Shown here piece by piece: positions 1 through 64,000 of a stretch of DNA of 64,000 nucleotides. Position 1 is the first letter of the stretch, and each line of letters begins with the position of its first letter. The stretch spans positions 620,001-684,000 of the forward strand of contig CAMFII010000002.1 in assembly GCA_945952585.1 (NCBI GenBank), in the 5' to 3' direction. Position numbers and translations under genes: made by a program. The notes under the pieces are model-generated. The model made no database searches. It was given only the letters and a program-made list of their open reading frames with translations, and had not been told where the DNA came from. This DNA comes from an uncultured Rhodobacter sp. Its GTDB lineage: Bacteria; Pseudomonadota; Alphaproteobacteria; Rhodobacterales; Rhodobacteraceae.

Positions 1-2
1 TG

Positions 3-203
3 AGCCTGGATTTCGAGGATCATCCCTTCGTTGCCTCGAAGGCCGAGCATGACTGCGACCTGTGCGGGGCCGCTGACAGCTATCTGGATGAGGTCATCAC
101 CGACGATCAGGGCAACCGCATGTTCGTCTGCTCTGACACCGATTATTGCCGTGGCCGCCGGGCGGCGGGGCAGGTCGGGCGGCTTGGGGGAGAGGCGGCG
201 TGA
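3..203 (+). CDS. phnJ: C-P lyase core subunit PhnJ, C-terminal fragment
   Basis: Only the last 66 codons are present; the gene enters from the left edge. PhnJ is the radical-SAM subunit of carbon-phosphorus lyase, which cleaves the C-P bond of ribose-1-phosphonate-5-phosphate in phosphonate degradation. The fragment carries the end of the cysteine pattern typical of the family: CDLC at about residues 18-21 of the fragment and, about 22 residues later, CSDTDYC. These match the metal-binding cysteines of the PhnJ C-terminus. The TGA stop overlaps the GTG start of phnK, so the two are translationally coupled. Identification is strengthened by the phnKLNM genes that follow. Confidence 0.9.
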   Translation, partial: SLDFEDHPFVASKAEHDCDLCGAADSYLDEVITDDQGNRMFVCSDTDYCRGRRAAGQVGRLGGEAA

Positions 204-1024
204 CCGGACGAATTTTCTACGAAAATTCTGAAATTTCGCAGAAATTTCGGGGTGCGGAGCGGCCGCTGCTGGCCGTGCGTGGGCTGACGAAGCGCTACGG
301 GGCGCGGATTGGCTGCGCCGAGGTCAGCTTCGATCTCTGGCCGGGCGAGGTCCTGGGCATCGTCGGCGAAAGCGGGTCGGGCAAATCGACGCTGCTCTCC
401 TGCCTTGCCGGACATCTGGCGCCGGACGAGGGCGAGGTGGTGTTCGACACCGCCGACGGTCTGCGGGACACTGTCGCCATGGCAGAGGCCGAGCGGCGGC
501 GGTTGGCGCGGACCGACTGGGCCTTCGTCCACCAGAACCCGCGCGACGGGTTGCGCATGGGGGTGAGCGCCGGCGGCAATGTCGGCGAGCGACTGATGGC
601 GGTGGGCGCGCGGAACTACGGGACGATCCGGGGACAGGCGCTGGACTGGCTGGGGCGGGTCGAGATCGCCGCCGACCGGATCGACGACCGGCCGCGGGCC
701 TTTTCGGGCGGGATGCAGCAGCGCCTGCAGATCGCGCGGAACCTTGTCACCGGACCGCGGCTCGTGTTCATGGACGAGCCGACCGGGGGGCTCGACGTGT
801 CGGTGCAGGCGCGACTTCTGGATCTGCTGAGGGGGCTCGTGCGCGAGATGGGGCTGTCGGTCATCATCGTGACCCATGACCTTGCCGTGGTGCGGCTATT
901 GGCCGACCGGTTGATGGTGATGAAGGGGGGGCGCGTGGTCGAACAGGGGCTGACCGATCAGGTGCTGGACGATCCGCAGCATGCCTATACGCAGCTTCTG
1001 GTGTCCTCGGTCCTGCAGGTGTGA
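200..1024 (+). CDS. phnK: C-P lyase ABC-type ATPase PhnK
   Basis: ABC-type ATPase that binds the C-P lyase core complex; it is not part of a transporter. The 274-aa product has Walker [10 protein letters not shown], the signature [14 protein letters not shown], Walker [11 protein letters not shown] and the switch histidine in VTHD. The stretch [20 protein letters not shown] and the ending [10 protein letters not shown] are almost those of E. coli PhnK. The start is GTG at 200, overlapping the phnJ stop. This gives an extension of about 17 residues before the usual PhnK N-terminus ([10 protein letters not shown]). The extra stretch is encoded by the palindromic element at 210-248. A later GTG near 275 would remove it, so the start is the uncertain part. 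Confidence 0.93.
210..248 (+). repeat. Two-hairpin palindromic repeat, copy A, within the 5' end of phnK
   Basis: Two adjacent perfect stem-loops. GAATTTT-CTACG-AAAATTC occupies 210-228 and GAAATTT-CGCAG-AAATTTC occupies 230-248. Each has a 7-bp stem and a 5-nt loop. The same pair of loops, CTACG then CGCAG, recurs at 50316-50369 with compensated stem changes. The element is AT-rich against a very GC-rich background and is read in frame without a stop, encoding a peptide around [13 protein letters not shown] at the PhnK N-terminus. Confidence 0.8.
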
Positions 1025-1026
1025 CG

Positions 1027-1707
1027 ATGATCCAAGTCTCTGACCTGTCGAAGAGTTTCACCCTGCACAACCAGGGCGGCGCGGTGATCCCGGTGATGGC
1101 GGGCGCGACGCTGTCGGTTGCGCCCGGGGAATGCGTTGGTCTGACTGGTGCGTCCGGTGCGGGGAAGTCGACGCTGATGCGGATGGTCTATGGCAACTAC
1201 CTTGCCGCCGAGGGCTCGATCCGCGTCGGCGATCTGGACGTGGCCGGCGCCGAGCCGCGCGAGATCATTGCGCTGCGCCGACGGACGCTCGGCTATGTCA
1301 GCCAGTTCCTGCGGGTTGTCCCGCGAGTGCCGACGATCGAGGTGGTCGCCGAGCCGCTTCTGGTGCTGGGTGTCGCCCGGGACGAGGCACGCGGCCGGGC
1401 AGCGGCACTGCTTGCGCGCCTGAACATCCCCGAGCGGCTTTGGGCGTTGTCGCCCACCACCTTTTCCGGGGGCGAGCAGCAGCGGGTCAACATCGCGCGC
1501 GGCTTCGTTCATGGCTATCCGGCGCTGCTCCTTGACGAGCCGACGGCGAGCCTTGATGCCGCCAACCGCGAGGTCGTGCTCGAACTGATCGAGGAGGCCA
1601 AGGCGCGGGGCGCGGCGATCCTGGGCATCTTCCATGACGAGGGTGCGCGAGCGCGGGTCTGCGACCGGCTGGTGGATGTCACCTGCTTCACCCCGGGGCT
1701 GGCATGA
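1027..1707 (+). CDS. phnL: C-P lyase ABC-type ATPase PhnL
   Basis: Second ABC-type ATPase of the C-P lyase system, acting with PhnG, PhnH and PhnI in forming the ribose-1-phosphonate-5-triphosphate intermediate. The 226-aa product has Walker [10 protein letters not shown], signature [14 protein letters not shown], Walker [12 protein letters not shown] and the FHDE switch. The run [14 protein letters not shown] is characteristic of PhnL. The start is ATG 1027, giving [11 protein letters not shown], which aligns with the E. coli PhnL N-terminus. A GTG at 1021 overlapping the phnK stop would add two residues. The stop overlaps the phnN ATG (ATGA). Confidence 0.93.
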
Positions 1708-2252
1708 GCGGGCGCCTTTTTGCCATCGTCGGGCCGTCGGGTGTCGGCAAGGACACGCTTCTGGCCGGGGCGGTGGCGGCAGACCCGCGCCTGCACTGGG
1801 CCAGACGGGTCATCACCCGGCCGGCGGCGGCCGGCGGCGAGCCGTTCGAGGGCGTCACGGTCGAGGAGTTCGAGCGGCGCCGTGCGGCCGGGGAGTTCGC
1901 GCTTTACTGGACGGCGCATGGCCTGTCCTACGGCATCCCGAAGGGCGAGGTCGCAGGGCTGGCCGAGGGGCGGGACGTTCTGTTCAACGGCTCGCGCGCC
2001 GCGCTTCCTGCGGCACGGGCGGCCTTTCCAGACGTGCGGGTGATCCGCATCTCGGCCCCTTCCGCGGTGCTGGCCGAGCGGCTTCTGGCGCGCGGACGCG
2101 AAAGCCGGGCCGAGATCGAGGCGCGGCTGGCCCGGGCCAGCTACGACCTGCCATCTGACTGCCCGGTGATCGACATCCGCAACGATTCCACGCCACAGAT
2201 CGGCATCGGTCGGCTCTGCGCGGCGCTGCGCGAAACGAGGCAGGACCTATGA
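1704..2252 (+). CDS. phnN: Ribose 1,5-bisphosphate phosphokinase PhnN
   Basis: Kinase converting ribose 1,5-bisphosphate, released downstream of the C-P lyase reaction, to PRPP, so that the ribose scaffold is recycled. The 182-aa product has an N-terminal P-loop, [14 protein letters not shown], and the guanylate-kinase-like arrangement RRVITRPA followed by an acidic lid region, all normal for PhnN. Length matches the family (about 180-190 aa). The ATG overlaps the phnL stop and its own TGA overlaps the phnM ATG, so phnK to phnM form one coupled translation unit. Confidence 0.9.
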
Positions 2253-3388
2253 CCGAGACGATCCTGGCAAATGCCACGCTGGTCCTTCCCGGGGAGGTGA
2301 TCCGCGGCAGCCTGCGGATGGCCGAGGGGCGGATCGCGGCCATCGACACCGGCACTGGTGTCCCACGGGGCGCGATCGACTGCGGCGGCGACCTGGTGGC
2401 CCCGGGGTTGATCGAGCTTCATACGGACAACCTCGAACGGCATATCCAGCCGCGGCCAAAGGTCGACTGGCCACATGCCGCCGCGATCATCGCCCATGAC
2501 GCGGAACTGGCGAGCGTCGGCATCACCACGGTTTTCGATGCGCTGCGGGTTGGCTCGATCGTGACCAGCAACACCAACTACGGCGAATATGCCCGGGCGC
2601 TCGCGACCGAGATCCTTGCCCTGCGGGCCGAAAATGCCTTGCGGATCAGCCATTTCCTGCATCTGCGGGCCGAGATCGTTTCCCTGACGCTCATCGACGA
2701 GTTGAACAGCTTCGGCCCGGATGACCGGGTGGGGATCGTCAGCCTGATGGACCATACCCCGGGCCAGCGCCAGTTCCGCGACATCCGCAAGCTGGCCGAT
2801 TACATGATCGGCAAGCACGGGATGAGCGAGGCGGCCTTTGCCGCCCATGTCGCCGAGCAGCAGGAGGTTTCGGCCCGGATCGGCGCGGTGCACGAAGCGG
2901 CGGCGGTGGCCGCGGCGCGGCGCTTTGGCGCGGTGCTGGCGAGCCATGACGACACGACCGCCGAGCAGGTGGCGGTTTCGGCCGGACATGGCGTGCATTT
3001 CGCCGAGTTTCCGACGACCGAAGAGGCGGCGGCCGCCTGCCATTCGCAGGGCATCAAGGTGATGATGGGGGCGCCGAACCTGATCCGGGGCGGGTCGCAT
3101 TCCGGCAATGTCGCGGCGCGGAGGCTGGCCGAGGCAGGGCTTCTCGACATCGTTTCGTCGGATTATGTGCCGTCGGCGCTGCTTTCGGCGGCGCTGATGC
3201 TGGGCGATCTTTGGGGCGACATGGCGCGGGCCATCGGCACAGTGACGCGGGCGCCGGCCGAGGCGACAGGGCTGGCCGATCGCGGACGGCTCGAAGTGGG
3301 GACGCGGGCGGATGTGATCCGTCTGCACCGGATCGGGCCGGCGGCGGCCCTGCGGGGCACCTGGGTCCAGGGGCGGCGGGTCGCCTGA
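2249..3388 (+). CDS. phnM: Ribose 1-methylphosphonate 5-triphosphate diphosphatase PhnM
   Basis: Amidohydrolase-fold enzyme that removes pyrophosphate from alpha-D-ribose 1-alkylphosphonate 5-triphosphate, giving the substrate of PhnJ. The 379-aa length is normal. The first metal-binding motif is LIELHTDNLERHIQPRP at about residue 53. Further motifs include SLMDHTPGQRQF, ASHDDTT, and the C-terminal SSDYVPSALL with GTRADVI, all typical PhnM features. It is the last gene of the phn operon; a strong terminator follows 114 bp downstream. No phnO or phnP lies next to it in this window. Confidence 0.93.
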   Translation: MTETILANATLVLPGEVIRGSLRMAEGRIAAIDTGTGVPRGAIDCGGDLVAPGLIELHTDNLERHIQPRPKVDWPHAAAIIAHDAELASVGITTVFDALRVGSIVTSNTNYGEYARALATEILALRAENALRISHFLHLRAEIVSLTLIDELNSFGPDDRVGIVSLMDHTPGQRQFRDIRKLADYMIGKHGMSEAAFAAHVAEQQEVSARIGAVHEAAAVAAARRFGAVLASHDDTTAEQVAVSAGHGVHFAEFPTTEEAAAACHSQGIKVMMGAPNLIRGGSHSGNVAARRLAEAGLLDIVSSDYVPSALLSAALMLGDLWGDMARAIGTVTRAPAEATGLADRGRLEVGTRADVIRLHRIGPAAALRGTWVQGRRVA

Positions 3389-3502
3389 CCTGCGCGAGAG
3401 CCCGCCGGCGCGGAGATGTTGCTTTAAATTTTCGAACTTGCGCGCGATTCTGCACTGCAGTATCCGGGCAGGGATTTGCACAAATCATACTTCCAACGAA
3501 AA

Positions 3503-3532
3503 CCCGCCGGCAGAAATGCCGGCGGGTCTTTT
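3503..3532 (+). terminator. Bidirectional rho-independent terminator between phnM and the VWA gene
   Basis: A perfect 10-bp stem CCCGCCGGCA / TGCCGGCGGG (3503-3512 and 3517-3526) with a GAAA loop, followed by TCTTTT on the plus strand. On the minus strand the same stem is followed by TTTTCG. It sits exactly between two convergent genes, so it can stop transcription from both sides. Confidence 0.9.
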
Positions 3533-3548
3533 CGATTGGGAGGTTTGG

Positions 3549-6500
3549 TTAGCCGCGCTGCTTGGCGATGGCGGCCAGCAGCAACTCCTGCCGTCGCAGC
3601 GCCCGGATCAGTGCCTTGCAGCAGTCGTCGCCCCCGGGTCGGCCGCCGCCGCCACCCTCCTCCTTGCCGTCTCCGTCGCCACCACCCGGCGGGCGGCGCG
3701 GGTCGAGAACCGGCTTGGTGCGATGCACCTCACGGTGGAAGGGATGGCTGCCCTGCATGCCGTCGGCGATGAAGGTCAACTGGTAGTTCCCGGCGATCCA
3801 GGTCTGGGTGAAGGTCCCGCCGTAATCACCATCGTCGGCCTGTCCGTCCTGATGCGCGCCGTCGTCGACCAGCGTCAGGATGCTGAGCTGGCCGTTCGGC
3901 GCCTCAACCCGGACCTTGACCGTTGCCCCCTTCACCGGCAGGTCCGCCTCGCTGAGGACGGCATTCAGCCGGATCGGATCGCCGACATACTTGGTCGCCG
4001 GATCTACATAGGGCTGCAGCCGCAGGTTCGACCCCGCGCCGATGGCGATGCCATAATCGACGGGGTCCTTCAGCTTGAAGCAGCGCCCGGGCAGGAAGCC
4101 GTTGTCGGAGCCGCCGCCTTCCTTGCCGCCGATCTCGCCCGAGCAGGCATAGCCGTCGTGATGTACCCACACGGTCCAGAGGCCGACATAGCGATCCGGC
4201 TCCTTGTTGGGGAAGAAGAACTCGACGAAGCGCGCGGTCGGGGTCGAGCGGTAGCGCACCGAAAAGCCGGGGGGCAGGGAGTTGCCGGAAAGGATTTCGC
4301 CTTTCGGGCTTTCGATATGGAAGGGCAGCCGCTTGCCCGGCATGTCATAGACAACGACCATCGCGTTCACGTCGCCCGGAAGCACGTTGAACTCGTGCGG
4401 ATGCTTGTCGCCCGCCAGGATCGTGTAGAACGGGTCCGAGATCTGCGACAGTCCGGCCGTTTCCATGAAGATCTGGGTGAAGTATTTCTCGAGCAGGAAC
4501 CAGTTCTTGCCGGTCAGGTCCTGTGCGCCCTGGTAACTCGCCCCCGTCGCGGTGGCGATGGTGGTCAGCACACCCGAGCTGATCTGCCCCGGCTGGCCGA
4601 TGCCGATGGCATAGGTCTTGTCGGTGATCGCCAGCGGATCGCTGTCCTGTGGGGTGTTGTCGGGACGACGCATCCCGTCGACCGCATCGGCGCCAGACAG
4701 CGACAGCCACGGGCCGCTTCCGCCTTTCTGGAAGCAGCGGTTCTCCATCCCATCCGTCAGGACAACCATCGCCTTCTTCAGTTGCGGCGGGTTGGCGGGG
4801 TGGGCGATCGCCAGCTGCTCCATGCCGAGGATCGCGCCCCCGGCAATGTTGGTCATGCCGTTCGGCGCAAAGGGCGGGTTGGCAAGCGCGCCCATCAGCG
4901 CGGCGCGGTTCGGCCCCGCCTCGACCATCGCCTGATGGGTCTGGGGCAGTTCGTTGAAGCCGACCACGGCGCAGCGGTCCGGGGCCGTGTCGCGCAGCAT
5001 CTGGACAAGCAGCTTCGCGCCGGAGAGCGCCGCCTCCATCTTGTTGCGCGACCAGGCCGGATCGTCCATCGAGCCGGAGCGGTCGAGCACAAGCGAGATG
5101 TCGATCGGCACGGGGTCGATGATCTCGGCCGAAAGCGGGAAGTCCCAGGTCATCGTAGCGGGCTTGTTGGTGGCGTTGTGGCCTTCGATGCGAAGGGTGG
5201 CGCCGAAAAGGCCGTTGGCCCCGTCGGCGTAGAAGCTGACGGCGACGGGCATCACGGGATCGCCCACCGGCCCAGGGCCGCACCGGGTCGATGGCGGCAC
5301 CGAATAGGGCCGCGAGTCCGGGGCATCGGTGATGTCGTGCTCGGGCAGGACCAGGCCGAAATTCGCCGCTTGCGCCGGGGTCGAGCCCGCGACGATCCGG
5401 GCGGTGAAGGTCAGGTCGTCGTCGCCGGAATTGGTGATCTTGATGAAACGGACGCTGCGAAATCCGCGCTCGATCTTGCCGAAGGTCAGGGGCGCGATCA
5501 AGGGAACCGAGATCTCTGCGTTCGGGATGCAGCCCGCGCCGGTGCAATGGATGGTGCGGGGCGTGCCGGCAGACGGGGTGACGGTGATGTCCCGTGGTGT
5601 CGAGGCCCCGTCGGTCGTGGTGGTGAAGGCCACGTTCTGCGCGGCCGTCGTCGCCCCGACCGGCAAGGCCAGTCCGGCGACGGGGGCCCAGGTGAAGTCA
5701 GATCCGCCGGGTGGGGCGGCGATGGCGATTGTGACGTTCAGATCGCCGTTGTTGGTGACGGTGAAGCTCTTGTTGGCGGTGCCGGGCGGGATGGGCACCG
5801 TGCCGAAAGCCAAGGCGCTGACCGACGTGGCGATCGATGCCACGGCAGCCCGCGCCTTACCCTTGCAGGAGATGACGCTGTCACCATTCGCCGGAGTGCG
5901 GGTGATGGTCAGGTCGCGCTGGATGTTGCTGGAGGCGGTGGTGGGCGCAAAGACGATGTCGATGGTCATCGTTTCGGTCGGGGCGAGGACCTTGGGGAAC
6001 TTGGCCACCGAGGCGGCTGTCAGCGAATAGGGGGCATTGTTGGCGACCCCGTTGATCGTGATGCAGTCGCTGCCTTCGTTCTTCAGCGTGACCGTGCGGG
6101 TGGTGGTCGCGAGCGCCGGGTTGCTTGCACCCAGCACCGCCTCGCCGAAATCGACGGAGCCGCCGACGACCTTGGCGCTGCCCAGGGGGCGCGGCCCGGC
6201 CGTCTGGTTGCTGAAGCCGGAGTTCGGGTAGTGCATGATCAGCTGGCTGGCCGTGACTTCCGCCCAGGGCGTGTTGCTGATGTTCGACACCACATTCGGG
6301 CCGGACAGGACCACGGCGCCGTTATCGCTGCGCCGGATGGAGAAGTTCGCGAATTCGTTGGTGGTGACGGTGGGCATCCAGACATAGATCAGGCTACCGG
6401 TGCCGGGGCTGACCGCCAGGCCGGGCAAGCCGACGGCGTTCGGGATATTGCTTTGGGTCAGGATCGGCGTCAGCCCTGGGGTGCTGCCGGAGACGGTGAA

Positions 6501-6749
6501 ATCGACGATCGACAGCGATCGATCCGATTGTCCCGGAGCAAGGTCGGTGATCTCGAGCAGAGCGACGAAACCCGACCCGAAGACCGCGCTCTGGAACTTG
6601 CCGTTCAGGAAAAGCGGGCTGGCAAAAGAGGAATGGCCCACAGAGATGCTGGACGCGGTTCGGGTGATCGTGATCGCCCCGGAGTTGAAGTTGGTGGTCG
6701 AGAAATTCACGTTCGAGAACGTGCCGTTCGTCAGGTTCAGACAAGGCAT
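3549..6749 (-). CDS. Large protein with ASH/Ig-like repeats and a VWA domain
   Basis: 1066 aa. The N-terminal 150 residues are a beta-rich Asn/Thr/Ser-rich region. Two or three repeats of the ASPM/SPD-2/Hydin (choice-of-anchor D) type follow at about 210-470, visible as VDFGEAVLGA, LAFGTVPIPPGTANKSFTVTNNG and LTFGKIERGFRSVRFIKITN. A von Willebrand factor A domain follows at about 545-760, with an intact metal site: DRSGS at 556, the Thr of NGMTNIAGG, and VVLTDGMEN. A beta-rich domain and a Gly-rich linker lead to a charged tail with a CC pair. No signal peptide is visible at the chosen start (MPCLNLTNG), which is odd for this architecture. Surface or secreted assembly is possible, but the function is not known. 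It is transcribed alone, convergent with the phn operon. Confidence 0.8.
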   Translation of the reverse strand: MPCLNLTNGTFSNVNFSTTNFNSGAITITRTASSISVGHSSFASPLFLNGKFQSAVFGSGFVALLEITDLAPGQSDRSLSIVDFTVSGSTPGLTPILTQSNIPNAVGLPGLAVSPGTGSLIYVWMPTVTTNEFANFSIRRSDNGAVVLSGPNVVSNISNTPWAEVTASQLIMHYPNSGFSNQTAGPRPLGSAKVVGGSVDFGEAVLGASNPALATTTRTVTLKNEGSDCITINGVANNAPYSLTAASVAKFPKVLAPTETMTIDIVFAPTTASSNIQRDLTITRTPANGDSVISCKGKARAAVASIATSVSALAFGTVPIPPGTANKSFTVTNNGDLNVTIAIAAPPGGSDFTWAPVAGLALPVGATTAAQNVAFTTTTDGASTPRDITVTPSAGTPRTIHCTGAGCIPNAEISVPLIAPLTFGKIERGFRSVRFIKITNSGDDDLTFTARIVAGSTPAQAANFGLVLPEHDITDAPDSRPYSVPPSTRCGPGPVGDPVMPVAVSFYADGANGLFGATLRIEGHNATNKPATMTWDFPLSAEIIDPVPIDISLVLDRSGSMDDPAWSRNKMEAALSGAKLLVQMLRDTAPDRCAVVGFNELPQTHQAMVEAGPNRAALMGALANPPFAPNGMTNIAGGAILGMEQLAIAHPANPPQLKKAMVVLTDGMENRCFQKGGSGPWLSLSGADAVDGMRRPDNTPQDSDPLAITDKTYAIGIGQPGQISSGVLTTIATATGASYQGAQDLTGKNWFLLEKYFTQIFMETAGLSQISDPFYTILAGDKHPHEFNVLPGDVNAMVVVYDMPGKRLPFHIESPKGEILSGNSLPPGFSVRYRSTPTARFVEFFFPNKEPDRYVGLWTVWVHHDGYACSGEIGGKEGGGSDNGFLPGRCFKLKDPVDYGIAIGAGSNLRLQPYVDPATKYVGDPIRLNAVLSEADLPVKGATVKVRVEAPNGQLSILTLVDDGAHQDGQADDGDYGGTFTQTWIAGNYQLTFIADGMQGSHPFHREVHRTKPVLDPRRPPGGGDGDGKEEGGGGGRPGGDDCCKALIRALRRQELLLAAIAKQRG

Positions 6750-6937
6750 GGCGACCTCCTCCGGTCGGAATGACAGGTGCGGGGAAAATGTTGGAATACA
6801 AAGTGTTGTCGAAAGGTCTTCACGATCAAGCCTACGCCTTCCGCGGACAGGGTCAACGCGGAAGACGTGAAGGATTTCAGAGGTTTGACGCGACTCTCAC
6901 GTTGCCTTGCGGCCCGGTGTCGCGCAACCGGGGGTAG

Positions 6938-8260
6938 TTATGCGCGGACGTAGTGGAGCCCAGTGAACCGCTTGCGAAGCGCGGCGGTACGGGGCGCCAC
7001 GTCCTCGGGCCGGTTGGAGCGCAGCCCCTCGGCGATGAGCGCGGCCAGCGCCGGGGCGTCGGCGGGGGTCACGCCGCGGCGCACAAGCTCTGGCGTGCCG
7101 ATGCGCAGGCCGTTCATGTCGCCCGCGACCTCGGCGATCGGCAGGCCGATCCCGCAGGCGAGGAAGCCGGCGCGGCGCAGGGTTTTCGAGGCCGCCTGAC
7201 CGCCGCCGAAACCCGCGGCCTCAAAGGCGAACTGGTGCGAGCGGGTCGCGCCCCGGTCAACGGCGAAGACCGGCAGGCCGAGGGCGTCGAGTTCTGCAGC
7301 CAGCGCTTGGGCCAGGTCGATCATCGCTTGCGCATAGGCCGGGCCAAAGGCGCGCCAGTCGAGAAGCGTAATCGCCAGCGCCGCCGACTTGGCGGCATCG
7401 AAATTGGCGGTCAGGCCGGGGAAGGCGATGGCGTCGAGCCGCTCGGCGATGGCGGCATCGTTTGTCACGATCAACCCGCCCGCCGGGCCGCCGAGGCTCT
7501 TGTAGGTGCTCATCGTCATCAGATGCGCGCCTTCCTCAAGCGGATTGGGCCAGGCCTTTCCGGCGATGATCCCGCATTGATGGGCGGCGTCGAACAGGAC
7601 CTTCGCGCCGACCTCATCGGCAATCGCCCGGATCTCGCGCACCGGATGGGGGAAGAGGTTGAGGCTGCCGCCGATGGTGATGATCTTGGGGCTGACCTTG
7701 CGGGCAAGGTCGCGGAGCGCGTCGAGGTCCACGGTGTAGCCATCGGCATTGACCGGGGCGGGGTGGGTCGTCAGGCCGTAAAGCCCCGCGCAGCCCGCCT
7801 GATGGTGGGTCACATGCCCGCCGACCGCCGCCGGAGGGGCGATGATCGCATCGCCCGGTTTCGCCAGCGCCATGAAGCCGTAGAGGTTCGCCAGCGCGCC
7901 GGAGCCGACGCGGATCTCGGCATGGGTCGCGCCGAAGACCTCGGCGGCGAGTTGGGCGGTGATGACCTCGATTTCCTCGATGGCTTCCAGCCCCATCTCG
8001 TACTTGTCGCCGGGATAGCCGAGCGAGGGGCGGCTGCCGATACCCCGCGCCAGCGCCGCCTCGGCCTTCGGGTTCATCACGTTGGTCGCGGGGTTGAGGT
8101 TGAAGCACTCGGCGTCGTGGATCTCGAGGTTGCGGCGGATCAGCGCCTCGATCCGCGCATCGACGGCGGCGTCGCTGGCCTGCGCGGTTTCTCTGGCGAT
8201 CGACAGGACGCGGGTCTCGCAGAGGGCGGGAACCCAGGGACGGCGGGCGAGGCTGGTCAT
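6938..8260 (-). CDS. SHMT-like PLP-dependent enzyme, substrate unknown
   Basis: 440-aa fold-type I PLP enzyme related to serine hydroxymethyltransferase. The SHMT-like features are SLGYPGDKYEMG at about 79-90 (SHMT: EGYPGKRYYGG), the PLP-contacting DAAH at 224-227, and a probable Schiff-base lysine K254 in TMSTYKSLGGPAGG. Two differences from true SHMT stand out. The N-terminal SEN motif carrying the catalytic glutamate is replaced by NPATN near residue 56-60, and the HKTLRGPRGG block has become YKSLGGPAGG. A beta-hydroxy-amino-acid aldolase or alpha-substituted-serine enzyme is therefore more likely than housekeeping GlyA. It is divergent from a LysR gene that probably controls it. Confidence 0.8.
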   Translation of the reverse strand: MTSLARRPWVPALCETRVLSIARETAQASDAAVDARIEALIRRNLEIHDAECFNLNPATNVMNPKAEAALARGIGSRPSLGYPGDKYEMGLEAIEEIEVITAQLAAEVFGATHAEIRVGSGALANLYGFMALAKPGDAIIAPPAAVGGHVTHHQAGCAGLYGLTTHPAPVNADGYTVDLDALRDLARKVSPKIITIGGSLNLFPHPVREIRAIADEVGAKVLFDAAHQCGIIAGKAWPNPLEEGAHLMTMSTYKSLGGPAGGLIVTNDAAIAERLDAIAFPGLTANFDAAKSAALAITLLDWRAFGPAYAQAMIDLAQALAAELDALGLPVFAVDRGATRSHQFAFEAAGFGGGQAASKTLRRAGFLACGIGLPIAEVAGDMNGLRIGTPELVRRGVTPADAPALAALIAEGLRSNRPEDVAPRTAALRKRFTGLHYVRA

Positions 8261-8312
8261 GGCGGCGCTCCTTCTTGGCTTGAGAGCAGGAAAGCCGAAG
8301 CGGGGCTTGTGG

Positions 8313-8335
8313 GCAAATCAGATTTGCGGAAATCT
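8313..8335. promoter_or_regulatory. Overlapping inverted repeats in the SHMT-like/lysR intergenic region
   Basis: Within the 88-bp divergent intergenic region, GCAAAT-CAG-ATTTGC (8313-8327) overlaps AGATTT-GCGG-AAATCT (8320-8335), giving three alternating half-sites. They lie 14-36 bp before the lysR ATG. This is the expected position for a LysR-type site that both autoregulates and controls the divergent gene. Binding is inferred. Confidence 0.5.
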
Positions 8336-8348
8336 AGGGTCAGAAAAT

Positions 8349-9227
8349 ATGAGTCTCGCCATGGCCGTTGCCCCGCCCAAACCCAAGGACCTGTCGCTGA
8401 CCGCGCTTCGCGCCTTCGAGGCGGCGGCGCGGCTGGGCGGGTTCGCGGCGGCGGCTGAGGAACTGGGCGTTTCGCCCGGCGCGGTGACCGCCCATGTGAA
8501 GGCGCTGGAGGATCGGCTGGGCGCGATGCTGTTCCAGCGCGACGCGAAGGGGGTGCGGCTGACGGCGCTTGGCCAGCGGGTTCTGCCGGCTTTGTCCGAG
8601 GCGTTCGACCATCTGGCGGCGGCGAGCCATCACCTGCAGGCCGAAGCCGCGCCGCAACTCGTGCACATCGCGACGCTGCCCGCCATCGCTCAGTTCTGGT
8701 TGTCGCCGCGCCTGCCGGAGTTGCGACGGATCGCGCCGGAAATCTCGGTCTCGATCACCGCGATGGAAGCGCCGCCGAACCTCAAGCGCGCGCCCTACGA
8801 CCTGTGCCTGTTCTTCGGCGGCACGCAGGGAGTTGCGCTGGCCGAGGATGTGATCTTTCCGGTCTGTGCGCCGTCTGTCGCGGCGCGCGTCAGGTCGGTA
8901 GCCGATCTGGCGAACCTTCCCTGCCTGTCGGACACGGCATGGTCCGAGGATTGGGCCCTGTGGCTGGCCACGGCCCAACCCGGCGCCGGGATTACCCCAC
9001 GCGGACCGGCCTATTCGCTTTACGCGCTGGCGGTGGAGGAGGCGGTCAACGGCGCCGGAGTTCTGATTGGGCACGAGGCGCTGGTGGCGCGGCATCTGGC
9101 CGCAGGGCGCCTCGTTGCGCCGTTTCCCGGGCGGGCAACCACCGGGCGCAGCCTGCGGCTGTGGTCCGCGCCCCCGGCAGGTCCGGCGGCGCGGCGGGTC
9201 ATGCGCTGGTTGACGGAATCCGCCTGA
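8349..9227 (+). CDS. LysR-family transcriptional regulator (GcvA-like)
   Basis: 292 aa. An N-terminal winged HTH (about residues 14-75: LSLTALRAFEAAARLGGF then GVSPGAVTAHVKALEDRLG) is followed by a periplasmic-binding-protein-like effector domain. The spacing and wording of the HTH are of the GcvA/AmpR type, which regulate single neighbouring operons. The start is ATG 8349 (MSLAMAV). Reading further upstream would run into the divergent gene and its promoter. The stop codon abuts the stop of the enolase-superfamily gene with no gap. Likely targets are the divergent SHMT-like gene and itself. The effector is unknown. Confidence 0.88.
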   Translation: MSLAMAVAPPKPKDLSLTALRAFEAAARLGGFAAAAEELGVSPGAVTAHVKALEDRLGAMLFQRDAKGVRLTALGQRVLPALSEAFDHLAAASHHLQAEAAPQLVHIATLPAIAQFWLSPRLPELRRIAPEISVSITAMEAPPNLKRAPYDLCLFFGGTQGVALAEDVIFPVCAPSVAARVRSVADLANLPCLSDTAWSEDWALWLATAQPGAGITPRGPAYSLYALAVEEAVNGAGVLIGHEALVARHLAAGRLVAPFPGRATTGRSLRLWSAPPAGPAARRVMRWLTESA

Positions 9228-10334
9228 TCAGGCCTTCCACTCGCTGGCCTTGTACTGCGAGCAGTAGAGCCATTCCGGGTTGATCTCGACCCCCCAGCCC
9301 GGCGCATCGGTGACGATCGCGTGGCCGTCCTCGATGCGGTAGGGATCGCCGAGGAACAGACCGTCCTGCCACGGATAGTAGTCGGGCCCCTCGATCGAAA
9401 ATTCCAGATACTTGCCCGCGTTCGGGATCGCCCGCAGCAGGTGCATCGTGCACATGGTCACGAGGCCGAGGTTCGCGGCGTGGGGGGTGACGGGCAGGCC
9501 CGCCGCCTCGGCCATCTTGCAGACCGTGAGGGTGCGGTTCATCCCGCCCAGATACATCACGTCGGGCTGGACGATGTCGACGACATGAGTGTCGATCATC
9601 GTCTTCCAGGCGGTGAATTCGCAATCCTGCTCGCCGCCCGCCACGTCGATCTTGAGCGCCTCGCGAACCTCGCGGGTCTGGTCGAACTCCCAATAGGGGC
9701 AGGGCTCCTCGAAATGGCCGATGCCCTCGTCTTCCAGCAGGCGGCCGACCTCGATGGCGCGCTTCGGCGAGTAGCAGGAATTGCCGTCGACCAGCTTGTC
9801 GATGCCGTCGCCAAGCGCGCGCGCGACCAGCGGTACGATCGCCTCGGTCCGGCCCGGCCATTCGTCCTGGTCACGGCCGGTTTCGGCGCCGACGCGCCAT
9901 TTGAAGGCGGTAAAACCCTTTTCGTCCCGCAGTTTCAGGAAGCGGTCGCGCTCGGCCTCGGGCGTGATGTCGCGCTTCATCGAACTGGCATAGGCCCTGA
10001 TCTTTCCGGGGGTTCCGCCCAGAAGTTCGACCACCGGCTTGCCCGCGAGCTTGCCGCGCATGTCCCAGAGCGCGGTGTCGAGGCCGGTCGTGGCGCGGCG
10101 CAGGTAGGAGCCGGGGAACTTGTGCTCCTTCTCGTTGATCTTCAGCAGCGTGTCCGAGTGGTCCATCGCGTCCGAACCGAGCGCATAGGGCGCGACCTGC
10201 CGGTGCAGAATCTCGCAAGTTATGTCGGCATTGTAGGTCGAAACCTGGCCCCAGCCCTGGTCCCCGGTATCGGTCGTCACGCGAACAAATCCCACGAATG
10301 GGGTGCAGAAGGTCTCGAGCTTGCGGATTTTCAT
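9228..10334 (-). CDS. Enolase-superfamily (mandelate racemase-type) dehydratase/racemase
   Basis: 368 aa. The N-terminal capping domain is followed by a barrel with a full set of MR-subgroup residues: K145 and R147 (FKWR), metal ligands D183 (VDGN), E209 (FEEP) and E235 (GGEQ), and a C-terminal general base H285 (TPHAANLG). These enzymes abstract the proton alpha to a carboxylate, typically dehydrating sugar acids or racemising hydroxy acids. The exact substrate cannot be read from sequence. The gene is tail-to-tail with lysR and divergent from a polyamine-type ABC importer, which may bring in the substrate or a related compound. Confidence 0.85.
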
Positions 10335-10657
10335 GATGGAGATTCGCCTGTTGGACGGGGATTCTACAACCGGCGGGTGAGCCCGCCGGGTCGTTCCGGA
10401 GCGAGGTTATGGTGGCGGACCCAACAATCCAAGGGGCTGCAAGACGGTTTCGGCCGATGATGTGACGCCGCGTGAAGACCGCGATTGACAGACGTGAAAC
10501 GGCAGGAAGAATGCGAACTGCAGGCGTCTTCGCATCAGGCGCCGGATCGTTGGGGGAAAACCGCAATCGACACAAGACTGTCACACGCGCCCTGCATGTC
10601 ACAGATCGCCGTCAAAGGCGACGATGCACGCCATTTCGCAACATGGGAGTTACCTTC
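10335..10657. other. Divergent promoter region, enolase-like gene / ABC importer
   Basis: A gene-free stretch of 323 bp. It contains an inverted repeat, ATGCGAA-N11-TTCGCAT (10511-10535), and a direct repeat TGTCACA at 10579-10585 and 10597-10603, 18 bp apart. Both are plausible regulator sites for the importer operon. A Shine-Dalgarno GGGAG at 10645-10649 serves the binding-protein start. No RNA gene was seen. Confidence 0.5.
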
Positions 10658-11794
10658 GTGAAGAAGACTGAAACAACGATGAACCGCCGTTCGGTGCTCA
10701 AGGGCACCGCGATCGGACTGGGCGCGCTGGCTGCGCCGGCGATCATTCCGCGCAGCGCGCTTGCCTCGTCGGGTGAAGTGAATTTCATGGGATGGGCCGG
10801 CTACCCGGTTCTGGCTGAAAAGGTCTTCCCGGCCTTTACCGCCAAGACCGGCATCAAGGTGAACTTCACCGAACAGCCGAGCCAGGACGATTTCTTTGCC
10901 CAGGCCAAGCTGTCGATGCAGACCGGCGCCTATGACATGAGCGAACCGACGCTCGACCGCGCGCTCGGCTGGTATCAGAACGGCCTTATCCAGGGCTGGG
11001 ATACCAACAAGCTGGCGATGGACAACTACGTGACCGGACTTGCCGACGGCTCTGCCGGCGAGCGCGCGACGGTCGACGGCAAGCGCCTGATCGTCCCCTC
11101 GGTCTGGGGCACCGAAGCGCTGGTCTACTCGACCACAGACATGCCGCTGACCCGCGAAAGCGCAAGCCTCGGCATGCTGTTCGATCCGGGCAATACGGGT
11201 AAGGTCACCGGCCGTCCGCACTCGATCCTTGCCTCGATGGGCCGCTACCTCGATAGCATCGGCCAGCTGCCGAAGCCGTGGATCGAGGGCTATTCGAACC
11301 CCGACACGATGGTCGAGCTCTGGGACATCGCGCTCGCCGATGCGATCAAGGCGAAGGGCAACTTCGTCCAGTGGTGGTCGGGCGAGAACGAGGCCCAGGC
11401 GGCGTTCCTGACCAACGGAGCAGTGCTTGGCCAGTGCTGGGACTCGACCGGCTACAACCTGCGCGACCAGGGCTTCGGCTTCCTGCCGCCGAAAGAAGGC
11501 GCGTTTGCCTGGAACCAGGGTTTCGTGCTGCTGTCGAACGCCAAGAACGTCGAACAGGCGACCGAACTTGCCAAGTGGATCTCGAGCGCCGAGGGTTCGG
11601 CGGCCTGGGCCAGCGCCTTCTCGGCCAACCCGGTCGGCAAGGGCGGCATCGACCTGATGGATCCGGCCGTCGCCAAGTTCTACAACGCCTCCTTCGACGA
11701 AGCGGCGCTGAAGAACCTGTACTGGTGGCCGAACCAGGAAGCCTGGTTTGTCGCCAAGCGCGGCGAATATGCCGACAAGCTGAAAGCCGCCTGA
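10658..11794 (+). CDS. Polyamine-type ABC transporter substrate-binding protein
   Basis: 378 aa as called. The start is GTG 10658, 8 nt after GGGAG; ATG 10679 (MNRRSVLKG) is an alternative. The N-terminus is a twin-arginine-type signal: NRRSVLKGTAIGLG followed by a hydrophobic stretch and ALASSG, so export of a folded protein by Tat is likely. The mature part has the family-1 extracellular solute-binding fold with PotD/PotF-like features (VWGTEALVYST, WDIALADAIKAKG, WISSAEGSAAW). It would feed the ATPase and two permeases downstream. Putrescine or spermidine-like amines, or other small cationic or carboxylic solutes, are all possible. A stem-loop after the stop separates it from the rest of the operon. 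Confidence 0.85.
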   Translation: MKKTETTMNRRSVLKGTAIGLGALAAPAIIPRSALASSGEVNFMGWAGYPVLAEKVFPAFTAKTGIKVNFTEQPSQDDFFAQAKLSMQTGAYDMSEPTLDRALGWYQNGLIQGWDTNKLAMDNYVTGLADGSAGERATVDGKRLIVPSVWGTEALVYSTTDMPLTRESASLGMLFDPGNTGKVTGRPHSILASMGRYLDSIGQLPKPWIEGYSNPDTMVELWDIALADAIKAKGNFVQWWSGENEAQAAFLTNGAVLGQCWDSTGYNLRDQGFGFLPPKEGAFAWNQGFVLLSNAKNVEQATELAKWISSAEGSAAWASAFSANPVGKGGIDLMDPAVAKFYNASFDEAALKNLYWWPNQEAWFVAKRGEYADKLKAA

Positions 11795-11812
11795 TTTAGC
11801 GGCATCAGATCG

Positions 11813-11845
11813 ACCCGCCGGCGCATTCCTGCGCCGGCGGGTTTT
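11813..11845 (+). terminator. Strong stem-loop between binding protein and ABC ATPase genes
   Basis: Perfect 13-bp stem ACCCGCCGGCGCA / TGCGCCGGCGGGT (11813-11825 and 11830-11842) with a TTCC loop, followed by TTT. It lies between a binding-protein gene and the ATPase/permease genes of one transport operon. It may therefore be a partial terminator or an mRNA 3'-end stabiliser that keeps binding-protein levels above those of the membrane parts. Confidence 0.75.
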
Positions 11846-11907
11846 GCAATGAAGCAAGACCAGCCAAGGCTGGCGAAGAACTCAGGGAAAAGGGGCTGCG
11901 ACACGCG

Positions 11908-13005
11908 ATGAGCGCCGGGGTCGAACTTGATAATGTCACGATGGAATTCGGCAGCTTCCGCGCCGTCGACAATGTGGCGGTGAACATCCAGCCCGGAGAG
12001 TTCTTCTCCTTCCTCGGGCCGTCGGGCTGCGGAAAGACCACGATCCTGCGCATGGTGTCCGGCTTCATCCAGCCGACCAAGGGGATCATCCGGATCGGCG
12101 GCAAGGACATGAAAGGCGCGCGTCCGAACCAGCGCCCGACCGCGCTGATCTTTCAGAACCTCGCGCTCTTTCCGCTGATGCCAGTCTGGGAAAACATCGC
12201 CTTCGGGCTCGAGGTACGCGGCGTGGACAAGGCCACGCGCCGGGCCAAGGCCGAGGAACTGCTGCGCCTCGTGGACCTGCCGGACGCGGCCGACAAGCGG
12301 GTCAGCCAGCTGTCGGGCGGCCAGAAGCAGCGGGTGGCGATCGCCCGCGCGCTGGCGGTGGAACCGTCGGTGATGCTGCTGGACGAGCCGCTCTCGGCGC
12401 TGGACCTGAAGTTGCGCCAACACATGCGGGCTGAACTGCGGGCGATCCAGAAGCGCACGCAGGTGACCTTCATCTACATCACCCACGACCAGGGCGAGGC
12501 GCTGGCCATGTCCGACCGCGTCGGCGTCATGAGCCACGGCAAGCTGCAACAGGTCGCGGTGCCGCAAGACATCTACAACAACCCGGCGAACGGCTTCGTC
12601 GCGTCCTTCGTGGGCGAGAACAACATCTTGCCCGGCGAGATCACCGGCGAGGAAGGCGCGCTTGTCACCTTCACGACGGCGAGCGGCACGTTTACGGCCC
12701 GCAAGGGGCCGGGCGTGTCGAAGGGCGCAAAGGTGCGGCTTTTCCTACGGCCGGAACACGCAAAGCTGTCGACCAGCGCCGGCGCCGGCAACTCGGTGGC
12801 GGTCGAGGTCACCGACGTGGCCTTCGAGGGCAACTTCATCTCCGTTCACGCGGTCGATGCCACGGGTCAGGCCTATATCTCGGAAGCGCGCAACGACGGT
12901 TCCTCGGTGATCCCGGCGCGTGGCGACAAGCTTCACATCGTCTTCGACGGTGCGAATGCGGTGATCCTCACGGGCGACATCTCGGCTAAGGATGTCGACG
13001 AATGA
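11908..13005 (+). CDS. Polyamine-type ABC transporter ATP-binding protein
   Basis: 365 aa, PotA-like. Walker A GPSGCGKTT, Q-loop in LIFQNLALFP, signature LSGGQKQRVAIARALA, Walker B VMLLDEPLSALD and switch ITHDQGEA are all intact. The C-terminal part (about 245-360) is a TOBE-type regulatory domain with the usual RPEH motif. It energises import through the two permeases that follow. The stop overlaps the first permease start by 4 bp (ATGA). It is 113 bp downstream of the binding-protein gene. Confidence 0.88.
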   Translation: MSAGVELDNVTMEFGSFRAVDNVAVNIQPGEFFSFLGPSGCGKTTILRMVSGFIQPTKGIIRIGGKDMKGARPNQRPTALIFQNLALFPLMPVWENIAFGLEVRGVDKATRRAKAEELLRLVDLPDAADKRVSQLSGGQKQRVAIARALAVEPSVMLLDEPLSALDLKLRQHMRAELRAIQKRTQVTFIYITHDQGEALAMSDRVGVMSHGKLQQVAVPQDIYNNPANGFVASFVGENNILPGEITGEEGALVTFTTASGTFTARKGPGVSKGAKVRLFLRPEHAKLSTSAGAGNSVAVEVTDVAFEGNFISVHAVDATGQAYISEARNDGSSVIPARGDKLHIVFDGANAVILTGDISAKDVDE

Positions 13006-13886
13006 GCGATCTCCTCAACCGCTACGGCGCGCTGCTGACGACGATCTTCATCCTGCTGACCGGGTTCTGGCTGCTGATGCTGATCGTCCTGCCGAACATC
13101 TACCTGTTCGAGACCTCGTTCCGGCCCTACCTGCCCGTGACCGAGATCGGCGGGCCGAAGGATGTCTTCAGCTTCAACAACTACTTCACCTTCTTCAACA
13201 GCCCAATCCACATGAACGTGTTCCTGTGGACGATGGTCTATTCGAGCCTCGTGACGGTGATCTGCTTCTTGATCGCCTATCCGCTGGCCTACTACCTGTC
13301 CAAGGTCGCCCCCGGTCACCTGCTGCCGACACTGTTCCTGCTCCTCTTCATCCCGCTCTGGGTGTCGGAGGTGCTGCGCAGCTTTGCGTGGTTCATTATC
13401 CTTGCGTTGAAGGGGCCGCTCAACGCGACCTTGCTTGGCTTGGGTATCCTAGACGAGCCGATCCGCTGGATCAGCGGGTTCCGCGGCGTGGTGATCGGCC
13501 TCGTCTACACCTACGTGCTGTTCATGCTTTTCCCGGTGTTCAACGCGATCCAGTCGCTCGACACCAACCAGATCGAGGCGGCCGAGGACCTCGGCTCGCC
13601 CTGGTGGCGGACGCATCTGCGGGTGATCCTGCCGCATTCCAAGCCCGGAATCGCCTCGGGCGCGGTGATGGTGTTCATGTTGTCGGCGGGCTCGATCCTT
13701 GTGCCGACTCTTCTTGGCTCGACCACGTCGCGCTGGTTCACCGAGATCATCCAGCAATGGATGTTCGAGAGCCAGGACTGGAACACCGGGTCGGCCTATG
13801 CCTTCCTGCTGCTGATCCTGTGCACTGTCTTCGTATCGGTCGTGATGCGGGTATTCCGCGTCAAGCTGTCCGACATCGCGAAGTAA
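13002..13886 (+). CDS. Polyamine-type ABC transporter permease (PotB-like)
   Basis: 294 aa with about six transmembrane segments; the first is at residues 13-35 (IFILLTGFWLLMLIVLPN). The EAA loop that contacts the ATPase is IEAAEDLGSPWWRTHLRVILP near residue 190-210. Order and size match PotB/PotH, the first permease of polyamine-type systems. The start overlaps the ATPase stop, and 12 bp separate it from the second permease. Confidence 0.88.
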   Translation: MSDLLNRYGALLTTIFILLTGFWLLMLIVLPNIYLFETSFRPYLPVTEIGGPKDVFSFNNYFTFFNSPIHMNVFLWTMVYSSLVTVICFLIAYPLAYYLSKVAPGHLLPTLFLLLFIPLWVSEVLRSFAWFIILALKGPLNATLLGLGILDEPIRWISGFRGVVIGLVYTYVLFMLFPVFNAIQSLDTNQIEAAEDLGSPWWRTHLRVILPHSKPGIASGAVMVFMLSAGSILVPTLLGSTTSRWFTEIIQQWMFESQDWNTGSAYAFLLLILCTVFVSVVMRVFRVKLSDIAK

Positions 13887-13898
13887 GGGGAGGGCAAG

Positions 13899-14684
13899 AT
13901 GCGCAAGTCGAACTACGCCTTCCACCTCTACATGGTGCTGTTCCTGCTCTACATGCTGTTGCCACTCGTCGTGATGGGCGGAGCGGCTTTCAATGACTCG
14001 CGGTTCCCGTCGATCTATCCTTGGCAGGGCTGGACGATGCGGTGGTTCATCGACCTTTGGAACGACGGTCGGATGTGGACCGCTTTCGGCAATACGATCG
14101 CCGTCGCGCTTGCGGTCGTTGCAATCTCCGTTCCGATCGGCACAGCGGCGGCCATCCTCATCAATTCGATCGCCGGGACGACGCGGACGGTTCTCTATTC
14201 GCTGATGGTGGCGCCGATCCTGACGCCGGGTGCGGTCATCGGGATCTCGACGCTGTTGTTCTGGAACCGCCTGCATGTGCCGGCAGGCCTGCACCTGTCG
14301 GTGCTGGGGCAGGTCTCGTACATTGCCGCCTTCGCGATGCTGCTGGTGCTCGCGCGATTGCAGAGCTTTGACCGTGGGCTGGAAGAGGCAGCGCTGGACC
14401 TGGGCGCGAGCCACGCGCAGGTCATGCGCCGCATCCTGCTGCCGCATCTCTATCCAGCGATCGGGGCAGGGGCGGCGATCGGCTTCTTCCAGTCGATCGA
14501 GAACTTCAACGTCACGCTCTTCACCCGGGGCACCTACGACACGCTGACGGTCTATGTGTTCTCCAAGGTGCGCTCGGGGATCACGCCGACGATCAACGCG
14601 CTGGCGCTGATCCTCATCACCTTCACCCTGCTTTGCGCTATCGCCTACGAAGTACGCCGTCGCGCCGTCGCCCGGCGCGGCTGA
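13899..14684 (+). CDS. Polyamine-type ABC transporter permease (PotC-like)
   Basis: 261 aa, six predicted transmembrane helices. The EAA loop is LEEAALDLGASHAQVMRRILLP at about residue 165-186. It pairs with the preceding permease as the inner-membrane heterodimer of the importer. It is the last gene of this operon; a GC-rich inverted repeat without a clear T-tract follows (14693-14723), and the next gene begins about 100 bp further on. Confidence 0.88.
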   Translation: MRKSNYAFHLYMVLFLLYMLLPLVVMGGAAFNDSRFPSIYPWQGWTMRWFIDLWNDGRMWTAFGNTIAVALAVVAISVPIGTAAAILINSIAGTTRTVLYSLMVAPILTPGAVIGISTLLFWNRLHVPAGLHLSVLGQVSYIAAFAMLLVLARLQSFDRGLEEAALDLGASHAQVMRRILLPHLYPAIGAGAAIGFFQSIENFNVTLFTRGTYDTLTVYVFSKVRSGITPTINALALILITFTLLCAIAYEVRRRAVARRG

Positions 14685-14781
14685 CCAAGCTTCCGCCCGT
14701 TCGGCCTTGTCGCCGGCGGGCGGGGCATGCTTAAGTCCCCCCGACCGCAGTCGAAGAACCGCGGCATGGGAGGAGTAAAGT

Positions 14782-16113
14782 ATGGATCCGCTTCGTCGCC
14801 ACATTGTTCTGGCGGGCCTTGTCGTGCCGGCCGTGGCCGCCCTGCCGGGCCTCTCCCTGGCCGAAGATCAGCGTCCCTCGCCGGAGGACGTGATCTCGAC
14901 CTGGTACCGGCTGATCTTCGAGCTGATCCGCCACACGCCGACCTATTCGCCGCCGGTGGCAAGCCGCGCCTTCGCCTATCTCGGCATCACCACCTACGAG
15001 GCGCTGGCCCAGGGCAAGGAGCCGATGGTGAGCCTGGCCGGCCAGTTGCCGGGCCTGACCGCGCCCCCGGCCCCCGACCCGAATGCGGCCTGCGACGAGG
15101 CCGTGCTGCTGCATGCCGTCTATGTCGAGGCGACGAAGAACTATTTCGGCAATACCGGGCCGTCCGGACAGCGCGCGATGCAGGCCATGGCGACCAAGCT
15201 CGGGGCCAAGGTTTCGGCCGGGCTGCCGCAGGCCACGATCGACAACAGCCTGGCGCAGGGCAAGGTGGTGGCCGACCACATCCTCGCCTGGTCGCAGGGC
15301 GACGGCGGTGCGGTGATCGAAAACATGGGCTTTCCGCTGACCTTCACGCCGAACAAGGAACCGGGACACTGGAAGCCGACCAGCACCATCGCCCAGCAGC
15401 AAGCGCCACTCCTGCCCGGCTGGGGCAAGAACCGGCCGTTCGCCATGCCCTCGGCCGATGCCTGCCCGCTGCCACCACCGACGGCCTTCAGCGAGGACAA
15501 GGACTCGCAGTTCTATGCCGAGGCGATGGAGGTCTATGAGGCGGTCCGCAACCTGACGCCCGAGCAGACGGCCATCGCCCGCTTCTGGTCCGACGACCCG
15601 ATGCTTTCGACGACCCCGCCGGGCCACTGGGCGCAGATTGCGCTGGCGCTTCTTGAGGACGAGAACGCCCCGGCCGGACGACGCGCCGAGGTGATGGCGC
15701 GGCTTGGCATTACCGTCGCCGACGCCTTCATCGCCTGCTGGCAGAGCAAATACGAATACGACACGATCCGACCGGTCAGCTACATCAAGAAGAACATCGA
15801 CAAGACCTGGGAGCCGCTGCTCATCACCCCGCCCTTCCCGGAATATCCCTCGGGCCACAGCACCCAATCCGGCGCTACGGCGACCGTGCTGACCGCGATC
15901 TGGGGCGACAACTTTGCCTTCACCGACGGTAGCCACACCGACGACAACTTGCCCGAGCGCAGCTTCAAGAGCTTCTGGGAGGCGGCGAACGAGGCCGGCA
16001 TCTCGCGCCTTTACGGCGGTATCCATTTCCGCCCGGCGATCGAACAGGGGCTGGAGCAGGGCCGCTGCGTCGGGGCGTTTGCCGTGGCGCTCAAGATGGG
16101 TGCACAGGCGTGA
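14782..16113 (+). CDS. Exported vanadium-dependent haloperoxidase-family protein
   Basis: 443 aa with a twin-arginine-like signal (PLRRHIVLAG, cleavage near SLAED). The PAP2/haloperoxidase domain holds the full vanadate pocket: K323 and R330-P331 (K-x6-RP), S357-G358-H359 in PSGHS, and R409 with H415 (SR-x5-H). These correspond to the vanadate-binding set of fungal chloroperoxidase. Vanadium haloperoxidases oxidise halides with peroxide to hypohalous acid; the phosphatases of the superfamily use a similar pocket, so halogenating activity is inferred. It heads a three-gene operon: its TGA overlaps the GTG of the next gene. Confidence 0.85.
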   Translation: MDPLRRHIVLAGLVVPAVAALPGLSLAEDQRPSPEDVISTWYRLIFELIRHTPTYSPPVASRAFAYLGITTYEALAQGKEPMVSLAGQLPGLTAPPAPDPNAACDEAVLLHAVYVEATKNYFGNTGPSGQRAMQAMATKLGAKVSAGLPQATIDNSLAQGKVVADHILAWSQGDGGAVIENMGFPLTFTPNKEPGHWKPTSTIAQQQAPLLPGWGKNRPFAMPSADACPLPPPTAFSEDKDSQFYAEAMEVYEAVRNLTPEQTAIARFWSDDPMLSTTPPGHWAQIALALLEDENAPAGRRAEVMARLGITVADAFIACWQSKYEYDTIRPVSYIKKNIDKTWEPLLITPPFPEYPSGHSTQSGATATVLTAIWGDNFAFTDGSHTDDNLPERSFKSFWEAANEAGISRLYGGIHFRPAIEQGLEQGRCVGAFAVALKMGAQA

Positions 16114-17699
16114 GACGGCTTGCAGTAACCCTGATTGCGCTGGCCCTGGCGCCTCCTGCCTCGGCAGCCGATCTGCCGCTCGTGCCGCAGTTTACCGAGG
16201 AAACGGCGACGGCCGGGATCGACAGCACCTATACCGGCGAATGGGAGTACATGGTGGGCGGCGGCGCGGCAGTCCTTGACTGCAACGACGATGGATTCCC
16301 CGACCTCTTCCTTGCCGGAGGCGAGGGCAAGGCGGGCTTCTGGAAGAATGTCAGCGCTCGCGGTGGGGCGCTCCAGTTTGAGAAAACCGACAGCGGTCTG
16401 GAACTCGACCATGTCACGGGCGCCTACCCGGTGGACATCGACAGCGACGGGATCATGGACCTCGTGCTGCTGCGCGTGGGCGAGAACGTGGTGATGAAAG
16501 GGCAGGGCCAGTGCCGCTTCACCCGGGCGAATGAGGACTGGGGCTTCGACGGTGGCGATGCGTGGTCGACAGCGCTGGCCGCGACCTGGGAAAAGGGGCA
16601 GGCGTGGCCGACCATCGCGATCGGCAACTACATCGACCGGACCAAGGACGAGTTTCCCTGGGGCAGCTGCACGCCGAACTGGCTGCACCGCCCGGCGGCG
16701 GATGGCAAGGGCTTCGCACCGCCCGAGCCGCTGAAGCCGAGTTTCTGCTCGCTGTCGATGCTCTTCACCGACTGGAATCGCTCGGGCACGCCGTCGCTGC
16801 GGGTGACCAATGACCGCGAATACTACAAGGGCGGGCAGGAGCAGATGTGGAAGATGGTCGCCGGCCAGCCGCCCGCGCTTTACACCAAGGACGAGGGCTG
16901 GAAATACCTGCGCATCTGGGGGATGGGCATCGCCAGCACCGACGTGAATGGCGACGGCTATCCGGACTATTTCCTGTCGAGCATGGCCGACAACAAGCTC
17001 CAGACACTTGCGGCGCCGCCGCAGGATGGCAAGGTCAAGCCGGGCTTCATCGACGTCGCCTTCGCCCGTGGCGCCACGGCGCACAGACCCTATACCGGCG
17101 GCGATGTCCGGCCGTCGACCGCTTGGCATGTCCAGTTCGAGGATGTGAACAACGACGGCTTGTCCGACCTGTTCATCGCCAAGGGCAATGTCTCGGACAT
17201 GCCGGATTTCGCGGCCTCCGATCCGAACAACCTTCTGCTGCAGGATGGGGAAGGCAAGTTCCACGAGGTTGGCGATCTGGCCGGGGTGGCGAGCATGGCC
17301 GTGTCGCGCGGTGCGGCGCTGGCCGATTTCAACCTCGACGGGCTGGTGGACCTGGTGGTGGTGAACCGCCATTCCCCGGCGCAGATCTGGCGTAACACGA
17401 CGACCGGGGCAGGGCATTGGCTGGAGCTGAAGCCAAGCCAGGAGGCGCCGAACCGCGACGCGATCAACGGCTGGATCGAGGTCCGTACGGGCGACCGCAT
17501 CCAGAGCCGGGAACTGACCGTGGGCGGAGGCCATGTGGGCGGGCAGTCTGGCTGGTGGCATGCCGGGATCGGCCCGGCGGACAGCGCCGAGGTGCGGGTG
17601 ATCTGGCCGGACGGCACGGCGGATGACTGGCAGACGGTTGCGGCGGATGGGTTTTATCGGCTGGAACGCGGCAAGGCTGCTGAACAGTGGACCCCATGA
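16110..17699 (+). CDS. Exported CRTAC1-family FG-GAP/VCBS protein with C-terminal ASPIC/UnbV domain
   Basis: 529 aa. A Sec signal peptide (MRRLAVTLIALALAPPASAA) is followed by a beta-propeller of FG-GAP/VCBS repeats. Five calcium-loop motifs of the form DxNxDGxxD are visible: DCNDDGFPD, DIDSDGIMD, DVNGDGYPD, DVNNDGLSD and DFNLDGLVD. The C-terminal 110 residues form the ASPIC/UnbV domain (GHWLELKP to VRVIWPDGT). Such proteins bind calcium outside the cytoplasm and are often encoded beside oxidoreductases; their biochemical role is unclear. Overlaps at both ends (GTGA and ATGA) tie it to the haloperoxidase and the alcohol dehydrogenase. Confidence 0.85.
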   Translation: MRRLAVTLIALALAPPASAADLPLVPQFTEETATAGIDSTYTGEWEYMVGGGAAVLDCNDDGFPDLFLAGGEGKAGFWKNVSARGGALQFEKTDSGLELDHVTGAYPVDIDSDGIMDLVLLRVGENVVMKGQGQCRFTRANEDWGFDGGDAWSTALAATWEKGQAWPTIAIGNYIDRTKDEFPWGSCTPNWLHRPAADGKGFAPPEPLKPSFCSLSMLFTDWNRSGTPSLRVTNDREYYKGGQEQMWKMVAGQPPALYTKDEGWKYLRIWGMGIASTDVNGDGYPDYFLSSMADNKLQTLAAPPQDGKVKPGFIDVAFARGATAHRPYTGGDVRPSTAWHVQFEDVNNDGLSDLFIAKGNVSDMPDFAASDPNNLLLQDGEGKFHEVGDLAGVASMAVSRGAALADFNLDGLVDLVVVNRHSPAQIWRNTTTGAGHWLELKPSQEAPNRDAINGWIEVRTGDRIQSRELTVGGGHVGGQSGWWHAGIGPADSAEVRVIWPDGTADDWQTVAADGFYRLERGKAAEQWTP

Positions 17700-18844
17700 C
17701 CCCGTTCGCGATCCTGTCACCGCCCCGGATCCTGTTCGGTCGGGGCGAAGCCGCGAATGCGCCCGGTCTGGTCCGGGCCTTTGGTTCGCGCGGACTTGTG
17801 GTGCATGGCGCCTCGCCGGAACGGGCGGTCTGGCTGGTCGAGGCGCTGCGCGATCGTGGGGCCGAAGTGATCACCCTTGTCTGCCGGGCCGAGCCGATCC
17901 TGGCCGAGGTGCTGGCGGCGACCGAGGCGGCGCGGGGCTTTCGCCCCGACTGGGTCGCGGCCATCGGCGGCGGGGCGGTGCTCGACTTCGGCAAGGCGCT
18001 GGCGGCGCTGGTGCCGTCGGTCACGCCGGCGCTCGACCATCTGGAAGTGGTCGGCAAGGGCCTGCCGCTTGGGACCCCGCCCTTGCCCTTCGTCGCGCTG
18101 CCCACGACCTCGGGCACCGGGTCGGAGGTGACGCGCAACGCGGTCATCGGGCTGCCGGAGCACGGGCGGAAGGTGTCGCTGCGCGATGACCGGATGGTCG
18201 CGCGGCTGGCGATCGTCGACCCGGCGCTGACCGACGATGCGCCGCATCGGGTGACGCTGGCCTCGGGGCTTGATGCGGTGGTGCAGGTGATCGAGCCCTT
18301 TGTCTCGGTCAAGGCCACGCCCTATACCGATGCGCTGACCCTGCCGGCGATAGGGCAGGGGATGGCAGCGCTGGATGTGCTGATGCGGGGCGAGGACAAG
18401 GCCGCGCGCGATGCGCTGGCCTGGGTCAGCCTGTGCGGCGGGCTGGCGTTGAGCAATGCCGGCCTCGGCGCGGTCCATGGCTTTGCCGGGGTGCTGGGCG
18501 GCGTGACGCCTGCCCCTCATGGGCTGATCTGCGGGCGGTTGATCGGGCCGGTCCTGCGGGTGAACCGGGAGCGGGTGGCGGGGCAGGCGGCCGAGCGGAT
18601 GGACACGGTCTTTGCCGCGCTGGCCCGGGTGTTGGGCGGGAAGGCAAAGGATGCGCCCGAAACCCTGTGCGACTGGGTATCGGCGCAGCGCCTTGCCCCC
18701 TTGCGCAGCTTCGGCCTGAGCCCGGATCGGTTCGAGGCGGTGGCGCTGGCCGCACAGTCTTCGTCGTCGATGAAAGGCAATCCGGTCGCGTTGGAGCTGC
18801 CCAACCTCGTGGCCGTCCTGCAGCACGAAGCCCGCCTTGGCTGA
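17696..18844 (+). CDS. Iron-type alcohol dehydrogenase family protein
   Basis: 382 aa. The NAD(P)-binding motif GGGAVLDFGK is at about 91-100 and the family signature PTTSGTGSEVT at about 137. The metal site is D193, H261 and H275, but the residue four after D193, usually histidine, is Q197 (LDAVVQVIEPF). Members with Gln here exist, so metal choice or activity may differ. The start is ATG 17696, overlapping the stop of the preceding gene. No signal peptide is present, so it is cytoplasmic although its two operon partners are exported. The substrate could be an aldehyde or alcohol linked to the haloperoxidase chemistry; this is inference. Confidence 0.85.
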   Translation: MTPFAILSPPRILFGRGEAANAPGLVRAFGSRGLVVHGASPERAVWLVEALRDRGAEVITLVCRAEPILAEVLAATEAARGFRPDWVAAIGGGAVLDFGKALAALVPSVTPALDHLEVVGKGLPLGTPPLPFVALPTTSGTGSEVTRNAVIGLPEHGRKVSLRDDRMVARLAIVDPALTDDAPHRVTLASGLDAVVQVIEPFVSVKATPYTDALTLPAIGQGMAALDVLMRGEDKAARDALAWVSLCGGLALSNAGLGAVHGFAGVLGGVTPAPHGLICGRLIGPVLRVNRERVAGQAAERMDTVFAALARVLGGKAKDAPETLCDWVSAQRLAPLRSFGLSPDRFEAVALAAQSSSSMKGNPVALELPNLVAVLQHEARLG

Positions 18845-18932
18845 GGTTCGGGCGATGGGTCTTGTGTCGGCGGCACGAGGCTGACTAGGGCTGTCGGAAG
18901 GCCTGATCGCAACGGGGCTGGAAGGATCGTTC

Positions 18933-19535
18933 ATGCGCAAGGTCGTGCGGTTTCTGTGGGCAACGCTGGTCGGCGGGGTGCTTTTGCTTCTGCCCGTCGG
19001 CATCGTGGTCGTCGTGGGCGTCCGGTTGTTCGGCTATGCGCGGAAGTTCGGGCAGATGGCCCATGACCTGTTCTTCCCCGGACAGACCGGCAACGTCATC
19101 CCGGCCCTGTTCGCGCTCCTCTTCCTGCTGATCGTCGCGCTTCTGGCCGGGGCCTTCGTGCAGACGATGCTCGGCAAGCGCCTGTTCCGCTGGCTGGAAG
19201 GGACGATCCTGGCGCGCATTCCGCTTTACACCATCTTCGCGCAGATGGCGGCGGACTGGACGGGCGGCCCGATGCAGCTGGTCAGCAGCAGCGGGGCCGA
19301 TATCGAGGTGGCGCTGGTCCGCTTTGACGATTACGAGGCGATCGCCTTCGTCATCGAGCGCGGGCGGCAGGGCAAGGCGGTGATCTATCTGCCCGGCGCG
19401 CCGTCGGCGCTGAGCGGCAGCGTGGCGCTGGTGGACGAAGATCGGCTGACCCATACCGAGATGACACCCGGCGACGTGATGGGCGGCCTGCGGCGCCTTG
19501 GCGCGGGATTGATCGCCGCCCGGCGCCGCCGCTGA
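18933..19535 (+). CDS. DUF502-family membrane protein
   Basis: 200 aa. Two transmembrane segments lie near the N-terminus (about residues 8-32 and 51-75), followed by a soluble domain. The motif sequence GTILARIPLYTIFAQ then IEVALVRFDDYEAIAFVIE and the proline-rich YLPGAPSALSG are characteristic of DUF502. The function of the family is unknown. It stands alone, convergent with the oxidoreductase gene, with one base between the two stops. Confidence 0.85.
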   Translation: MRKVVRFLWATLVGGVLLLLPVGIVVVVGVRLFGYARKFGQMAHDLFFPGQTGNVIPALFALLFLLIVALLAGAFVQTMLGKRLFRWLEGTILARIPLYTIFAQMAADWTGGPMQLVSSSGADIEVALVRFDDYEAIAFVIERGRQGKAVIYLPGAPSALSGSVALVDEDRLTHTEMTPGDVMGGLRRLGAGLIAARRRR

Positions 19536-19536
19536 T

Positions 19537-20595
19537 CTAGACCGGAAGGCTGCACCCGCCCTTGGCAGCCGATTGCTCCGCCCGGTCGAGCAGGCGCTGC
19601 AGCTCGGCGCCGCGGGCAAAATCGGGCTCGGCCTGTCCTTCACCCCGGATCGCCGCGATGAACCGCTCGTAGACGGTCGGCAGAACCGGCGCCTCGACCT
19701 CTGCCCAGGTTGCGGTCGCGATGTCCTCGCCAAGGCAGGCGCGCAGGCGGCTGGCCCAGTTCTCGAACCCGACCTCGAGTCCGCCCTTGTCGCCGTAGAT
19801 GCGCAGGCGCAGGTCGTTCATGTGTCCGGTGGCGAAACGGGTCGCGGCCACGGTGCCGAGCGCGCCATTGGCCAGCCGGACCTGCATCGTCGCGCTGTCA
19901 TTGGCATCAAGGACATAGTCGCCGATCCGCCCGCCCGGCGCCTTGTCGAAGGTCTGGAGAAAACAGGAGATCTCGGCCACCGGCTGACCGGCGATGAAGG
20001 TGGCGAAGTCGAGGATATGGATGCCGACATCGCCGAGCACCCCCTTCGAGCCGTGCCTGGTCGAGAGCCGCCAGAGCCACTGGCTTTCCGTCCGCCAATC
20101 CCCCCAGGCCGGCTGGGTCAGCCAGCTTTGCAGGTAGCTCGCCTCGAAATGGCGGACCGTGCCGATGGCGCCGTCCGCAACCATCCGCGCCGCCTGCTGG
20201 AGCGCCGCGACATTGCGGTAGCTGAGGTTCACCATGTTCACGACGCCTGCCGCCTGCGCGGCCGCGGCCATCGCTTCGGCATCGGCTGCGTTGGTCGCCA
20301 GCGGCTTTTCGCACAGGACATGTTTGCCTGCGGCCAGGAACGGCAAGGTCGTGGGGTAGTGGGCGGCGTCGGGTGTCACGTTGGTCACGGCATCGAACGC
20401 GCCCCAGGCCAGGGCGTCGTCCACCGAGGCAAAACGGTTGGGGATGCCATGGGTGTTGCAGAAGGCGGCAAGCGGCTCGGGGCGGGTATCGACCCCGCCG
20501 ACAAGGCTGACGCCGGGGATGGCGGCGAAGGCTTCGGCATGGTTCTTCGCCATGCCGCCGGTGCCGAGGATCAGGAGGCGGACAGGTTTGCTCAT
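19537..20595 (-). CDS. Gfo/Idh/MocA-family oxidoreductase (ThuB-like)
   Basis: 352 aa. The N-terminal Rossmann fold starts ILGTGGMAKNHAEAF, and the diagnostic CEKPLA motif is at about 95-100 (KHVLCEKPLATNAADAEAM). The C-terminal alpha/beta domain contains GVLGDVGIHILDFA with the catalytic-type histidine. These enzymes oxidise or reduce sugar or cyclitol hydroxyls using NAD(P). It is 4 bp downstream of a ThuA-like gene on the same strand. The same pairing forms thuAB of rhizobia, used for trehalose and related disaccharide catabolism through 3-keto sugars. No sugar transporter is adjacent here, so the substrate is uncertain. Confidence 0.85.
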   Translation of the reverse strand: MSKPVRLLILGTGGMAKNHAEAFAAIPGVSLVGGVDTRPEPLAAFCNTHGIPNRFASVDDALAWGAFDAVTNVTPDAAHYPTTLPFLAAGKHVLCEKPLATNAADAEAMAAAAQAAGVVNMVNLSYRNVAALQQAARMVADGAIGTVRHFEASYLQSWLTQPAWGDWRTESQWLWRLSTRHGSKGVLGDVGIHILDFATFIAGQPVAEISCFLQTFDKAPGGRIGDYVLDANDSATMQVRLANGALGTVAATRFATGHMNDLRLRIYGDKGGLEVGFENWASRLRACLGEDIATATWAEVEAPVLPTVYERFIAAIRGEGQAEPDFARGAELQRLLDRAEQSAAKGGCSLPV

Positions 20596-20599
20596 GGCC

Positions 20600-21385
20600 C
20601 TACCGGAACCCCTGTTCGCCATCGTGGTGCAGGCGGGGGCCGCGTTCCGTGATCTTCTCGGGGGCGGTGTCGACCGGCACGTTCGGCGCATCGTTCGGAT
20701 CGGCGATCCGCGCCGCCGGGTTGTAGGCCCAGTTGACCGCGTTGCGCAGCACCCGCTGGACATTGGCGTCGTGATAGGTCGGATAGGTTTCGTGCCCGGG
20801 GCGGAAGTAGAAGACATTGCCTGCCCCGCGCTTGTAGGTCAGACCCGAGCGGAAAACCTCGCCGCCCTGGAACCAGCTGACGAAGACCGTCTCCATCGGT
20901 TCCGGCACGCCGAAGGGCTCGCCATACATCTCTTCGTTTTCCAGCTCGAAATGGTCGGGAAGACCGGCGGCGATCGGATGGTTGCGGCTGGTCAGCCAGA
21001 GGCGCTCGCGCTCGCCCGCCTCGCGCCAGGTCAGGTTGCAGGGCGAACCCATCAGGCGCTTGAACGGTTTCGAGAAATGGGCGGAGTGCAGGAAGATCGC
21101 GCCCATCCCCGACCAGACCGCATCGCAGACCCGGTCAACGACATGATCCTGCACCTCGCCATGGGCGGCGTGGCCCCACCAGATCAGGACGTCGGTCTGG
21201 GCCAGCTTCTCGGCTGTCAGGCCGTGCTCGGGCTGTTGCAGGGTGACCGTGGTCGCGCGGCAGCCCGGATCGGTATTCAGCGCCGCGGCGATGGTCGCGT
21301 GCATTCCTTCGGGATAGATGCCGGCGACGATCCGGTTCTTCTGTTCGTGTACGTTTTCGCCGAAGACGGTGACACGGATGACCAT
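20600..21385 (-). CDS. thuA: ThuA-like protein (trehalose-utilisation type)
   Basis: 261 aa with the class I glutamine amidotransferase-like fold of Thu[12 protein letters not shown] at the start, [14 protein letters not shown], the core [21 protein letters not shown] and the C-terminal [14 protein letters not shown]. Length and order agree with rhizobial ThuA, which acts with ThuB on 3-keto derivatives of trehalose and related sugars. The gene precedes the ThuB-like oxidoreductase by 4 bp, so the two form an operon. Alternative names for related proteins exist because ThuA folds are widespread in carbohydrate clusters. Confidence 0.8.
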
Positions 21386-21576
21386 CCGGAATTCCTCTCA
21401 CTTCTGGGGCCGCAGACTGCGTTTGGGTCGATGTTATCGCAAACGTCCGGGGACGACAGGGGCGGTTTTGAACAACTTCGCTTGCAGAAGCGCGGCGGCA
21501 TCCGATTGTGACACCGCGTCCGGTTGCGCCTGCGGCCGGCGGGCTTATTTTCAGGGCAAGAACCCGAGGTTTCCGC

Positions 21577-22047
21577 ATGACCATTTCCCGTATCGCGATT
21601 TTCACCCTGTCGGCCTTCGCGGCGGCGTGCTGGGCGGGGGCGAGCCTTGCCCAGACCGGCGACGCCTGTGCGCTCCAATATACGCGCGTCTGTCCGGGGG
21701 CATCTGCGGGCGGTCCCGGGCTTCAGGCTTGCCTGGACCAGCAGGGCGCGGCCCTGTCGCCGGCCTGCCGGCAGGCGGCAGGTGTGCCGACAGTGCCGCT
21801 TGATACCCATCCCGCGACGACCCTCAATCCTCCGGCCGCGACGGCAACGGTGCCGGTCGAGCCCTCGGTGAAGCCGCGTTCGGCGGTCGCGCCGACGCAG
21901 TTGGGCTTTCTCTGTGCCGACGACCTCATCAAGCTGTGCCCCAACGTGGTGAACGGCACCGAGACCGGCGCGCTGGCCTGCCTTAGGCGCAATATCGACC
22001 GTGTGTCAGAGCCATGCGCCTTTGGCCTCGGCGGCGGGAGCCCCTGA
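21577..22047 (+). CDS. Exported small protein with two cysteine-rich GLG1-like repeats
   Basis: 156 aa. The start is ATG 21577, giving a signal peptide (ISRIAIFTLSAFAAACWAGA, cleavage at SLAQ). The mature protein has two copies of a four-cysteine module: C-x7-C, then about 12-13 residues, then C-x11-C. The first is CALQYTRVC with CLDQQGAALSPAC; the second is CADDLIKLC with CLRRNIDRVSEPC. A Pro/Thr/Val-rich linker joins them. This spacing resembles the cysteine-rich repeat of Golgi apparatus protein 1 (Cys_rich_FGFR). Two disulfides per module in the periplasm are likely. Function unknown. It is convergent with the lipoprotein hydrolase gene. Confidence 0.75.
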   Translation: MTISRIAIFTLSAFAAACWAGASLAQTGDACALQYTRVCPGASAGGPGLQACLDQQGAALSPACRQAAGVPTVPLDTHPATTLNPPAATATVPVEPSVKPRSAVAPTQLGFLCADDLIKLCPNVVNGTETGALACLRRNIDRVSEPCAFGLGGGSP

Positions 22048-22057
22048 GCCTCAGGGG
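22041..22057. terminator. Short stem-loop between convergent genes
   Basis: CCCCTGA-GCC-TCAGGGG, a 7-bp stem that includes the stop codon of the Cys-rich gene and lies next to the stop of the hydrolase gene. No T-tract follows on the plus strand, so a role as terminator is only suggested by position. Confidence 0.35.
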
Positions 22058-23160
22058 ATACCGGTCAGGGGCGACAGGATCAGCCGGGCGCCGGCCTGTG
22101 CCAGTTCGACCCCCCCTTGCAGGCCATTCGACGCCAGATGATCGAGACCCGCGATGCCGGCTGCGTCCATGCGGTGCAGGTAGTCCAGAAGTGCGGGCGA
22201 CTCCGCTTCGCTGAAATGATCCAGCGCGCCGCCGCCCTTCAGATCGGTCGCGTTGATGACATAGACCCGCTTGAGGTCGCCCAATTCAGCTGTGCTCCGG
22301 ATTGAGCCAAGGCGATCGCGCTGGCCGCGCAACTTGGCCGAAATGGCCAGCGCCTTGTCGCGGTCCGAGATCAGCAGGAAGATCGGCACCCCCCGCCCGG
22401 TGATGAGAGGTGCGGCCTGCTTGAAGACACCCACGTCGATGTCGGCCGAGATCAGAACGACGCCCTTGATGCGCGAAAATACTGAATCGGGCTCGGTCTG
22501 GGCCATGGTTCGCAGGGTATCGACCAGCAGGAACGTCCCCATCGAATGGGCGACGAGATAGATGTTTTCGGCCTTGCTGCGGGTCATCGCCTCGATCGTG
22601 CCCTGCAGCGCGGGGCGCGAGTAAAGCGCGTTGTCGATGTCGGCCAGATAGCCGTCGGCCTTTGCCCGCGACGGCCAGGAGAAATGGACCGGCACGGCCA
22701 CGCTGCCGACATCGTGCACAAGCTGGGCTTCGCGATACAGGCCTTCGGCGAAATCCGTGTTGAACCCGTGAATGAACATCGAGGCAGTGTTCTTCCGCTT
22801 CTGCCGCAGGCCCTCGTTGATCGCCGCGATGAACTCTGCCTCGGACGCGATACGGTGGGAGGAACTGACGATGAACTGCGTCTTGGGGTTGGGATATTTG
22901 GGATTGGGATACTTCAGCGTGCCGACCTTGCGCTGTGGCGGCACGGAAACTTCGAAAAGCGCATAGTTGGTGCCTTTGGCCCGTTCCCAGCCGAAGAACT
23001 GGGTCGGGCCGAGCCAGGCGCGGTCGGTGGCGACGATGATCCGTTCCTGCGTTCCGATTGTCGCCGCGGCGGGATCCGTCACGATCTGGCCGCGCTGGCC
23101 GCAGCCGCCGAGAACTAAGGAGGCGCAAAGGAAAATAGGCAGCAGTCGATCAATCAGCAT
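22051..23160 (-). CDS. Alpha/beta-hydrolase lipoprotein (DUF900 type)
   Basis: 369 aa. The N-terminal lipoprotein signal ends LVLGGC with C20 as the lipidation site. The hydrolase domain carries FIHGFNTDFAEG (oxyanion region), HFSWPSRAKADGYLAD and the nucleophile elbow LVAHSMGTFLL, all features of DUF900. It would act as an esterase, lipase or thioesterase at the membrane face of the periplasm; the substrate is unknown. A small in-frame duplication, KYPNPKYPNPK, lies near residue 84. It is divergent from the cyclic-nucleotide-binding-like gene, with about 260 bp between them. Confidence 0.82.
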   Translation of the reverse strand: MLIDRLLPIFLCASLVLGGCGQRGQIVTDPAAATIGTQERIIVATDRAWLGPTQFFGWERAKGTNYALFEVSVPPQRKVGTLKYPNPKYPNPKTQFIVSSSHRIASEAEFIAAINEGLRQKRKNTASMFIHGFNTDFAEGLYREAQLVHDVGSVAVPVHFSWPSRAKADGYLADIDNALYSRPALQGTIEAMTRSKAENIYLVAHSMGTFLLVDTLRTMAQTEPDSVFSRIKGVVLISADIDVGVFKQAAPLITGRGVPIFLLISDRDKALAISAKLRGQRDRLGSIRSTAELGDLKRVYVINATDLKGGGALDHFSEAESPALLDYLHRMDAAGIAGLDHLASNGLQGGVELAQAGARLILSPLTGIP

Positions 23161-23420
23161 GACGTACTCTGAAGACGAAAATCGGCGGAAGGCTAACGCG
23201 GAATTCTGGTTACTGCACCTACAGACCGGCGCACAGGGTCAAGTAGAGCTGCGGCTGAGGCGATCCGTTTCCAGGAATTCCCGGACCGACGGTGGGATCT
23301 TGCCGAAAAACATGGCGTTGGTGCCATTGCCGCGGGAGAAATGCCGCGTTGCGGCTTTGCAGACTTGTCACAGTCGGCCGCCGATGCGACGCTTCATCAG
23401 CAATCTGTCGGAAAACTGTG

Positions 23421-23906
23421 ATGAAATCCGTTCTCGAAGTCTGTGAAGCGCTGCCGGAAGCGACCTATCAGCCGGGTGAAATCCTGATTCGCGAAGGCAG
23501 CAGCGAGGGGCGGATCTTTGTCCTGCTCGAGGGGACTGTTCTGGTGATGAAGGGCGATGTCCGCGTCACCCGCGTTCGCACCCCCGGGGCGCTGTTCGGC
23601 GAGATGTCGATCCTGCTCGAGATGCCGGCCTCGGCAACGGTTGTCGCCGAAACCGAGGTGAAAGTGCGCAAGGTCGACGATGGCGGGGCTTTCCTTGCCT
23701 CGACACCCGAGGTCGCATTGCATACGGCGCGGATCCTGGCGCAGCGGCTGCACGACACGACAACCTATCTGGCCGATGTGAAGGCCCAGTTCGAGAACAA
23801 GACTGATCATTTCGGCATGGTCGATCGCATCATCGGCTCGCTTCTGAACCAGCAGTCGACCAAGACCACGGCGAAGGCGCCCGAGAAATCCGATCCGCGC
23901 CTTTAG
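23421..23906 (+). CDS. Stand-alone cyclic-nucleotide-binding-fold protein
   Basis: 161 aa. Residues 15-120 form a Crp-type beta-roll: YQPGEILIREGSSEGRIFVLLEG, then GALFGEMSILLEMPASATVVAE. The arginine that binds the cyclic phosphate in CRP (about 10 residues after the conserved Glu of GE) is not present (PASAT). cAMP binding is therefore doubtful. There is no DNA-binding HTH after the roll, only a helical tail. The start is ATG 23421. The stop overlaps the convergent metallophosphoesterase stop by 4 bp. A sensor or scaffold role is possible; an adenylate cyclase is encoded 2.3 kb away. Confidence 0.8.
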   Translation: MKSVLEVCEALPEATYQPGEILIREGSSEGRIFVLLEGTVLVMKGDVRVTRVRTPGALFGEMSILLEMPASATVVAETEVKVRKVDDGGAFLASTPEVALHTARILAQRLHDTTTYLADVKAQFENKTDHFGMVDRIIGSLLNQQSTKTTAKAPEKSDPRL

Positions 23907-24676
23907 CGCATCCAGTCGGGGACCGAGGTGATCGACGGGAAGGGCCGCACCATCGGGGCATCGAGCGGGATGGTCTCGGCCCCATAGATCGAAAACCACC
24001 ACGCCGTTGCGGCGTCGAGATCGAGGATGATATGCGCCGGAACCTCGCCGATCTGCTTGCCGGTGTTGAAGACCCAGGTTTCGCCGATACGGTCCGCCCA
24101 GGACCCGCCGCTGACGAAGGGCGAATTGTGGACATGTCCCGAGACGACCATGTCGGGCTGATAGGTCTCGATCCAGCGTCGCAGTTCGGTGTCGCCGTAA
24201 TGGCGCTTGCCGTCCCAGCTGACCGGGCTTTCCGCCGGCGGGGCATGGTAGACCCAGATCCAGCGGTCTCGCGGCTCGGGGGCCGTGGCGGCCAGCAGCG
24301 CCGCGATTGCGTCCTTCGTGGCCGGACCGTCCCACCAGGGGCAGACCGTGACCAGCGTATCGCCAAGCCGCAGGGTCGTGCTGTCGCCAACCACGCCAAG
24401 GAGGTCGAGGTCGCGCATCCAGTCCGCCACCTGTTCCCCTGCCTGATCGACAAGGTCGAGGTCGTGATTTCCCGAGCAGACGATCGTCCGCGCCGTTTCG
24501 GCAAGCCGTTCGAGATAGGTCTTGACCACGACCATCTGTGCCCGCCGTTCGACGCTGGAGGAGATTTCCAGCAGGTCACCCGCCAGAATGACCAGATCGA
24601 AGCGCGGCGCCATCGCCAGCACCCAGTCGTACTGTTTGAGCGAATAGTGGATGTCGGCAACGATGAGCAGCTTCAT
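23903..24676 (-). CDS. Calcineurin-like metallophosphoesterase
   Basis: 257 aa with all metal-binding motifs of the family: ADIHYS (D8, H10), LAGDLLE, SGNHDLD, VYHAPP and SGHVHNSP. It would hydrolyse phosphomonoesters or phosphodiesters in the cytoplasm. No signal peptide is present. Cyclic nucleotides, UDP-sugars or lipid intermediates are possible substrates and cannot be told apart from sequence. It is convergent with the cyclic-nucleotide-binding-like gene. Upstream is a 308-bp AT-richer region shared with the divergent VPLPA-type gene. Confidence 0.85.
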   Translation of the reverse strand: MKLLIVADIHYSLKQYDWVLAMAPRFDLVILAGDLLEISSSVERRAQMVVVKTYLERLAETARTIVCSGNHDLDLVDQAGEQVADWMRDLDLLGVVGDSTTLRLGDTLVTVCPWWDGPATKDAIAALLAATAPEPRDRWIWVYHAPPAESPVSWDGKRHYGDTELRRWIETYQPDMVVSGHVHNSPFVSGGSWADRIGETWVFNTGKQIGEVPAHIILDLDAATAWWFSIYGAETIPLDAPMVRPFPSITSVPDWMR

Positions 24677-24984
24677 TTCCGCAGCCTAGATTGGACTGAT
24701 CTGCGCTGTCGAGCGAAGACAATCGAATTCCAACCCGTGCAGCCGACGTTGTTTCTGGTGCGAAAAAAATGTGCTTTCCGCTCGGAATTTGGGCTTTGAT
24801 GCCCGCGATGCCAGCCCACAGCAGATGAAGTGCCGCGTTTCGTTTCCCCATTGAAAACAATCAAATTTTTTTGAAAGGAATCATTGTAGGGTGGGATAGC
24901 GAGAACGATATTATGGCAAGAGTTGGGCGAAAGGGCGTCCGGCCGCTGTCCATTTCGTGGGCTTTTGTTGTGGAGCTTGTTTCT
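24677..24984. other. Divergent intergenic region with AT-rich promoter stretch
   Basis: 308 bp without a confident gene. The part from about 24750 to 24900 is unusually AT-rich for this genome (runs of A and T at 24765-24772 and 24864-24880) and probably carries the promoters of both flanking genes. A GGAG at 24972-24975 lies 9 nt before the GTG chosen for the next gene. Translation could instead begin at ATG 24913, adding 24 residues. Confidence 0.4.
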
Positions 24985-25668
24985 GTGTCGGTCGGATCAT
25001 TTGCCAAATTGCTCAGCGCTGCGGCTGTTGCCCTGACGGTGTCGGTCACCGGCGGGTTTGCCGGCACTGTGTCAGGGCTCGACCGAACCGCGTTCGCGAA
25101 CGAGGTCGCGGATGGCGTGATGCAAAAGGAAACCTTCGATTCGCTCGAAGTCGGTCCGATTTCTTCGACGCCGACCCTGTCATTTTCATCGACGGCAGGA
25201 ACAGTGGTTGTCACCCACAAGTTCCGGGCCTCGACCGGAGTTGGCTCGCTTGGGGGTGGTTCGCTTGAATACTTCCTGCCGCATCAGACGCTGACCATTT
25301 CCTTCGCCACCGCGATCACTGCCTTCGGGATCGATATCAACAGCTGGGCGACCGTGGCGAATGCCTTCATCGGCACGACCAATACCGGCGAGTCCGTCGG
25401 CAGCGTGTATTCGCCGTTCCCGGGCAAGAGCACGGGGCAGTTCCTCGGCTTCTCTTCTTCGACGCCGTTCACCTCGATCACTCTTGCTGCGAACGGCAAC
25501 TATACCTTCACCGTGGATACGCTCGACCACGGCAAGAAGGACCCCGATCCCGTGGTTGAGGAGCCGGAGCCCGCACCTGTGCCGCTGCCCGCCTCTGCCG
25601 TGTTGCTGGCCGGTGCTTTGGCCGGGACGGCGTCGCTTCGCCGCCGCGCCGACAGGAAATCGGCATAA
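24985..25668 (+). CDS. Secreted protein with VPLPA-type C-terminal sorting signal
   Basis: 227 aa from GTG 24985, chosen because GGAG lies 9 nt upstream and a signal peptide begins at once (KLLSAAAVALTVSVTGGFAG). The middle is a Ser/Thr/Gly-rich beta domain with no recognised catalytic motif. The C-terminus has an acidic Pro-rich linker (DPDPVVEEPEPAPVPLPAS), a hydrophobic helix (AVLLAGALAGTASL) and a basic tail RRRADRKSA. That is the three-part layout of PEP-CTERM signals in the VPLPA variant common in Rhodobacterales. It is likely cleaved and passed to the outside by an exosortase encoded elsewhere. Function unknown. Confidence 0.8.
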   Translation: MSVGSFAKLLSAAAVALTVSVTGGFAGTVSGLDRTAFANEVADGVMQKETFDSLEVGPISSTPTLSFSSTAGTVVVTHKFRASTGVGSLGGGSLEYFLPHQTLTISFATAITAFGIDINSWATVANAFIGTTNTGESVGSVYSPFPGKSTGQFLGFSSSTPFTSITLAANGNYTFTVDTLDHGKKDPDPVVEEPEPAPVPLPASAVLLAGALAGTASLRRRADRKSA

Positions 25669-25791
25669 GACTGCACAAATAGAAGGCGAGGGGGCGTTTT
25701 TCCTTCGCGTCGGGGAAACTCGGCGCTAGAACTCGTCTCGCGGGAAATCTGATGGACCCGCATATGCCAGAGGCTGAGGCGGACAGGTTAG

Positions 25792-26178
25792 GTGCAACCA
25801 ACTGTTGTGGTGGTTTTGGCGTTGGTTCTGGCGCTTCAGATCAAGCATCTGATCGCCGACTTCTACTTGCAGAACGCCTATATCATCCAGAACCGGCGCT
25901 ATTACGGGCATCCTGCCGGCTTGCTGCATGTGGGCATCCATCTGGCCGGAACGCTGGTGGTCCTGCTGCTGTTCACCACGCCGCTCTGGCTGATCGGCTC
26001 CATCCTCGTCAGTGAGGGGGTGTTTCACTACCATCTCGACTGGGCCAAGGACAATTACGGGGCCAATCGGGGGCTGACCCCGCGCGATGCCGCCTTTTGG
26101 CATGCGATGGGTCTCGACCAGGCGCTGCATCATGCCTCCTACCTGGCGATGGCCTGGGCTTGGGCCGTCTGGGCCTGA
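25792..26178 (+). CDS. DUF3307-family membrane protein
   Basis: 128 aa, start GTG 25792. Two or three hydrophobic segments (residues 4-20, 50-76 and 108-126) surround conserved polar motifs: KHLIADFYLQN, HVGIHLAG, EGVFHYHLDW and the C-terminal LDQALHHASYLA. This His/Asp pattern defines DUF3307, whose function is unknown. It ends one base before the stop of the convergent adenylate cyclase gene. Confidence 0.82.
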   Translation: MQPTVVVVLALVLALQIKHLIADFYLQNAYIIQNRRYYGHPAGLLHVGIHLAGTLVVLLLFTTPLWLIGSILVSEGVFHYHLDWAKDNYGANRGLTPRDAAFWHAMGLDQALHHASYLAMAWAWAVWA

Positions 26179-28308
26179 TCAGCGGAAATCGTCGCTGCGC
26201 CCCGCAAGGGCATCGTAGAAGCCCGCGAGGCCCGGTTCGATCGCAATGCCGGCAGCGCGACACCGGGACAGCAGCGCGTCCGCAGGGTCTGATCGGGCCA
26301 GGGCTGCCAGCATCTCGGCATGCAGGCGCACCAGGTCCTTGAACCCGTCGGTTGCGGCAAGCTCCATATCGCCCACAAGGATCGAGGCCGGAATGCGCTC
26401 GCTGACGCCTTTCAGTGTCAAAGTGCCAGCGGGCAGCAGCGCCAGCCCGGCCGCCGCGTCGGCGGTGGCCTGCGCCAGAAGGATATCGTAACCCACCCGC
26501 CGGCAGCCGCTTTCGATCCGGGCGGCAAGGTTCACCGTCTCGCCGACAACCGTGTAGTTGAACCGGTCGCGCGAGCCGATATTGCCGACGCAAACCGTGC
26601 CCGAAGCGAGGCCGAGTGCCAGCCGTACCGGCTTGGGTGCGGCGCCCGAGGCGTTGAACCGGGCGAGCGCCTGGCGCATCCGCAGGGCGGCAAGGGAGGC
26701 GCGGGCCTCATGGTCGGGCAGGTCGAGCGGCGCGTTCCAGAAGGCCATGATCGCGTCGCCGATGAACTTGTCGATCGTGCCCTGCTCGACAAGGATCTCG
26801 TCGCCCAGTTCGGTGAAGAGCCGGTTCAGCAATTCGACCAGCTCATGGGCGGTCATCGTCTCGCTCAGGGGGGTGAAGTCGCGGATGTCGCTGAACATCA
26901 CCGTCACCGGCTTCATCACGCCGCCGAGTTCAAGGCGATGCCCGCCGCGCTCGATCTGGCTCAGCACCGAGGGTGCAACGTAATGGGCGAAGGACCGGCG
27001 GATCATCCGCTTGTCGCGGTCCGCGATGACGAACTGGTAGGCCGTCAACCCCGCAAAGGCCAGGAAGCCGCCGATCAGCGGGAATGTGGCGTCGAACAGG
27101 ATTCCGGCGCGGGTGAAGGCGATCCAGCTGGCCCCGATCACGAGCAGCGCCGACACGAACCCGGCGGTGATTGAGGCGAGCGGCCCGGCAAAGGACATCA
27201 CCAACGTCACGATCAGGCCAAGAGCGAGGAACGAGATCACCTCGCTCGCCTCGACAATACCGTCGCGGCGCAGGAAGCCGCCGGTCAGGATCTGTTCGAT
27301 CATCTGGGCATGGATCGACACGCCCGGTACATTTTCGCCCAGAGAAGTGGTGCGGATGTCGAGCAGCCCCGCCGCCGAAGTGCCGATCAGCACGATCTGG
27401 CCTTCCAGCCGCGCCCGCACGTCGGGATTGTCGCCTTCTGCCAGAACGGCATGGGCCGGAACGTAGAGATCAGGCGTGTCGTGGCGGTAGTGCAGCCAAA
27501 GCGAGCCGTCGGGCGTGGTCGGGATCTGGAACTGGCCAAGGCGGACCTGCTCGACAAAGCCTGACAGATCGGGGGCGCCTGCTACGATGTAGGTCGTTTC
27601 GCCCAAAGCGAGGCGCAGCGCCTCGATCGACAGGGCAGGCAGCACGCCCTCGGGCGTCCTCCACAGAAGCGGGATTCGGCGGATCACCGTCGCCGCGTCG
27701 AAGGGGCTGATATTGACCACTCCCACGCCCGCGGCGGCCTCCTGCAGCACGGGCAGGATCGGCACGGCGTGAGAGATGGGCGGCAGGCCAAGCGCGGGCG
27801 ACTCGCCGATCTCGACCACGCCGGCCTTGCCGGCAATCGGCGGTGCTGCGCTGTCCGTCGATTGCGAGGTGCCCAGAACCACGGGTGCCCGGGCAATGGC
27901 TTCGGCGAAATGGCGGTCGCTGTCGATGGGGGCAAGATCGGCTGGCGACAGGCCGGGCGCAAGCAGGCCCTGGGCCGACAGGGTCGCGGCAAGCCGCGCC
28001 GGCGACATCCGGTCGGGTTCCGGAAACAGCACGTCCAGCGCCACGACCGCCGCTCCATAGTCGTGCAGCCGGTCGACCAGTTGGGCGAGGAGGTCACGTG
28101 GCCATGGCCATTGGCCCAACTCTCGCAGCGAGGCCTCGTCGATGTCGACGACTCGTACCGGCAGATCGGCTGCCTCCCGCGGCTGCAACCTTTGAAGCAG
28201 GTCGAAGTAGGCCTCCCTCACCGACTGGATCGGAAGCGGGTCCTGGGCGCGCACCAGCGTCAGCAGGCCAAGCAGGATGCAGCCCAGGACAATGACCGTC
28301 TTGCGCAT
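26179..28308 (-). CDS. CHASE2-domain adenylate/guanylate cyclase
   Basis: 709 aa from ATG 28308; a TTG at 28350 without a ribosome site would add 14 residues. An N-terminal signal-anchor (VIVLGCILLGLLTLV) leads into a periplasmic CHASE2 sensor domain (about 25-330: VRVVDIDEASLRELGQWPWPR, ALDVLFPEPDR). Three transmembrane helices follow at about 340-420, then a class III cyclase domain. Catalytic features are present: metal aspartates D474 and the one in IRDF (MFSDIRDF), the TIDKFIGDAIMAFW loop and VGETVNLAARIE with its transition-state Asn and Arg. It makes a cyclic nucleotide, most likely cAMP, in response to a periplasmic signal. The FecR-domain gene lies just upstream on the same strand, a recurrent pairing. 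Confidence 0.87.
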   Translation of the reverse strand: MRKTVIVLGCILLGLLTLVRAQDPLPIQSVREAYFDLLQRLQPREAADLPVRVVDIDEASLRELGQWPWPRDLLAQLVDRLHDYGAAVVALDVLFPEPDRMSPARLAATLSAQGLLAPGLSPADLAPIDSDRHFAEAIARAPVVLGTSQSTDSAAPPIAGKAGVVEIGESPALGLPPISHAVPILPVLQEAAAGVGVVNISPFDAATVIRRIPLLWRTPEGVLPALSIEALRLALGETTYIVAGAPDLSGFVEQVRLGQFQIPTTPDGSLWLHYRHDTPDLYVPAHAVLAEGDNPDVRARLEGQIVLIGTSAAGLLDIRTTSLGENVPGVSIHAQMIEQILTGGFLRRDGIVEASEVISFLALGLIVTLVMSFAGPLASITAGFVSALLVIGASWIAFTRAGILFDATFPLIGGFLAFAGLTAYQFVIADRDKRMIRRSFAHYVAPSVLSQIERGGHRLELGGVMKPVTVMFSDIRDFTPLSETMTAHELVELLNRLFTELGDEILVEQGTIDKFIGDAIMAFWNAPLDLPDHEARASLAALRMRQALARFNASGAAPKPVRLALGLASGTVCVGNIGSRDRFNYTVVGETVNLAARIESGCRRVGYDILLAQATADAAAGLALLPAGTLTLKGVSERIPASILVGDMELAATDGFKDLVRLHAEMLAALARSDPADALLSRCRAAGIAIEPGLAGFYDALAGRSDDFR

Positions 28309-28374
28309 GTCAGGCGGCCCGACCGCGGCTATGGACTTGCTGACGCGCAAGGAAGGGCGATCGCGTCACACCGA

Positions 28375-29226
28375 TCAATCCTTAGGGGGTTCGTCGGCAG
28401 GAGGATCGGGTTCGGGCTTCGAGGACTCGGAATCGGTCGCCTCGTGCTGGGACTCGGGCCTGTCGGGCGCCCGATTGCTTTCCTGCCGGGGCGTGAGGTT
28501 GTTGTTCATTGGCGCTGGCGCAGCCACCTTCCGAACCGCCGCTGCCTTGGCCTTGAGGTCGCCGCAGCCGCCGACGGGGGCGCGGAACTTGGGCGTGATG
28601 TCCTCTTGATCCACGACGAAGGGGAACCCCGTGATCAGCACATCGTCACGTTCGTCCGTGGTCTTCGGGGCCGCGATCTTGCCCCTGCGGTTCGAAAAGG
28701 CGACCGCGCATTCCCCTTGCATGTTGGCGCAGGCGCCCGAGGTGCAAAGGCGGACCTTGCCGCGGAACAGGGCGACGTTGGTGCCCTGCTTCTTGCTTAC
28801 GGTGAAGTCGAAGATCGTGCCACGGATGGCCATGGTCGCCGTCGGCGTCGAAATGTCATAGGCGGGCTTGGGGCTGTTGCCGGTAATGAAGCGGAAGCTG
28901 CCGCTGACGGCCGAAATGGCAAAACGCTGCGCCTTGGCGGGCGACTGCATCAGCACCTCGTCGATCACCAGTTTCGATGCCGGTCCGACCACAACCTTGG
29001 TCTCGTCATCGAACAGAAGCTCGGCGCGGCCGCTTGCATCGGTCATGACAACATCGCCGGAAGACAGCCGCACGCCGCGCGCGAGGACGACTGTTCCGGA
29101 TGCGGTCTTCAACGTCGCGCCGGGCGACACGGCTGCAACCTGACCGATCCCCTGAGCAAGGGCGAGGGACGGGGCAAGAAGAAGAACGGCGAACAAGCCG
29201 GCGAAAAGTGCAAACCACGACCGCAT
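28375..29226 (-). CDS. Exported FecR-domain protein
   Basis: 283 aa. A signal peptide (MRSWFALFAGLFAVLLLAPS, cleavage at LALAQ) precedes a FecR domain at about 35-165: LARGVRLSSGDVVMTDASG, AELLFDDETKVVVGP, and DISTPTATMAIRGTIFDF. Four cysteines follow in a small domain, and the last 60 residues are disordered and rich in Pro, Glu and Ser. This class lacks the anti-sigma part of classical FecR. It is often encoded with CHASE2 cyclases, and the cyclase gene starts about 65 bp downstream, suggesting that it is a periplasmic input protein for the cyclase. Confidence 0.83.
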   Translation of the reverse strand: MRSWFALFAGLFAVLLLAPSLALAQGIGQVAAVSPGATLKTASGTVVLARGVRLSSGDVVMTDASGRAELLFDDETKVVVGPASKLVIDEVLMQSPAKAQRFAISAVSGSFRFITGNSPKPAYDISTPTATMAIRGTIFDFTVSKKQGTNVALFRGKVRLCTSGACANMQGECAVAFSNRRGKIAAPKTTDERDDVLITGFPFVVDQEDITPKFRAPVGGCGDLKAKAAAVRKVAAPAPMNNNLTPRQESNRAPDRPESQHEATDSESSKPEPDPPADEPPKD

Positions 29227-29561
29227 TCGAAAATCCCATAACTGTCTGGCCTTGCCATGAAGGCCCGCTGAAAATGCCGTGGGCGAGGTGCCAATGCGAA
29301 ACCGTTCAGCTGGAATTCCAGCGTCTTTGGCTGCTGGAAATCACTTGCCGGCACTTTGCCCCGGATTCTGCACATATTTTGAGCGTTTCTCTGCAGTGTC
29401 AGGCACATGCGCGCCAAGATCGCGGCGCCTTAGCCCGTTGCCGGAAGCGAGCGGCGAGAGAACATCATTCTCTTCGATGGGCGGAAAAGGCTTTTTCTCT
29501 TCCCTTGCAATACACGATAAAGTCAGTCGTAATTTAACAACGAAATCGTAGACCCGCAGTC
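29227..29561. other. Divergent intergenic region, fecR-type gene / sulfate operon
   Basis: About 335 bp with no convincing coding region. It is less GC-rich than its surroundings, with stretches such as GCTTTTTCTCTTCCC near 29490 and AATTTAAC near 29530. Promoters for both directions are expected here. A possible -35-like TTGCAA lies at 29505, but spacing to an AT-rich -10 is not convincing. Confidence 0.35.
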
Positions 29562-29746
29562 GGGAGGGCAAGATGAGGACGATGCACGACCAGACATCAC
29601 CACGGCAGGGACAAGGGGAAGCGCCTGACGCTGGCCTATCCCAGTTGCTTCCGCGCGGCCCGATCCTTGGCCTTGCGCCGACCCTGCCTTTCGCAACCCG
29701 GCAGGACAGGGCCGGGACGGCAAATCATTCGACATCGGAGCATCCC
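29562..29746 (+). promoter_or_regulatory. Structured 5' leader of the sulfate transport operon, candidate cis-regulatory RNA
   Basis: The 185 nt before sbp can fold well. GGCAGGG (29604-29610) pairs with CCCTGCC (29682-29688). Inside this, GGAAGC (29617-29622) pairs with GCTTCC (29647-29652), with a nested CTGG-CCTATC-CCAG hairpin (29631-29644). CCCGGC (29697-29702) pairs with GCCGGG (29711-29716) shortly before the GGAG at 29736-29739. Alphaproteobacterial sulfate operons can carry a leader RNA motif (the candidate called sul1); membership here is not tested. The leader begins with GGGAGGG and an ATG at 29573 that stays open into sbp, so a long N-terminal extension is the competing reading. 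Confidence 0.45.
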
Positions 29747-30814
29747 ATGACACAGACTGACTCGGCCCCCCTCGATCGGGGTCTGTTCGACGGCTTCCTG
29801 GACGGGCTGGGCGCCCTTCATCGGGGCTGGCGGGCCGTGCTGATCGCAACTGCGGTCACGGCACTTGGGGCGGGCGCGCCTGGCGTCGTGCATGCGCAAT
29901 CGCTTCTCAACGTCTCGTACGACCCGACGCGCGAGCTCTATCGCGACCTGAACGCGGCGTTCATCGCCGACTGGGTCGCCAAGGGGAATCCCGAGCCGAA
30001 GATCGAAACCAGCCACGGCGGATCGGGCGCGCAGGCGCGGGCGGTGATCGACGGGCTGGACGCGCAAGTGGTTACGCTCGCGCTGGCGGGCGACATCGAC
30101 AAGATCGCCAAGGCGGGCAAGTTGCCGGCCGACTGGCAGGCGAAGTTCCCGCACAACTCCTCGCCCTATACCTCGACGATCGTCTTCCTTCTCCGTGAAG
30201 GCAACCCGAAGGGAATCAAGGACTGGGGCGATCTTCTGAATGACGGGGTCGAGGTCATCACGCCGAACCCGAAGACCTCGGGCGGCGCGCGGTGGAACTA
30301 TCTGGCCGCCTGGGCTTGGGCCGAGAAAAACGGCAAGGACCCGAAAGAGTTCGTCAAGCAGCTTTACACCCATGTCCCGGTGCTTGATTCCGGCGCGCGC
30401 GGGTCGACCACGACCTTCGCGCAGCGCGGCATCGGTGACGTGCTTCTCGCTTGGGAAAACGAGGCCTACCTCGCCCTGAATGAGCTGGGTGAGGATCAGT
30501 TCGACATCGTCGTGCCATCCGTGTCGGTGCTGGCGGAACCGCCGGTGGCCATCGTCGACGGCAACATCAAGGACGATGCGCAGCGCAAGCTGGCCGAGGC
30601 CTATATCAACTTCCTCTATACGCCCGAGGCGCAGGCCATCATCTTCAAGGACTTCTATCGGGGCTGGGATACCTCCAAGGCCGATCCCGCCGATGTTGCG
30701 CGCTTCCCGAAACTCGACCTCGTCACAATCGACGACCTGGGCGGATGGGCCAAGGTCCAGCCGGAACACTTCGGCGACGGCGGCATCTTCGACCAGATCT
30801 ATGTGGCGAAGTGA
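29747..30814 (+). CDS. sbp: Sulfate ABC transporter substrate-binding protein
   Basis: 355 aa from ATG 29747, with GGAG 7 nt upstream. The signal peptide has a long polar n-region, a hydrophobic core [18 protein letters not shown] and cleavage at VHAQS. Mature motifs are those of Sbp/Cys[55 protein letters not shown] and [21 protein letters not shown]. It binds sulfate or thiosulfate in the periplasm and delivers it to CysT/CysW. It is the first gene of sbp-cysT-cysW-cysA. The region upstream folds as a possible RNA leader, and a translated extension starting at 29573 cannot be excluded. Confidence 0.9.
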
Positions 30815-30856
30815 CGGAACCGACGTGAAGGCAATGTTCAAAGCAAAGGGCAGGGC

Positions 30857-31690
30857 GTGACGACATTTGTTCACCGTTCTCCGATGCCGGGCCTCGGGCT
30901 CAGCCTTGGAATAACCCTCAGTGTGTTGTCGCTGGTCGTCCTCCTGCCTATCGGCGCCCTTCTCCTGAAGGGCGCCGCCTTTGGCCCGGCGGGGATCTGG
31001 TCGGTCGTCTCGACCGAACGCAGCCTGGCCGCACTGTTCCTGTCATTCCGGCTCGCGCTGTTCGCGGCGATCTTCAACCTCGTCTTTGGCGTGCTTCTGG
31101 CCTGGGTACTGGTGCGCTATGACTTTCCTGGGCGCCGCCTGATTGACGCGGCCGTGGACCTGCCCTTTGCCCTTCCGACGGCGGTGGCGGGGATCGCGCT
31201 GACCACGATCTACGCGCCGACGGGCATCTTCGGGTCGCTGGCGAAAGAGGTCGGCTGGAAGATCGCCTACACGCAATGGGGCATCCTGATCGCACTGATC
31301 TTCGTGGGGCTGCCCTTTGTCACCCGAACCGTCCAGCCGGTGATCGAAGAGATCGAGCGCGAAGTGGAAGAGGTTTCGGCGACACTCGGGGCCAATCGGT
31401 CCTACACGCTGCGCCGCGTCGTCCTGCCGACACTGATGCCGGCCGCGCTGACCGGTTTTGCGCTGTCGCTGGCGCGGGCGGTTGGCGAATACGGCTCCGT
31501 GATCTTCATCGCCGGGAACATCCCGTTGAAGACCGAGATCGCGCCACTGCTGATCGTCATCCGGCTTGAGGAGTTCAACTATGACGGCGCGGCGGCGATC
31601 GGGATCGCCATGCTGGGGATCTCGTTCACCATGCTCTTGGCAATCAACGTCATCCAGGTCTGGAGCCGGCGGAGGATTTCCCATGTCTGA
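30857..31690 (+). CDS. cysT: Sulfate ABC transporter permease CysT
   Basis: 277 aa, start GTG 30857. Six transmembrane helices with typical CysT wording: [35 protein letters not shown], and the EAA loop [38 protein letters not shown] near the C-terminus is diagnostic. It forms the membrane channel with CysW for sulfate/thiosulfate import. The stop overlaps the cysW start. Confidence 0.92.
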
Positions 31691-32558
31691 CCTTTCCCCC
31701 GCGATCTCGCTTCGCAAGTTCAGACCCGTCACGGAAGAGACGCCGCTCGTGCGGGTCGCTTTGGTGGTGCTGGTGATCGCGGTGCTTGTCGTCCTGCTTT
31801 TCGCCCCGCTGGTTGCCGTCTTTGTCGAGGCCCTGGCGAAGGGCTGGCTTGCCGCCGTTGCGTCCCTGGCCCATCCCGATGCGCGCTCGGCCATCAGGCT
31901 GACGCTGACGGTGGCCGCAATCGCGGTGCCCCTGAACGCGGCCTTCGGTGTGGCCGCCGCCTGGGCCATCGCGAAATTCGATTTCCGTGGCAAGGCGCTG
32001 CTCATCACCTTGATCGACCTGCCGTTCTCGGTTTCGCCGGTCGTGGCGGGGCTTTGCATGGTGCTGCTGTTCGGCGCCAACAGCGTCATGGGGGGCTGGC
32101 TGGTTGCCCACGGCTTCCCGATCGTGTTCGCGCTGCCTGGAATTGTCCTCGCCACCATGTTCGTGACCTTTCCTTTCGTGGCCCGCGAGTTGATCCCGGT
32201 GATGATCGAACAGGGCCGGATCGAAGAGGAAGCGGCGCTGACCCTTGGCGCCAGCGGTTGGCGCACCTTCCAGACCGTGACGCTGCCCAATATCCGTTGG
32301 GCGCTGCTTTACGGTGTTCTGCTGTGCAACGCCCGTGCGATGGGTGAATTCGGGGCGGTCGCCGTCGTGTCTGGCAAGATCCGCGGCCAGACGGCGACAA
32401 TGCCGATCACCATCGAGATGCTCTACAACGAGTATCTCTCGGTCGCCGCCTTCAGCCTCGCCGCCGTCCTGGCCGGCCTCGCGCTTTTGACCCTTGCCCT
32501 CAAGACGTTGCTGGAATGGCGCCATGCCGACCAGCTTGCCGCGACCCACCGACATTGA
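31683..32558 (+). CDS. cysW: Sulfate ABC transporter permease CysW
   Basis: 291 aa, start ATG 31683 ([13 protein letters not shown]), overlapping the cysT stop by 8 bp. A first helix at about 24-48 is followed by the CysW core, [21 protein letters not shown], the EAA loop [22 protein letters not shown], and [19 protein letters not shown]. It is the partner of CysT in the inner membrane. cysA follows after 11 bp. Confidence 0.92.
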
Positions 32559-32569
32559 AAGGACGCGTG

Positions 32570-33289
32570 ATGCATATCGAAATCGACGAGATCTCGAAGA
32601 CTTTCGGCGGGACGGCGGCCCTGCACCCGGTGTCGCTGGCGATACCGTCGGGCGCGCTCGTGGCCCTGCTTGGCCCGTCTGGGTCGGGCAAGACCACGCT
32701 TCTGCGCATCCTCGGAGGCCTTGAATATCCGACCTCGGGCCGGGTCCTGTTCGACGGGCAGGACGCAACCGGCCTGACGGTCCAGGAGCGGCGGGCGGGC
32801 TTCGTCTTCCAGTCCTATGCCCTGTTCCGGCACATGACGGTCTACGAGAACATCGCCTACGGATTGCGGGCCCGGCCGCGCAAGAGCCGGCCCTCGTCCC
32901 CCGAGATCGCCCGGCGGGTGGCGAAGCTCTTGGACCTGATCCAGCTGCCCGACATCGGGTCGCGCTATCCGAACCAGTTGTCCGGCGGTCAGCGTCAGCG
33001 GGTGGCTCTGGCGCGGGCTCTGGCGATCGAGCCCAGGATGTTGCTTCTGGACGAACCCTTCGGTGCGCTGGATGCCCAGGTCCGCAAGGAGCTTCGGCAG
33101 GGCCTGCGCGAGATTCACGACACGACCGGGCTGACCTCGATCTTCGTCACCCACGATCAGGCCGAGGCGATGGAACTGGCCGATGTCGTGGTCGTCATGT
33201 CGATGGGACGGATCGAGCAGATCGGGAAACCGTCAGAGATACGGGCACGTCCGAAGACGGATTTTGTCCGTGAATTCATCAGCGTATAA
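32570..33289 (+). CDS. cysA: Sulfate ABC transporter ATP-binding protein CysA, short form
   Basis: 239 aa, start ATG 32570 ([14 protein letters not shown]) after GAAAGGA. Walker [11 protein letters not shown]-loop [13 protein letters not shown], signature [16 protein letters not shown], Walker [20 protein letters not shown] and switch THDQAEAME are complete. The protein stops at DFVREFISV, right after the nucleotide-binding domain. Usual CysA is about 330-360 aa with a C-terminal regulatory (TOBE-like) domain, which is missing here. The sequence runs cleanly into a stop and then an Lrp gene, so this looks like a genuine short form rather than a frameshift. Confidence 0.9.
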
Positions 33290-33303
33290 CTGGTTCCTAA
33301 GTC

Positions 33304-33768
33304 ATGGATCGCATCGACCGAAAGATCATCTTCGAACTGCAGCGCGACGCGACGGTGTCAATCGCGCAACTGGCCGACCGCGTCGGCCTGTCGCAGACGC
33401 CCTGCTGGAAACGCATCCAGAAGCTTGAACAGGCCGGGGTGATCCGCGGGCGGGTCGCGCTGGTCGATCCTGACCGCATCGGTCTTGGCCTGACCGTGTT
33501 TGTCGAGGTCGAGGCCTCCGATCACAGCCCTGGCTGGCGCGAGGCCTTCACCAGGGCAGTCGGGGCGATGCCCGAGGTGATGGAAGTCTACCGCATGGCG
33601 GGAGACGTCGACTACCTGCTCAAGGTCGCCGCGGCGGACATGCCGTCGTTCGACGCTTTCTACAAGCGTTTGACCGAGACGCTCGAGTTGAAGAACGTCA
33701 CCTCGCAACTCGCGATGGAGCGCATGAAGTTCACGACCGCCTATCCGGTGAACACCGTCGATCCCTGA
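33304..33768 (+). CDS. Lrp/AsnC-family transcriptional regulator
   Basis: 154 aa. The N-terminal HTH (MDRIDRKIIFELQRDATVSI, then LADRVGLSQTPCWKRIQKLE) is followed by the RAM effector domain (about 65-145) with GDVDYLLKV. It lies 15 bp after cysA on the same strand, so it is probably co-transcribed with the sulfate operon and may sense an amino acid such as cysteine or methionine. That link is inferred from position only. Convergent with the Gly-Ala repeat gene. Confidence 0.88.
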   Translation: MDRIDRKIIFELQRDATVSIAQLADRVGLSQTPCWKRIQKLEQAGVIRGRVALVDPDRIGLGLTVFVEVEASDHSPGWREAFTRAVGAMPEVMEVYRMAGDVDYLLKVAAADMPSFDAFYKRLTETLELKNVTSQLAMERMKFTTAYPVNTVDP

Positions 33769-33801
33769 CGGCCAGCCGCCAAGGATCGCTTGCGTCCGAA
33801 A

Positions 33802-34656
33802 TCAGGGCGTCGTGCTGCCGCCGGCTTCGGCTCCTGCCCCAGCGCCCGCCCCGGCTTCGGCTCCTGCGCCGGCTCCTGCACCAGCGCCCGCGCCTGCTTC
33901 GGCTCCTGCACCAGCGCCCGCGCCTGCTTCGGCTCCTGCACCAGCGCCCGTGCCTGCTTCGGCTCCTGCGCCGGCTCCTGCACCAGCGCCAGCCCCGGCT
34001 TCGGCTCCTGCGCCAGCGCCTGCTCCGGCTTCGGCTCCTGCGCCTGCACCTGCCCCGGCTTCTGCTCCTGCACCAGCGCCAGCCCCGGCTTCGGCTCCTG
34101 CTCCAGCCCCGGCTCCTGCGCCAGCACCAGTGCCCGCTTCGGCTCCTGCACCAGCGCCAGCCCCGGCTTCGGCTCCAGCCCCGGCTCCTGCGCCAGCACC
34201 TGCCTCGGCTTCGGCTCCTGCACCAGCGCCCGCCCCTGCTCCCGCGCCGGCTTCGGCTCCCGTGCCGGCTCCGGTTCCAACGGCGCCTTCTTCAGTCTGC
34301 GAATTTGCCGGGTCCGTCGAGTTCAGACGGCCCGAAGTGGAAAGCGAGTTGGATGAAATTGCGGCTGCGCTGACGCTGCGTACGATATTGCTGGTCGATC
34401 CTCCACGCTCGATGCGCAGGCAATTCAGCTGACCTTGCTGGCCCTCTTTAAGAAACTGCGCCAACTCTATTGCAAGCGAGTCATTTCCGCGTGTCAGCTC
34501 CTTGTTTCTGCTCAGGAAAGAGAACAACCCCTTGCAATCGTTGGTCGAAACCAGCTTGTCCAGCCTCTCGAGCTTGCGCATCGTGATTTCGGCAGTTGCC
34601 GGCGTGGCAAGTGCAAGCGTCAGGCCTGCCAGAAGGGTTGTGCTGAACTTTCTCAT
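33802..34656 (-). CDS. Exported protein with long Gly-Ala-Glu repeat tail
   Basis: 284 aa, start ATG 34656. A signal peptide (MRKFSTTLLAGLTLALATPA, cleavage at TATA-EIT) is followed by a small ordered domain of about 100 residues containing two cysteines (NDCKGLFSFLSRN and GQLNCLRIERG). From about residue 126 to the end the protein is almost only Gly, Ala and Glu in decapeptide-like units (EAGAGAGAGA). The DNA repeats are collapsed 30-bp units. The short ordered domain may be the functional part; the tail could be an envelope spacer. No close functional family recognised. Length is likely to vary between strains. Confidence 0.7.
   Translation of the reverse strand: MRKFSTTLLAGLTLALATPATAEITMRKLERLDKLVSTNDCKGLFSFLSRNKELTRGNDSLAIELAQFLKEGQQGQLNCLRIERGGSTSNIVRSVSAAAISSNSLSTSGRLNSTDPANSQTEEGAVGTGAGTGAEAGAGAGAGAGAGAEAEAGAGAGAGAGAEAGAGAGAGAEAGTGAGAGAGAGAGAEAGAGAGAGAEAGAGAGAGAEAGAGAGAGAEAGAGAGAGAGAGAEAGTGAGAGAEAGAGAGAGAEAGAGAGAGAGAGAEAGAGAGAGAEAGGSTTP
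33811..34281. repeat. Coding tandem repeat, about 30-bp units
   Basis: About 470 bp of imperfect tandem repeats. The clearest units (33907-33967 area) are 30 bp, beginning GGCTCCTGCACCAGCGCCCG on the plus strand, and encode EAGAGAGAGA-like decapeptides on the minus strand. Units vary in length by multiples of three or six. All three frames of each strand lack stops because of the composition. Confidence 0.85.
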
Positions 34657-34697
34657 CGAGAGGACTCCGAAATCAGTTTGGCCAAAACGCCGTTGAT

Positions 34698-36398
34698 CTA
34701 GTTGAATTTTTCCAGACTGAACTTCTCCGCAATCGCCGACTTCTTCTCCTGGATCGGATCGCTTGCGGGAGGCTTCGGCGCTGCGGGTTTCGCGGCGGCC
34801 GTCTTCTGTTTCGCGGGCTTGGCGGCTTTCGCCGTCTTTGCCGGTCTGGACTTGGTTGCGACGGCGGGGGCGTCCGGCGCTCCGGCGAGCCACAACTCGA
34901 TCACGCCAGTTGCAGGCGCGTCATCGCTGCCGATAAAGGATCGGGCCTTTCCGCCGATCGCCTCGGCCAGTTTCTCGGCCAGAGGCCGGTCCTCTTCGCG
35001 GTAATAGCGGACATGGGTCGTCTTTACGGTCACGCCGACGACATGTGCCTCCGCCGGGACAAAGCCCGCTGCGGCCACGCGTTCGGTTGTCGCCTGCGTC
35101 TCCGCGCCGGCAAGGCCCGATGGAACGAACAGCTGCACCGCGACAGGGGGAAGGGCCGGGGGGGCCTCTGGCGCGGAAAGTGCCATGTCCGGAGCGGGCC
35201 AGGCACTGGTCTGCGGAGCTGCCAGTCGTGCTGGGACGAAGCCGGGGGCGGGCAGGCGGGCAGAGATCTCGGGCGGGGCGAGCGCCGCGAGCGTGGTCAG
35301 GTCCGTTGCTGCCAGGATTGCATCCGGCCCGGTCGTGGCCAAGGGAACGGCGTCTGGCTGCAACGCAACCCCGAGAACGGCCGGGCCGAGCAGCGGTGAC
35401 AGCGATACCGGGGCCGCCACCAGCACTGCGTCTTCGTCCGAGGTCAGAGTGGGCGGGGCAGGGATGATGCCGGTTTCCGCCACGCTCGCCAAGGACGCTG
35501 GCGCAGCGATCAGGGGCGGCGCTTCGCTGTGCAGGACGAAGGTGGATTCTGGCTGGGCCGACACCGCCGGCCTGGCAACCGCCAGCGGCAATTGCGGTTC
35601 GCTGTCTGCGGTGCTGCCGTCCAGAAGGCCGGGCGTTGCCGGAACCGTGCCGGCTTTGGGTTGGGGCAGATCTGCAGCGACGGAAACCGGCTGCTCGGGG
35701 GAGGCCGTTGTTGCGGAGGCCGCGCCCGGAGCCAGCGCTGCGGGGGCAGGCACGGCGGGGGCGGACGCTGGTAGTACGGTGCTTGGGGCGGTGGTGGTGG
35801 TCAGCCAGCCGGTGACGACGGAGGTCAGCGAAAAGCCCAGCCCGATCGCGATCCCAATTGCGAAGCCGCCAGCGATCTTCCCTGGCGTAAGCCAGGATTT
35901 CTGGGCCGCGGCAGGCGTGTCTGGCAGGGCGGCCGGGGCCACCGCAAGTGGAGCTTCGGGGGCGACGGCTGGGCGCAGGGGCGTAGGGGCCCGCAGGTTC
36001 TCGGCCCGCATATCCTGACGATGCGGTTGCACGACCCGCAGTCCAGGCAGAGGGCGCGGCGGCGGGGCCGAGATCTCGTCGAATTCCTCGAATTCTTCGT
36101 CTTCCGGCGTGTAGAGGTCTGTCCGAGGCACGGGGCCGGCCCGGAGGCCGGAAAGCGGTTCGATCCTGGAAAGCGGCTGTTGGACCAGTGGAGGTGAACT
36201 CACAACCTCAAGCCGTGGCATGACGGGTCGGGGAGGCAATTGTGGCGCAGGGCCGCGTTCGGCCAGGATCTTTTCACGCTGCTGGCGCGCGGCCTCCAGG
36301 CGCCTCTGCCAATCTTCGGATTGAAGCAATGGCAGAAGTTCCGATACCGCGTCGGTCCCGACTGACGGGGCAATGTCCCGTTCGGTCAAATCATCCAT
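34698..36398 (-). CDS. Single-pass membrane protein with C-terminal LytR_C-like domain
   Basis: 566 aa, start ATG 36398 (MDDLTERDIAP). Residues 1-170 are cytoplasmic, with a basic/acidic helix (EDWQRRLEAARQQREKILAE) and Pro-rich stretches. One transmembrane helix lies at about 175-198 (KIAGGFAIGIAIGLGFSLTS). A Pro/Ala/Thr-rich periplasmic linker of about 240 residues leads to a small domain at about 455-510 (VVGVTVKTTHVRYYREEDRP to FIGSDDAPATGVIELWLAG) resembling LytR_C or SPOR-like envelope domains. A Lys/Ala/Pro-rich tail ends the protein. A cell-envelope structural or regulatory role is likely; the exact function is unknown. It ends 41 bp before the Gly-Ala repeat gene, on the same strand. 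Confidence 0.7.
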   Translation of the reverse strand: MDDLTERDIAPSVGTDAVSELLPLLQSEDWQRRLEAARQQREKILAERGPAPQLPPRPVMPRLEVVSSPPLVQQPLSRIEPLSGLRAGPVPRTDLYTPEDEEFEEFDEISAPPPRPLPGLRVVQPHRQDMRAENLRAPTPLRPAVAPEAPLAVAPAALPDTPAAAQKSWLTPGKIAGGFAIGIAIGLGFSLTSVVTGWLTTTTAPSTVLPASAPAVPAPAALAPGAASATTASPEQPVSVAADLPQPKAGTVPATPGLLDGSTADSEPQLPLAVARPAVSAQPESTFVLHSEAPPLIAAPASLASVAETGIIPAPPTLTSDEDAVLVAAPVSLSPLLGPAVLGVALQPDAVPLATTGPDAILAATDLTTLAALAPPEISARLPAPGFVPARLAAPQTSAWPAPDMALSAPEAPPALPPVAVQLFVPSGLAGAETQATTERVAAAGFVPAEAHVVGVTVKTTHVRYYREEDRPLAEKLAEAIGGKARSFIGSDDAPATGVIELWLAGAPDAPAVATKSRPAKTAKAAKPAKQKTAAAKPAAPKPPASDPIQEKKSAIAEKFSLEKFN

Positions 36399-36590
36399 GC
36401 GCGGGCCCCCCGACCCAGCCAGGAGCCCCTCTCCGCGCAAGGCAGCGGTCGAGTCGCGAAAGGGGCTGTCCTGTAACAGCGCCTCAGTCTATCGCCTTTT
36501 GCTGCGGGTCGGTAGTCCCCGGAAGCCGGTCATCCAACCCTTCGGCGGATATCGGCACGGGCCGGTTCACGCCTGCCGGACCGCTCGCTC

Positions 36591-37304
36591 TCAGATCTGC
36601 AAACGGGCCGTGATCGGCAAGTGATCCGAGGCGACCCGCGCCAGGGGCGTATCGTGGACGGAGAAATCCACGAGCTTCACCTTCTCCGACCCCAGGATGC
36701 GATCGAGGGGCAGCATCGGGTAGCGGGCAGGAAAACTGCGGCCGCCGTGATTGGCCGGGAAATGGCTTTCAAGGGGGCGGAGCGACGAGCGCGCGCCGGT
36801 GCGCCATTCGTTCAGGTCGCCCATCAGCACGGTCGGACGATGGTCGAGACCGTCGATGCGTTCAAGGATCGCGCGCGCCTGTTGCAGCCGCGACTGGGCC
36901 AGAAGGCCCAGATGCGCCGCCACGATCCGCAGGCTGTGCCCGGCCACGGCGATGTCGGCGATAAGCGCGCCGCGCGGCTCCAGCCCCGGCAGGTGCAGGT
37001 GGTGGACGATCTCGGCCTCGGCATTGCGGGCGAGGATCAGATTGCCGTGAAACCCGTGCGACGACCGCCGCCGTTCGATCGGCAGCGGCACGAGACCAGT
37101 CAGGTCCTCGAGCGCCGGCAGGTTCAGAAGCCCGGTCCGGTCGCCAAAGCGCATGTCGGCTTCCTGAAGGGCGATCACGTCCGCGTCGATTTCGCTGATC
37201 ACGCGAAGGATGCGCGCAGGATCGCGCTTGCGGTCGGTGCCGACCGCCTTGTGGATGTTGTAGGACGCGATCCTGATGCTGCGCGACAGGTGCATGGCTG
37301 TCAT
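36591..37304 (-). CDS. Endonuclease/exonuclease/phosphatase-family protein
   Basis: 237 aa from ATG 37304 (MTAMHLSRSIRIASYN). Family motifs are complete: RIASYNIHKAVG, DVIALQEAD, HGNLILAR, RIVAAHLGL, LMGDLNEW and the C-terminal ASDHLPITARL. The protein is of the short YbhP-like type often encoded near cardiolipin synthase or other phospholipid genes. Hydrolysis of a phosphodiester in a lipid or nucleic acid is expected. The neighbourhood here includes MprF and a DUF1345 membrane protein, which supports a lipid-linked role. Confidence 0.85.
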   Translation of the reverse strand: MTAMHLSRSIRIASYNIHKAVGTDRKRDPARILRVISEIDADVIALQEADMRFGDRTGLLNLPALEDLTGLVPLPIERRRSSHGFHGNLILARNAEAEIVHHLHLPGLEPRGALIADIAVAGHSLRIVAAHLGLLAQSRLQQARAILERIDGLDHRPTVLMGDLNEWRTGARSSLRPLESHFPANHGGRSFPARYPMLPLDRILGSEKVKLVDFSVHDTPLARVASDHLPITARLQI

Positions 37305-37387
37305 CGGTTGCTTCTCTGGACCTTCGACATGGCTGGAGTCGCGGGTTCTGGCAAGACCATGCGACATGCGGGCATCGGGACTGCCCG

Positions 37388-38011
37388 TCACAGCGCGCCG
37401 GACAGCACGTTCACTGTCAGGGCCAGCACGCAGAGATTGAAGACGAAAGCGATGATGCCGTGGACCGTCGCCACCCGGCGCATCTGGCGGCGCGTGATCA
37501 CCACGTCGGAGACCTGGCAGGTCATGCCGATGACAAAGGAAAAATAGCAAAAATCGGAAAAGACCGGTGGCTCATCGCCCGGAAACTGTAGGCCGCCCGT
37601 GGCCGGCCTTTCCCTGGGGCCATAGAAAAGGTGCGTGTAGTGATAGGCATAGATCAGGTTGATGAAGGTCCATCCCATCAGCAGCGAGACTGCCGCGAGC
37701 AGGAAATCCGGCAGGGACATGTCGTTCTTGTTGACCACGATCCAGCCGACTGCGCTGAGGATGGCCGCGACGATGACCGTCGTCGTCAGGAGCAACAGAA
37801 ATCGTCCACCATCGTCGCTTTCAACACGTCCGGGAACCGCGTTGGAGTGCAACTGCGGAAGGCTGAGCAGGATGAAAAGGGCCACCGACAGGTCGAACGA
37901 AAGCAAGAGCGCGGTCGGCATTGTCATCAATCGCACCAAGACCGACGAAAGCACGATCAGGACGGCAAGGAAGGAAAAGAACCTGTAATGCGGGACCTTG
38001 GACAATCGCAT
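37388..38011 (-). CDS. DUF1345-family membrane protein
   Basis: 207 aa from ATG 38011 (MRLSKVPHYRFFSF); an ATG at 38059 would add 16 residues. Five or so transmembrane helices are visible. The family signature is present: NLIYAYHYTHLFYGP near 125-140, then GDEPPVFSDFCYFSFVIGMTCQVSDVVITRRQMRR. DUF1345 proteins have no settled function. The gene is divergent from mprF and head-on to the phosphatase-like gene. Confidence 0.82.
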   Translation of the reverse strand: MRLSKVPHYRFFSFLAVLIVLSSVLVRLMTMPTALLLSFDLSVALFILLSLPQLHSNAVPGRVESDDGGRFLLLLTTTVIVAAILSAVGWIVVNKNDMSLPDFLLAAVSLLMGWTFINLIYAYHYTHLFYGPRERPATGGLQFPGDEPPVFSDFCYFSFVIGMTCQVSDVVITRRQMRRVATVHGIIAFVFNLCVLALTVNVLSGAL

Positions 38012-38197
38012 TGCGCACCCATCTTCCAGACTGACGTCGGACCGCGGCGTCCGCGCCATTCAAGCCTGCCGCGCGGCACTTTGCCAGCCCTTGCAAACGG
38101 ACGGTGCGAACTTGCCACTCCTCGCGCCACCGCGACCGGGGCGCGCATTGCCCCTGCCGCCGCTTTCGGCAAGAGTGCCGACCGAGGGAGAAGACGG

Positions 38198-38212
38198 ATG
38201 ATCCTTGGATGA
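38198..38212 (+). promoter_or_regulatory. Four-codon upstream reading frame coupled to mprF
   Basis: ATG ATC CTT GGA TGA (peptide MILG) is preceded by GGGAG at 38185-38189 with ideal spacing. Its stop overlaps the mprF ATG at 38209 (ATGA). The mprF start has no better ribosome site of its own, so initiation at the mini-frame with re-initiation at mprF is plausible. Confidence 0.35.
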
Positions 38213-40830
38213 GACCCGAACCTGCGAGGGGTGAAACGGCCTGGAGCCGGCTGCGGGCAATCCTGCCCTATGTCGCGACGATTGGCCTGTTCGCACTCGG
38301 GCTTTACGCAATCTCGCGGCTGCTGGCCGAGGTCGATCTGAACGACGTGCTGCGGCAGGTTCACGAGACGCCGACCTACATCCTCATCCTGTCCTGGCTG
38401 GCTACGGTGGGGGGCTATCTGTGCCTCGTCGGTTACGACTGGTCGGCGCTGCGCTATATCGGCAAGCCGCTGCCGCTGCCGATCACGATCACAGGCGGGC
38501 TGATGGCCTATGCCTTCGGCAATACCGTCGGCCTGGCGGCGGTATCGGGCGGTGCGGTGCGGTACAGGCTGTATTCAAGCCTTGGCCTCGACGGATACGA
38601 CATCGCTGCCGTCTCGACCTTCACCGCCGTTTCCTATGGCACGGCGGCGGCGCTTGTCGGGTTCGTGGCGCTGGTGGTCGATCCGGGGCTTCTGGGGGGC
38701 CTGTCACCGCTGCCGCCGCATCTGCTGCGATGGGCGGCACTTGGCGGGATTCTTGTGGTCGTCTTGCCGCTCGTCTGGGCGGGGGCTACGCGCAAGCGCC
38801 TGACGATCCGTCGCTTTACCTTGCGGGCGCCCTCGCTTCCGATCCTTGTCGGTCAGGCGCTGTTCAGCATCGGCGACATCACGCTCGCCTCGCTGGCGCT
38901 CTATGTGCTCCTGCCTTCGGGCCATGTCGACATCGTCGCTTTCCTCGGCATCTACGCCGCCGCGACCATGGCCGGAATCCTCAGCCACGTTCCGGGCGGG
39001 GTCGGCGTCTTCGAAACGGTCGTGCTGGCCTCGCTTCCGGCATCGATCCCGGTCGACCAGGCGGCGGCGGCGCTGCTGCTGTTCCGCCTGATCTATTTCA
39101 TCGTGCCCTTCCTGCTGGCCCTCGTCGTGCTGGCGCTGTTCGAGGCGCTGGTCGTCGTCCGTGGCGCGGCGGGCAAGGCGCCTGGTGGCATGGTCGGCCG
39201 GGCGCTGGCGGCGATGGCGCCGACCCTGTCCGCCCTGAGCCCGATGGCGCCGATCCTGCTGGCGACGATGATCTTCGGGTCGGGGCTTTGGATGTCGTTT
39301 TCCTCGCTGATCCCGCCCGACGCCCATACGCCTGAGGCGCTGGAGACGCTGTTCCCGCTCGTCTTCCTCGAGGTGGGGGCACTGCTGTCCAGCATCCTTG
39401 GGGCCGTGCTCATCATTTTGGCGCTCGGCGTCGCGCGGCGCAGCCTTGGCGCCTATTGGCTGGCGATCGCGGCGATGGCTGGTGGATCGCTGTTGTCGCT
39501 GGTGCAGATGTGGGATGTGCAGCGGGCCGTGACCCTGGCGCTGGCCGTCGTGATCCTGCTGCCCTTCCGGCGCGAGTTCAACCGCCGCGCCAGCCTTGTC
39601 CACGGGGCATTTTCGCCGATCTGGTTCGCGCTGGTCGTGGGGCTGGTGCTGTCAGCGGCCTTCGTCATCAACTTCGGCCACAAGCACGCGCCCTATGCCG
39701 GCGAGATCTGGTGGCAGTTCGCCGCCAACGCCGGGGCGCCACGGGCGGCGCGGGCGGGGCTGGTGCTGGCGGTGACGGTGCTTCTGGCCTCGCTGGCCTT
39801 GCTGCTGCGCGTGCCGCACCTGTCGCCTGCAGCGCCCACTCCCGACGAGTTGCGCAAGGCCCGCCGCATCGTCGAGGCGCAGGGCGACCCCGACGCGAAC
39901 CTTGCGCTGACCGGGGACAAGTCGCTGATGTTCTCGGACGACGGGCGCGGTTTCATCATGTACGGCGTTCATGGCCGGTCCTGGATCGCTCTTGGCGGTC
40001 CGGTCGGGCCGCGGGACTGCGCGGCCGAGCTGGGCTGGGCCTTTGTCGATGCCGCCCGTCGGGCCGGCGCGCGTCCGGTCTTCTACGAGGTCGGCGGAGA
40101 GGATCTGCCGTTGATGCTCGACCTTGGTCTTGCCCTGCACAAGCTGGGCGAAAGGGCGATGGTCGATCTGGCGCAGTTCACGCTGGACGGGTCTGACCAC
40201 AAGCGCCTGCGCGATGCCTATCACCATGGCCAGAAGGAAGGGCTCGCTCTGCAGATCGTCGAGCCGCCCCATTCGCCCGAGCTGATCCGCCGGCTGAGAC
40301 TGATTTCCGATGATTGGCTGACCTCGAAGAACACACGCGAGAAACAGTTTTCCGTCGGGCGTTTCGATCCCGACTGGCTCCAGAACGGGCGGCTTGTGCT
40401 GGTGACCGAGCGAAGCGGGCGGATCGTGGCCTTTGCGAACTTGCTGCTGACCCCGTCGGGGCAGATCGCCACCGTCGACCTCATGCGCCATCCGCACGAT
40501 GCGCCGACCGGGGTGATGGATTTCCTGTTTGTCGCCCTGATGCTTGACCTGAAATCCCAGGGGTACACGCGCTTCTCGATGGGCATGGCGCCGCTGTCCG
40601 GGATGGAGGCGCGGCGCGGATCGCGGCTGTGGAACCGCTTCGGGGCGGCGCTGTTCCAGCATGGCGGACATTTCTACAACTTCTCCGGCCTGCGCGACTT
40701 CAAGGCCAAGTTCCACCCCGCCTGGGAGCCCCGCTATCTCGCCGTTCCGCAACGCGCGGCGCCGCTTGTTCCCATCGCCGACGTGACGATGCTGATCGGC
40801 GGAGGCGCGCGAGGCGCTGTCGGGCACTGA
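38209..40830 (+). CDS. mprF: Bifunctional lysylphosphatidylglycerol synthase/flippase MprF
   Basis: 873 aa, start ATG 38209 (MRPEPARGETAW). The N-terminal 540 residues are about 14 transmembrane helices forming the flippase and membrane domain (GNTVGLAAVSGGAVRYRLY and SHVPGGVGVFETVVL are typical). The C-terminal DUF2156 domain (about 565-860) is the aminoacyl-tRNA-dependent transferase: GRGFIMYGVHGRSWIALGGP, FYEVGGEDLPLMLDLGL, and FSMGMAPLSGME. It adds lysine or a similar amino acid to phosphatidylglycerol, lowering negative surface charge and giving resistance to cationic peptides and acid. No acvB-like hydrolase is adjacent, unlike rhizobial lpiA operons. Confidence 0.93.
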   Translation: MRPEPARGETAWSRLRAILPYVATIGLFALGLYAISRLLAEVDLNDVLRQVHETPTYILILSWLATVGGYLCLVGYDWSALRYIGKPLPLPITITGGLMAYAFGNTVGLAAVSGGAVRYRLYSSLGLDGYDIAAVSTFTAVSYGTAAALVGFVALVVDPGLLGGLSPLPPHLLRWAALGGILVVVLPLVWAGATRKRLTIRRFTLRAPSLPILVGQALFSIGDITLASLALYVLLPSGHVDIVAFLGIYAAATMAGILSHVPGGVGVFETVVLASLPASIPVDQAAAALLLFRLIYFIVPFLLALVVLALFEALVVVRGAAGKAPGGMVGRALAAMAPTLSALSPMAPILLATMIFGSGLWMSFSSLIPPDAHTPEALETLFPLVFLEVGALLSSILGAVLIILALGVARRSLGAYWLAIAAMAGGSLLSLVQMWDVQRAVTLALAVVILLPFRREFNRRASLVHGAFSPIWFALVVGLVLSAAFVINFGHKHAPYAGEIWWQFAANAGAPRAARAGLVLAVTVLLASLALLLRVPHLSPAAPTPDELRKARRIVEAQGDPDANLALTGDKSLMFSDDGRGFIMYGVHGRSWIALGGPVGPRDCAAELGWAFVDAARRAGARPVFYEVGGEDLPLMLDLGLALHKLGERAMVDLAQFTLDGSDHKRLRDAYHHGQKEGLALQIVEPPHSPELIRRLRLISDDWLTSKNTREKQFSVGRFDPDWLQNGRLVLVTERSGRIVAFANLLLTPSGQIATVDLMRHPHDAPTGVMDFLFVALMLDLKSQGYTRFSMGMAPLSGMEARRGSRLWNRFGAALFQHGGHFYNFSGLRDFKAKFHPAWEPRYLAVPQRAAPLVPIADVTMLIGGGARGAVGH

Positions 40831-41044
40831 CGGTCTGCCCGCCTGCGGACGGCGGCGCTGCCACATCATTGCCATGAATCTGTCCCTGCGAAGCCACAGC
40901 TGCGCCGCGGCATCGTCGGATTGCCCTGTCTGAATAGGCACGTTCGGTTTCCGGATTGCTGCCAGTTCCCGGGTGCCGAGTCGCTATTCGATGTCTCACC
41001 GGCCCTGTGAAACGAGGCCGGAGCGCGCCAGAAGGGGATGTTTG

Positions 41045-42262
41045 ATGACGGAGCATACCGATTACAGCACGATCGATGCGGTCCCTGCGGGACTGCAAGC
41101 GGCCTTGTGGCCGGAGGCCCGCGCGAAAGCCGCCGCCCAGGCAGCCGTGCCGCTGGTGCTTGAACGGGAAAGCTCCTGGTCGTTCAGCACGGTCCGCAGC
41201 CTGGCCCGCGAGGGATTGGTCGAGCCCGATGCCATCCTGCAGATGGTTCGCGCCTCTGACACGCCCGCGCGGCTTCATCCGGCGCCAGAGGGCAAGGCCG
41301 TCGGATTTGCCGCTCAGGGGCTCGATCAGTTCGCTGTCCGTCTCAAGGGGCCAGAGCCGGAAAAGCCCGGCGCCCCGCGCGGTCGGGTCAACGTGGTCGA
41401 CATCTACAGCCGCCATTTCGGCCTGACGAACCGTCCTTTCGCCCTGACGCCCGATACCGGGTTCCTGTTCTGGTCCGAGGCGCACCAGCACGCCTACACG
41501 ACCATGGAATACGGCATCCTGACCAAGTCGCCGATCACGTTGGTGACCGGTGACATCGGCGCAGGCAAGACAACTCTGGTCCAGCACCTGATCGAGCGGA
41601 TCACGGAAACGGGTGACCTGCGCATCGGTCTGATCTCGAACGCGCAGACCTCGCGTTGCGAAATGCTTCGTTGGGTCATGATGTCGCTTGGCCAGTTCAC
41701 CGATCCGCAAGCAACCGACCCCGAGCTGGTCGACGCCTTCAACGCCTACCTGATCGACGAATATGCCCAGGGCCGCCGCACGGTGCTGATCTTTGACGAG
41801 GCGCAGAACCTTGGCGCCGAGGCGCTGGAAGAACTGCGCCTGCTGACGAACATCAACACCAACAAGGACGTGCTGCTGCAACTGGTCCTTGTCGGCCAGC
41901 CCGAGCTGCGCAACCTTGTCGATCGCGACGAAAGCCTGCCCTTCGCGCAGCGCATCGCCACCAGCTTCCACCTCGGCGGCATGGATCTGGCGACGACCCG
42001 CGACTACATCGCTCACCGCCTGACCGTCGCCGGCGCGCGCCAGAACCTGTTCAGCGACGCGGCGATCCAGCTGATCTACGAGGCGACGGGCGGCATCCCG
42101 CGCCGGATCAACCAGCTTTGCGACCTGGCGATGGTCTATGCCTTCACCAGCAACCTCCGCAGCGTCGTCCGCTTCACGGTCCAGCAGGTGCTGAACGACG
42201 GCACCTTCTTCGGCGCGGCAGCGCCGGCGATGTCGGATCACCTCTCGGGCGCGGTTCACTGA
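41045..42262 (+). CDS. ExeA-like AAA ATPase
   Basis: 405 aa, start ATG 41045 after AGGGGA. An N-terminal region of about 115 residues of unknown fold is followed by a general-secretion-pathway-A type AAA domain. FGLTNRPFALTPDTGFLFW is the family entry motif, Walker A is TGDIGAGKTTL, Walker B is VLIFDEAQNLG and the sensor region includes LVGQPELRN and ATGGIPRRINQLCDLA. Such ATPases occur in type II secretion (ExeA) and in exosortase or exopolysaccharide loci. Neither system is seen nearby, so the partner is unknown. A GC-rich hairpin (42271-42289) follows the stop. Confidence 0.85.
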   Translation: MTEHTDYSTIDAVPAGLQAALWPEARAKAAAQAAVPLVLERESSWSFSTVRSLAREGLVEPDAILQMVRASDTPARLHPAPEGKAVGFAAQGLDQFAVRLKGPEPEKPGAPRGRVNVVDIYSRHFGLTNRPFALTPDTGFLFWSEAHQHAYTTMEYGILTKSPITLVTGDIGAGKTTLVQHLIERITETGDLRIGLISNAQTSRCEMLRWVMMSLGQFTDPQATDPELVDAFNAYLIDEYAQGRRTVLIFDEAQNLGAEALEELRLLTNINTNKDVLLQLVLVGQPELRNLVDRDESLPFAQRIATSFHLGGMDLATTRDYIAHRLTVAGARQNLFSDAAIQLIYEATGGIPRRINQLCDLAMVYAFTSNLRSVVRFTVQQVLNDGTFFGAAAPAMSDHLSGAVH

Positions 42263-42344
42263 GAGCCGGCCCCGCCGCTTGACGGCGGGTCAGCCGGGAT
42301 GCTTCTTTCGCCCTGGCCGGCAAAGCGCCGGCGAGGGCGATTTC

Positions 42345-42908
42345 ATGTCGGATCTTGCAGCACGGGCGGCAACCGCGGGTCGTGAAATCGAAGCGGCCGT
42401 GGCCGCTGTCGATCCCACAGCCTGTGAGGCGCTGGTCGCAGAGATTGCCGGGGCGCGACGGATCGTGCTGTCGGGCGCCGGGCGCGAAGGGCTGATGATG
42501 CGGGCGCTGGCAATGCGCTTCTATCACCTGGGCTGCGATGCGCATGTGGCCGGCGACATGTCCTGCCCGCCGCTCGGCCCCGGCGACCTGCTGTTCGTCA
42601 GCGCCGGTCCGGGCGATCTGCCGACGATCGAGGCCCTGGTGGCCGTCGCAAGGCGCGCCGGAGCAAGGGTCGCCTGCCTGACAGGCGCCCCGAAAGGCCC
42701 GGTGCCACGGCGGTCGGACCTGGTGGTGACCATCCCGGCCCAGACCATGGCCAATGATCGTGGGGACGCAGCAACCTCGATCCTTCCCATGGGGTCTGTC
42801 TTTGAAGGCGCGATGTTCCTGCTGTTCGAACTCTTGGTGCTCGACCTGCGTGACCGGATGGGCGTCACGCCCGAGGCGATGCGGGACCGGCATACCAATC
42901 TGGAGTGA
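42345..42908 (+). CDS. SIS-domain sugar isomerase (6-phospho-3-hexuloisomerase-like)
   Basis: 187 aa, start ATG 42345. A single SIS domain: RIVLSGAGREGLMMRALAMRFYHLGCDAHVAGD, LLFVSAGPGDLPTIEALVAVARRAGARVACLT, and SILPMGSVFEGAMFLLFELLVLDL. Size and motifs match HxlB/PHI-type isomerases, which interconvert fructose 6-phosphate and 3-hexulose 6-phosphate in formaldehyde fixation. No HxlA (hexulose-phosphate synthase) is next to it, so the physiological substrate is open. It lies upstream of the lipid-synthesis genes with about 90 bp between. Confidence 0.82.
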   Translation: MSDLAARAATAGREIEAAVAAVDPTACEALVAEIAGARRIVLSGAGREGLMMRALAMRFYHLGCDAHVAGDMSCPPLGPGDLLFVSAGPGDLPTIEALVAVARRAGARVACLTGAPKGPVPRRSDLVVTIPAQTMANDRGDAATSILPMGSVFEGAMFLLFELLVLDLRDRMGVTPEAMRDRHTNLE

Positions 42909-42998
42909 TCGACGCCGCATCGGCGCGCGCCACGAAGATTGCCAGCGCGCATGTCGTTGCGTAACGTGCTGCAACGAAACCGGGATTGCGGGGGCATT

Positions 42999-43643
42999 GT
43001 GACGGGGCTGCTTGCCGGTCTGGTGGCGAACCTGATCGTCATCTTCGCGCGGTTCGTCACCGCTGTCCGGGGCATCTGGATGGCAGGTCCGCCGGATATC
43101 CGCCCCAAGGTGTTTTTCGCCAACCACACGAGCAACGGCGATTTTGTCCTTGTCTGGGCAGCCCTTCCACATCGCATCCGCACGCGCACCCGGCCTGTGG
43201 CCGCCAGCGACTACTGGCTGACGAACCCCTTGCGCGCCTTTGTCGGGCGCGAAGTGTTCAAGGCCGTTCTCATCAACCGCAATCCCGAGGAGCGGACCGA
43301 GGACCCTGTGCAGCTGATGCTGAACGGGCTGGAAGACGGCTCGTCGCTGATCCTGTTCCCCGAAGGCAAGCGCAACATGGGACCGGACCGGCTCTTGCCG
43401 TTCAAGACCGGGCTTTACCATCTGGCGAGGCAACGGCCGGACACCGACCTCGTGCCGGTCTGGATCGAGAACCTGAACCGCGCGCTGCCGAAGGGGGAAA
43501 TCCTGCCGATCCCGATCATCTGCACGGTGACCTTCGGCCCGCCGATCCAGATCCTGCTGAACGAGACCAAGGAAGACTTCCTGACCCGGGCCCAGGCCGC
43601 GCTGGCGAAGGTGGCGGAAACCGTGGAAAGGCCGCGCCCATGA
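42999..43643 (+). CDS. 1-acyl-glycerol-3-phosphate acyltransferase-like protein (PlsC family)
   Basis: 214 aa from GTG 42999; ATG 42951 would add 16 residues. An N-terminal hydrophobic segment (GLLAGLVANLIVIFARFV) anchors it. The catalytic NHTSNGDF (H-x4-D) is at about 45, and the acceptor motif FPEGKRNMG at about 127. The family transfers acyl groups to lysophosphatidate or related lysolipids. The stop overlaps the start of the CdsA-like gene (ATGA). The same three activities, acylation, CDP activation and alcohol transfer, are encoded in a row, so it probably supplies a dedicated phospholipid pathway. Confidence 0.87.
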   Translation: MTGLLAGLVANLIVIFARFVTAVRGIWMAGPPDIRPKVFFANHTSNGDFVLVWAALPHRIRTRTRPVAASDYWLTNPLRAFVGREVFKAVLINRNPEERTEDPVQLMLNGLEDGSSLILFPEGKRNMGPDRLLPFKTGLYHLARQRPDTDLVPVWIENLNRALPKGEILPIPIICTVTFGPPIQILLNETKEDFLTRAQAALAKVAETVERPRP

Positions 43644-44590
43644 CCATGCCTCTTCCGGACCTGACCTCGCTCCTTGCCGGACTTGGCCTGTTCATGGTCG
43701 TCGCCTCGGTCGCGGGCTATGTGCTGCAGCTCTGGTTCTCGCCCGAGGGCGACAACCCGGTGATCGAGAACCTGAACGCCCGCATCCGCTCATGGTGGGC
43801 GATGATCCTGATGATGGGCCTGGCGCTTCTGGCCGGGCGGGTCGGGACGACACTCCTCTTCGCCTTCGCCTCCTTCGCCGCGCTGCGCGAGTTCGTCACG
43901 CTGCTCGATACGCGACGGGGCGATCACTGGGCGGTGGCAGTGGCGTTCTTCGTCGTTCTGCCGCTGCAATACTGGTTCATCGCGACCAACTGGTACGGGC
44001 TCTATTCGATCCTGATCCCGGTCTATGCCTTCCTCATCATTCCGATGCTCGCGGTCCTGCGCGGCGATACCGAGCGCTTCCTGGGCCGGATCGCCGGCAT
44101 CCAGTGGGCGCTGATGATTTGCGTCTATTGCATCGCCCATGTCCCGGCGCTCCTGAACCTCGAGATCCCCGGATATGCCGGGCGGAACGTGATGCTGATC
44201 GCCTTCCTCATCATCGTGGTGCAGGGATCGGACGTGGCGCAGTACATCTGGGGCAAGCTCCTGGGAAAACGGAGGATTGCCCCTTCGGTTTCACCGTCGA
44301 AAACGGTCGAGGGTTTTGTCGGTGGTGCGCTTTCGGCCGTCGTGATCGGGGCCGCCCTGTCCTGGATCACGCCGTTCGGGCCGCTTCGCGCCGGGCTGAT
44401 GGCCTTCGTCATCGTCATCGCCGGTTTCCTGGGCGGGCTGGTCATGTCGGCGATCAAGCGCGACAGGGGGGTGAAGGACTGGGGCCATACCATCCCCGGC
44501 CATGGCGGGTTCCTTGACCGGCTGGATTCCGTGATCTTCTCGGCCCCGATCTTCTTCCACCTGACCCGCTACTGGTGGTCGCTGACATGA
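43640..44590 (+). CDS. Phosphatidate cytidylyltransferase (CdsA-like, YnbB type)
   Basis: 316 aa, start ATG 43640. Eight or so transmembrane helices. Signature motifs are SPSKTVEGFVGG at about 218 and the CdsA family pattern KRDRGVKDWGHTIPGHGGFLDR at about 273-295. It makes CDP-diacylglycerol from phosphatidate and CTP in the inner membrane. Being overlapped on both sides by PlsC-like and CDP-alcohol transferase genes makes it likely to be a second, pathway-specific enzyme, comparable with E. coli YnbB, rather than the housekeeping CdsA. Confidence 0.88.
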   Translation: MTMPLPDLTSLLAGLGLFMVVASVAGYVLQLWFSPEGDNPVIENLNARIRSWWAMILMMGLALLAGRVGTTLLFAFASFAALREFVTLLDTRRGDHWAVAVAFFVVLPLQYWFIATNWYGLYSILIPVYAFLIIPMLAVLRGDTERFLGRIAGIQWALMICVYCIAHVPALLNLEIPGYAGRNVMLIAFLIIVVQGSDVAQYIWGKLLGKRRIAPSVSPSKTVEGFVGGALSAVVIGAALSWITPFGPLRAGLMAFVIVIAGFLGGLVMSAIKRDRGVKDWGHTIPGHGGFLDRLDSVIFSAPIFFHLTRYWWSLT

Positions 44591-45225
44591 GCGAGGGTGA
44601 CCGCCGGCCGCTTGCGAGCCGCGATACCGGATGGGCCCGGGCGCTGGCGCGGCGGGTGGCGGCGACCGCGATCACGCCGAACCAGATTTCGATTGCGGCG
44701 ATGGGGTTTGCCGCCGTCGCGGGCGGCTGTTTCTGGGCCTCGGGCGCGGCCGAGGGGACGGCCCGCGTTGCCCTTCTCTTGCTGGCGGCGGCCGGCTGCC
44801 AGGCGCGGCTCGTCTGCAACCTGATCGACGGGATGGTCGCGGTCGAAGGCGGCAAGGGCGGTCCTGATGGTGCCTTCTGGAACGAGGCGCCGGACCGTGT
44901 TTCGGACATCGCCATACTGGTGGGGATGGGGCTGGGGCTTGGCATCCCTGCGCTTGGATGGGCGGCGGCCTGCCTTGCGGTGCTGACCGCCTATCTGCGC
45001 GAACAGGGGCGGGGGCTCGGGCTGCCTGCCGACTATTCCGGCCCGATGGCCAAGCCGCAGCGCATGGCGGTCGCAACCGCAGCCGCAGTGCTGTCTGTGG
45101 CCGAGCCGCTGTGGGGCGGGCAGGGCGAGGTGCTGCTGTTCGGCCTGTGGATCATCCTGATCGGGGCGGCCTGGACCTGCCTTCGGCGGGCCCGCCGCAT
45201 TCTGGCGGAGCTGAACGCGCGCTAG
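44587..45225 (+). CDS. CDP-alcohol phosphatidyltransferase-family protein, variant active site (YnbA type)
   Basis: 212 aa, start ATG 44587 overlapping the previous stop. Five or six helices. The CDP-alcohol transferase motif is normally DG-x2-AR-x8-G-x3-D-x3-D. Here the segment reads NLIDGMVAVEGGKGG, then PDGAFWNEAPDRVSD: the Arg is Val and the third acidic residue is Asn, while the first and the last two aspartates are kept. The same kind of change is seen in YnbA-like proteins. The product headgroup is unknown. It is convergent with the MaoC gene, overlapping its stop by 4 bp. Confidence 0.83.
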   Translation: MSEGDRRPLASRDTGWARALARRVAATAITPNQISIAAMGFAAVAGGCFWASGAAEGTARVALLLLAAAGCQARLVCNLIDGMVAVEGGKGGPDGAFWNEAPDRVSDIAILVGMGLGLGIPALGWAAACLAVLTAYLREQGRGLGLPADYSGPMAKPQRMAVATAAAVLSVAEPLWGGQGEVLLFGLWIILIGAAWTCLRRARRILAELNAR

Positions 45226-45674
45226 CTGCGGGCGATCAGCCGGGTCGTGCCGCGCTGGACGACCTCGTCCCGCTGGTTCCGCGCCTCCATCGCAAGTTCG
45301 ATCACTGTCTGGCCGCTAGGGGCCGACCGCAACTGCGTGATGGAAAAACGTGCGCGGATCGTGTCACCAAGCAGGACCGGGCGGCGGAAGGTGACGGTCC
45401 AGCCGCCCGAGGCATAGGTGTCGATCCGTGCCGGGGCCGAACTCTTCAGCCCCTCGATCAGCGACAGGACCAGCAGGCCATGGGCGACACGCTCCGGATA
45501 GCCGAAGCGCGTCGCCGCCTCGCGGTCGAGATGGAGCGGATGGCTGTCGCCCGTCAGGTTTGCGAAGGCGTCGATCATCCCGCCGGTTACCTCGACGGGC
45601 CCGGTCTCGATGCGGTCTCCGGGGCGAAGCGACGCCGCCGGGTGAAGGCCCGGAGGAAGAAGACGGGTTTCCAT
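45222..45674 (-). CDS. MaoC-family hot-dog dehydratase
   Basis: 150 aa from ATG 45674. The hydratase-2 motif is DAFANLTGDSHPLHLD at about 36-50; Asp and His of the active site are present, with His instead of the usual Asn before Pro. VAHGLLVLSLIEGL follows and completes the MaoC pattern. It is likely an enoyl-CoA (or enoyl-ACP) hydratase of fatty acid or related acyl metabolism. It is divergent from the LacI gene and overlaps the convergent phosphatidyltransferase stop. Confidence 0.84.
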   Translation of the reverse strand: METRLLPPGLHPAASLRPGDRIETGPVEVTGGMIDAFANLTGDSHPLHLDREAATRFGYPERVAHGLLVLSLIEGLKSSAPARIDTYASGGWTVTFRRPVLLGDTIRARFSITQLRSAPSGQTVIELAMEARNQRDEVVQRGTTRLIARS

Positions 45675-45813
45675 GGCATGAACTTTGCGCGACAGACGCT
45701 TGGCGGCAAGGGGTTTTCCGGTTCTTAGGGTTTCTCGCGCCCCGACAGATTTCCCATCTTGATTTACGTACCTCATGCGATCACCTAACAGGAGAGGGGG
45801 AAGGGGAATCAGC

Positions 45814-46839
45814 GTGGGACGCCCGACCATCAACGATCTGGCCGCAGAGGCCGGGGTCAGCCTGGCGACGGTGGACCGTGTCCTGAACGGCCGCGCCGGT
45901 GTCCGCGAGGCGACGGTGGCGCGTGTCAACGAGGCGATCGAACGCATCGGCTATGTCCGCGACCCCTTCGCCGCGAGCCTCGCAAGGCGGCGCGACTTCC
46001 GGGTGCTGGCCTTCGTCTCGGATGGGGACGGCCAGTTCCTGGGCGAGGTTCGCGCGGCCGTCCAGAAGACGGCGATCAGCCTGCTGTCCGACCGGGTGGT
46101 GCTGGAGCTTGAGCCGTTCCGTCCAGATCCCCACCTGTTCGCCGCCCGGCTGGGGGCGATCAACCCCGAGGACGTCGATGGCGTGGTCCTGATGGCGCCC
46201 GAGACGCCGCATTTGCGCGACGCCGTGCGGCATCTGCGCGAACGTGGCGTCGCGACGGCGGCGATCATCTCGGACCTGCCCAACTCGCGTGTCGATTACT
46301 TCATAGGGATCAACAACATAAGCGCTGGCCGCACGGCGGCGAGCCTTCTCGGCCGCTTCCTTGGTCCGGGACCGGCCAAGGTTGCGGTCATTGCCGACAC
46401 GCTGACGGCACGGGACAGCCTGGATCGTCGTCTGGGCTTCGACCGGGTCATGGCAGAGGATTTCCCGGAGGTGGAAGTGCTGCCGACGATCGAGGGGCGG
46501 GGCGATCCCCAGGGGCTGGAGGCGGCGTTGCGCAACCTCTTGCGCGGCCATCCCGATGTCCGCGGTGTCTATTCCATGGCCGGGGGAAACCGGCTTCTGC
46601 TGGAGTTCCTTGCGCGGTCCGGCCTTGTGCCCCGGCCGCATGTCGTGGTCCATGAACTGACGCCGACGACGCGGCAGGGCCTCCAGACCGGTCAGATCGA
46701 CGCGGTCATCACCCAGGATCTCGGACATATCCTGCGCAGCGCGATACGCCGCCTGCGCGCCGGGCGCGACAATCGCCCCATCCTGCAGGAGCAAGAACGG
46801 ATCCGCATCGAGATCCTCGTCCGCGACAATCTTTACTGA
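45814..46839 (+). CDS. LacI-family transcriptional regulator
   Basis: 341 aa, start GTG 45814 after GAAGGGGAA. The HTH is classical: TINDLAAEAGVSLATVDRVL then NGRAGVREATVARVNEAIERIGY with the hinge helix. The C-terminal sugar-binding-protein-like domain (about 60-330) resembles the ribose/autoinducer-binding (Peripla_BP_4) type. It heads the carbohydrate operon, and two identical palindromes lie between it and the binding-protein gene, the expected operators. Ligand unknown, probably the sugar or sugar alcohol carried by the transporter. Confidence 0.9.
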   Translation: MGRPTINDLAAEAGVSLATVDRVLNGRAGVREATVARVNEAIERIGYVRDPFAASLARRRDFRVLAFVSDGDGQFLGEVRAAVQKTAISLLSDRVVLELEPFRPDPHLFAARLGAINPEDVDGVVLMAPETPHLRDAVRHLRERGVATAAIISDLPNSRVDYFIGINNISAGRTAASLLGRFLGPGPAKVAVIADTLTARDSLDRRLGFDRVMAEDFPEVEVLPTIEGRGDPQGLEAALRNLLRGHPDVRGVYSMAGGNRLLLEFLARSGLVPRPHVVVHELTPTTRQGLQTGQIDAVITQDLGHILRSAIRRLRAGRDNRPILQEQERIRIEILVRDNLY

Positions 46840-46886
46840 TTTTTGCACGGCCACTTCGCCTGCCGAGGCTGTCTTGCAAGATGATT

Positions 46887-46902
46887 TGAGGTGCGCACCT
46901 CA
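46887..46902. promoter_or_regulatory. Operator-like palindrome 1
   Basis: TGAGGTGCGCACCTCA, a perfect 16-bp palindrome, the first of two. The central CG dyad and the 16-18 bp length are typical of LacI-family operators. It lies 48 bp after the lacI-type stop and 91 bp before the binding-protein ATG. Confidence 0.8.
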
Positions 46903-46914
46903 GAAATTCGTGGA

Positions 46915-46934
46915 CATGAGGTGCGCACCTCATG
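46915..46934. promoter_or_regulatory. Operator-like palindrome 2
   Basis: CATGAGGTGCGCACCTCATG, a perfect 20-bp palindrome whose inner 16 bp are identical to palindrome 1. The two dyad centres are 30 bp apart, about three helical turns. This favours cooperative binding of one regulator on the same face of the DNA. Confidence 0.82.
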
Positions 46935-46992
46935 TATTCCGGTTGCAGCCTGGGGGAATCGCTTCCCTTCCAGGAACATGGGGAGGAGACCG

Positions 46993-48324
46993 ATGAACGT
47001 AGGAACACGCGCCATTTCGGCGGCCGTGGTTGCTGTCGCCGGCATGGCCGGAACTGCTGCTCACGCTCAGGACAAGACACTGACCCTCTGCTGGGCGGCC
47101 TGGGACCCCGCCAATGCCCTCGTCGAGCTGTCGAAGGACTTCGAGGCGAAGTCCGGCATCAAGATGAAGTTCGAGTTCGTGCCGTGGCCGAACTTTGCCG
47201 ACCGGATGCTGAACGAGCTGAACTCCGGCGGCAAGCTCTGCGACCTGATGATCGGCGACAGCCAGTGGATCGGGGCCGGGGCCGAGAGCGGACATTACAT
47301 CAAGCTCAACGATTTCTTCGCCGCCAACGGCATCGACATGGCGAATTTCGTGCCGGCGACGGTGACCGGCTATGCCGAATGGCCGAAGGGCACGCCGAAC
47401 TACTGGGCGCTGCCGGCTTTCGGCGACGTGGTTGGCTGGACCTATCGCAAGGACTGGTTCGAACGGCCCGAAATCCAGGCCGCATTCAAGGAGCAGTATG
47501 GCCGCGACCTGACGCCGCCGCAGACCTTCGCCGAATTGATGGACATCGCCAAGTTCTTCCAGGGTCGCGAGATCGACGGCAAGAAGGTCTACGGCGCCTC
47601 GATCTATACCGAGCGCGGTTCGGAAGGGATCACGATGGGCGTGATGGACGTGCTCTACAGCTTCGGCTTCGAGTACCAGAACCCCGAGAAGCCCTATGAC
47701 ATGCAGGGCTTCGTCAACTCGCCCGGCGCGGTCGCTGGCCTCGAATACTACAAGGCGCTTTTCGACTGCTGCACGGCGCCGGGTGCCTCGAACACCTACA
47801 TGGGCGAGGGCATCGATGCCTACAAGTCGGGGCAGGTGGCGCTGCAGATGAACTTCGCCTTCACCTGGCCGGGCTTCGAGGTCGACCCGAATGTCGGCCA
47901 CGGCAAGACCGGCTACTTGGTGAACCCGGCGGGTCCGGACGGCAAGCGTTTTGCCCAACTGGGTGGCCAGGGTATCTCGGTCGTGTCCTATTCGGACAAG
48001 CAGGCGGATGCGCTTGAGTACATCAAGTGGTTCGCCCAGCCCGACGTGCAGGAGAAGTGGTGGTCGATGGGCGGCTTCTCGACCCTTCGGTCGGTGGTCG
48101 AAAACCCGTCCTTCGCAAAGAGCCAGCCCTATGCCCAGACCTATCTGGACTCGATGGCGATCGTGAAGGACTTCTGGGCTGATCCGAGCTACGCGACCCT
48201 GCTTCAGGACTCGCAGAAGCGCTTCCACGACTACGTGGTCGCCGGCAACGGCACCGCGCAGGAAGCGCTGGACGGTCTGGTTCAGGACTGGACCACGGTT
48301 TTCGAGGACGACGGCAAGCTCTGA
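46993..48324 (+). CDS. Carbohydrate ABC transporter substrate-binding protein
   Basis: 443 aa, start ATG 46993 after a very strong GGGAGGAG. The signal peptide cleaves after GTAAHA. The mature protein is a family-1 solute-binding protein of the carbohydrate type (CWAAWDPANALVELSKDFEA, then DLMIGDSQWIGAGAESGHYI, WALPAFGDVVGWTYRKDWF, and GQVALQMNFAFTWPGF). It brings a sugar or polyol to the two permeases that follow. Expression is probably controlled by the LacI protein through the two palindromes upstream. Confidence 0.9.
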   Translation: MNVGTRAISAAVVAVAGMAGTAAHAQDKTLTLCWAAWDPANALVELSKDFEAKSGIKMKFEFVPWPNFADRMLNELNSGGKLCDLMIGDSQWIGAGAESGHYIKLNDFFAANGIDMANFVPATVTGYAEWPKGTPNYWALPAFGDVVGWTYRKDWFERPEIQAAFKEQYGRDLTPPQTFAELMDIAKFFQGREIDGKKVYGASIYTERGSEGITMGVMDVLYSFGFEYQNPEKPYDMQGFVNSPGAVAGLEYYKALFDCCTAPGASNTYMGEGIDAYKSGQVALQMNFAFTWPGFEVDPNVGHGKTGYLVNPAGPDGKRFAQLGGQGISVVSYSDKQADALEYIKWFAQPDVQEKWWSMGGFSTLRSVVENPSFAKSQPYAQTYLDSMAIVKDFWADPSYATLLQDSQKRFHDYVVAGNGTAQEALDGLVQDWTTVFEDDGKL

Positions 48325-48335
48325 CCTCGAAATTC

Positions 48336-48365
48336 GGGCGCGCCGGGGCCAAACGCGGCGCGCCC
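48336..48365 (+). terminator. Stem-loop between binding protein and permease genes
   Basis: GGGCGCGCC (48336-48344) pairs with GGCGCGCCC (48357-48365), 9 bp with a 12-nt loop and no T-tract. It lies in the 96-bp gap after the binding-protein gene. It could stabilise the upstream message or slow transcription into the permease genes. Confidence 0.5.
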
Positions 48366-48420
48366 ACTTCCATCCGACTTGAGATATGCTGGCGCTACCG
48401 CCACCCGCAGGATTCCCGAC

Positions 48421-49374
48421 ATGGCCGAGACTCCCATTGACCGACTGGCGCGGAATACGCCTGCATCCGTTGCGCACCGCGTGCGCGGATTGAGTGACAG
48501 GGCGATCGCCTGGGCCTTCGTGACGCCGACGATCCTGCTTCTGCTCGCGATCAATATCTTCCCGCTGATCTGGACCATCCGTCTCAGCTTTACCAACTTC
48601 CGCGCCAACCGCCCGAACGAGCCGGTCGAATTCGTGGGCTTGCGCAACTACCAGCGCATCCTGACCGATCCCGACATCTGGCACACGATGCAGGCGACCG
48701 CGCATTTCCTGTTCTGGACGCTGTTCTTCCAGGTGCTGATCGGGTTCGGCCTGGCCTGGCTCATCAATCGCAAGTTCAAAGGCAATGACCTTCTGACCAC
48801 GCTGATCGTCTTGCCGATGATGCTGTCGCCAGCGGTCGTGGGGAACTTCTGGACCTTCCTCTACCAACCGCAGATCGGGCTTTTCAACTACGCGGTCGAA
48901 TTCCTGACAGGCAACAGCGTTCCTGCCTCGTCCTTCACCATGCTCGGCTCGGTCGAGCTGGCGCCCTGGGCGATCGTGATCGTGGACACCTGGATGTGGA
49001 CGCCTTTCGTCATGCTGATCTGCCTCGCCGGCCTCAGGTCGATCCCCGATTACATCTACGAGGCGGCCGAGGTCGACCGCGCCTCCAAGTGGCGCCAGTT
49101 CTGGACGATGACGATCCCGCTGGTGCTGCCCTTCCTGATGCTGGCCGTGCTGTTCCGGGGCATCGAGAACTTCAAGATGTTCGACCTCGTGGTGCAGCTG
49201 ACGGGCGGGGGACCGGGCGACACGACGCTGCTGACCTCAATCGAGCTGAAGCGGGAGGCCTTCGAGAAATGGCGCACCGGCTTCAGTTCCGCCTACGCGA
49301 TCATCCTGTTCGTGACCGTCTTCGGCCTGGCCTCGATCTATGTGAAGGCCCTCAACAAGGTTAAGGAAAGATGA
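48421..49374 (+). CDS. Carbohydrate ABC transporter permease (MalF/UgpA type)
   Basis: 317 aa, start ATG 48421. Six transmembrane helices; the first covers AWAFVTPTILLLLAINIFPL. SFTNFRANRPNEPVEFVGLRNY is the typical first periplasmic region, and the EAA loop is IYEAAEVDRASKWRQFWTMTIP at about 215-236. It forms the channel with the following gene, which overlaps it by 4 bp. Confidence 0.9.
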   Translation: MAETPIDRLARNTPASVAHRVRGLSDRAIAWAFVTPTILLLLAINIFPLIWTIRLSFTNFRANRPNEPVEFVGLRNYQRILTDPDIWHTMQATAHFLFWTLFFQVLIGFGLAWLINRKFKGNDLLTTLIVLPMMLSPAVVGNFWTFLYQPQIGLFNYAVEFLTGNSVPASSFTMLGSVELAPWAIVIVDTWMWTPFVMLICLAGLRSIPDYIYEAAEVDRASKWRQFWTMTIPLVLPFLMLAVLFRGIENFKMFDLVVQLTGGGPGDTTLLTSIELKREAFEKWRTGFSSAYAIILFVTVFGLASIYVKALNKVKER

Positions 49375-50312
49375 GCGCCTACTCCGTCACCGCGCCCTCG
49401 CGCCGGTCCAAGCTCGTCGCAGGCGCGCTGGTGCTGCTTTACACGGTCATCACGCTTCTTCCGCTGCTCTGGATCATCTCGACCGGGTTCAAGACCGGGC
49501 CGGACTCGATCGCCTATCCTCCGAAGGTGTTCTTCTCGCCGTCGCTCGAAGGCTATGTGAACCTTTTCACCAGCCGGACCCGCGCCACCAACGAGCAGCT
49601 GGCCGAGATGCCGCCGCCCGCGAACTGGGTGGACGAGATCGTGCGCCGCCGGAACGAGGTCATCACCGGGCCGTCGCGCTTTGGTGAGCGGTTCATGAAC
49701 TCGGTCATCATCGGCTTCGGCTCGACCTTCCTGTCGATTTTCCTGGGCACGCTGGCAGCCTATGCCTTCTCGCGCTTCCGCGTGCCGCTGAAGGACGACC
49801 TGATGTTCTTCATCCTCTCGACGCGGATGATGCCGCCGATTGCCGTCGCGATCCCGATCTTCCTGATGTTCCGTGGTCTTGGCCTGTCGGACACGCATCT
49901 GGGGATGATCCTGCTTTACACCGGCGTGAACATCAGTCTGGCCGTCTGGCTGCTGAAGGGCTTCATCGACGAGATCCCGCGCGAATATGAGGAAGCGGCG
50001 TTGATCGACGGCTATACCCGGTTCCAAGCCTTCCGGAAGGTGGTGCTGCCGCAGGCGGCGACCGGCATTGCCTCGACCGCGATCTTCTGCCTGATCTTCG
50101 CCTGGAACGAATACGCCTTCGCCGTGCTCCTGACCTCGGGCAACGCCCAGACCGCGCCGCCCTTCATCCCGACGATCATCGGCGTCGGCGGTCAGGACTG
50201 GCCGGCGGTCGCGGCAGGCGCCACGCTGTTCCTGTTGCCGGTCATGGTCTTCACCATCCTTCTGCGCAAGCACCTGCTGCGCGGGATCACCTTCGGGGCG
50301 GTGCGCAAATGA
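49371..50312 (+). CDS. Carbohydrate ABC transporter permease (MalG/UgpE type)
   Basis: 313 aa, six transmembrane helices, EAA loop EYEEAALIDGYTRFQAFRKVVLP at about 205-227. The periplasmic loop between helices 1 and 2 is longer than usual (about 75 residues, with ATNEQLAEMPPPANWVDEIV). Partner of the preceding permease. The palindromic repeat copy B begins 3 bp after its stop. Confidence 0.9.
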   Translation: MSAYSVTAPSRRSKLVAGALVLLYTVITLLPLLWIISTGFKTGPDSIAYPPKVFFSPSLEGYVNLFTSRTRATNEQLAEMPPPANWVDEIVRRRNEVITGPSRFGERFMNSVIIGFGSTFLSIFLGTLAAYAFSRFRVPLKDDLMFFILSTRMMPPIAVAIPIFLMFRGLGLSDTHLGMILLYTGVNISLAVWLLKGFIDEIPREYEEAALIDGYTRFQAFRKVVLPQAATGIASTAIFCLIFAWNEYAFAVLLTSGNAQTAPPFIPTIIGVGGQDWPAVAAGATLFLLPVMVFTILLRKHLLRGITFGAVRK

Positions 50313-50315
50313 CCC

Positions 50316-50369
50316 GATTTTTCTACGAAAAATCCCGTCGCGCTGCTTCCGAATTCTCGCAGAATATTC
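50316..50369 (+). repeat. Two-hairpin palindromic repeat, copy B, intergenic
   Basis: GATTTTT-CTACG-AAAAATC (50316-50334) is a perfect 7-bp hairpin. After 16 nt it is followed by GAATTCT-CGCAG-AATATTC (50351-50369), a weaker hairpin with the same CGCAG loop as copy A. It lies in a 73-bp gap inside an ABC operon, between a permease gene and a small membrane-protein gene. Confidence 0.75.
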
Positions 50370-50385
50370 GTGGGGAGGGCCGTTC

Positions 50386-50574
50386 GTGACCCGCTTCCTG
50401 TCCGGCCTTGCCCGGTTCCGCCGCGGTCCGTGGGAAATGCTCGCGACCATCCTGATCGCGCTTGGCGTATTTATGCTGATGCAGCCCTTCGTACTCTGGG
50501 CCTTCACCTGGAGCTTCATCGTCACTCTTGTCGGCACGGTCATGTTCATCATCACCAGCCATTTTCCGGACTGA
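50386..50574 (+). CDS. 62-aa two-helix membrane protein in the sugar operon
   Basis: 62 aa, start GTG 50386 with GGGGAGGG upstream. A short basic N-terminus (FLSGLARFRRGPWEM) is followed by two hydrophobic helices at about 18-38 and 41-58. It lies between the permeases and the first ATPase and ends 3 bp before the ATPase start, so it is clearly part of the operon. It could be an accessory subunit of the transporter. No named family was recognised with confidence. Confidence 0.75.
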   Translation: MTRFLSGLARFRRGPWEMLATILIALGVFMLMQPFVLWAFTWSFIVTLVGTVMFIITSHFPD

Positions 50575-50577
50575 GAC

Positions 50578-51675
50578 ATGGCCGAAATCGTCATCAAGAA
50601 CCTGCGCAAGGAATTCGGCAGTTTCACTGCCGTGAAGTCGTCGAGCTTCACGGTGGAGGACGGCGAGTTCTTCATGCTGCTCGGCCCCTCGGGCTGCGGC
50701 AAGACCACGACGCTGCGGATGATCGCGGGCCTCGAATTGCCGACGAGCGGCGAGATCTGGATCGACGGCGAGGAGGTGGCGCAGAAACCCGCGAGCCAGC
50801 GCGACATCGCCTTCGTCTTCCAGATGTTTGCGCTCTATCCGCATCTGAGCGTGCGCAAGAACATCAGCTATCCGCTGGTCAGCCAGGGGATGCCGAAGGC
50901 GCAAGTCGCGGCCAAGGTCGCGGAAGTCGCGCGCATCCTCGGCATCGAGCATCTGCTGGACAAGGGCGTCTCGGGCCTGTCGGGCGGCGACCGCCAGCGC
51001 GTCGCGCTTGGCCGCGCCATCGTGCGGAAGCCAGCTGCCTTCATGATGGATGAACCGCTCGGCGCGCTGGATGCCGAGTTCCGCGAGCATATGGCCGAGG
51101 AACTGCGGGCGCTGCATGACCGGATGAAGGCCACGACCGTCTATGTGACCCACGACCAGCTCGAAGCCATGCAGATGGGCGACAAGATCGTGGTGATGAA
51201 CCATGGCGTGATCGAGCAGTTCGGCCGCCCGCAGGAGATCTACGACAAGCCGGCGACGATGTTCGTGGCCGAATTCATCGGCTCGCCGCCGATGAACTTC
51301 CTCCGCTTCGAGGGCCATGTCCGCCCCGGAAACGATCATGTCCGCCTCGGCTCGGTCGACCTCCGGGTTCCGGTCCAGCACGAGGATGCGGGCGGGCAAC
51401 TGGTCTTTGGCGTCAGGCCCGAGCATGTGACGCTTGACGATCATGCCAGCTATCGCGGCCGGGTGATCGCTTCGGAATATCTCGGCACGACCCAGATCAT
51501 CACGCTCGACACGCCCAATGGTCCGCTCAAGGCGCGGGTTCCGTCGGGACGGGTCGTCAACCCCGGCGAGACGACCGGGCTTCTGTTCACACCCGAAAAG
51601 GTAACGCTTTTCGACGAGGCGCATGGCCGCGCGCTGAAATCCGCATTGCATGACGAGGGAGGCGCCCGTGGCTGA
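50578..51675 (+). CDS. Carbohydrate ABC transporter ATP-binding protein 1
   Basis: 365 aa. Walker A GPSGCGKTT, Q-loop VFQMFALYPHL, signature LSGGDRQRVALGRAIV (GGDRQR instead of the usual GGQRQR), Walker B AFMMDEPLGALDAEF and switch THDQLEAMQM. The C-terminal MalK-type TOBE region (about 240-360) has the GVRPEH motif. Two different ATPase genes follow one another, so the transporter probably uses a heterodimer. It overlaps the second ATPase gene by 8 bp. Confidence 0.9.
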   Translation: MAEIVIKNLRKEFGSFTAVKSSSFTVEDGEFFMLLGPSGCGKTTTLRMIAGLELPTSGEIWIDGEEVAQKPASQRDIAFVFQMFALYPHLSVRKNISYPLVSQGMPKAQVAAKVAEVARILGIEHLLDKGVSGLSGGDRQRVALGRAIVRKPAAFMMDEPLGALDAEFREHMAEELRALHDRMKATTVYVTHDQLEAMQMGDKIVVMNHGVIEQFGRPQEIYDKPATMFVAEFIGSPPMNFLRFEGHVRPGNDHVRLGSVDLRVPVQHEDAGGQLVFGVRPEHVTLDDHASYRGRVIASEYLGTTQIITLDTPNGPLKARVPSGRVVNPGETTGLLFTPEKVTLFDEAHGRALKSALHDEGGARG

Positions 51676-52672
51676 AGTCGTCCTGTCCCATCTGATGAAG
51701 TCCTTCGGGCCGGTCGCGGCCACGCAGGATGTCTCGATGACGGTGCCCGACGGGGCCTTCGTCGTTCTGCTGGGCCCGTCGGGCGCTGGCAAGACCACGC
51801 TTTTGCGATTGATTTCGGGGCTCGACAAGCCGGACGCCGGCTCGATCAGCATCGGCGGGCAGGATGTCGCGCGGCTGACCCCGGCCGAGCGCAATGTGGC
51901 GATGGTGTTCCAGCAGTATTCGCTCTATCCGCATCTGACGGTGCGGCAGAACCTGGAATTCCCCCTGAAGTCGCCGGTCCTACGGACCCCGCAGGCCGAG
52001 ATCGACAGCAAGGTCGCCAAGGTGGCCGAGGTGCTCCGCATCAGCCACAAGCTCGACAACAAGGCCACGAACCTGTCGGGCGGCGAGATGCAGCGCGTGT
52101 CGATCGGGCGGGCACTGGTGCGCAATCCGTCGATCTACCTGATGGACGAGCCGCTGTCCTCGCTCGACGCGAAGCTGCGGGCCGATTTGCGGATCGAGCT
52201 GAAGCGCATCCAGTCGGATCTTGGCGCGACGATCCTCTACGTCACACATGACCAGATCGAGGCGATGACGCTTGCGACCCATGTCGGCGTCCTCGACCAC
52301 GGTCGGCTCGTGCAGTTCGGCACCCCGCGCGAGATCTACGAGTCGCCCCTTACGCTTTCCGTGGCGCAGCGTCTTGGCCAGCCGCGGATCAACGCGCTGC
52401 CGGCCAACCTCTTCCCCGGCGCGCCCTCTGGGGCCGCGACCATCGCGCTCCGCCCCGAGCATATCCGGCTGGGCGAGGGGCAGGAGGCGCGGGTGACGCG
52501 GGTCGAGCGGCTGGGAGACCAGACGCGCCTGCACCTGCGCTATCAGGGCCATGTCCTCGTGACCGTGGCCGATCCCCAGTCCCGTCTCGAGATGGGCGAC
52601 GCCGTCGCCATCCGGCCGGAGAACCCGCTGTATTTCGACCCCCAAGGCGCACGTATCGCGCGGAAAGGCTAG
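51668..52672 (+). CDS. Carbohydrate ABC transporter ATP-binding protein 2
   Basis: 334 aa, start GTG 51668 (MAEVVLSHLMKSFG) with GAGGGAGG upstream; ATG 51650 is an alternative. Walker A GPSGAGKTT, Q-loop VFQQYSLYPHL, signature LSGGEMQRVSIGRALV, Walker B IYLMDEPLSSLDAKLRADL and switch THDQIEAMTL. A MalK-type TOBE region with ALRPEHIRLG follows. With ATPase 1 it makes the energising pair of the importer. The kinase gene starts 3 bp after its stop. Confidence 0.9.
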   Translation: MAEVVLSHLMKSFGPVAATQDVSMTVPDGAFVVLLGPSGAGKTTLLRLISGLDKPDAGSISIGGQDVARLTPAERNVAMVFQQYSLYPHLTVRQNLEFPLKSPVLRTPQAEIDSKVAKVAEVLRISHKLDNKATNLSGGEMQRVSIGRALVRNPSIYLMDEPLSSLDAKLRADLRIELKRIQSDLGATILYVTHDQIEAMTLATHVGVLDHGRLVQFGTPREIYESPLTLSVAQRLGQPRINALPANLFPGAPSGAATIALRPEHIRLGEGQEARVTRVERLGDQTRLHLRYQGHVLVTVADPQSRLEMGDAVAIRPENPLYFDPQGARIARKG

Positions 52673-52675
52673 GCC

Positions 52676-54289
52676 ATGACCCAGTTCATCAATGACCGTG
52701 ATGCACTCGTGACCGAGGCGGTGTCCGGCCTTCTGCGATCCTCGAACGGCCGCCTCGCGCGGCTGGACGGCTTCCCTCATATCAAGGTTGTTGTCCGCAA
52801 CGACTGGGACCGGTCCAAGGTCGCGCTTGTCTCGGGCGGAGGATCGGGTCACGAGCCGGCCCATGCGGGCTTTGTCGGGCGGGGCATGCTGACGGCGGCG
52901 GTCTGCGGCGATGTCTTCGCCTCGCCCTCGGTCGATGCGGTGCTGGCCGGGATCCTCGCCGTGACGGGGAAGGCGGGCTGCCTGCTGATCGTCAAGAACT
53001 ACACCGGCGACCGGCTGAACTTCGGTCTGGCGGCGGAGCGGGCGCGGGCCTTCGGGTTGAAGGTGTCGATGGTCATCGTCGATGACGATGTGGCGCTGCC
53101 TGACCTGCCGCAGCCCCGTGGGGTCGCGGGGACGCTTTTCGTCCACAAGATCGCGGGAGCACTGGCCGAGGCGGGCGCGGACCTCGACACCGTCACGGCG
53201 GCGGCGCGGCGGGTGATCGACGGCGCGATATCGATCGGCATGTCGCTGGATACCTGCACGGTTCCGGGCTCACCCAAGGAAAACCGGATCGCCCGTGGCA
53301 AGGCCGAGCTTGGCCTTGGCATCCATGGCGAGGCGGGGGTCGAGCAGGTCGATTTCGAAGGCGCCCGCCATGCGATGAGCATGGTCGTCGACCGGCTGAA
53401 ACCGGCCATGGCCGAGGGCGCGCATGTCGCGCTCATCAACAACCTTGGCGGCGCGACGCTTCTGGAAATGCAGGTGCTGACCGAGGAACTGGCGCGCTCG
53501 CCCATCGGCGCGCGGATCACCCATGTCGTCGGGCCGGCCTCGATGATGACCTCGCTCGACATGCAGGGTTTTTCGGTCTCGCTGCTCCCGCTGACCGAGG
53601 CCGACCGGCAGGCATTGGCCGCGCCGGTCGAGATCGCCGCCTGGCCGGGCCTGTCGGACTTCCGCGAGGGCGTCGTCCTGCCGGTGCCGGACGGGTTGAT
53701 GCCGATCCAACCGACGCCGTCGTCAAATCCGCAGCGCCGGGACCTGGTGAAGCGCTGCTGCGAGATCCTGATTGCCGAAGAGGCGGCGCTGAACGCGCTC
53801 GATGCCAAGTCGGGCGATGGCGATACGGGCAGCACGCTCGCCACCGCCTCGCGTGCGCTTGTCGCGGCCATCGACCGGCTGCCGCTTGCCGACCTGACCC
53901 AGCTTTACCGTGCCGTCGGGATAGAACTGAGCCAGACCATGGGGGGCTCCTCGGGTGTGCTGCTTGCGATCTTCTTCGCTGCGGCGGGCGATGCTTCGGC
54001 CAGCGGCAAGGGCTGGATCGAGTCGCTGGATGAGGGGCTGAAGCGCGTCCAGCAGGTAGGGGGCGCGCAGCCGGGCGACCGGACGATGATCGACGCACTG
54101 GCACCGGCGCTTGCGGCCCTGCCGCAGGGGATCAAGGCCGCCGCCGCCGCCGCCCGCAAGGGCGCCGATCATACAGCGACCATGCAGCGCGCCCGGGCGG
54201 GACGGTCGAGCTATGTCAATGCCGAGAAGCTTCTGGGTCACAACGACCCGGGGGCAGAGGCCATCGCCCGGCTGTTCGAAAAGCTCTGA
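52676..54289 (+). CDS. ATP-dependent dihydroxyacetone-type kinase (DhaK-DhaL fusion)
   Basis: 537 aa. The N-terminal DhaK domain (1-330) has the substrate-site GGGSGHEPAHAGFVG and the histidine that binds the keto-sugar covalently, H217 (GLGIHGEAG). The C-terminal DhaL domain (about 360-535) has KSGDGDTGSTL near 378 for Mg-ATP binding and SQTMGGSSGVL. The single-chain ATP form phosphorylates dihydroxyacetone, but relatives act on erythrulose and other short ketoses. As the last gene of a LacI-controlled importer operon, it probably phosphorylates the imported ketose or its derivative. No isomerase or dehydrogenase is present in the operon. Confidence 0.92.
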   Translation: MTQFINDRDALVTEAVSGLLRSSNGRLARLDGFPHIKVVVRNDWDRSKVALVSGGGSGHEPAHAGFVGRGMLTAAVCGDVFASPSVDAVLAGILAVTGKAGCLLIVKNYTGDRLNFGLAAERARAFGLKVSMVIVDDDVALPDLPQPRGVAGTLFVHKIAGALAEAGADLDTVTAAARRVIDGAISIGMSLDTCTVPGSPKENRIARGKAELGLGIHGEAGVEQVDFEGARHAMSMVVDRLKPAMAEGAHVALINNLGGATLLEMQVLTEELARSPIGARITHVVGPASMMTSLDMQGFSVSLLPLTEADRQALAAPVEIAAWPGLSDFREGVVLPVPDGLMPIQPTPSSNPQRRDLVKRCCEILIAEEAALNALDAKSGDGDTGSTLATASRALVAAIDRLPLADLTQLYRAVGIELSQTMGGSSGVLLAIFFAAAGDASASGKGWIESLDEGLKRVQQVGGAQPGDRTMIDALAPALAALPQGIKAAAAAARKGADHTATMQRARAGRSSYVNAEKLLGHNDPGAEAIARLFEKL

Positions 54290-54292
54290 TCG

Positions 54293-55258
54293 TCATCTGC
54301 GGTCGTTGGAAAAGGCAGCGAGGCTGATCGCCAGCAGGATGAGCGCCGCCCCGGCCAGCCCTTTGCCATCCAGCCTTTCTCCCAGCAGGAGAAAGGCGAC
54401 CGCCGCGCCGAACAGGCTTTCGGCCGAGACGAGCAGTGCGGCCGTCGGTGCTGTCACGCGGGACTGGGCGTGGCATTGCAGAAGAAAGGCGATCCCGGTC
54501 GAAAAGATGCCGAGTAGGAGCAGTTCCGGCAGCGCCACGCGCAGGTCTGTCCAGTTGGGCAGATCGGCAGTCAGCACGATGGGAAGCAGAACCGCGACCG
54601 TCACCGCGAGTTGCAGACATGTCGTTCGGATCGGGCGGCCGTACCGCCTTGCATGCTGGCCAAGCGCGACCATCCAGGCCGCGTAGAACACCGCCGAGGC
54701 GAGACAGGCGAGATCGCCGGGATTCATCCGGGTGGGCGAGAAATGTCCCCCGCTCATCAGATAGATCCCGACGATCATGATCCCGGCCGACGGGAAATGC
54801 ACGCGCGCCGGCGGTGCCCGCAGGGCAAGCCAGACGATCAGGGGCGTCAAGGGACCCGCAGTGTTTACCAGAAAGCTTGCATTGGTCACGGTGGTCAGGC
54901 CGAAGGCGAATTGCTGCAGCACAAGCGCCACGGCAAACAGCAGCGACACAAAGAACAGGCTTGTGTTCGGTCCTGCCGTGGTGGGCGGAGGGATCGGATC
55001 GCGCGAGACAAAAGGCAAAAGCACGAGAACGGCGAAGAGGCAGCGCATCATCACTGCGGTCACGGGGTCTACATGCTCGAGCACCGTCTTGTTCGCAACA
55101 TTGCCGGCCCCCCAGAAAAAAGCTGCAAGAAGCAGAAGCATCACGGCGTTGCGGCGGTCTCGGCGCAGGCTCAGTTCGGCATGCGCGAGCGTAAGTCGGG
55201 AGGTCGCAAGCAGTGGGGGCGGTCGGCCAGAGCGGCCGGGATCGTTCAAGACGGTCAT
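54293..55258 (-). CDS. DMT-superfamily transporter (EamA type)
   Basis: 321 aa from ATG 55258. Ten transmembrane helices in two EamA repeats: LLLLAAFFWGAGNVANKTVL starts the first, and the second includes LAAFYAAW-like FYAAWMVALGQ and LLLGERLDGKGLAGAALILLAI. Such carriers export amino acids, metabolites or drugs. It is convergent with the kinase gene with 3 bp between stops. The substrate is unknown. Confidence 0.85.
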   Translation of the reverse strand: MTVLNDPGRSGRPPPLLATSRLTLAHAELSLRRDRRNAVMLLLLAAFFWGAGNVANKTVLEHVDPVTAVMMRCLFAVLVLLPFVSRDPIPPPTTAGPNTSLFFVSLLFAVALVLQQFAFGLTTVTNASFLVNTAGPLTPLIVWLALRAPPARVHFPSAGIMIVGIYLMSGGHFSPTRMNPGDLACLASAVFYAAWMVALGQHARRYGRPIRTTCLQLAVTVAVLLPIVLTADLPNWTDLRVALPELLLLGIFSTGIAFLLQCHAQSRVTAPTAALLVSAESLFGAAVAFLLLGERLDGKGLAGAALILLAISLAAFSNDRR

Positions 55259-55408
55259 GAGGGCCTCTGCGTACCAGGGAGCGTGGCGCGACGGGCCCAG
55301 GGAGAAAAACCAGGTCATTGAAAAGGAATTCGACCCGCCGCCCGGAAACCATCGCAGCCGGTCCGTTGACCCTGCGTCACCCTGCCGTCAACGCAGCGTG
55401 AAAATCGC

Positions 55409-55969
55409 TCAGAGGGCGTTTTGCCAGTCGAGGATCGCCTGCATCGGCCAGACGAGCATGACGATGTTCAGGAGCAGCCCGTCGCGGATCAGGATCATCG
55501 TCGTGGTTTCAAGACCGATCACGACGGCGACGCTTGCCCAGACCGGGATGGTCCGCGCGAGGGCAAAGCCGATCATCATGGCGACGATGTCGGAAAGCGA
55601 ATTGATCACGCTGTCGCCGAAATAGTCGAGCGAGATCGTTGCCGTCCGGTAGCGGTCCATGATGAGTGGCGTATTCTCGAGGATTTCCCAGAACGCCTCG
55701 ATCGCTGTCGCCATGGCAAAGCGCCAGCCGATCGGCAGCTTGCGCGCCACCAGCCACAGGAACCAGTAAAACAGAAAGCCGTGGATGATGTGCGACGCAG
55801 TCCACCAATCCGTCAGGTGTTGCGAGTTCTGGTTGGTGCCGAGCACTCCGTTCCAGGCAAGGACATAGCCGCATTTGCAGATCAGGGTATGCCCCATGCC
55901 CAAGAGCAAGATCCCCGTTCCAACGAGGACTGCGGCCGTGATCCAGTAGGGAAGTGAACGTCGGCTCAT
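55409..55969 (-). CDS. DUF2585-family membrane protein
   Basis: 186 aa with five hydrophobic helices. Diagnostic motifs are HTLICKCGYVLAWNG, NSQHLTDWWTASHIIHGFLFY and EAFWEILENTPLIMDRYRT, which define DUF2585 (about 180-200 aa). Function unknown. It starts 12 bp after the stop of the transglutaminase gene on the same strand. That makes it the likely last gene of the ATP-grasp/transglutaminase operon and a possible membrane partner. Confidence 0.85.
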   Translation of the reverse strand: MSRRSLPYWITAAVLVGTGILLLGMGHTLICKCGYVLAWNGVLGTNQNSQHLTDWWTASHIIHGFLFYWFLWLVARKLPIGWRFAMATAIEAFWEILENTPLIMDRYRTATISLDYFGDSVINSLSDIVAMMIGFALARTIPVWASVAVVIGLETTTMILIRDGLLLNIVMLVWPMQAILDWQNAL

Positions 55970-55981
55970 AACATCAGGAAA

Positions 55982-56869
55982 TCACGCGCGCATCGCGCCG
56001 TCCAGCGGGATCACGTCCACCGCCTGTTCGCTCGACTGGCCGCCGTAGATGCGCAACACGCCCTTGACCGGCGCAACGTCGAAGTAATCCCGGCCATGGG
56101 CGACGGCGATGTGGTCGCGTCCGGCGAAGGTGGCATTGGTCGGGTCATACTCGACCCAGCCTGCCTCTGGCCCGCACCAGGCACGGACCCAGGCATGCAT
56201 GGCATCGGCGCCCTCCAGCCGCTGCTTGCCCGGTGGCGGGATGGTGCGCAGGAAGCCCGAGACATAACCGGCGGGAATGCCGATGCCGCGCAGGCCGGCG
56301 ATCATGATGTGGCTGAAGTCCTGGCAGACGCCGTGGCGCGCGGCGAAGGCCTCGGCCATCGGCGTATCTACGTCTGTCGCCTCGGGATCGTAGCGCATCT
56401 CGGCATGGATCGCCCGGCCCAGGGCCTCGACGGCAGTCAGGCTGTCGGCGGCAGCCGCATGGCGGGCAAAGGCGATCACGGCGGCATCGGGCTGCACCCT
56501 GGGCGAGGGCGAAGTAAAATGGGCGGGCGCCAGCGGATCTAGGCTGCGGGTCGCCGCGACCAGTCCCGGCAATTCGGCCAAGGGCGCCGATCCGGCGGGG
56601 CGTGCCCCTGTCGCCAGCCTTTGCACGCGGGCCTGAAGCCGCAGGGCGATCTGGTCATGCGCGGCACGGAAGGCGAAATCCGAGCAGAGATTGCCGAAGA
56701 AATCGGCCCTGTCGGTGCGTTCCGCCGGCTCGGGGGCAATGTCGAGATGCCCCGCGATCAGCCGTTGAACACCCGGAATATCTGCCGGCATCAGCCGAAC
56801 GAGATGCCGCCCGCCGGTGGCGAGGCTGGCATAGCTGTAGGTGATGTTCAGGCGGATGTCGTAAAGCAT
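55982..56869 (-). CDS. Transglutaminase-like cysteine protease-fold protein
   Basis: 295 aa. The N-terminal beta domain (1-115; LYDIRLNITYSYA) is followed by the transglutaminase core with its triad: Cys in RHGVCQDFSHI (about 180), His in DAMHAWVRAW and Asp in VEYDPTNAT. SYVSGFL-like GYVSGFLRT is typical of this subclass, which occurs with ATP-grasp/alpha-E proteins. It would cleave or form isopeptide bonds in the cytoplasm; no signal peptide is present. It lies 9 bp after the ATP-grasp/alpha-E gene, in the same operon. Confidence 0.88.
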   Translation of the reverse strand: MLYDIRLNITYSYASLATGGRHLVRLMPADIPGVQRLIAGHLDIAPEPAERTDRADFFGNLCSDFAFRAAHDQIALRLQARVQRLATGARPAGSAPLAELPGLVAATRSLDPLAPAHFTSPSPRVQPDAAVIAFARHAAAADSLTAVEALGRAIHAEMRYDPEATDVDTPMAEAFAARHGVCQDFSHIMIAGLRGIGIPAGYVSGFLRTIPPPGKQRLEGADAMHAWVRAWCGPEAGWVEYDPTNATFAGRDHIAVAHGRDYFDVAPVKGVLRIYGGQSSEQAVDVIPLDGAMRA

Positions 56870-56878
56870 GGCGCAAGG

Positions 56879-59287
56879 CTACATGAGGTAGGTCGCCCCG
56901 AGCACCCCCGAAAGCGCCAGGATGTCGCCGCGCAATGTCGCAAGCGCCTCTGGCGTCAGGCTTTCGGGCGAATGCAGCGCCAGGCGCGTCTGCACCTCGA
57001 GTATGCGACGGCCGAATTCCGTCCCCGGCGCCGCTGCCTGTGGCTGGCCGGCGAGGGCCTCGGCCTGTTCGCGCAATTCGTTCAGATGGAACAGGATCGA
57101 GCGCGGGTTCTGTGCATCGAGCGCCAAGAGGTCCACCACGCTTTCCCGCCGCGTCGTGACCGGGTAGCGCTGACGGTGGGTCATGGCGCTGTCGCCGATC
57201 TCGATCGCGAGATCGAGCGACCCGGTCGGTGCGTCCTCGGCTGTGAAGACCCGCAGGACGTCGGCCATCGTCGCCGCCCGTTCCAGCGAGCGGCCGATGG
57301 TCAGGAACCGCCAGCCCGCCGCGCGGTACATGTTTTCGTGCACGAGGCCCGAGAACCCGGCGATCTTGCGCAGGAGCACTCCCATGGCCAGCGCCGCGTC
57401 CGATCCCGCGGTGACCGTGGAGCCCATGCGCCGCATGGTCTTGTCGAGGTCGGTCAGCGCCGCCCAGCCATCGACCGAGAAGCGGTCGCGGATCTGGCTC
57501 GCGCTGGTCACGGCGCTGCCGAGGGTCTGGATCAGCCCAGGCGGCATCGGCACGACCGGGTCGATCCCGTAACTCTGAAGGAAGGCCGCGATCTCGGGCA
57601 GGAGCGCCGCGCCGCCATCCTCGGCAAGGCGCGCGTTCCAGGCGCGGGTCAGGCGCAGGACGCCTTCGGTCCGTTCCACGTAGCGGCCGAGCCAGAACAG
57701 GTTGTCGGCTGCGCGGGCGGGCAGGGCGGAGCCCTCGGCGCGGGCAAAGGGATGGGCCGTGCGCGACAGCATCGTCTCTTCCGGCACGGCGCGGTCGGAC
57801 AGCACCCAGACATCGGCGACCGAACTGCCTTGCGCCATGGCGATCGCTGCGGTCCCCGATCCGGTGCCCGTCGCGATCCGGGCAAAGCCGCCGGGCATCG
57901 TCACCCAGCCCTGCGGCGTCCGGGCAAGGAAGACGCGGATCGTCATGGGCCGGGGCTCCAGCCGTCCACCGACCAGAACGGGCGTCGTCGACAGTGTGAC
58001 AAGCTCCTGCCCGACGAGGCCCGAGGCGTTGCGGGTCAGCCAATCGTCAAACGGACCCTCGTCGCCGCGCAGGACCCCGCCAAGCGCGTGAGTTCCGTCC
58101 GTCTCGAAGGGCAGGCGGGTGGCCAGCGCCGGGCCGATCAACATGCGTCCGGCTTCGGCGCGCACATGCTCCAGTTCGGCGGACCCTCCGCACCACCAGG
58201 TCGCGATGTTCGGCATCTTGAGCGGCTGGCCGGTCAGGGCCTCGGAAATCCGCGGCAGGAAAGCGAGCATCGCCTGCGCTTCGAGCACGCCGACGCCGAG
58301 CGCATTCACCAGCGTGACCGACCCGGCGCGGATGGCCGACAGCAGGCCGGGCGTGCCGATATAGGAGTTGTCGTGCAGTTCCAGCGGGTCGGCCCAGCCT
58401 GAATCGAGCCGCCGCCAAAGGACGTCGATCGGCACGGGGCCCGAGACGGTGCGCACCTTGACCGCGTCGCCCTCGACCGTCAGGTCCGCCCCTTCCAGCA
58501 GCGGCATCCCCAGATAGCGGGCGATATAGGCATGCTCGTAATAGGTGTCGGTCATCGGCCCGGGCGTGAGGATTCCGACCTTCGATCCCGACAGGACCGA
58601 GGCATTCGCCTGCAATCCGTTCAGCGCATCGCGGAAGGCGCGAAAGAAGCCCGCCAGGCGGTGCACATGCGCGCCGGGATAATGCTCGGCGAAGACGCGG
58701 GAAGAGGCAACGCGGTTCTCCAGCGCGAACCCCGCGCCCGAGGGTGCCTCGGTCCGGTCGCCCAGCACCCACCAGCGGCCATCAGGGCCGCGGCCGATCT
58801 CGAAGGCGAGGAAATGCAGGAAATGCCCGCCGCGCGGGGCGATCCCAACCAGCGGGCGCAGCCATTCGGGGTTTTCGCCGACCAGCGTGGCCGGCAGGTG
58901 CCCCTCGGCCACCAGCCGGTTCGGCCCGTAAAGGTCGGCTGCCACCGCCTCAAGCAGGTCGGCGCGCTGTGCCAGCCCCTCGGCGATCTGCGCCCATTCC
59001 GCCTCGGGCAGCACGATCGGCAGGGGGGTGAAGGGCCAGTCCCGCTCGCCAAGCGTGGTGGCGCCATAGCGGCGGAAATAGACGCCCGCCTCGCGCAGGT
59101 ATTGCTCGCCCCGGGCGACGTGCGACACGAGGTCCGAGGCGGACAGGCTGTCGAGATGGGCGATCAGCGGTGCCCAGGCCGGGCGCATCGCGCCTGACGC
59201 ATCAAGCAACTCGTCTGGCACGCCCGGAAGCGGACGGTATCCTTCGATCAGGCTGGCCTTGCGCGGCTTCGCTCCCGGTTTCGGCAT
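56879..59287 (-). CDS. Circularly permuted ATP-grasp / alpha-E domain fusion protein
   Basis: 802 aa joining two proteins that are often separate. Residues 1-470 are the circularly permuted ATP-grasp (DUF404/DUF407): RRYGATTLGERDWPFTPLPI, VGIAPRGGHFLHFLAFEIG, GILTPGPMTDTYYEHAYIAR and YIGTPGLLSAIRAGSVTLVN. Residues about 515-800 are the alpha-E domain, starting RAADNLFWLGRYVERTEGVL. The ATP-grasp part is expected to activate a carboxylate and join it to an amine; the alpha-E helices may hold the partner. Between transglutaminase genes, it is the core of a predicted peptide or amide ligation system of unknown product. Confidence 0.9.
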   Translation of the reverse strand: MPKPGAKPRKASLIEGYRPLPGVPDELLDASGAMRPAWAPLIAHLDSLSASDLVSHVARGEQYLREAGVYFRRYGATTLGERDWPFTPLPIVLPEAEWAQIAEGLAQRADLLEAVAADLYGPNRLVAEGHLPATLVGENPEWLRPLVGIAPRGGHFLHFLAFEIGRGPDGRWWVLGDRTEAPSGAGFALENRVASSRVFAEHYPGAHVHRLAGFFRAFRDALNGLQANASVLSGSKVGILTPGPMTDTYYEHAYIARYLGMPLLEGADLTVEGDAVKVRTVSGPVPIDVLWRRLDSGWADPLELHDNSYIGTPGLLSAIRAGSVTLVNALGVGVLEAQAMLAFLPRISEALTGQPLKMPNIATWWCGGSAELEHVRAEAGRMLIGPALATRLPFETDGTHALGGVLRGDEGPFDDWLTRNASGLVGQELVTLSTTPVLVGGRLEPRPMTIRVFLARTPQGWVTMPGGFARIATGTGSGTAAIAMAQGSSVADVWVLSDRAVPEETMLSRTAHPFARAEGSALPARAADNLFWLGRYVERTEGVLRLTRAWNARLAEDGGAALLPEIAAFLQSYGIDPVVPMPPGLIQTLGSAVTSASQIRDRFSVDGWAALTDLDKTMRRMGSTVTAGSDAALAMGVLLRKIAGFSGLVHENMYRAAGWRFLTIGRSLERAATMADVLRVFTAEDAPTGSLDLAIEIGDSAMTHRQRYPVTTRRESVVDLLALDAQNPRSILFHLNELREQAEALAGQPQAAAPGTEFGRRILEVQTRLALHSPESLTPEALATLRGDILALSGVLGATYLM

Positions 59288-59288
59288 G

Positions 59289-62200
59289 TCACAGGCCCGG
59301 TGCCCGCCGCAGGTCGAGCGTCATCGGAAACTCCGGATGGGGAACCTCCTGCGGCGGCAGATACTGGCCTGGGCGGTGGCCATTGGCGGTGAACCGCGCC
59401 AGCCGCCGGGCCTCGGCCTCGTTGCCGTTCACGGGGAAGGTGTCGTAGTTGCGCCCGCCCGGATGGGCGACGTGATAGACGCAGCCGCCAAGCGCCCGGC
59501 CCGACCAGCGGTCGTAGATGTCGAAGGTCAGGGGCGCGTTGACCGGCAGCACCGGATGCAGCGCCATCGCCGGTTGCCAGGCCTTGAACCGCACCGCCGC
59601 CACCGCGACGCCGTTCGTCGCGGTCTTCGTCAGTGGCACTGTCCGGCCGTTGCAGGCCACTGTATAGCGGTCGGGGTCGGTGGTGGTGAGCTTGACCTGC
59701 AGCCGCTCGACCGAACTGTCGGTATAGCGCACCGTCCCGCCGATCGCACCGGTTTCCCCCAACACATGCCAGGGCTCCAGCGCCTGCCGCAGTTCCAGGG
59801 TGGTGCCTTCGTAGGTGACCTCGCCGCAGAAGGGGAAGCGGAACTCGGCCTGTGCCACGAACCAGTCGGGCTGCATCTCGAAGCCGTGGTCCTTGAGGTC
59901 GCGCAGGACGTCGAGGAAGTCCTCCCACAGGAAATGCGGCAGCATGAAGCGGTCGTGCAGGGATATGCCCCACCGGGGCAGCGGGCCGCTCAGCGGGTTC
60001 TGCCACATACGGGCGATGATCGCGCGCAGGAGCAGTTGCTGGGCGAGGCTCATCCGCGGGTTCGGCGGCATCTCGAAGCCGCGGAACTCCACCAGCCCGA
60101 GGCGGCCGGTCGGGCCGTCGGGGGAATAGAGCTTGTCGATGCAGATCTCGGCGCGGTGGGTGTTGCCGGTCACGTCCACCAGCAGGTTGCGCAGCAGTCG
60201 ATCCACCAGCCAGGGCATCGGTTGCTGGCCCTGTCCGGGCGCCGGGATCTGCGCCAGCGCCATTTCCAGTTCATAAAGCGCATCGTGCCGCGCCTCGTCG
60301 ATCCGGGGCGCCTGGCTGGTCGGACCGATGAACAGCCCTGAGAACAGGTAGCTGAGCGACGGATGCCGGGCCCAGTGCAGGATCAGGCTTTTCAGCAGGT
60401 CGGGCCGGCGCAGGAACGGGCTGTCGGCAGGTGTGGCCCCACCGACGACGACATGGTTGCCGCCACCGGTGCCGGTATGCTTGCCGTCGATCATGAACTT
60501 GTCGGCGCCGAGCCGGACCTGGCGGGCTTCCTCGTAGACCGCCTCGGTCGTGGCGACGCAGTCTTCCCAGCTATGGGCGGGGTGGATGTTCACCTCGATC
60601 ACGCCGGGATCGGGGGCGACGCGGATCACGTTCAGGCGTGGGTCATGCGGGGGCGCGTAGCCCTCGATATGGACGGGCAGGCCCAGCTTCCGCGCCGCCG
60701 TCTCGGCTGCGGCAACCAGTTCCAGATAGTCCTCGATCCGCTCGACCGGCGGCATGAACACGCAAAGCCGCCCGTCGCGCGGCTCGACCGACAGCGCAGT
60801 GCGAACTGATCCCCCGACCTCGGAGATGGTCTGGGCGATCTGTCCCTCGCCCTGCGGCACGGCAGTCCGGGTCGAGACGGGCAGTGGCCGCCCCGCCGCG
60901 TTCGCCGGCTCGGGCAGGGGCGGGCGATCCTCGAACGGGTCGGCCGGGTTGATATAGGGGAAGGCAGCGGGCGGCACATAGGGCAGCGCGCCAAGCGGCA
61001 GGCGGTAGCCGACCGGGCTGTCGCCGGGAACAAGGAACAGATGCCCGCGGCGCAGCGGCCATTTCTCGGTCACCCAGCCCTTGGTCGATTTCGCCTGCCA
61101 GCGCTGGACCGGCAGAACGAAGCCCGAGGGCTCGGTCAGGCCGCGCCCGAAAACCCGGGCAATCCGGGCCCGTTCCTCGGCATCCTTCAGCTTCGAGTTC
61201 TCGGGCGTCACGTTTTCGGGCAGGTTGCCTTCCTTGACGATCCATTCCGCCGGGTCCTCAAAAGCCGGCACCACATGGTCGGCGGGCAGGCCAAGCTCGC
61301 CGGCAATCTCGCCCAGCAGCGCTTGCGCCGTGTCCGCCGTGGCCTTGGTGTCCGCCCCCTCTTCCGCGATCAGGGCCTGATCCTGCCAGATCGGCTTGCC
61401 GTCGCGCCGCCAATAAAGGCTGAAGGTCCAGCGCGGCAGCGTCTCGCCCGGATACCACTTGCCCTGCCCGTAATGCAGGAACCCGCCCGGCGCGAAACGG
61501 TCGCGCAGGCGGCGGATCAGCTGGTCGGCGAAGAGGCGTTTCGTCGGCCCCACCGCGTCGGTGTTCCATTCCGGGGCCTCGAAATCGAGGGTCGAGACGA
61601 AGGTCGGCTCGCCCCCCATCGTCAGCCGCACGTCGCCCTTCTGAAGCGCCGCATCGACCTTTTTCCCAAGCGCGTCCAACTCGGCCCAGGCCGCGTCCGA
61701 GAAGGGCATGGTGATGCGCGGATGCTCGGCGACCCGCCGCACCTTCATGTCGAAGCCGAAATCGACCTCGGCAAAGCTTGCCATTCCGGCGATCGGGGCG
61801 GCGTTGCGATAGTGGGGCGTCGCGGCCAACGGGATATGGCTTTCCCCGGTCAGGAGGCCCGAGGTCGGGTCGAGCCCGATCCAGCCGGCGCCGGGAAGAT
61901 AGACCTCGCACCAGGCATGGAGGTCGGTGAAATCGACCTCGGTCCCCGTCGGCCCGTCGAGCGCCTTCAGGTCCGGCTTCAACTGGATCAGGTAGCCCGA
62001 GACGAAGCGCGCGGCGAAGCCCAGATGGCGCAGAGCCTGCACCAGAAGCCAGCTGGAATCCCGGCACGATCCGGTGCCGCGGCCGAAGGTTTCCTCGGGC
62101 GTCTGTACGCCCGGCTCCATGCGGATGACATAGCCCACCTCTTGCGCGACCCTGGCATTCAGGCCGACGACGAAATCGACCGTCCGCTGCCGTTCGCGCG

Positions 62201-62603
62201 GGATTGTCGCTAGGAAGGCGGCCAGATGCGGCCCGGCGGGTTCGGGCGTGCGGTAGATGACCAGATCAGGGGCGATGTCCTCGGGGTAATCGAAAGGCCA
62301 GTGCTCGGCAGTATCCTCGACGAAGAAGTCGAACGGGTTATAGACGGTCATGTCCGCGACCAGATCGACCTCGATCTTCAGCTCGCGCACCGGTTCGGGG
62401 AAGACGTATCGCGCCAGCCAGTTGCCGTAGGGGTCCTGCTGGTGGTTCACGAAATGCGGCTCGGGCCCGACCTTCAGCGAATGCGAGACGACCCGGGTGC
62501 GGCTGTGCGGCGCCGGGCGCAGGCGGATCACCTGCGGCCCGAGCGTCACCGGCCGGTCGTATTTGTAATGCGTCAGGTGGTGGATCGAGGCGAGGATGGA
62601 CAT
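59289..62603 (-). CDS. Transglutaminase / DUF2126 putative amidoligase fusion protein
   Basis: 1104 aa. Residues 1-300 are a transglutaminase-like unit: [20 protein letters not shown], active Cys in [14 protein letters not shown], His in [10 protein letters not shown], Asp in [12 protein letters not shown]. The rest is DUF2126, a putative amidoligase: [76 protein letters not shown] and [16 protein letters not shown]. It is the first gene of the operon; the ATP-grasp gene starts 1 bp after its stop. Having both bond-breaking and bond-making domains suggests turnover of a peptide tag or side-chain modification. Confidence 0.9.
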
Positions 62604-62750
62604 CGTCGGACTGGTCTGCTGGGGCTCTTGCCCGAATTCGTTTCACATCTGTCCAACCCACGCCACGGATTAATGCGGCTTTCCCGGGCCAGCGCCGGGG
62701 CGGGTGGTTTCTTCGCCGAAATGCCTATTATTTGTGCAAACGGTGACGGC

Positions 62751-63359
62751 TCAGCGTGCGATGAGCCTGTCCACGCTCCGCCCGACCCTGTCCAGATGCC
62801 GCGCCCGGCTTTCCGCGGTCGAGCTGTCCATCAGGTAGTGGGCGGCAAAGGCCTTGCGCGTCCGTCCACAGAGAAGGCCGATCCCGCGCATCAGCGTGCG
62901 CTTGCCGGGCGCGCCGACCAGAAGCGTCAGCCAGCGGCTCGCCCCGCAGGTGGTGAAGACGCCCAGCCGTTCGATGTGAGTCAGGCCCGGACGGATATCC
63001 TGGCCTTCGGCTTGCGGCAGGTGGAATGCGACCTCGGGCAGGAGCACCCGGTCGAGCCAGCCTTTCAGCATTGCCGGCAAGCCATACCACCAGGTCGGAT
63101 AGACGAAGATCAGGGTGTTGCACCACAAAAGGTCGTCCAACTCTTGCGCGACCGGCACGCGGTTGGCCGGAGCATCGCCATTGGACCGCCATTCCGCCAG
63201 GCTCAGGGAGGGGCGGAAATCAATGGCGTACAGATCGGTCAGCCGAACGTCTGCCCCCGCTGCCGACAAGCGGTCCAGCACCCGGTCGCGCACGGCGGCG
63301 GTAAAGCTCGCGTCGCTTGGATGGCAGAAGACAATCAGTGCGCGGATCACGGTCGGCAT
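62751..63359 (-). CDS. NAD(P)H-quinone-reductase-type flavodoxin-fold oxidoreductase
   Basis: 202 aa, start ATG 63359 with GGGGAG 9 nt upstream. Flavodoxin-like fold of the NQO1/MdaB/KefF family: RALIVFCHPSDASFTAAV with its FMN/FAD-binding loop, then LIFVYPTWWYGLPAMLKGWLDRVL, the hallmark of the family, and GVFTTCGASRW. It reduces quinones or related electrophiles with two electrons. It is transcribed alone in the minus direction. Confidence 0.87.
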   Translation of the reverse strand: MPTVIRALIVFCHPSDASFTAAVRDRVLDRLSAAGADVRLTDLYAIDFRPSLSLAEWRSNGDAPANRVPVAQELDDLLWCNTLIFVYPTWWYGLPAMLKGWLDRVLLPEVAFHLPQAEGQDIRPGLTHIERLGVFTTCGASRWLTLLVGAPGKRTLMRGIGLLCGRTRKAFAAHYLMDSSTAESRARHLDRVGRSVDRLIAR

Positions 63360-63510
63360 GTCTCGCTCCCCGTCATGTCTCATCTTGGATATCCTTGGGG
63401 GTAGTCCATGCCTGGACGAACTGCCAGCGAAACATCGGGATGGGCGAACCCACAAGCCGCAAGGGCAGAGACCGTGCAAGGAAGGAATGACGCCCCTGCG
63501 GTCGCCGGGG

Positions 63511-64000
63511 TCAATAGCCCGTCATCTCGAGATAACCGCGCCCGGACCGGCTGCCCTCGATGCGGATCGGCCCCTCCCAGTAGGGGACGCTGACCGCCAT
63601 CCACGCTTGCGGATTGAGCGCGCGCACCGTCACGTCAAGATCGCGCGCGGGCAGGTCCAGCCGCCAGCCGATGGGCACGTCGCGCCCCGCGACCTTCGCC
63701 TGTTCAAGCGGCTTCAGGGTCAGGGCCCCAGGGGGCAGCGGCGTGGGCGTGCCATCGGCGGCGATCCAGGTGGCCGAGGTGAAGCCCGCGCCGCCATCCC
63801 GCAGGCGGAACGCCATCAGCCGCGCGCCATCGTCGAACATGAGCGAGAACCAGTCCCAGCCGGTCTGGTCAGCCGCCAGCGGCTGGCTCGACCACTCGCG
63901 GTCAAGCCAGGCCTGGCCGGTCACCTGCACCGCTCTGCCCGGCAGGTCGAGCTGCCCCGAGACGCGGTAGAAGGGCTGCGAATAGTAGTGGCTTGCCTGT
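63511..64000 (-). CDS. AttH/carotenoid 1,2-hydratase-like lipocalin-fold protein, partial
   Basis: The C-terminal 162 residues of a gene cut by the right edge. SHYYSQPFYRVSGQLDLPG, TGQAWLDREWSSQPL and the ending GRGYLEMTGY match the C-terminal half of the AttH/CrtC-like lipocalin family, in which TGxxWxDREW is the strongest motif. Members include CrtC (carotenoid 1,2-hydratase) and proteins encoded with ABC exporters of the LolCDE/MacB type. The WDWFSLMFDDGARLMAFRLR segment favours the AttH side. The full-length start lies outside the window. Confidence 0.8.
   Translation of the reverse strand, partial: QASHYYSQPFYRVSGQLDLPGRAVQVTGQAWLDREWSSQPLAADQTGWDWFSLMFDDGARLMAFRLRDGGAGFTSATWIAADGTPTPLPPGALTLKPLEQAKVAGRDVPIGWRLDLPARDLDVTVRALNPQAWMAVSVPYWEGPIRIEGSRSGRGYLEMTGY

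Follow-up and report, generated by a model that had tools for sequence, protein, structure and literature searches.

A REP-like dispersed palindromic doublet in an uncultured Rhodobacter, with copies in coupled reading frames at operon junctions

Repeats of the REP type are defined as mainly extragenic. In E. coli, BIMEs provide an example of hairpin repeats within ABC transporter operons, such as the one between malE and malF. To our knowledge, they are not known as translated mini-ORFs that couple one gene to the next.

Among described systems, REPINs or REP doublets offer the closest comparison. According to the sections of PMC3116915 on which we draw, they consist of short palindromes arranged as inverted pairs around a linker of variable length, are over-represented and extragenic, and show changes on both sides of the predicted hairpin. 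The family described here is similar in these respects, but it has no detected RAYT, tens rather than hundreds of copies and A/T-rich stems, and its covariation lies inside each half. The GTAG and CGTC REP superfamilies, as presented in parts of PMC3733652, are also found near the 3' ends of convergent and same-strand ORFs, form inverted dimers, and occur in some ORFs; in our family, however, neither a terminal tag nor a CCA tail consensus was seen. The same parts of PMC3733652 report that CGTC REPs also exist without a dedicated transposase and prevail in Alphaproteobacteria, and assign RPE-4 and RPE-6 to the CGTC group. Rickettsia palindromic elements (RPE) are palindromes translated in frame within unrelated proteins, a fate also predicted for some copies here. 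Most of our copies, in contrast, are intergenic and the translated ones sit at start/stop overlaps; the likeness is drawn at the level of description. A preliminary description of this DNA had drawn the Rickettsia parallel, which holds as an analogy for translation only; by architecture and location, the closest kind is the REP/REPIN.

Literature searches on palindromic intergenic and REP repeats in Rhodobacteraceae or Rhodobacter, and on Rickettsia elements, REPINs, and template switching, returned no description of the family. The main text of PMC3733652, figures aside, contains no mention of Rhodobacter, Paracoccus, Roseobacter, Ruegeria, or Dinoroseobacter, and the covered portion of PMC12306157 does not name Rhodobacter, Rhodobacteraceae, or Paracoccus. 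We regard it as a new family of the REP-like kind, one sublineage of which is predicted to be translated in a way that leaves coupling intact.

Structure and distribution of the doublet

The window, that is, the whole stretch of 64,000 nt analysed, holds two copies of the doublet (Table 1). The coordinates and pairing of copy A were re-read from the sequence and agree with the preliminary description; when the closing C-G pair is counted, both of its stems are 8 bp long and enclose loops of 3 nt. For copy B, the perfect first hairpin with its compensated stem was borne out, and the second hairpin has two mismatched pairs. The ortholog of this second hairpin in the relative G001 has a perfect stem. 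Only copy A had been placed in a coding region. It does lie in the phnK frame, and the observation is richer than first stated because copy B also sits in a coupled frame. The motif TTTCTNCGAAA occurs three times in the window, against 0.04 expected. An Rfam scan of the window gave no match at gathering score, and a scan of four loci gave two weak matches below it, both in locus L214 and away from the element; a known RNA family was ruled out on these results.

Table 1. Features around the two copies of the doublet in the window
Feature	Position	Strand	Remarks
phnJ, 3' part	3..203	+	TGA stop (201-203) overlaps phnK GTG
GGGGGAGAGG	186..195	+	purine-rich, Shine-Dalgarno-like, upstream of GTG 200; read from sequence
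phnK	200..1024	+	GTG 200 start, 274 aa; repeat inside N-terminal tail
Copy A, half-site hairpin 1	210..228	+	loop CTACG; GAATTTT-CTACG-AAAATTC, perfect
Copy A, half-site hairpin 2	230..248	+	loop CGCAG, inverted relative to hairpin 1; GAAATTT-CGCAG-AAATTTC, perfect
ABC transporter permease gene (BPD_transp_1)	49371..50312	+	upstream of copy B
Mini-ORF MTRFFYEKSRRAASEFSQNIRGEGRS	50309..50389	+	26 codons, holds copy B; ATG overlaps permease stop, TGA overlaps next GTG
Copy B, half-site hairpin 1	50316..50334	+	GATTTTT/AAAAATC, perfect, compensated stem
Copy B, half-site hairpin 2	50351..50369	+	GAATTCT/AATATTC, two mismatched pairs
Small ORF	50386..50574	+	62 aa; GTG overlaps mini-ORF stop

The half-site core TTTCTRCGAAA occurs 62 times (31 + 31) in the 3.9 Mb genome, compared with once (0 + 1) for a reversed-pattern control. 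The expectation of a dispersed palindromic family was thus confirmed, and the case that there are no further copies genome-wide can be dismissed. The cores fall in 37 loci, 34 of which bear stems; L110, L122, and L127 lack palindromic stems and were dropped as chance occurrences. A tolerant search of the stretches fetched from the same genome (674 kb including the window) gave 34 clusters, namely 29 '><' pairs, one '>><', and four single half-sites. This agrees with the many copies and mostly inverted doublets of REPs and REPINs, and the '<>' orientation appears once among these 34 and the 28 clusters of G001. Each element consists of two inverted copies of a 19-bp palindrome with the consensus C-GAWWTTTCTRCGAAAWWTC, in which the W positions covary between the arms. 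The two half-sites of an element begin 20-56 bp from each other; distances of 20 and 30-36 bp are frequent, and 8/29 are exactly 20 bp. A 20-spaced pair with at most three mismatches occurs at ten places in the genome and none in the control, and an identical 39-mer at three unrelated loci (the window, L194, and L200) points to copying or conversion.

The distribution is patchy and not genus-specific. Cores exceed controls in all seven genomes of the genus that were examined. At least one core is present in 275/295 genomes of the family Rhodobacteraceae, most counts being low and like those of their controls, and a clear excess is found in a few other genera (e.g., G076, G083, G097, and G222). 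The 20-spaced pair is present in 12/18 chosen genomes. Strict exact pairs occur in 8/10 chosen genomes of other genera and in 3/50 named relatives, namely Pseudotabrizicola alkalilacus (L012, four), Rhodobacteraceae bin.139 (L013, two), and Loktanella sp. DSM 29012 (L050, one). These pairs contradict the earlier suggestion of a family restricted to one genus. A DNA uptake sequence was set aside because the copies number in the tens and the halves are palindromes in their own right. Comparison with phages, plasmids, and viral contigs gave no match, and such cargo was rejected on this basis.

The RAYT Y1 transposase domain PF01797 was found in none of 17 element-bearing genomes, some of which are incomplete drafts, compared with 2/14 other genomes of the family and 5/14 named controls including E. 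coli. A RAYT-driven REPIN was rejected on this basis. In the bases flanking 65 half-sites, an unpaired GTAG or CGTC end tag is absent; a C stands outside in 62/65, and on the inside the flank is mostly A, C, or T followed by G (48/65). Although the family works like a REPIN population, we did not file it as REPIN because neither a RAYT domain nor a GTAG/CGTC tag was found.

As with extragenic REPs and REPINs near gene 3' ends, 28 of the 34 elements lie at most 20 nt past a stop codon, according to a simple codon-usage gene caller. Its calls come from a simple script that is wrong in at least two places, L212 and 50316, the latter really being a same-strand site. The preliminary picture of an element that invades genes does not describe the family, which is mainly intergenic, with translated copies at start/stop overlaps. 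Elements between convergent genes number 13/34 as called and 12/34 with 50316 corrected, against 122/586 gene pairs; with the corrected count this is a modest excess, at p 0.037 relative to gene pairs and 0.003 relative to intergenic bases. An intrinsic terminator (G+C-rich hairpin plus U-tract) made by the element was found at none of three of the 34 loci that were scanned, and this role was rejected. The scan found no terminator at either window copy and one weak site at L214:10050-10063, a short G+C-rich hairpin at the gene 3' end that lies outside the element and uses the T run of the element as its tail, as if the element supplied the U-tract. Similar arrangements were seen by eye at L208 and L217. 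At L215:9997-10071 and L280, a G+C-rich terminator-like hairpin lies within the element linker in both species, the letters differing.

Covariation was tested in the part of the stem that the search core does not cover. Watson-Crick pairing at 3-17 is present in 58/62 half-sites of the own genome, 38/40 of G001, 46/47 of G002-G006, and 52/52 of other genera (a set in which G222:C19 was entered twice), against shuffle means of 29.4, 18.7, 22.2, and 23.9, respectively; in each set, 0/2000 shuffles matched the observed value. The four sets have some sites in common and are partly dependent. A-T and T-A are about equally common, with a few G-C. In line with the compensated change noticed earlier between copies A and B, outer stem positions covary in all four sets. 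Positions 3/17 and 4/16 are paired within both halves in 26/29 elements and across halves in 7/29, and a long-range hairpin was rejected as the conserved unit on these counts. Folding alone does not decide between the local and cross-half readings: in 5/6 elements tested, copy A included, the halves pair with each other in the RNA fold of minimum energy, and the DNA fold joins them in 3/5 strands, copy B and the + strand of copy A folding locally. The pairing favours hairpins that form locally at some stage, or palindrome repair by template switching, over a single long RNA stem. Loop-loop kissing was also rejected, as the loop letters of the two halves show no visible covariation (9, 9, 8, and 3 for the four combinations).

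Reading frames at phnJ/phnK and other operon junctions

In 72/80 named relatives, a start that overlaps the phnJ stop is fused to phnK, and the window keeps this arrangement through GTG 200. We therefore take GTG 200 as the phnK start, which would make the copy A hairpins coding. The next in-frame GTG, at 275, lies within the conserved LLxVRGL segment, past the point at which PhnK homology begins, so that a PhnK beginning after position 250 does not fit. On this reading of the frame, PhnK is very probably translated through the hairpins. The window PhnK has 20 residues before its homology to the solved chain 7z15_I, presumably E. coli PhnK, which has two. A gain of about 15 residues over E. 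coli had been proposed; extra N-terminal residues are indeed present, but the net gain is about 8 relative to the empty sites of the same genus. The element is also present in PhnK of G001, with its frame unchanged; the phnK site of the same-genus genomes G003-G006 is empty with ATGA, and an ortholog search for phnK in G002 gave no match.

Other unusual sequences occur at this junction. In other Rhodobacteraceae (L058, L062, and also L079), mini-ORFs running from the phnJ stop to the phnK start again contain A/T-rich hairpins, here unrelated ones (L079 by eye). The Gemmobacter MAG L016 has one imperfect half-site in frame in PhnK (MSLHSTEFSQKV...). In L009, L010, and L013, PhnK tails begin with MGAV... 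and the DNA is GGTATTT/AGTATTT..CAAG-like, perhaps another dispersed repeat.

A second type of junction is represented by the copy B mini-ORF. At L194, L198, L200, and L203 of the own genome, an ATG overlapping the upstream stop opens an ORF of 21-22 codons whose TGA overlaps the next ATG, with the peptide pattern M-x-x-R-[IV]FYE[NY]SEISQKFR.... A sublineage with a 1-nt linker is located 6 nt past ATGA/GTGA operon overlaps and always in one frame. When a tight junction is defined by a whole element at most 16 nt from the genes on both sides, the element of 7/9 tight same-strand junctions occupies an open frame with a start that overlaps the stop of the gene before it; L198:14064 and L220 are without a coupled start. 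An overlapping read-through start was found in 8/17 same-strand cases (50316 counted among them) and in 2/22 ends that face a convergent gene (Fisher p 0.011, post hoc). Such starts are common anyway, as 82/359 same-strand gene pairs overlap by 4 or 1. At L194, four of four relatives that lack the element have a direct TGATG overlap, and the insertion therefore has stop-start overlaps on both flanks. At L220, the upstream stop has changed from TGA to TAA and the mini-ORF start is lost, whereas G001 retains the start; translation is therefore not essential at this locus.

In-frame insertion into a coding region is found in PhnK and possibly at L218, where the element frame runs into an RbsD/FucU-family gene that also has a possible start past the element. 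The other translated copies are separate mini-ORFs. A run of ten G between the element and this RbsD/FucU-like gene (L218:12766-12779), in frame with an upstream ATG, is a possible slippery or phase-variable tract. Genes beside elements are often of the ABC transporter class, which may be chance; only the class is claimed because most named matches fall below NCBIfam cut-offs.

Conservation and turnover among relatives

The peptide as a rule is not conserved. Comparison of the own genome with G001 gave seven synonymous and three non-synonymous changes for the 50316 mini-ORF, whereas the other five compared frames, including L220 without its start, sum to 8 and 47, below the 24-27% synonymous expected without constraint. 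Selection on the peptide was rejected on these counts, except possibly at 50316. Indels are absent from the compared own/G001 frame pairs, and in G002 the L194 ortholog is longer by 12 nt. L198/L265 have lost their second hairpin along with much of the peptide, and the start, length, and stop remain. From the synonymous counts, the lack of own/G001 indels, and L198/L265, the open coupled geometry seems to be tolerated or useful, although the lost start at L220 speaks against this.

For 23 of the 34 own elements, both flanks were matched in G001 stretches; by program, 21 of these hold the element and two do not, L198 retaining a single half and L218 having decayed. In the reverse direction, 23/28 G001 clusters were matched in own stretches, and one (L191:2370) is absent from the own genome. 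The shared fraction is inflated because stretches were chosen for exact cores in each genome. Over 15 shared sites, identity is 94% in the half-sites and 51% in linkers of at least 8 nt, figures that are inflated twice, by the exact-core choice of stretches and by the omission of 8 of the 23 flank-matched sites, in which one half was decayed beyond four changes. Stem letters have changed in 13/30 half-sites at these sites, with 13 one-sided and four two-sided pair changes, which looks like decay at many sites.

Flank-DNA searches at three loci are free of the exact-core bias. At L213, G001 has a remnant and five other genomes have no core within one mismatch. At phnK, G001 is filled and four genomes are empty; at L194, G001 is half-decayed, G002 is filled, and four are empty. 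Some positions recur across genera: of 28 element rows outside the genus, seven have a neighbour that shares 60% identity or more with a neighbour of an own element, several of these loci having been chosen for likeness to the 20-spaced type. The recurring sites include L206 at the EF-P gene (G348, with both neighbours, and G391), L212 (G222, G348, and G363), and L218 (G083).

Probable origin and possible roles

The explanation that we consider probable is a REPIN-like dispersed palindromic doublet whose copies multiplied in the genome at an earlier time and have since been kept, or are slowly decaying, just 3' of stop codons, with a putatively translated sublineage that preserves coupling. 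Against this explanation stand the lack of a detected mobilising enzyme and of any phage, plasmid, or viral-contig match, the mostly one-sided stem changes, the lost start at L220, the two tight junctions without a coupled start, the predicted folds that join the halves, and the errors of the gene caller. Ribosomes would read this sublineage as a 14-letter peptide, either fused to the next protein, as in PhnK, or within a mini-ORF of about 22 codons, and the overlap of the mini-ORF stop with the next start would keep translational coupling. The doublet may have been spread by a non-RAYT enzyme that acts on single-stranded hairpins and may confer some benefit, or be tolerated, at gene ends. A bolder proposal, on the unlikely side in our judgment, is that a mobile palindrome lineage targets, or survives only at, ATGA/GTGA junctions; its own open frame would regenerate the stop-start overlap on both sides and so form a self-contained coupling module, which could be taken up without polarity by operons, often ones for ABC transporters.

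The hairpins may instead be host-functional RNA elements of mRNA 3' ends (bidirectional terminators, mRNA-end stabilisers, or processing sites) under purifying selection, their dispersal being ancient and incidental. We regard this as a tentative possibility. Positions that recur across genera (7/28 rows; L206, L212, and L218), half-sites better conserved than linkers (94% versus 51% at 15 shared own/G001 sites), and the convergent excess (12/34 versus 122/586, p 0.037) are consistent with it, but the conservation figure is inflated twice and several of the other-genus loci were picked for their 20-spaced likeness. In addition, the scans of three loci show no terminator made by the element, copies have been lost (the L213 remnant in G001 with no core in five others), the G001 element L191:2370 is absent from the own genome, and pairing is kept within halves (26/29) and not across them (7/29) even though the cross-half hairpin is the usual predicted RNA fold. 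That compensated stem changes arise from template switching during replication, which repairs imperfect palindromes with no selection on RNA, appears rather unlikely. Base pairing of existing stems can be fixed in one event (according to parts of PMC8794818), and across the genome few half-sites lack the 3-17 pair, which is A-T about as often as T-A. Against this, one-sided changes exceed two-sided ones by 13 to 4, so that single-event repair is not dominant at shared own/G001 sites, and spacer inversion, described in parts of PMC8604942, would flip the loop, whereas the '><' orientation is nearly constant.

Two further explanations concern the product or a binding protein. It is most improbable that the 13-letter peptide defines a functional micropeptide family: the same frame with a similar peptide recurs at six own loci (one without a start), lengths are equal in own/G001 pairs, and 50316 shows the 7 to 3 ratio, but the remaining frames (8 versus 47) fall below the unconstrained expectation, L198/L265 kept the ORF and lost much of the peptide, and the L194 ortholog in G002 differs in length. 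The palindromic form, fixed orientation, and frequent 20 and 30-36 bp spacings would also suit half-sites that each serve as operator for a dimeric DNA-binding or chromosome-organising protein. This is very unlikely, however, as symmetric protein contact alone does not require arm covariation at degenerate positions, the copies are located 3' of stop codons, and a scan of three regions gave no sigma-70-like promoter.

For the doublet as a REP-like population, the absence of a detected RAYT raises the question of how such elements spread. At several junctions the family lies within open frames and the stop-start overlaps are re-formed around it, which suggests a way for a palindromic repeat to enter a tightly coupled operon and leave expression intact. 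With both empty and filled sites available in close relatives, operon entry and spread can each be tested. The make-up of single elements also differs between relatives, as at L207:9997-10092, where a triple element ('>><') is found and G001 has a double.
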